Shown: positions 1-21,163, numbered from the stretch's first letter. The stretch is DNA of 21,163 nucleotides from a virus (IMGVR_UViG_3300033388_003831:1-21163); one strand, 5' to 3'. Numbers and translations are program-made. The notes: generated from the letters alone by a model not told the origin.

Positions 1-411
1 ACTCATAGCAATATCAGCACCCTTTGAATCATCATCTGTCCAAATATTTTGAACATTTGATTTTACCCAAGGATCTTTAGTGTTTGTTCTGTCGTAAATT
101 TTACCATAATAATCAACTTCTTCTTTAGCTTTTCTAACTTCATCAGGTGTAGTTGCATTATCAAATCTGTCTTGAGCTTCCTCTTTCTTTCTTCTATAGC
201 CATCTCTAATTTCTGGCATATAAACTTTCTCAAATCTATTTTTAGCAAAAGTCTTGTATTGTTCAGAATCCTTTCCATGTTCAGCTTCAATTTTAGCTAG
301 CTCAACATCAAGCATATTCTTTTCATCTTTAGAAGCATATTTACCTTTAAGTAAGATATCTTCTCCTTTGTAATTTTTTGGACCGTATTTGTAATTTGCT
401 TTCTTAGCCAT
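1..411 (-). CDS. Partial virion-block protein, N-terminal 137 residues
   Basis: The reading frame opens with ATG at 411 and stays open to the left edge of the window, so only the N-terminal 137 residues are visible. It begins MAKKANYKYGPKNYKGED and is rich in Lys, Glu, Asp and Tyr, with long predicted helical stretches (about residues 35-105) and no membrane segment. Its start overlaps the stop of the preceding gene by 8 bases, which suggests translational coupling in the same late operon. I do not recognise the family. In crAss-like phages the genes after the large tail protein often encode long internal (cargo or ejection) proteins, so this may be the beginning of one. That is inference from position only. 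Confidence 0.75.
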   Translation of the reverse strand, partial: MAKKANYKYGPKNYKGEDILLKGKYASKDEKNMLDVELAKIEAEHGKDSEQYKTFAKNRFEKVYMPEIRDGYRRKKEEAQDRFDNATTPDEVRKAKEEVDYYGKIYDRTNTKDPWVKSNVQNIWTDDDSKGADIAMS

Positions 412-745
412 AGGTGTACTTTGAAAGTTCTTCATCTCCTTTTAATGTATTCTCGTATTCACTTACTAATTTCTTATCACTACTACTTATTATCTTCTTA
501 TGCTCATTATTTAAAGCCTTTTGAGCTGTAGAAATCTTTTTCTCTAATGGAGCAACAACAGTTTTTCTAAATTCAGCTTCAGACATATTAACATCTTTCT
601 TTACAGCAATAGAATCTAACTCTTGTTGTAAAGCATCTAACTCTTGTTTCTTACGATAAACAGAACTAATCTTATTATTTCTATCAACAGACTGTTTAGC
701 CTGAGAATCAGCGTGTGCTTTTTTTATGTCGTATCTGTCAGCCAT
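404..745 (-). CDS. Small coiled-coil protein of the virion operon
   Basis: This encodes 113 residues, almost entirely charged and helical, with a heptad-like pattern around residues 28-95 (for example QELDALQQELDSIAVKK) and no cysteine or membrane segment. The ATG shares one base with the previous stop (TAATG at 745-747), and its own stop overlaps the next start by 8 bases, so it is tightly built into the operon. It is basic at the N terminus, with a histidine- and lysine-containing first 15 residues. I do not recognise a family. Lying between a Gly/Ala-rich ejection candidate and another helical protein, it could be a minor internal virion protein or a chaperone for one, but the sequence alone does not decide this. 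Confidence 0.7.
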   Translation of the reverse strand: MADRYDIKKAHADSQAKQSVDRNNKISSVYRKKQELDALQQELDSIAVKKDVNMSEAEFRKTVVAPLEKKISTAQKALNNEHKKIISSSDKKLVSEYENTLKGDEELSKYTYG

Positions 746-1575
746 TATGCGTAACTATAGTGAGAATTAGGTAATTTCTTTTGCATCAATCTTTTCTTAT
801 CCGTTTCAATTCCTTTTCTATAAGCCGCTTGACCTTGAATTAAAGCAGCAGTATCACCAGCAATACTAGCGACACCTGCAGCAGCTCCAAGTCCTTTAGC
901 AAATTTACCAGTCTGAAACTTATTAATTCCAGCACCTAATTTACCACCTTTACCAATTCCAAGAAGTCCTTTCTTACCTGTTTTACCACCAGCATCCATA
1001 GCAGTAGTATAAGCAGCTTCATCAGGAAGTGCATCAGTAGTTTTTAAAATCTCATCAGCATCCATATCAGCAACAGCATCATCAAGACTATCAGAAGCAG
1101 CACTCATAGCATCCTCTTTGTTGATTGAATCTATCAAAGCAGAACCACCTAATGCAGCAGTTCCAGCATCAACCGGTAAACCACTTTTTTCAAAATCTTC
1201 TGTAGTATCAACAGCATCTTCAACAGCACGTTCCCTTCTACTTGATTTGTTAGCATTATCTATTGCACCAGAAGCAGTATCAGCACCAATACCCATTCCT
1301 ATTTTTGCTAAAGCACCACCAGGAACAAAGTTTGTTGCAAGTTTTCCAGCTTTAACTAATTGACCTGCAGCAGCACCACGATTTTGTTTTAAAACATCTT
1401 TATCATCTCCTTGAGCAAAAGCCTCAGCACCAATATGTGTTAAACCTGTATAAGCTAAAGGATTGAACTTACTAGTCATAGCATTCATCATTGTCTTTCT
1501 AAAACCTTTAGTGCCTTTGTATTGTCTACGCTTGGCTTGTATGGGTATCTCTTCCTGTCGTGTAAATATTGCCAT
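745..1575 (-). CDS. Gly/Ala-rich candidate ejection (cargo) protein
   Basis: This 276-residue protein has a basic N terminus (residues 1-35). It then alternates hydrophobic Gly/Ala-rich segments, such as residues about 85-103 (FVPGGALAKIGMGIGADTA), about 137-150 and about 225-250, with a very acidic middle (about residues 155-190, many Asp and Glu). Small-residue-rich helices of this kind are typical of podovirus internal proteins that leave the head with the DNA and enter the host envelope (P22 gp7/gp16/gp20 types, and the cargo proteins of crAss-like phages). There is no classical signal peptide. It follows the large tail gene by two bases and is coupled to the next gene by TAATG. The ejection role is inferred from composition and position; no specific family motif is visible. 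Confidence 0.65.
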   Translation of the reverse strand: MAIFTRQEEIPIQAKRRQYKGTKGFRKTMMNAMTSKFNPLAYTGLTHIGAEAFAQGDDKDVLKQNRGAAAGQLVKAGKLATNFVPGGALAKIGMGIGADTASGAIDNANKSSRRERAVEDAVDTTEDFEKSGLPVDAGTAALGGSALIDSINKEDAMSAASDSLDDAVADMDADEILKTTDALPDEAAYTTAMDAGGKTGKKGLLGIGKGGKLGAGINKFQTGKFAKGLGAAAGVASIAGDTAALIQGQAAYRKGIETDKKRLMQKKLPNSHYSYA

Positions 1576-1577
1576 AA

Positions 1578-4500
1578 TTATATACGATTAGATGTTCTGT
1601 AGTAAGTTACTAAATTAGTTATTCTGTCATTATGATTGAAATTATTTTTCATTTCAAATGTCATTAGTATGTGTTTACCCCTCATTCTATCTTTTTGTTC
1701 CAAAGTTCTTAATGGAAATCTCAAGATATCTTCTCTATATCTTTTTCTACTATCATTTAAGATACTCATATATCTGAATTGAGATTCAGTTTGCATTAGC
1801 ATAGTATCTAAGAAATTAGAATAATCTAGATTACAATTAAGTCTTATTGAATCCATTGCTTTTGCATTCATAGGATCCTCATTCATAGAAACACTCAAAT
1901 AAGATTTTTTAGAGAATGAAGGCCAATCAGCTTTCAATCCTAAATCGTGAGCATACAAAGCATTATCATTAGCATAAACATTGTTAGCGTAATTTGATAA
2001 CAATAAGAATTTAGTGTTAATATAATGTGTTGGAGCAAATGAATGATAACCATTGAAGTAATTTCCATTCTCATCAAAAGTTATTGTAGACTTATGCGGA
2101 GTAGTATCATTCGCATTAACTTCTTCATATTGCCAAGGGTCTGTTATCGAATGTCTAAACAATCTATAATAAGTACCAGGTATTGCTTGAAACAACAAAG
2201 TAATTCCACTGTTATCGATATTGTAAACATCAGCAGTCCAAGGATTTCCGTCTGTTATGAATAAATAAAGAATAGTATTCTCATTAATACCATAACCAAC
2301 ATTACCATTAGGTAAATATACCGGTTGTCCATTTTGAGCAGGATTTATTTCTGCAGTTTGATTTTGTTCTACAATGTATGGAGAATATGTTTTACCTAGT
2401 CCAGTTCTTGAAATAATAGGTATATCACCATTACTACTAGCGTTTAATCTTCTATCTCTATTAAAAGTAAATGTAGCGTGGTTATTACCATAATCAAAAG
2501 TACCGTGTAAACCTCTATTTGAAACAGGGTTATCAACATCCTCAAATAATGGAAGTTCATATTCTAAGAATTGGTGTACTCCTTTAACATCTGATAAAGC
2601 AACTTTACCATCTTGAGCAAACCTCATTAATTTTCTCTTATTAACATCTATCCAATAAGCAGCTGTATCAGACTTAAACAATCCCCACTGATGTTGATTA
2701 CCAACTTCTGTAGAAATGTAGTCTATACCGTCTAATTTATCTCCTATACCAGTACTTAATGTTCCACCTTGTTGTGATTCAATTAATGCTCTATCAGAAG
2801 CTCTTAATCTACCAAAAGCTGAAATCTGCCAAGAGTATATTTGATTGAATATATATAACGAACTTGTTATTTCTCCATGCTCCCCATTCAAATCTCTAAA
2901 ATCATTTACTTGAAACAATCTCCAATTATCTACAGGATCACCATAAACTTTCTCTCTTGAATATCTCCATCTTACTGGAAATCTATCATTATCTTTAAAA
3001 TCAACAGGCTTAGGAGCAAAGAAAACTAAAAGTTCCTGATAAGCCATAACGCTGTTAAGATTAAACTCTTCCCAAACCCCCTCTGGATTGTCATTATCAT
3101 CAGTACCATTACTATAAAGTCCATTAGGATAATCTAAAGGAGATGTACCAGTTAATTCTCTCCAAGTTCTAGCACCAACATTAGCCCATATTAAAGACGG
3201 CCCAGAGCCACCCTCTCCATTTGCTTCTCTCATAGAATGATTAAACTCATATTCATAAGGAAACATACGACCATCAGAATAATCATCATCCTCACTTCCA
3301 GCACCATCCCATTGACTATGTGGATACAATCTTAAAAATGAATGATAATCTAAATAACAATCTCCACCATAAACCTCAATACCATCAAAATTTAACCCCA
3401 CAGGCATACCTTGAGCATCGAATGTAGGATTGTTTATTGGTTGAAAATGACCTGTTCCATAAAAGATTGATTGTTCTAATGCAGTAGGAGTTAAACCACC
3501 ATAAGGATTTGCGTTAGGTCTTATATAATTGAATATAAAAGAACCATTCATAGGAGAACTACTATTACTTACACCAGCATCATTTAAAGCTCTAACTGTA
3601 CCATCAGAAGAATCTCTACGGTATAATGGAGAATAACCAAATCCAGCAGCACCAGATGTAGGGTCTATAAAGTTTCCGTGCTTAATGAAAATACTATTCC
3701 ATTTACCATGAGATCGTCTTTCATCATTAGCTATATCTTTAACCTTACAGTCGTTATTTAATCTCTGAACACCATCCCAATCTTCCTCAAACTCTCTAAT
3801 ACCAAGTATTGTTGTTTTAACAATCTCTTCCATTTTAGAACCATATCTTGGAAATGGATTTGAAGAAAATCCAGGAAAGTGAAAATTGTTTTTACTATAG
3901 TATTGTTTGATATATTTCATTTGCTCACCAGCACCACGACCAGTAATTGAAGGACTTGCGTTACCTTGATATTCATCCCAAGCACCACCAATCAATCTAA
4001 TTTCATCTTGAGAATTTTGATTTGGCCACGAAATACTTCCAAAGTCTACAGCTGGACAATACAATACAGAAGCATAACCTTTTAATTCAAATCGATTTCC
4101 ATTTCTATTAAATTGAAATTGACCATTATATCCTAAAACAAGTGGTGGATTTAAAATATCAGGACTGGTACCACGAGCAAAATCATAAAAATCTTGGTGG
4201 TATGCTGGTAATGGAGTTATAATAGAACCGTCATCATCATCACTAACAGTTACACAAGGTAAAATCATACCTTGAGCAAGTATTGTGCTATCACGTTCAA
4301 CACGAACTATTTTGAATCCACTTATCTGACTTGATATAGAACTAACATCAATACCACTTATTTTTAATCCCATTATACGTAAATGAGAAACAGCTCTTTC
4401 AGGGTCATTAGTTAATGATGGATTAACACTATTCATAGGTGCTAGATTACCACCATTATCACCGACAAATACTTTTTCTGAACGTAGTGAACTATGATTG

Positions 4501-6011
4501 TAGTTATTAGTCGGCCAAGCTTCATCAGCTAAAGTTCCACCACCAGAAATAATATTTCCATCAACATCTACTCTATCCCAGCTGTAATTCTTTTCAGTTT
4601 GATTTGGAAATTTAAAATCTCCTATATGATAAGCAAATGATTTAAACCCAAGTTTATCATAAAACACAATAGCAAAACGATACGTTTCACCTCTAAAATA
4701 TCCAGCGTATAAGTGATCAACTTGTGTTCCTTTATAATTTAAGTAATCATTTCCAATTACATAATCTTCTGTTCCACCAGGAGAATTATGATTTCTTAAT
4801 TGTGTAATTCCACTTCTAGGATAACCGTGAGATAATGGCAATGGAGATGGTTGAGGACTATTAGCCCATTCATCAGAACGCATATCTTTAAACATCGGTT
4901 CCATTTGTAGGTTAGCAAGTATTGGCTCAGGGTCAAATTGAGCTAATGCATTTTCCTTAATGTTACCATAATAAAGAGTTGAATCTTTTATGTTTAAAGT
5001 TTTAGCTCCCACGATACCACTAAATAACTCAGCAATTTCTTCAGGAACAATAGGTTCTCCAATATTTCCAGTATGGTCAAATGATAAAATATCATTACCA
5101 TCAATAGTTGTATTGATAAATATTTTAGCACTATCAATATTTGAAACAGTTGTTGCATATACATAAGCAACTTCTATGCTATCATATCTTGTATCAATAC
5201 CTTTTATTTCAACTCTATTACCCTTAGATGTAGTAAGACCAGAACTACCCATTTCGTATTCATTCCAGTTAGTACTACTAATACCATCACCAGCTACAAA
5301 TACTCTACGAGTAACAGGGTACCAAGGAGTTCTATAACCCTCTTTAGTCTTTAATCTATAAGTGTATTGATAAACACCCGAAAGTAAACCACCACCAACA
5401 TCTCTAACATACTTAATCATACCCATGTGGAAATCAGTCTGGCTATTCATAGCGAATACAGAAAGGTTATTACCACTATAAGCATTTACATCTGAAGGAT
5501 TACCTATGTTTTCATCATAACTAAAAGTTACCGTTCTAGGCTGATTACTGTCTTTTTCAACACCATCAACCCAATATGCTCGAATACACTTAGGATTTTC
5601 ATAAATAAAACGAGCTTCAATTTGATTTTTCAAAAGGAAATTTAAACTATCTCCATTAGGATCATCTTGGTCGTTAAATAAAGTTTTGTAAGAACCTATA
5701 CCAAACTCATCAACAGATAATAAACCAATCTCTGAAGCAGCTTCATCATCTCTAACAAGAAACAAAACAACTATGTTGTCATTTCCAGTATTCCCAATAC
5801 AGTAATATGTACCACTATCAGCACCATTTCTAGGTCTAATAGCAACAGATATTTTACCACCATTTTCAGTTATCCAAGAATAAGAACCATCTTTATTAAA
5901 GATAAGCCTACCATTCATTGAATCTCTATACGAATTAGAAGGAGTATATAGTACATCACTATCTTGTACCATTCCACCCTCAAAGGTATTTAAAGCTCCT
6001 TTTCCTTGCAT
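1578..6011 (-). CDS. Large tail stabilisation / muzzle-like protein (P22 gp10-like region)
   Basis: This 1477-residue protein, largely beta-rich, is the biggest in the window. The N terminus (NTFEGGMVQDSD, then SYRDSMNGRLIFNKDGSYSW) and the segment near residue 205-230 (GGGLLSGVYQYTYRLKTKEG) look like the conserved protein annotated as a phage stabilisation (P22 gp10-like) protein in crAss-like phages. In the crAss001 virion the corresponding large protein forms the tail 'muzzle'. It probably forms the tip of the short tail and helps hold the DNA in. The TAATG overlap at 6011 couples it to the upstream ring-type protein. Acidic Asp/Asn/Gly-rich loops are frequent, with no signal peptide or membrane segment. 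Family membership is from memory of the pattern; the exact structural role is inferred. Confidence 0.8.
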   Translation of the reverse strand: MQGKGALNTFEGGMVQDSDVLYTPSNSYRDSMNGRLIFNKDGSYSWITENGGKISVAIRPRNGADSGTYYCIGNTGNDNIVVLFLVRDDEAASEIGLLSVDEFGIGSYKTLFNDQDDPNGDSLNFLLKNQIEARFIYENPKCIRAYWVDGVEKDSNQPRTVTFSYDENIGNPSDVNAYSGNNLSVFAMNSQTDFHMGMIKYVRDVGGGLLSGVYQYTYRLKTKEGYRTPWYPVTRRVFVAGDGISSTNWNEYEMGSSGLTTSKGNRVEIKGIDTRYDSIEVAYVYATTVSNIDSAKIFINTTIDGNDILSFDHTGNIGEPIVPEEIAELFSGIVGAKTLNIKDSTLYYGNIKENALAQFDPEPILANLQMEPMFKDMRSDEWANSPQPSPLPLSHGYPRSGITQLRNHNSPGGTEDYVIGNDYLNYKGTQVDHLYAGYFRGETYRFAIVFYDKLGFKSFAYHIGDFKFPNQTEKNYSWDRVDVDGNIISGGGTLADEAWPTNNYNHSSLRSEKVFVGDNGGNLAPMNSVNPSLTNDPERAVSHLRIMGLKISGIDVSSISSQISGFKIVRVERDSTILAQGMILPCVTVSDDDDGSIITPLPAYHQDFYDFARGTSPDILNPPLVLGYNGQFQFNRNGNRFELKGYASVLYCPAVDFGSISWPNQNSQDEIRLIGGAWDEYQGNASPSITGRGAGEQMKYIKQYYSKNNFHFPGFSSNPFPRYGSKMEEIVKTTILGIREFEEDWDGVQRLNNDCKVKDIANDERRSHGKWNSIFIKHGNFIDPTSGAAGFGYSPLYRRDSSDGTVRALNDAGVSNSSSPMNGSFIFNYIRPNANPYGGLTPTALEQSIFYGTGHFQPINNPTFDAQGMPVGLNFDGIEVYGGDCYLDYHSFLRLYPHSQWDGAGSEDDDYSDGRMFPYEYEFNHSMREANGEGGSGPSLIWANVGARTWRELTGTSPLDYPNGLYSNGTDDNDNPEGVWEEFNLNSVMAYQELLVFFAPKPVDFKDNDRFPVRWRYSREKVYGDPVDNWRLFQVNDFRDLNGEHGEITSSLYIFNQIYSWQISAFGRLRASDRALIESQQGGTLSTGIGDKLDGIDYISTEVGNQHQWGLFKSDTAAYWIDVNKRKLMRFAQDGKVALSDVKGVHQFLEYELPLFEDVDNPVSNRGLHGTFDYGNNHATFTFNRDRRLNASSNGDIPIISRTGLGKTYSPYIVEQNQTAEINPAQNGQPVYLPNGNVGYGINENTILYLFITDGNPWTADVYNIDNSGITLLFQAIPGTYYRLFRHSITDPWQYEEVNANDTTPHKSTITFDENGNYFNGYHSFAPTHYINTKFLLLSNYANNVYANDNALYAHDLGLKADWPSFSKKSYLSVSMNEDPMNAKAMDSIRLNCNLDYSNFLDTMLMQTESQFRYMSILNDSRKRYREDILRFPLRTLEQKDRMRGKHILMTFEMKNNFNHNDRITNLVTYYRTSNRI

Positions 6012-7207
6012 TAGAAATATTCTTTAGTTGGAAGCGGTACTAATTGCATCCAAAGATTAGATAAATATTTTAATTCCTCGCTATTAGGTAATTCATCATC
6101 ACCTCTAGCTTGACCACATAAGTCAAACCAACGAGTTTGTAATTCTTTAAAAACGTGATTAGGTAATTTTCCAGCATAATATTCTCTAGCCTTATACATA
6201 TACATAAGGTAATGAGTAACAGCATCCTCGTGGATTTCTGAAATTAATGGCCAGCCATCTTCATCAACCTCTATTCCCATATAAGAAATACCTATCTTCT
6301 CATCATCGTATGCATTAAAATTAATACAACCATTATCTATTGAGAAAACTTGGTCTGAGGAATTGAAATCATAATCATAACCAAAACTTCTGTAAGATCC
6401 TCCGTTTGGACCTTGACGATTTATTCCGGTATTTAATCTTGCAACATTTGCATCAGCAAGATTTTTAGATGTAGTTCTAATTTCTGGTTTTTGACTTGAA
6501 TCTCCTGAAGTTCTAATTTTTGTAGGAACTCTTTTTTGTACAACTTCTTGAGATACTGTTCCATTCACACTATCGGTATATGGAGTTACAGTTAATATAA
6601 TTTCAGGACTATCAGCAGTCAAAACAAAAGACTCTGTACTTGGTGTAGCTGTATAACCAATATTTGGAATAGCATTTATTTGTGAAGCAAATGTAGCACC
6701 AATACTTGTTAATGTATCTCCAGCTACTACAATGTGTGTAAATGTATTTGTTGATAACTCACCACAATTATTTGTAGCGATAGTTATCGTGATAATATCT
6801 CCAACCATAAAAGCACCACTAAAGTTAACTCTTATAACAAGAGGAACTCCTGGTATGTCAGTTTGTTTGTTACCACTAACATAGTCTCGGTTTTGATTAT
6901 TATCAGAAAGATTTTCAACCTTGCCCTTATTGAACATTCTAAATGAACGCTTTGTAACAGGAACAATCTTATTCCCAAACTTAATAGCATTCAAATAAAC
7001 AAAGTTAGGAGGTAAAGCAGCTTTTCTATTTCTAATGTTAATTTCACATTCAAACCTTTTGTAAGACGATGTAGAGCCAATCTTATTTGAAGCTTCACAA
7101 GCCCAACGAGCAAAGTCATCAATACTATCATCAACATCTTTAATACCAAGATTACCCATAACATTACCGATAACCCTTAATAAAGAAACTTTGTTTACTG
7201 ATTCCAT
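6011..7207 (-). CDS. Ring / tail-tubular-type neck protein with inserted beta domain
   Basis: This encodes 398 residues. The outer parts look like a crAss-like neck or tail-tube ring protein: residues 1-100 contain a helical start and the stretch INIRNRKAALPPNFVYLNA, and residues 305-398 form a helical C-terminal part (EIHEDAVTHYLMYMYKAREYY). Between them, at about residues 118-225, lies a Thr/Ile/Val-rich segment with the pattern VGDIITITI...FTHIVVAGDTLTSIGATFASQIN that reads as a separate beta domain. A similar domain occurs in the capsid-decoration candidate at 8479-9171. Flanking genes encode other ring candidates and the large tail protein. Assignment to a ring is inference from position and overall look; P22 gp4-like tubular protein is the nearest named comparison. 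Confidence 0.7.
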   Translation of the reverse strand: MESVNKVSLLRVIGNVMGNLGIKDVDDSIDDFARWACEASNKIGSTSSYKRFECEINIRNRKAALPPNFVYLNAIKFGNKIVPVTKRSFRMFNKGKVENLSDNNQNRDYVSGNKQTDIPGVPLVIRVNFSGAFMVGDIITITIATNNCGELSTNTFTHIVVAGDTLTSIGATFASQINAIPNIGYTATPSTESFVLTADSPEIILTVTPYTDSVNGTVSQEVVQKRVPTKIRTSGDSSQKPEIRTTSKNLADANVARLNTGINRQGPNGGSYRSFGYDYDFNSSDQVFSIDNGCINFNAYDDEKIGISYMGIEVDEDGWPLISEIHEDAVTHYLMYMYKAREYYAGKLPNHVFKELQTRWFDLCGQARGDDELPNSEELKYLSNLWMQLVPLPTKEYF

Positions 7208-7210
7208 AAC

Positions 7211-7726
7211 TTATTTAATATGATGTATATAGTCTGGTGAAGCATTTTTACCGTAACCACTTAAAGTATAATCTAAATACTCAAAGCCTTGCTCAACCAT
7301 ATCCATATACATACGTTTGTATTTTCTGTCTATAGTGAATCTGTATTGCCTTAAATTCTTTGGGCTATCCCAAAAAACAAAATACCAATAACCAGATCTT
7401 AAATCTAACTTTATTTTCTTCCTTACTAAATTACCATTCTCATCCTTGAAAAAAGAAAATGTACTTGGATTATATCTAATACATTTTGTTTTAACAACAT
7501 CGAGAACACCAAACTTATTGAGAAGAGGAACAGAAGTTCCATTAATTAACATCTTAAAAGAAATTTGCAAATACAACCTTATGACTTTAGAGAACGTTCT
7601 ATAGTTAATTCTCTTAGATTTTGTTACTCCTTTTGGTAATTCTTGTAATCCCTTATCTATTTCATCCTTACACTCTTCAAAAACTCCAAACAAAGTAACA
7701 CAGCCATTATTATCCAAGCTTTGCAT
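7211..7726 (-). CDS. Conserved neck-block protein, possible ring component
   Basis: The product is 171 residues, basic and aromatic-rich, with a Tyr/Phe/Trp-dense part at about residues 105-165 (for example SGYWYFVFWDSPKNLRQYRF and YKRMYMDMVEQGFEYLDYTL). It lies between two proteins that look like crAss-like ring components and has the size of the short conserved protein found at this place in such phages. Its start overlaps the end of the previous gene by 17 bases, a longer overlap than its neighbours show, and it ends three bases before the next ATG. I see no catalytic motif. A role in assembling the portal-tail junction is inferred from context only. Confidence 0.65.
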   Translation of the reverse strand: MQSLDNNGCVTLFGVFEECKDEIDKGLQELPKGVTKSKRINYRTFSKVIRLYLQISFKMLINGTSVPLLNKFGVLDVVKTKCIRYNPSTFSFFKDENGNLVRKKIKLDLRSGYWYFVFWDSPKNLRQYRFTIDRKYKRMYMDMVEQGFEYLDYTLSGYGKNASPDYIHHIK

Positions 7727-8408
7727 TATCTTTTCTTGCGTTATTTAATTCATCGTTAACAGCCTGTTCAGTCCAGTTTAATTCATTTCTCAGAATACTA
7801 ACAAGAACAAACTCATATAAACGGAAAGGCATTGGGTAATCATCTACTGCAGGATCATAACATCTAGGTTCACAATCTTCAGAAGAATATCCAATAACTT
7901 TTTCTGGTTGTTCAAAGACACCACGAATATTTACATACTCAATATCTCTGTCTTGTTCAGAAAGCATAAAATAGATAATATTACCTATAAGGTATATTCT
8001 ACTACTTAGTTTACCAAATTTGGTATGAACCTTATGAGCAGCTTCATGAGCATTATTTAAAATAAAACCCTCTAGCTTATTTATCTTACCAACGTAAGAC
8101 AAAGCTCTTAAATCTGGAAAATCAATTAGTTTAGGTATCTCTACTTTCTTAACAGTACAACCCCATTTAACATTAGGACAATTACTATCAGCTTTATCAA
8201 CTTCTTCTAAAGGAACAACACCTAAATCTTGAATTAATGTAGGATGTATATTCTTACCAAAATCAGTTACTTGAAACATTCCAGAAGCTCTATAACCATT
8301 AATCCAAAGTCTAATTTGTCTAATGTTTAATCTTTCATCATCTGAATTACCTTGACCGGCACGAGCAATGTTTCTGATATTATAAGCGTATTCGTCTAAT
8401 GTAGGCAT
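7710..8408 (-). CDS. Ring-type neck protein with conserved DEYAYNIRN start
   Basis: This encodes 232 residues. The N terminus (TLDEYAYNIRNIARAG) followed by IRQIRLWINGYRA and IHPTLIQDLGVVPLEEVDKAD is a pattern I recognise from neck or tail-tube proteins of crAss-like and other Bacteroidetes phages. It supports the ATG at 8408 as the true start. Two cysteine pairs, C77/C84 and C179/C183, could bind a metal or form disulfides. This is the first gene after a strong terminator and sits 2 bases behind a TAACTTTACG box, so it probably opens a separate transcription unit encoding the neck and tail. The function is inferred from pattern and gene order; the ring number within the neck cannot be assigned from sequence alone. 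Confidence 0.75.
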   Translation of the reverse strand: MPTLDEYAYNIRNIARAGQGNSDDERLNIRQIRLWINGYRASGMFQVTDFGKNIHPTLIQDLGVVPLEEVDKADSNCPNVKWGCTVKKVEIPKLIDFPDLRALSYVGKINKLEGFILNNAHEAAHKVHTKFGKLSSRIYLIGNIIYFMLSEQDRDIEYVNIRGVFEQPEKVIGYSSEDCEPRCYDPAVDDYPMPFRLYEFVLVSILRNELNWTEQAVNDELNNARKDNAKLG

Positions 8409-8410
8409 AA

Positions 8411-8420
8411 CGTAAAGTTA
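8411..8420 (-). promoter_or_regulatory. Candidate promoter -7 box TAACTTTACG before the neck/tail genes
   Basis: On the minus strand TAACTTTACG ends two bases before the ATG at 8408. It matches seven of eight positions of the Bacteroidetes TAnnTTTG element and shares TTTACG with boxes at 19157-19166 and 20651-20660. A T-run (TTTT) lies 19 bases upstream, but the -33 element is not convincing. Transcription would start close to the A of the ATG, giving a leaderless or nearly leaderless message. It overlaps the T-tract of the terminator, so some read-through plus a fresh start is possible. Confidence 0.5.
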
Positions 8421-8460
8421 AAAAAAAAGGTGGTGATTTAAAACGCACCACCTTTTTTTT
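8421..8460 (-). terminator. Strong intrinsic terminator after the capsid block
   Basis: The arms GGTGGTG (8429-8435) and CACCACC (8446-8452) pair perfectly around a 10-base loop. Eight A precede and eight T follow on the plus strand, so the stem can extend by A-T pairs and has a U-tract in either direction. It lies 19 bases past the stop of the decoration-protein candidate, which is read leftward into it. It separates the capsid genes from the neck/tail genes. Confidence 0.9.
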
Positions 8461-8478
8461 ATTTGTGTTCTACTCTGA

Positions 8479-9171
8479 TTAAGGAGTGTTAATTAAAGTA
8501 ACTAAACCAGCTCCGTTACCAACAGTACCATACCAATAAATCTCTTTAGAGTTTGCACCCTCAGAGTCAATGAATGGATTAGCAACTTCAGCGTGTAAGT
8601 CAATTCTTACAGTATCATACTGAGCTAAGTTGATTTCAGAAGCATCGATACCTCTATCAACTAAATCAGATGGTTGACCCTCTGAAATAGAAGTTAAGTT
8701 AGCAACTAAAGCAATAGTACCTAAAGCACTATCAGTAAAGTTGAAACCTTTTAGTCCTTGCTTATCATCATCTTGTTGAGTAACAGTAATAACACCAGCT
8801 GCATTTACAGCAGAAGCAATAGGACTATTTAAAGACCCAGCCTCTTTGTTCATAGCATTTGCTAAAGCAGTAGCTATTGCAGTAACAGATGTTCCACCAG
8901 CTTGTACTTCGTGTACAAAAGACTTTCTGTAAAGCTGTCTGTTAGTCAAGTTAGATGTAATAGTCAATCTTAACTTGTCACCTACAGCGTAAGTTCCAGC
9001 AAGAGTGAATACTAAGTTACCAGCTGTACCAGCGTTTGGCGCTATTAATACAGCATATTTAAGTTCAGTTTTTTGAACTTTGAAAGATGGTGTTAAATCC
9101 ACCTCTCCATTTGTGTTTGCAGGGACGTGTCCTTCTGCAATCAAAGCGAAATAATCTCTTCCGATTCTCAT
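8479..9171 (-). CDS. Candidate auxiliary capsid / head decoration protein
   Basis: This encodes 230 residues, Ala/Thr/Val-rich and predicted mainly beta, with no cysteine and no membrane segment. Residues about 50-150 hold a domain with the pattern VGDKLRLTIT...SFVHEVQAGGTSVTAIATALANAMN that is also inserted in the ring-type protein at 6011-7207. It is the fourth gene after the major capsid protein, which as I recall is the place of the auxiliary capsid protein in crAss001. A strong terminator follows it, as expected for the last gene of a highly expressed capsid block. Decoration is the best guess; a head fibre or other surface protein is possible. The ATG at 9171 has no Shine-Dalgarno but an AT-rich leader. 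Confidence 0.65.
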   Translation of the reverse strand: MRIGRDYFALIAEGHVPANTNGEVDLTPSFKVQKTELKYAVLIAPNAGTAGNLVFTLAGTYAVGDKLRLTITSNLTNRQLYRKSFVHEVQAGGTSVTAIATALANAMNKEAGSLNSPIASAVNAAGVITVTQQDDDKQGLKGFNFTDSALGTIALVANLTSISEGQPSDLVDRGIDASEINLAQYDTVRIDLHAEVANPFIDSEGANSKEIYWYGTVGNGAGLVTLINTP

Positions 9172-9203
9172 AATTTATAATTTTGAAGGTTAATACTTAT
9201 TTA

Positions 9204-9566
9204 TTAGTGCATATGAGCATTTCTCTTACGCACAGGTCTATGGAACACAGGGTCCTTAGACTTTTCTTCCTTAGCTTTTTCCTCAGCCTCTTTTTTATCT
9301 TTAGCATCAGCTTTAGCCTTTTTATCAGCTTCTTTCTTAGCTTTTGCTTTAGCTTCCTTTTCAGCTTTAGCTTTAGCTTTTTTCTCAGCATCCTTAATCT
9401 TCTTTTGCTCTTCTTTCTGTTTAGCTAACATTAATTTGATAGTATCTCCTTTCGTAGTTACTTTCTTACTAATCTTAGTTCTCTTGTGAAGATCTAAAGT
9501 TTTTAATTCAGCAAGAGTAAAAGCTCTAAGCTGCTCTCTTGTATAGGTTACATTTACTTTTTCCAT
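9204..9566 (-). CDS. Lys/Ala/Glu-rich low-complexity protein
   Basis: The product is 120 residues. Residues 1-50 are an ordinary sequence (YTREQLRAFTLAELKTLDLH, then a basic patch RTKISKKVTTKGD) that might be a small SAP- or HeH-like helical module. Residues about 50-105 are almost only Lys, Ala, Glu and Asp, with repeats such as KAKAEKEAKAKAKKEADKKA, and should form a long single helix or histone-H1-like tail. The end (PVFHRPVRKRNAHMH) is again basic with histidines. It lies between the neck-like and decoration-like genes, so it is probably a minor virion or assembly protein, perhaps touching DNA. I do not recognise a family. Open frames on the other strand here are artefacts of the lysine codons. 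Confidence 0.7.
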   Translation of the reverse strand: MEKVNVTYTREQLRAFTLAELKTLDLHKRTKISKKVTTKGDTIKLMLAKQKEEQKKIKDAEKKAKAKAEKEAKAKAKKEADKKAKADAKDKKEAEEKAKEEKSKDPVFHRPVRKRNAHMH

Positions 9567-9575
9567 AACAATATT

Positions 9576-10217
9576 TTAATTCTGGTTATTCATTTCATTT
9601 TGATTAAGTTGATAATTCAACTGTTGTTCAGTTGTAGCCATCATCTTACTCACAGCAATACGAACAATCTCTTCGTGTGTAAACTCTGGTAATTCACAGT
9701 TTACATTATTACTAGGATTATTTCTATCTAAACGAACATTAGTTGGTCGTTTAAGATATTTGAGTGTGTAATTTAATGGGTCATTATCAGAAATAATAGA
9801 TATAACATTATTAGTTCCATCGTTACCTTCTGTATAACCTGGATTAGTATCATCGTTCTTATTAAATGGATCGTGTTGATTTTCGGCAACATCATCTAAT
9901 TGAACGGGAGATATCTTTTCCCAAGTTGTACCATTCCCACAAGACTTGTTAAATTCACCCATAAGGGCCAATGTGAACATATATTCTTGTATCGCATCTA
10001 AATTAATAGATGAAGTATTAGAACCAGTACTTTGTCTCACTAATGGTATTAACTCACTTCGTGTTCTTTCATCGAGTTCAAATTCACGATATCTCGATTC
10101 TGCAAATTGTGGTTGCGCTAGATTAAGAAACCTATCCTTTTCTTCATCAGAAAACCAAGGAGAGTCTGCTTTATCTAAAAGCAAATCACAATATTCATGC
10201 ATTTCGAGTATGTTCAT
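9576..10217 (-). CDS. Neck / adaptor-like virion protein
   Basis: This 213-residue protein begins with EMHEYCDLLLDKADSPWFSDEE, then DRFLNLAQPQFAESRYREFE and RSELIPLV. This layout is common in small structural proteins of Bacteroidetes phages, where a helical N terminus (FLN.AQ..F...RY..FE) precedes a beta part. The middle (about residues 110-150) is Asn/Asp-rich and probably a loop, and the last 20 residues are Gln/Asn-rich. It starts one base after the preceding stop and is followed by the Lys-rich protein 9 bases on. Position after the capsid gene suggests an adaptor or ring bound to the portal. The family resemblance is moderate and comes from memory; no enzyme motif is seen. Confidence 0.6.
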   Translation of the reverse strand: MNILEMHEYCDLLLDKADSPWFSDEEKDRFLNLAQPQFAESRYREFELDERTRSELIPLVRQSTGSNTSSINLDAIQEYMFTLALMGEFNKSCGNGTTWEKISPVQLDDVAENQHDPFNKNDDTNPGYTEGNDGTNNVISIISDNDPLNYTLKYLKRPTNVRLDRNNPSNNVNCELPEFTHEEIVRIAVSKMMATTEQQLNYQLNQNEMNNQN

Positions 10218-10218
10218 T

Positions 10219-10905
10219 CTATTTCAATTCTTTACGAATACTTGGGTGTAAGTCATCGTTTTCTCTCAACCATTCAAGAGCTAGTTCAAAAGTTGTCCCT
10301 ATAGTTTGTTCTTTAAATTTAAAGACACCATTTGACTTAGTAAACAATCCTTTCTCAATACCAGCTCTAATCATAATTTTGAGTTCTCTATCCTCATTTT
10401 CCCATTCGTTAATAACATTTTGAGGATCTTCTTGTACCTTATCATAAAGTTTCCTTTTGATAGCAGTAGGTGAACTACGCTCTTTAATTGTAACTAAAAG
10501 TACTCTAGCAAAACTCTTAACCTCATCATCAGATAATTTCTGAATGATTCCGTTAGCTTTTGCCTCTAAATCCTTAGCAAGAACAAAATTATTATCCTCA
10601 ACTTCGTGATTTATGAGTTTAAGAACAGGGTTGGCACCCTTTACATAAATAGGGTGCAACCTTACCTGTTCGTATGTTAGTCTATCGTTTAAATCAGAAA
10701 GGTTCAACAATATCTTTTTCTGAACTTTAAGAACTCTTTCAGCTCCATGTTGATCAACATATAGTCGTTTCTTTCCGTCGATTAAATAATCTCTAATGAC
10801 TATTGTACCAGTCTTTTTAGGGTTCAATAATCTTATTTCTGCAAATCCCTCTGCAGGTACTCCTTCCACTAATTTCTTAATAGCAGTTTTGTTTAGTGTT
10901 TCCAT
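10219..10905 (-). CDS. Unrecognised protein after the major capsid gene
   Basis: This encodes 228 residues with a mixed alpha/beta look. Residues about 15-70 seem beta-rich (IRLLNPKKTGTIVIRDYLID), the middle is helical and basic, and residues about 165-220 (LKIMIRAGIEKGLFTKSNGVFKF, then a Trp-containing helix) resemble a small winged-helix-like unit. It is the only gene in this operon with a clear Shine-Dalgarno (AAAGGA, 7 bases from the ATG), so its expression may be set separately from its neighbours. It stops one base before the next start. It could be a capsid-assembly or DNA-binding virion protein; I cannot name a family. Confidence 0.65.
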   Translation of the reverse strand: METLNKTAIKKLVEGVPAEGFAEIRLLNPKKTGTIVIRDYLIDGKKRLYVDQHGAERVLKVQKKILLNLSDLNDRLTYEQVRLHPIYVKGANPVLKLINHEVEDNNFVLAKDLEAKANGIIQKLSDDEVKSFARVLLVTIKERSSPTAIKRKLYDKVQEDPQNVINEWENEDRELKIMIRAGIEKGLFTKSNGVFKFKEQTIGTTFELALEWLRENDDLHPSIRKELK

Positions 10906-10912
10906 TTCTTTT

Positions 10913-10918
10913 TCCTTT
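10913..10918 (-). promoter_or_regulatory. Ribosome binding site AAAGGA
   Basis: Reading leftward, AAAGGA is followed by 7 bases and then the ATG at 10905. This is a normal Shine-Dalgarno and stands out, because the starts at 411, 1575, 7207, 9171, 9566, 10217, 12334, 13607, 15862, 19736 and 21041 have none. It fixes the start of the 228-residue protein. Confidence 0.65.
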
Positions 10919-10960
10919 ACTAAAAGTGATTAAACAATAATTAATTTAAAATAATATCAA

Positions 10961-12334
10961 TTAAGCAAATACTAATTGACCACAAGAAAGAGGGTTTCTT
11001 ACGATGATACCTGATTCACATAGGTACTCACAAGTAAATGCATCTCTTGCGTTAGCAGCTTTCATTGATTTTTGGTCAAATGGGTCAACCATTCCAGGAA
11101 TATATTTTACAATCATTCCTCTGTCGATACCACCTGCACCTTTAACTTTTCTTTCGATGTTAGAAACTCCATCAGTAGTTCCCATATCTAAGAATACCAT
11201 TCTAAATGATTCAACCGGAGCACCAGAAACTGGGTCAATGTTGTTACCATGTAAGTTTGGATCATCAAATAATGGATTGTGAACTAAAGTCATTGTGTGC
11301 CCTAAAGCATTGTATGACGTAAAGTTTACACCAATGTTCATTTCTTCTCCAGTTTGAGCATCGTAGATTAAGTTACCAGAAGGGTAAACTAAATCTTTCA
11401 TAGCTCTATGGAATGCAACTTTACCTTGAGTACCAGTAAATACAAACCATCTTGAAGATTTATTTCCAGTGTTAAGAGATAACTGAGCTAAGAAGTCAGT
11501 AATTCTTTCTTCTGTTAATGTACCATTGTACGTATCGATGTTTGCAGCATCAATTTGTCTTAATAGACCATCACCAGTAACAACTGGACGACCTTGATTA
11601 TCAGTAACAGTAGAATTACCGTTAGCATCCATAGTAGTTACATCGTACCAATCTTTTAATTCTTTTTGATACAAGAACTCATCTCTTGTAATTTGCTCAT
11701 CAGTAAAGAACCATAATCTTTGACCGTTGTTCTCAACCCAAGTAATATCAGTTAAAGCTGAACCAGAGATTGATTTAGACTTTCTTGAAATACTAATGTA
11801 GTTGATATACCAGTCTGGATAAACGTGGTTCTCATATCCTCTATCAGAACTTTCAGGGAAAGCATTACCAACAGTATTAACTGTAGTTGCAGCAGTTAAA
11901 GATGCAGCAGAAACAGCATAGTTAGGATCAGTAGATTGAGGTTTGAATGAGAAAGTGTAACCACCAGTAGTTGGAGTTGGCTCACCCATAACAATAGCTT
12001 GATTTCCATCAGCAAATCTTACAGTATCGTAAGGGTTTAAGAAGTTTTCTTCAAATTCTACAGAGAACTGAGTTAAACCAGCACCATTACCAGTATTAGT
12101 TCCAGTACAAGTAGAAGGTCTATTAGTTCTTCCTAATATTGGCCATCTAAATGCATTTTCACCAATCATTTCTTCTTTAGCGAATTTTCCTAAACCATCT
12201 ACTAAATAACTAATAGAATATTGTGGAAATTGTCTGATAATCGTTTTAGCGATTTCAGGATACTTTAACAAGTTAGTTGTTAAAGAGTTTGATTCTACGG
12301 TATCTTTACCGTATGTACCTTTATGATATTTCAT
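10961..12334 (-). CDS. Major capsid protein (HK97 fold expected)
   Basis: This encodes 457 residues. The segment GDGLLRQIDAANIDTYNG, then EERITDFLAQLSLNTGNKSS, RWFVFTGTQGK and FHRAMKDLVYP (about residues 257-324), is the look of crAss-like and Bacteroidetes-phage major capsid proteins. The N terminus (TNLLKYPEIAKTIIRQFPQY) would be the N-arm, and residues about 85-165 contain a Thr/Gly/Ser-rich loop or insertion. It follows the portal and scaffold-like genes in the usual order. The start at ATG 12334 lies behind a 58-base AT-rich leader without Shine-Dalgarno. The HK97 fold is known for the family and not visible directly. No N-terminal scaffold domain is obvious, in agreement with a separate scaffold gene just upstream. 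Confidence 0.85.
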   Translation of the reverse strand: MKYHKGTYGKDTVESNSLTTNLLKYPEIAKTIIRQFPQYSISYLVDGLGKFAKEEMIGENAFRWPILGRTNRPSTCTGTNTGNGAGLTQFSVEFEENFLNPYDTVRFADGNQAIVMGEPTPTTGGYTFSFKPQSTDPNYAVSAASLTAATTVNTVGNAFPESSDRGYENHVYPDWYINYISISRKSKSISGSALTDITWVENNGQRLWFFTDEQITRDEFLYQKELKDWYDVTTMDANGNSTVTDNQGRPVVTGDGLLRQIDAANIDTYNGTLTEERITDFLAQLSLNTGNKSSRWFVFTGTQGKVAFHRAMKDLVYPSGNLIYDAQTGEEMNIGVNFTSYNALGHTMTLVHNPLFDDPNLHGNNIDPVSGAPVESFRMVFLDMGTTDGVSNIERKVKGAGGIDRGMIVKYIPGMVDPFDQKSMKAANARDAFTCEYLCESGIIVRNPLSCGQLVFA

Positions 12335-12392
12335 AACAAAACATTTTTAGTTTATAAATAATTTTAAAATATTTTGCAAAAACATAAATATC

Positions 12393-13607
12393 TTACTTTT
12401 TCTTACCATTCGATGTAAACTTACTTACATCAAATTCATCAGAACCAGCAGGATCTCTATACCTCTGCTTATCTGAAACATCTGGATTCCCAATATCATC
12501 GAGAATTTCTTGCTTGCCCTTATTAAATCCCTTGTTCTTAGCAGCTTTAAGAATAACATCTTTGTTTTTCCATAGCCAAGCCGCCTCTGATAGATTAGCC
12601 GGATTATCTGTAACCTCATTTAAGAAGTTACCCGATGTAATATACTCAAGGTGGTTTTTACGGATTTCAGGAAGTTTATTCTCATCCTTTGACATCTTCA
12701 TATCGAACATTGTATCGATACCATTAAGATGGTCCGTAAGCTCCTTAACTGCATTATCTCTATCTTGCTGTTGCTTTGCCTCAGCATCTTTGTTAGAATT
12801 AATAACAGATTGTTGTTCCCTTTCAATAGCACTATCAAGTCCGTTTCTAATTTTCTTAGCCTCAAACTTTAGAGTGTTATTATCAGTATGTACATCAATC
12901 GCTTCATTGATTTCCTCTTCAGAGAATCTTTGCTGTTTCAATTCAAGTCTAACAAGCTCTTCATCAGTTTTCTTCTTTAAGTTCTTAAAGGTAGTAATCT
13001 TCTTACTATCAACAGAACCAAGCTCTAACTTTCTAAGCCTATCATTCTCAGCTTGAATACTTTCAAGAGTCTCTTTAAATTCATCAACAGTTTTAGCTTC
13101 AAAACCTAATTTATCAGCTACAACTAAATAAGCATCATCTAAAGAACCTTGACTTTGATTACCTTCACCGTCTCCGTTTCCAGCATCATCGTCACTATTA
13201 TCATTTGAATCATCGTTAGAATCATCATTTGAATTTTCATTATCATTATTCTGATTATCTCCTTCGCCATCACCCTCTCCATCATTTCCTTCATCTCCAT
13301 CTCCCTCGTAAGCATCCCAGCTAAAATCATCTCCATCATCATTCCCATCGTTTCCATCATCGCCAGAATCACCAGAGCCATCTCCATCTCCTTCTCCATC
13401 TTCACCTTTATCGCCACTTCCCTCATCGCCTGAATTATTGTCAGGTTTATTTTCTTGAGAAGCTATGCTTGAAAATGCATCAGCATCAAAATTATCTCCA
13501 TCTCCGGAATTACCGTTGTCAGAATTTTCATTACCTTCATTACCAACACCAGAATCGTTATTCCCAGTGCCTTGTTCTTCTTGGTTGTTTTCGTTGTCTT
13601 TTTCCAT
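12393..13607 (-). CDS. Acidic scaffold-like protein
   Basis: From the ATG at 13607 the product has 404 residues. An in-frame TTG start at 13631 would add eight residues but is less likely. Residues 1-155 are an extremely acidic low-complexity region of Asp, Glu, Gly, Asn and Ser. Residues about 160-290 are helical and charged with coiled-coil character (for example ESIQAENDRLRKLELG). The C terminus (about 375-404) is basic and ends in Lys-Lys-Lys, which would suit binding to capsid protein. Location between portal and major capsid genes and the helical nature fit a phage scaffolding protein. No protease motif is visible. The very acidic arm is unusual in length; its purpose is unknown. Confidence 0.7.
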   Translation of the reverse strand: MEKDNENNQEEQGTGNNDSGVGNEGNENSDNGNSGDGDNFDADAFSSIASQENKPDNNSGDEGSGDKGEDGEGDGDGSGDSGDDGNDGNDDGDDFSWDAYEGDGDEGNDGEGDGEGDNQNNDNENSNDDSNDDSNDNSDDDAGNGDGEGNQSQGSLDDAYLVVADKLGFEAKTVDEFKETLESIQAENDRLRKLELGSVDSKKITTFKNLKKKTDEELVRLELKQQRFSEEEINEAIDVHTDNNTLKFEAKKIRNGLDSAIEREQQSVINSNKDAEAKQQQDRDNAVKELTDHLNGIDTMFDMKMSKDENKLPEIRKNHLEYITSGNFLNEVTDNPANLSEAAWLWKNKDVILKAAKNKGFNKGKQEILDDIGNPDVSDKQRYRDPAGSDEFDVSKFTSNGKKK

Positions 13608-13648
13608 AACGTTTACATTTAAATTAAACAATCAATTACAAATATATA

Positions 13649-15862
13649 TTATTTTTCTGAAACCGTTGCTTCAGACATTTGCTCGTTATCTTGAGCAGTA
13701 CTTTCTAACATAGTTTGATCTAACTTAGCTCTACGCTCTTCCGTTTGCATATCTTCCTTATGTTCTAAGTCATTACCTTGCCTCACACTATTTCCTTCTT
13801 CTTTTATCTGAGCAACAGTAATATCAGCATTAGCTTTAATCTTAGCAACCTCAAGAGGTACCTCAATTTTTCTACCCTCTATCTCATTAGCTGTGTCAGT
13901 AGCGGCAACCTTACGTTCTTCAAGTTCAGCTTGTTGTTCACGTATTGCTTGCAACCCTTGAGTTAAAATACTTTCAACCTCACTTGAAGTTTCAGCATTA
14001 ACAGATTTAATTACAGCCACAGGATCAACTTGACCAGTTGAAGCATATCTTTCAAGAATAGCCTTAATCTCATTTTTACGCTGAACTTCTTTCCCACTAT
14101 TTTCAACAAATATTCCATACTCATCAAGAGCAATAGATTTATCTATTTCAAATGTTTCCATTCCAGTATCGCCAAAAATATTAGCCATTCTACCCTCATT
14201 ACCCCAAGCAACTTTCATTAATCCAGCCATAGACTGAAATACATCTCCAATTAACTTATAATGTAAATCAAATAATGGAGCAGTAATCAAAGTAGATTGC
14301 ATTACGTTTCTTTCCGTAACACCAACTAAATCTCCTGATTTCTGAACACCACTACGAGCAGCGCTAATACCAGTTAACTTATCAGCAGTTTCCTCAATCA
14401 TTATTTTCAGATTAACCATCTGAGCAACAGATTGTGATAACGTAAAGTCAACTTGTTGGAATTGGTTGAATGAATTGGTTTGCATTCCCTCAGCCTTATT
14501 ATTAATAAGAATAAGACCTGTATTCTTAGCGTGATAGAATACATCTTCTAATGGAACACCTTTAGGTTTTTGAGAAGTATCGTACACAATAGCTTTACCA
14601 CCAGCTCTTGACATAGCAAGCTCTATCTGGTACATTGTGATATTAAGTAATATTTGTAAGTTTTTAAGAGAATCAACTATACTTAATGTTTCGCCATTAA
14701 AGTTGTTTCTAATAACACCATGATAATCGAATAATGCATTAGCATAGTTTTCCTCAAACCTTATTTGATTTGGTTTTCTACCCCAATCAATTAACGTATC
14801 GTGTCCAATAAGTGTAGCCTGGTGTATATCATTAATTGGTTTACTAACAATTTCTTCCCCAGCCTTTGCTTTATAATTGTCAGCAACTTTCTTGTAATAA
14901 GGATTTTCAGGGTCATAAGGATTTGGAGAAACTTTATGTTTAACCATTCTAATACTCTTCCATTGAAGATGAACAACTCTAATCTTTAAGTTTCTACTTT
15001 CATCATACGAATAGAAATCCCAAATATCAGAACCATTATTATTACCTTGTAAAGCACCATTCTCTAATTCTTCAAGTTCAGTAAGTTGTTTCTTTGTAAG
15101 CTTATGAGAATATTGGTCTACAACTTCATTTAATGTTTTCCAATTATCTTGACCAACATATTTAGAATCTTTTAAATCTTCTTTGTCAATATCAACATCG
15201 TATAACATTACACGAGGATCCATTCTCTCCGCATAAGGGTCACCATTCTTGATATATGTATAATAAAATTCTTTACCGGTAATTCCTAAATCATAGAAAC
15301 CTCTTTTAAAAGAACTTTTTAAATCCCATTTTTCAACACAATATCTTAAACCTACATGAACTTGCTCTTCAATAGCATTTCTGAATTTAAGATTTTTATA
15401 TCTTTCTATATCCTCTGGAACTTCTTGACCTACATTCTCATCAGGTATTGGCATACCGATAGCCTTCTCAATATCTCTACGTATAGGCCTCATTAATACT
15501 TCCGCAGCTAAACTAATCTTCTCTTCATTCTTTCTACGGATAGCATTACGATTAATTACTTGAACAGTAAATTGTAATGGTTGACTTATTAACTCACCAG
15601 CTAATAAATCTAATTTAGGCATAATGATAGGATAGTTAACAAAACGAGCTGGAGATGTAATTCCATACATATCCGTTACATACTCAAATTGTTTATGATC
15701 AAACTTTCCTGAAGCTATTAAATAATTTTCGTGGTCTTTTCTTCTTGAATCAATGAACCTATCATATCCCTTATGGTATCTAAGTATTGAGTTAACACAA
15801 TCTAAGTGCCATTCCTCATTTTTCTGTTTGAAGGGAATATTCTGTTTAGGAAAGTCGTTCAT
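13649..15862 (-). CDS. Portal protein
   Basis: The 737-residue product follows the large terminase gene by 8 bases and has the size of a crAss-like portal. The core includes DRFIDSRRKDHENYLIASG near residue 35, VNYPIIMPKLDLLAGELIS near 78 and a Gly/Ser-rich stretch with SGDLVGVTERNVMQSTLIT near 510, consistent with the stem/crown of a portal. Residues about 635-737 are a long charged helix (QQAELEERKVAATDTANEIE onward), probably the coiled barrel or tail inside the head. Twelve copies would form the ring through which DNA is packaged. The start ATG at 15862 has no Shine-Dalgarno. The identification rests on gene order, length and pattern together. Confidence 0.85.
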   Translation of the reverse strand: MNDFPKQNIPFKQKNEEWHLDCVNSILRYHKGYDRFIDSRRKDHENYLIASGKFDHKQFEYVTDMYGITSPARFVNYPIIMPKLDLLAGELISQPLQFTVQVINRNAIRRKNEEKISLAAEVLMRPIRRDIEKAIGMPIPDENVGQEVPEDIERYKNLKFRNAIEEQVHVGLRYCVEKWDLKSSFKRGFYDLGITGKEFYYTYIKNGDPYAERMDPRVMLYDVDIDKEDLKDSKYVGQDNWKTLNEVVDQYSHKLTKKQLTELEELENGALQGNNNGSDIWDFYSYDESRNLKIRVVHLQWKSIRMVKHKVSPNPYDPENPYYKKVADNYKAKAGEEIVSKPINDIHQATLIGHDTLIDWGRKPNQIRFEENYANALFDYHGVIRNNFNGETLSIVDSLKNLQILLNITMYQIELAMSRAGGKAIVYDTSQKPKGVPLEDVFYHAKNTGLILINNKAEGMQTNSFNQFQQVDFTLSQSVAQMVNLKIMIEETADKLTGISAARSGVQKSGDLVGVTERNVMQSTLITAPLFDLHYKLIGDVFQSMAGLMKVAWGNEGRMANIFGDTGMETFEIDKSIALDEYGIFVENSGKEVQRKNEIKAILERYASTGQVDPVAVIKSVNAETSSEVESILTQGLQAIREQQAELEERKVAATDTANEIEGRKIEVPLEVAKIKANADITVAQIKEEGNSVRQGNDLEHKEDMQTEERRAKLDQTMLESTAQDNEQMSEATVSEK

Positions 15863-15870
15863 ACAATTTA

Positions 15871-17874
15871 CTAATTATCATCATCTAAATCGTAATCAAA
15901 AGTAGGTAATCTTTTTCTATTACCAAAACCATTGTTCTTTCTATTGGCACCAGACAAACTTACGGTACCATCATCGGACCTTGAAAACTCTGGTAGACCT
16001 GCCATTTTCTCTAGCTTTTCCTCTTTACTACTATCAATTATATTTTTTAGGTTATCCATATCGTGTATTAAAGCCATACCGAAAGCCATAACCCTATCTG
16101 TATTTTTCCTACCATATACGGAGAACTCATTTAACAGTTTCAAGAAATAAATATCTTCCCAATGTTTTTTAATGTATTCATCCACCAATTCAGTCAACAA
16201 CTTCTTTTGGAATGTTTTCATATGAATACCATACCTATTTGTTACTTGACTCCAAGGACTATCTGCAGCACGAGGACGTTCTTTCAGATATCTTGTCATT
16301 TTATTATCTATAAAATATTTTAAGAAACCATCATCATTGTACTCAACCAATATTTGGGTATCATACATAATAGCTAGTTTCAAACAATTCTCATAGAACT
16401 TCTCTTTAGAGTAAGGTCTATCAGTATAGAACGCCACAGGTAATTCACCTATTGTATTCTGATTAACAAACCTACGATATACACACATACAACCTTTAGA
16501 CCTATCCCCTTGTTCAGAAGCAGGTTTTTTCATTTCTTCTAATTCATCATCTATGTGGTAAGGATCCACAGCTGACAAGTGTATATTTTTAAACCCATCG
16601 ATTGGTTGTTCAACAAGTTCAAATGGATAAGCATCTTCTTCAATACTCTCTGGAACAATTAATTCACCATTAGCTTTATCTTCCCATTCATAAACTACGA
16701 CTGGCTTACTTCCAAATATTTCTTTTCCATCTTTATCTTTACCCCACTCTAATCTTGCACGCTGTACTCTTTGAAAGGAAGGATTTGTATTGATATTAGA
16801 TATCTGTTTATTAATCTTCTCTAAATCAAATGGAGTACCACCACTACGATAAAAAGCGTGTTCTACCTCTAGTGGATTCTCTTGTAAGTAAGAATAATAC
16901 GTTTGTAAATCTCCAGTATCTTTTCTACGTTGAGCTTCTGCCAATACAAATTTCTCAGCACCAGCTGTATCAGATATACCAGTACTCATATCAAAGAAAC
17001 TACCAAATACTTTAGAAGCCTTAATGAATACAGGTTTAAGATTATACCTTTCAGCATTATAATACATCTCCATAAAGTCATCAGACTCTACTTCCATATT
17101 ATTTGAGGTACCACCAATGATTGGTGTACCAAAGAAAATATCTCCCTCTTTAAAACAATCCTCAGAAGATTCAAATGACCTTTTAAGTTTTAGGAACTCC
17201 CCAGCCTCTTCAAATACCATATAGTTCAATGAGGTACCACGAAAAGCATTAGGCTTTTCCATTACCCTAAAATGTATCATTGACTTAGTTCCTTTTTCCA
17301 CCCAAATACCATCTATCTTCTCCTTATATCCAGACATCAGTATCTCTTCATTATTATGAAGTATCTTATTTCTTAATTCAGGGGGTAGCTCATTGTATGA
17401 TAACAGTAGTTTTTTTCTAAAATCTTGAACATAATCTTCTTTTTGAGCACCTAAACCATTTTCAGAATGAGGATACATAGTCCACTCGTGTAACAATGTA
17501 TTCGCATTCATAAACGAAAACCCTTTACGCCTTGCTTTTACAACGATTATTCCATAACCACCTTTGTTATCTTTACCATCACCATATTTAGCGTGATATA
17601 TTTCAAGAAAATATTCATGATCTTGGTCACGATAACGTGGTGGTATCATAGATTTACGCCTTGCTCCTTCTGCAAGACCATGTATTTTAGAGAAATTTAA
17701 ATAGAAATAATAATTTGGTGGTATCCAGGAGCCACCAGTTGGTTTAAACCCATGCTTTAATCTATGCATTTGTTCTTTCCAATAAGCAAAATACTCAGCT
17801 GTATTATGCTTTAACTTTCTGTAATCTTGATTTCTATCAAAAATTACTGGAGAATATTTTTCTGCAGATATCAT
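15871..17874 (-). CDS. terL: Large terminase subunit
   Basis: This 667-residue DNA-packaging motor has an N-terminal ATPase and a C-terminal nuclease. An ATP-binding motif of non-classical form, VVKARRKGFSF, lies at residues 111-121, Walker B-like MVFEEAG at 219-225 and the coupling segment FFGTPIIGG at 247-255. RNase H-type nuclease motifs are DPYHID (D437), ILVEYNDD (E511, D514/D515) and NTDRVMAFGMAL (D593). The acidic tail (YDLDDDN) is short. The start ATG overlaps the previous stop as ATGA (17871-17874). It cuts concatemeric DNA and pumps it through the portal encoded just after it. All motifs needed for activity appear present, apart from the atypical P-loop discussed in the findings. 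Confidence 0.92.
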   Translation of the reverse strand: MISAEKYSPVIFDRNQDYRKLKHNTAEYFAYWKEQMHRLKHGFKPTGGSWIPPNYYFYLNFSKIHGLAEGARRKSMIPPRYRDQDHEYFLEIYHAKYGDGKDNKGGYGIIVVKARRKGFSFMNANTLLHEWTMYPHSENGLGAQKEDYVQDFRKKLLLSYNELPPELRNKILHNNEEILMSGYKEKIDGIWVEKGTKSMIHFRVMEKPNAFRGTSLNYMVFEEAGEFLKLKRSFESSEDCFKEGDIFFGTPIIGGTSNNMEVESDDFMEMYYNAERYNLKPVFIKASKVFGSFFDMSTGISDTAGAEKFVLAEAQRRKDTGDLQTYYSYLQENPLEVEHAFYRSGGTPFDLEKINKQISNINTNPSFQRVQRARLEWGKDKDGKEIFGSKPVVVYEWEDKANGELIVPESIEEDAYPFELVEQPIDGFKNIHLSAVDPYHIDDELEEMKKPASEQGDRSKGCMCVYRRFVNQNTIGELPVAFYTDRPYSKEKFYENCLKLAIMYDTQILVEYNDDGFLKYFIDNKMTRYLKERPRAADSPWSQVTNRYGIHMKTFQKKLLTELVDEYIKKHWEDIYFLKLLNEFSVYGRKNTDRVMAFGMALIHDMDNLKNIIDSSKEEKLEKMAGLPEFSRSDDGTVSLSGANRKNNGFGNRKRLPTFDYDLDDDN

Positions 17875-18419
17875 TCAGACAACCTCTGTTCTTGTTCAAT
17901 TAAACTGAAATTATCAGAACCGGTACCTTGTATTTTAGATTCACTTTCTTGGTCCTTTAAAATCATTTGCTTTATTTTCTCTCTTGATTCTGCTGCAGTA
18001 AACATTTTTTTCTGCATATCATTAATCTCATCAATATTATCTTTGGTTGCAGTTATTTTTCTAAACTCCTTAGTAACCTTATAAGCTTGTTCACTCATAG
18101 CATTATATTGGTCAATCAAAGGATCATACTGTAAATTAACATATTCCTTTATCGCATCTTGAACATCAACATTTTTTTCTTGAGGATTTTTAAGTTTATC
18201 GGTACCAAAAATAATTTGACTTACCCTAGCCTTTCTTTCATCTTCTGGTAATCTTCTATATGGAGATTTATAATCATACACACAAACTATCCATCGAACT
18301 TGCTTACTACCACCTTTTTTACTTTTGTAAACTTTCCACATTGCTGGCATTAATGCTATAGATTTATCCTCTAAGAACACATTCCCATCCTTACCTATAC
18401 TTACAAGTTCGTTATACAT
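17871..18419 (-). CDS. Candidate small terminase subunit
   Basis: The 182-residue product lies directly before the large terminase and is coupled to it by an ATGA overlap. Its own start is coupled to the preceding small gene by TAATG. Residues 20-75 are basic and aromatic with YDYKSPYRRLPEDERKARVS, and residues about 85-165 are helical and charged with coiled-coil character (for example NMEINDMQKK-type heptads near 130). A small subunit is expected at this position and such proteins are short, helical and poorly conserved, so the role is likely but not proven. No clear helix-turn-helix is visible at the N terminus, which is a reason for caution. Confidence 0.55.
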   Translation of the reverse strand: MYNELVSIGKDGNVFLEDKSIALMPAMWKVYKSKKGGSKQVRWIVCVYDYKSPYRRLPEDERKARVSQIIFGTDKLKNPQEKNVDVQDAIKEYVNLQYDPLIDQYNAMSEQAYKVTKEFRKITATKDNIDEINDMQKKMFTAAESREKIKQMILKDQESESKIQGTGSDNFSLIEQEQRLSE

Positions 18420-18565
18420 TAATATCTAAATTTATTCTTACCTTTTCTTGAAGTTGGTGTAAGTTTTTTCTTACCCTTTTTGTTAGCGCCTTTGTTCTTT
18501 TTGGCCCGTTGCTCTCTTCTTTGAGCATCCTCAGCAAAAGCCGCTTTTTGACCTAATTTTCCCAT
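18419..18565 (-). CDS. 48-residue highly basic protein
   Basis: An ATG at 18565 opens 48 codons ending at TAA 18419. The product starts MGKLGQKAAFAEDAQRREQR and continues with a Lys/Arg-rich part (AKKNKGANKKGKKKLTPTSR, then KGKNKFRY). About 18 of 48 residues are Lys or Arg, so it should bind nucleic acid or an acidic protein. Both ends use TAATG, sharing one base with the neighbouring genes, which is strong evidence that it is real despite its length. It fills an otherwise unexplained 145-base gap before the candidate small terminase. The function is unknown; a packaging or DNA-binding cofactor is possible by position. Confidence 0.8.
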   Translation of the reverse strand: MGKLGQKAAFAEDAQRREQRAKKNKGANKKGKKKLTPTSRKGKNKFRY

Positions 18566-18795
18566 TAGTTATAGATTAATTGATTTATTGTTTTATCAAC
18601 ATACTTATAGAACCTTTGTCTATGAGCAATAGATTCTTCTTGTAAAAATAAGAATAAAGCTTGTATTCTGACAGAACCAAGTCTTTCTCCACTACAAGAA
18701 ACCCATTTATCATTTTTCTTTATAAGCTTTAGACCATCAATGTCAAGCATATTTTCTCCTAATCTTATTACTTCTACATTTCCCATGTTATTCAT
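18565..18795 (-). CDS. Unknown 76-residue protein
   Basis: The frame is open from 18831, but that start lies 44 bases inside the upstream gene. The ATG at 18795 overlaps the previous stop by only 8 bases and is preferred; another ATG at 18786 follows almost at once. The product (MNNMGNVEVIRLGENMLDID...) has a beta-like N-terminal half and a helical second half with QALFLFLQEESIAHRQRFYK. One cysteine occurs. No family is recognised. It is coupled to the basic 48-residue gene through TAATG, so it belongs to the terminase operon. It could be a small regulator or assembly factor; the sequence gives no more. Confidence 0.6.
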   Translation of the reverse strand: MNNMGNVEVIRLGENMLDIDGLKLIKKNDKWVSCSGERLGSVRIQALFLFLQEESIAHRQRFYKYVDKTINQLIYN

Positions 18796-19102
18796 TTTTT
18801 TCGATATAAATTGGATTATAGTAAAACTCACTAGAGTCTTTACGTCCAGCCAATATATCTACGTTAACTAATTCGCTCAATCCATTATAGATTGATTTGT
18901 TTTCTTTGAACTCAAGCTCAAACTTCGCATTCTTCATATCAAAATATATTATACCATCTTCTTTGTAAGAAGTTTCGATAATGTAAAGTAATACCTTAGA
19001 TGCTGTTTTACTAAGCTCTGAAATCACCCTAACATATTCAAATGGAACATTAAGAACATCCTCATCGAATGGGTTATTATCGTGCATTTTGTGATTCCTC
19101 AT
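18788..19102 (-). CDS. RepL-like winged-helix protein
   Basis: The 104-residue product has a helical N-terminal part (NVPFEYVRVISELSKTASKV) and LLYIIETSYKEDGIIYFDM. It then has a helix-turn-helix candidate (FKENKSIYNGLSELVNVDI) followed by a beta wing (AGRKDSSEFYYNPIYIEKN). The ending 'GLSELVNVDILAGR...EFYYNPIYI' closely follows the pattern of RepL-type plasmid replication proteins and their phage relatives, which crAss-like phages are known to carry. It is the first gene of the leftward operon and is transcribed away from the rightward cassette, so it could control this divergent region rather than replicate DNA. The start is ATG 19102; ATG 19087 (MHDNNPF) is an alternative. DNA binding is inferred from the fold pattern. 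Confidence 0.65.
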   Translation of the reverse strand: MRNHKMHDNNPFDEDVLNVPFEYVRVISELSKTASKVLLYIIETSYKEDGIIYFDMKNAKFELEFKENKSIYNGLSELVNVDILAGRKDSSEFYYNPIYIEKNE

Positions 19103-19106
19103 AATA

Positions 19107-19114
19107 CAAAGTTA
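19107..19114 (-). promoter_or_regulatory. Leftward promoter -7 box TAACTTTG
   Basis: On the minus strand TAACTTTG matches the Bacteroidetes -7 consensus TAnnTTTG at every fixed position. It lies 4 bases before the ATG at 19102, so transcription would begin at about the ATG, leaving no leader, or use ATG 19087 with a short leader. No good TTTG -33 element is seen; the palindrome at 19122-19142 covers that region. It should drive the operon of the winged-helix protein, terminase and capsid genes. Confidence 0.65.
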
Positions 19115-19121
19115 ACAAAAA

Positions 19122-19142
19122 AAGTGTATTAAAAGTACACTT
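19122..19142. promoter_or_regulatory. Divergent operator palindrome AAGTGTA-N7-TACACTT
   Basis: The 7-base arms AAGTGTA (19122-19128) and TACACTT (19136-19142) are perfect inverted repeats around TTAAAAG. The centre at about 19132 is within a few bases of the midpoint between the two -7 boxes (19107-19114 and 19157-19166). It would cover the -33 region of both promoters. Without a U-tract after it and with a small AT loop it does not look like a terminator. Confidence 0.65.
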
Positions 19143-19156
19143 AGCAATAAAAATAG

Positions 19157-19166
19157 TACATTTACG
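19157..19166 (+). promoter_or_regulatory. Rightward promoter box TACATTTACG
   Basis: TACATTTACG ends 2 bases before the ATG at 19169, the same spacing as TAACTTTACG before the ATG at 8408. It matches seven of eight positions of TAnnTTTG. The right arm of the palindrome occupies the place of a -33 element, so a bound regulator could block or replace sigma contact. It should drive the three-gene rightward cassette with little or no leader. Confidence 0.5.
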
Positions 19167-19168
19167 AT

Positions 19169-19528
19169 ATGTTAGAAACTAAACGAAAATACAAGATTGG
19201 TTACAAGCCTAATGTTTGTACAATATCAGGAACTTTTTTCTATATCAAAAAAAAGGATCTGGATAAGTATAATCGTTTAAAAATGTCAAATAGACATAAA
19301 GAGAAAGATAAACTTGTAAATGAAATATTTGTTTACGAAATTCTTGCTGTCATCGATTGCGAGAAAAAAATTCCTACCAAAAAAATTAAAGCATCTCTAA
19401 ATAGAAGAATTTGGAAGATGTATTCTATTTCTGGAAAAATAGAAGATTATAAAACACACTTAAAAGATATTAAAATCATAATGAACCATGGAAAGGTTAA
19501 TTATGAATTTGATGAAACAATCCATTAA
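19169..19528 (+). CDS. Unknown basic protein, first of the rightward cassette
   Basis: The 119-residue product is basic (many Lys) with a mixed beta/helix look. It contains GYKPNVCTISGTFFYIKKKDL near residues 11-31, a central helical part and NRRIWKMYSISGKIEDYKTH near 77-96. Two cysteines are present (C17, C64). There is no membrane segment or known motif. It is the first gene transcribed rightward from the shared operator region and ends one base before the next ATG (19530). A role early in infection, or in controlling the divergent late operon, would fit a basic protein at this position, but that is inference. Confidence 0.65.
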   Translation: MLETKRKYKIGYKPNVCTISGTFFYIKKKDLDKYNRLKMSNRHKEKDKLVNEIFVYEILAVIDCEKKIPTKKIKASLNRRIWKMYSISGKIEDYKTHLKDIKIIMNHGKVNYEFDETIH

Positions 19529-19529
19529 T

Positions 19530-19733
19530 ATGATTCTAAATCAAATCGACCAACTTAAAAGAGGTCCAATTACAGCGAAGCAATTAAAAAAGAAAGGAAT
19601 TAAATCTCCTGAAGAAGAAAATGGTATTAGATTAGATTCTAAAACTATAGTTTACCCTAAAAAGAAATTTAGATCAGAAGCTTCTAAGCAAAAGTGGATT
19701 GAAGAGAAACGTAAACAATTAAATTTAATATAG
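19530..19733 (+). CDS. Unknown 67-residue basic protein
   Basis: The frame is open from ATG 19488, inside the previous gene. The ATG at 19530 follows the stop of that gene after a single base and is preferred; in-frame ATGs at 19503 and 19512 are other choices. The 67-residue product (MILNQIDQLKRGPITAKQLK...) has a helical start, a middle KGIKSPEEENGIRLDSKT and a very basic helical end (KFRSEASKQKWIEEKRKQLN). The segment ITAKQLKKKGI could be part of a small DNA-binding helix pair, but this is weak. It belongs to the three-gene rightward unit. Confidence 0.55.
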   Translation: MILNQIDQLKRGPITAKQLKKKGIKSPEEENGIRLDSKTIVYPKKKFRSEASKQKWIEEKRKQLNLI

Positions 19734-19735
19734 CT

Positions 19736-20113
19736 ATGAGCGAAGAAAACATTAACGAAGAGAACAATGTAGAAGTTATCGAAGATGCTGCTACACAAGA
19801 AAAGCAATTAGTAGACCTTCCAATATTCCCATTAATCAAATGTGAGAGAGAAAAGAACACTCTCATACTACTAACCTATTTTAGAAAGAAACACCAAGGA
19901 AAGTACTATTTAGTTAAATTCGACAGACGAGCTTATGTTCCTGAAGGACGAATGGTATTCTCACCGGCCATATCATCTTTTATGAGAGATATCTACTTAA
20001 TGATGCTTCACGGTAAGATTAGTGTAAGAACCAAAAGAAATGATGGTACCAGGTATTATAAATTAGATGAGAACCAGATGGATGAGAAATTGAGAATGAA
20101 ACCGATATTATGA
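19736..20113 (+). CDS. Unknown protein, last of the rightward cassette
   Basis: The 125-residue product starts two bases after the previous stop. Residues 1-25 are very acidic (SEENINEENNVEVIEDAATQ). Residues about 28-105 appear beta-rich and basic, with LPIFPLIKCEREKNTLILLT, KYYLVKFDRRAYVPEGRMVF and an aromatic end YYKLDENQMDEK. No family is recognised. It is the last gene before the terminator at about 20147. The acidic arm attached to a basic body resembles small phage proteins that bind host proteins or nucleic acid, but there is no direct evidence. Confidence 0.65.
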   Translation: MSEENINEENNVEVIEDAATQEKQLVDLPIFPLIKCEREKNTLILLTYFRKKHQGKYYLVKFDRRAYVPEGRMVFSPAISSFMRDIYLMMLHGKISVRTKRNDGTRYYKLDENQMDEKLRMKPIL

Positions 20114-20146
20114 TCGTGCTAGATTAATAAATAAATTCACATAAAG

Positions 20147-20179
20147 AAAAAACCCCAGTTTGCACGAGCTGGGGTTTTT
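20147..20179 (+). terminator. Terminator of the rightward cassette
   Basis: CCCCAG (20153-20158) pairs with CTGGGG (20169-20174) around the 10-base loop TTTGCACGAG. The A-run before (20147-20152) and the T-run after (20175-20179) extend the stem and provide the U-tract for rightward transcripts. It lies 34 bases after the stop of the 125-residue protein. With the next hairpin it fills the 205-base convergent gap 20114-20318, in which I see no gene. Confidence 0.85.
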
Positions 20180-20240
20180 AATTGCGTAATCATTTAAAAA
20201 TCAAAAATAACATAACAATAATAGAAGTGACTACAAATAT

Positions 20241-20287
20241 AAAAAAAACCTCATACCATTAGCTATTTGGTACAAGGTTTTTTTAAA
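20241..20287 (-). terminator. Terminator of the leftward nuclease unit
   Basis: AACCT (20247-20251) pairs with AGGTT (20275-20279), and TACCA (20254-20258) with TGGTA (20268-20272), separated by a symmetric CA/CA internal loop; the apical loop is TTAGCTATT. A-runs and T-runs flank it, giving a U-tract in both directions. It lies about 32 bases beyond the stop of the membrane protein at 20319 and faces the rightward terminator. Confidence 0.8.
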
Positions 20288-20318
20288 ATTCTTCTTACGC
20301 TGGCTGCGAACTCTCCTG

Positions 20319-20645
20319 TCACTTAGGATTCCGGATTGCTTTCGGAACCACCAGTCTACCGTCATTAAGTACAATAGAATCAAGTTTAACCTGATAATTG
20401 CTTAGTTTGGTAGAGCATATTCTACAAGGCTCGGTTAATTCCTTTGCCTTATAGTTGAACATAGCATTGTAATCAGCATTATGTTCAAATTGGTCTAAAC
20501 CAGCTTGTTGAGTTTCAATTTCATTCCAATTCTCAACTACTTCATCGATATGACTATTCTGCTCAATCTTAGCTCCTACCAAGAAAGAAATTACCATCAG
20601 TGTAATCACCGATAAGAATTGCCATATTTTAGAATCGTTTAGCAT
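20319..20645 (-). CDS. Small single-pass membrane protein
   Basis: The 108-residue product has one hydrophobic segment near the N terminus (about residues 8-26, WQFLSVITLMVISFLVGAKI) with charged flanks, and then about 80 residues of soluble sequence that would lie in the periplasm. A CRIC motif (two Cys) occurs near residue 73-76. The soluble part is partly helical (about 35-70) and ends in a beta-like LDSIVLNDGRLVVPKAI. This shape fits an inner-membrane spanin or other small lysis-associated protein, but no homology is recognised. It follows the exported nuclease gene, and a TAGATTTACG box lies directly before its start, so it may have its own promoter. Confidence 0.6.
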   Translation of the reverse strand: MLNDSKIWQFLSVITLMVISFLVGAKIEQNSHIDEVVENWNEIETQQAGLDQFEHNADYNAMFNYKAKELTEPCRICSTKLSNYQVKLDSIVLNDGRLVVPKAIRNPK

Positions 20646-20650
20646 TGGAC

Positions 20651-20660
20651 CGTAAATCTA
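20651..20660 (-). promoter_or_regulatory. Candidate promoter TAGATTTACG with -33 TTTG
   Basis: On the minus strand TAGATTTACG begins directly after the nuclease stop codon. TTTG at 20681-20684, inside the nuclease gene, lies 20 bases upstream, close to the Bacteroidetes TTTG-N19-TAnnTTTG arrangement. Five bases separate the box from the ATG at 20645. It is the third copy of TAnnTTTACG in the window and the only one with a good -33 element. Confidence 0.5.
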
Positions 20661-21041
20661 CTAATAATCTTTTTTCTCTGCAAATCCTTCTTCAATCAAC
20701 CATTTATTGATATTTACACCATCAGCGTGTATAATAGCTAATAAACGACCATACTTACCACGCTTATCATTCATCGTATAAATGTGAACAACCTCAGCGT
20801 TTTTTAACTTAGCTCTCAAAGCATCTCTACTCTTTAAGCCTTCGTATCTTTTAGAACCTCTAACCTCTGGTGCATTTAAGCCATATAGTCTAAGCTTCTC
20901 AATTTTAGAGATATCTAAACCAAGATGTACTCTTGCTGTTACAGTATCTCCATCATATACAGAAATTATCTCTGTTTCGTACTTAGCCGCAAAGGAACTA
21001 AGTAATAGGGCTATGCCTAATAATATAAATATCTTTTTCAT
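20661..21041 (-). CDS. Exported staphylococcal-nuclease-like (SNase) enzyme
   Basis: From ATG 21041 the product has 126 residues. Residues 1-19 (MKKIFILLGIALLLSSFAA) are a signal peptide with likely cleavage after Ala18 or Ala19. This favours 21041 over the in-frame ATG at 21125. The SNase motifs follow: YDGDTVTAR (D30, D32), LRLYGLNAPE (R51, N56, E59) and KYGRLLA (R99). Spacing R-N-E matches R35-D40-E43 of staphylococcal nuclease, with D40 replaced by Asn, a change I recall in other family members. It would cut DNA or RNA with calcium outside the cytoplasm or in the periplasm. Thermonuclease genes are known in crAss-like phages. Confidence 0.85.
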   Translation of the reverse strand: MKKIFILLGIALLLSSFAAKYETEIISVYDGDTVTARVHLGLDISKIEKLRLYGLNAPEVRGSKRYEGLKSRDALRAKLKNAEVVHIYTMNDKRGKYGRLLAIIHADGVNINKWLIEEGFAEKKDY

Positions 21042-21105
21042 AATTCTAATTTTATTCCCAGTTATAGGTAAGGAAATCCGTATCCCTCTCTTTGTGCTCA
21101 CGGTT

Positions 21106-21162
21106 TTAATTTTTAACCTCACCATCTGGGGTTGTCTTTAACGTTTTAAAATAATCGAGAAA
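21106..21162 (-). CDS. Possible C-terminal end of an upstream gene
   Basis: From the right edge one minus-strand frame is open for 18 codons (FLDYFKTLKTTPDGEVKN) and ends at TAA 21106. The sequence reads like the end of a normal protein, and it would lie 64 bases upstream of the nuclease ATG in the same direction. The remaining 21042-21105 holds no clear promoter or terminator. The call is weak because only 57 bases can be seen. Confidence 0.35.
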   Translation of the reverse strand, partial: FLDYFKTLKTTPDGEVKN

Positions 21163-21163
21163 A

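Follow-up and report, generated by a model that had tools for sequence, protein, structure and literature searches.

Host-type -7 elements placed four or five bases before start codons suggest leaderless late transcripts in environmental crAss-like phages

A promoter element that lies within a few bases of a start codon raises the question of where the message begins and which polymerase makes it. The question is posed by a viral record of 21,163 bp, referred to here as the window (the whole stretch of DNA analysed). In it, an original prediction had pointed to three TAnnTTTACG boxes 2-5 nt before ATGs, from which leaderless messages would be made, and suggested that they may be a distinct TTTACG promoter class, read by a modified host or phage-directed polymerase. 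All three are present in the sequence (Table 1) and their contexts hold: the first is preceded by a terminator hairpin and T-run, the second lies in a divergent gap of 66 bp, and the third is just past the stop codon of a nuclease gene.

On its minus strand, the window encodes a structural module of crAss-like type. TerL, the portal, the major capsid protein (MCP) and a ring protein match crAss-type PHROG or Pfam families (PHROGs 11589, 6547, 6681 and 9863; PF25702), the set of proteins that marks a Crassvirales-type structural module. Two genes to which no function is assigned lie between the head genes and the terminator; one (8479-9171) is well conserved in relatives, while the other (9204-9566) is poorly conserved, lysine-rich and repetitive. 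The closest cultured relative found is Cellulophaga phage phi14:2, with 29% identity in ring-2. No Rfam match and no tRNA was found in the window region, and a sigma-70 pattern scan of the region gave nothing exceeding shuffled sequence.

Table 1. Positions of the promoter boxes and associated features in the window
Feature	Coordinates	Strand	Details
crAss tail ring protein 2 (ring-2)	7710-8408	minus	PF25702 CrAss_Ring_2, E 5e-27; PHROG 9863
10-mer TAACTTTACG	8411-8420	minus	2 nt ahead of ATG 8408
-7 box TAACTTTA	8413-8420	minus	spacer CGTT (4 nt), ATG 8408; predicted TSS 8408
Intrinsic terminator of upstream head genes	8421-8460	minus	GC hairpin, A-tract, T-run
Fourth TAnnTTTACG	17649-17658	plus	within terminase TerL; G at variable position
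104-aa winged-HTH-like protein	18788-19102	minus	candidate regulator or replication initiator
Canonical -7 box TAACTTTG	19107-19114	minus	spacer TATT (4 nt), ATG 19102; orthologs retain spacer 4
Inverted repeat AAGTGTATTAAAAGTACACTT	19122-19142		between divergent boxes; possible operator
-7 box TACATTTA	19157-19164	plus	spacer CGAT (4 nt), ATG 19169; orthologs retain spacer 4
10-mer TACATTTACG	19157-19166	plus	2 nt ahead of ATG 19169
119-aa conserved protein	19169-19528	plus	function unassigned; first gene of plus-strand operon
108-aa membrane protein	20319-20645	minus	61% identical to L064 1230-1574
10-mer TAGATTTACG	20651-20660	minus	5 nt ahead of ATG 20645
Box TAGATTTA	20653-20660	minus	spacer CGGTCCA (7 nt), ATG 20645; weak candidate

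TAnnTTTACG occurs four times in the window against 0.53 expected, and none of 100 shuffles reaches four. The fourth copy, which the original prediction did not list, is antisense inside TerL; it looks like chance and was rejected as a promoter candidate. Relatives were fetched via ring-2, TerL and MCP, giving 48 distinct contigs (1.16 Mb, window included). The enrichment before genes on which the TTTACG class depended is absent from this set: 63 copies are found, and only the three window sites lie within 10 bp of an ORF start. The closing CG is not conserved in relatives, and orthologous boxes alternate between TTTA and the canonical TTTG, so a distinct TTTACG class is unsupported. The true unit is TAHHTTTR-N4-ATG, a host sigma-A -7 element with a purine in last position, 4 (or 5) nt before the start codon.

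This unit emerges from 535 ORFs whose upstream gap measures 25 nt or more, called mechanically (ATG only, at least 50 aa), so that some starts are approximate, as are the gut-phage counts given below. TAnnTTTA is found before 23 ORFs at spacer 4 and two at spacer 5, and TAnnTTTG before 13 and seven; at the remaining spacers from 0 to 12, each occurs 0-7 times. Control boxes at spacers 4-5 are rare (TTTT, two; TTTC, none; scrambled motifs, 0-3). The box at spacer 4-5 thus precedes 45 of the 535 ORFs against a dinucleotide-shuffle mean of 2.95 and maximum of 7 in 200 runs, a count whose members are not independent since the contigs are from related phages and ring-2 supplies 21 of the 45 cases. 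Counted per protein family, spacer 4 is represented by 12 families and every other spacer from 0 to 14 by 0-7. At orthologous genes the spacer is constant while the box sequence varies, swaps of A and G in the last base included. Among the other families with the arrangement are a MADWGLY protein of about 500 aa (MADWGLYSALRG...), which has it in seven phages, and MCP and TerL, each with a single case. Dozens of related phages from the environment show this predicted leaderless layout.

TAnnTTTA could arise near ATGs by chance, in AT-rich gaps and in the T-rich tails of terminators; A+T makes up 67% of the sequence, the T-run of the terminator gives a T-rich context, and the exact 10-mer is unenriched before genes in relatives. 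This explanation is extremely improbable given the excess over shuffles and the lack of a TTTT peak even though T is as common as A. The box also occurs with equal spacing at divergent promoters without terminators, which argues against a chance product of T-rich tails.

The phage boxes share several properties with Bacteroidetes sigma-ABfr promoters (-33/-7, TTTG / TAnnTTTG), namely their sequence, the exclusion of G and a distance of 4-5 nt to the predicted start. G is found at the two variable positions in none of the 45 spacer-4/5 sites, compared with 40 of 186 boxes further upstream (p = 1e-4); the same exclusion is reported for host promoters, TAHHTTTG (PMC6847099). In Flavobacterium johnsoniae, 4 or 5 nt separate this -7 element from the start site (PMC6847099), and the spacer of 4-5 therefore places the predicted start at the A of the ATG. 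Transcription beginning at about the ATG, as originally proposed, is supported by this match, by the peak at spacer 4-5 in relatives and by the spacing kept at orthologous genes. The phage boxes differ from sigma-ABfr promoters in ending in A as often as G, in having the start codon as predicted start and in showing no clear -33 motif (TTTG) in the 38 bp upstream of the sites; the -33 element is weak in F. johnsoniae as well (PMC6847099).

Bacteroidetes have no Shine-Dalgarno signals and rely instead on the bases immediately ahead of the start codon (PMC6847099). The box could accordingly be a translation-initiation context rather than a promoter, on transcripts that come from far upstream. 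Such a signal should also occur at operon-internal ORFs; these carry the box at spacers 4-5 in only seven of 466 cases (gap below 15 nt) and show no comparable peak, which argues against a translation signal. Moreover, the best -7 matches in the 66-bp divergent gap are the two boxes beside the ATGs, and the ring-2 start lies 12 nt behind a strong hairpin, a bad position for initiation on read-through RNA. A purely translational role is very unlikely.

Ring-2 is the first gene of the ring/IHF/muzzle segment, and the T-run of the terminator adjoins its promoter box. The terminator folds with -18.6 kcal/mol (z -4.2); a simple pattern scan missed it because of its 10-nt loop. In a scripted count, a GC-rich hairpin, usually with a T-run, precedes ring-2 orthologs in at least 34 of 37 distinct upstream regions. 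The stem sequences largely differ between phages; the region thus has what identifies a terminator, a GC-rich stem followed by a T-run in which pairing is kept while sequence changes. Exact TAnnTTTR at spacer 4-5 is present in 20 of the 37 regions, with TTTA or TTTG depending on lineage; the other 17 include leadered genes and near-misses. In L038-L040, L045-L046 and L054 the box lies farther off, at 18-22 nt upstream; the same promoter would thus seem able to give a leader as well. Since the box follows the terminator tail, the upstream part of the ring-2 promoter would lie within that tail. A leaderless transcript is well supported as the prediction for 8408.

Leaderless transcripts are likewise well supported as predictions for the divergent genes at 19169 and 19102. 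The canonical box of the latter, TAACTTTG, was overlooked in the original prediction; it is an exact TAnnTTTG, while 8408, 19169 and 20645 have A for G and some orthologs of those three have TTTG. The only other TAnnTTTR matches in the gap are two of TTTA type on the minus strand. Orthologs of the 19169 gene are found in L012, L064, L074, G019, G017, G005, G009 and L011. Their boxes at spacer 4 include TATTTTTG-TAAT-ATG (L012/G015), TACATTTG-TTAT-ATG (G019) and TATCTTTA-CACT-ATG (G017). On the 19102 side, spacer 4 is retained in L012, L064 and L074 (ATG) and in G019 (GTG start), with TATCTTTG-TACT-ATG in L012/G015 and TATATTTG-CCTT-GTG in G019; L011 departs from this, its HTH gene having a longer leader. 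The window copy of the 104-aa protein has no Pfam match, and its L064 and L074 orthologs match HTH_36 with E 1.5e-4, below the cut-off.

About ten relatives, among them L012, L064, L074, G019, G017, L011, G005 and G009, carry a TGTA-N7-TACA-like palindrome in the corresponding position. Lying between two putative leaderless promoters and beside the winged-HTH-like gene, it is a probable operator. Some orthologs of the 19169 gene (L063/L064 near 3393 and L074 near 1066, both minus strand) have the box at spacer 4 followed by ATC GAA; there is no ATG, GTG or TTG in their first codons, which suggests an AUC start on a leaderless mRNA.

The third site, at 20645, is less convincing. The gap from the upstream gene is 15 nt and the box has G at a variable position (TAGA), so that the exclusion of G does not extend to it. 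The ortholog in L063/L064 reads TACATTTG-CTGA-ATG, with spacer 4, behind a terminator-like stretch; compared with this, the spacer of 7 and the G make the window site look weaker or degenerate. The prediction of a leaderless transcript is weaker here than at 8408, 19169 and 19102. Chance similarity, strongly disfavoured for 8408 and 19169, may still account for the box at 20645. The 108-aa membrane protein has no PHROG or Pfam match; its position and shape suggest a lysis/spanin-type gene. The neighbouring ORF, 20661-21125, encodes a thermonuclease-like protein (PHROG 452), and its start may be called too early, as a second in-frame ATG opens a signal-peptide-like stretch.

The last base of the box bears on whether the phages have a promoter class of their own, in which TAHHTTTA (often TTTAC) would be recognised either by host polymerase that a phage factor has modified or by the phage RNA polymerase. 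At the spacer-4/5 sites, A is as common as G (25 and 20; T, 2; C, 0), which departs from the near-invariant G of F. johnsoniae. The TTTAC form is frequent (17 ORFs), and virion genes (ring-2, the MADWGLY protein and the single MCP and TerL cases) mostly carry A. Host-like DNA was represented by an Emticicia plasmid, Persicobacter megaplasmids, a Flavobacterium plasmid and a Prevotella replicon listed as a plasmid. Prevotella has nine TTTG and no TTTA boxes at spacers 4-7, a small sample that is not from the phage's host; Persicobacter gave no useful signal. A search for the host chromosome via phi14:2 NrdA led to a single contig, labelled Aliivibrio, and one via the window nuclease mostly to enterobacterial plasmids. 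These data hint that A in last position is commoner in phages than in host-like DNA, in numbers too small for a separate class; with protein families as the unit of counting, the A/G contrast with host DNA is not large enough for a verdict.

Other evidence points away from a phage-specific class. Orthologous promoters switch between A and G, the exclusion of G and the spacing are identical to those of the host element, and sigma domains (PF04542, PF04545) were found in none of ten phage records, all possibly incomplete. According to a review, host RNA polymerase probably transcribes the late genes of crAss-like phages, and the virion RNA polymerase the early and middle ones (PMC10136315). The proposed modified or phage-directed polymerase is thus unneeded as well as unsupported, and a phage-specific class is unlikely. 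The same holds for its narrower form, a TAHHTTTA(C) late-promoter subclass of the environmental crAss-like clade, in which phage-modified host polymerase would make leaderless virion mRNAs from promoters in terminator tails; this too is improbable.

The arrangement varies between phage groups. Among the gut crAss-like phages crAss001, cr50_1, cr115_1 and cr131_1, none of 311 ORFs has the box at spacer 4-5, a count that mechanical ORF calls and altered genetic codes may distort. The difference from the environmental set (45 of 535) gives p = 7e-10, or p = 1e-5 when ring-2 is removed (24 of 496), both values ignoring relatedness. Flavobacterium phage Fpv3 has no box (0 of 29 ORFs); phi14:2 has it at three of 41 ORFs, at spacers 4, 5 and 5, and the upstream sequence printed for its portal gene holds an additional box at spacer 6. 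Absence from the gut relatives tested makes the layout look like a feature of the environmental clade. Compared with late transcription in phi14:2 and crAss001, the structural module is alike and host RNA polymerase is expected; the box at spacer 4-5 sets the window apart from the four gut genomes.

On the replication-module side of G017, G009, G037, G023 and G027, many ORFs follow a compact GC hairpin that ends about 13-29 nt before the ATG. Such hairpins are found in the 75 nt upstream of 7-12 ORFs per contig, against none in shuffles; these ORFs are mostly without a -7 box, and phi14:2 is mostly without such hairpins. Terminator chains, processing sites and virion-polymerase promoters are all conceivable roles for them.

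Leaderless messages are known from other systems. The lambda cI message is a leaderless phage message starting at its AUG; it depends on a sigma-70 promoter and encodes a lysogeny regulator, whereas virion genes are concerned here. In Flavobacterium psychrophilum, 5.5% of mapped mRNAs are leaderless (PMC9723704). Flavobacterial leaderless mRNAs and the phage cases are alike in having the start codon at the (here predicted) 5' end in a non-Shine-Dalgarno host; the phage cases differ in that they lie at late virion genes that are conserved and in a divergent control region, with some promoter-terminator overlaps. A literature search on leaderless messages or promoters of Bacteroidetes phages found nothing direct.

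Most probably, the boxes are -7 elements of the Bacteroidetes housekeeping sigma factor (sigma-ABfr type), 4 and sometimes 5 bp before the start codon, that give leaderless mRNA. Host holoenzyme would bind TAHHTTTR and start at the first base of the ATG or one or two bases away, and the ribosome would load onto the 5' AUG. At ring-2, the head-gene transcript would end at a terminator whose tail overlaps the promoter, and expression would restart directly behind it; on read-through RNA the start codon would follow a strong hairpin by 12 nt, which makes it probable that a separate leaderless transcript serves for translation of the tail segment. Transcription of the pair 19102/19169 would come from two such promoters, with the palindrome between them probably serving as the binding site of a regulator. 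The site at 20645 is probably the same element, degenerated, with a leader of 2-3 nt or weak activity.

If this is true, host-type promoters give rise to leaderless late mRNAs in an uncultured environmental clade of crAss-like phages, and late promoters and true gene starts would be findable by computer. The overlap of terminator and promoter would be a compact way of uncoupling head and tail gene expression. The layout would also bear on how Bacteroidetes ribosomes, which do without Shine-Dalgarno signals, start on leaderless RNA.
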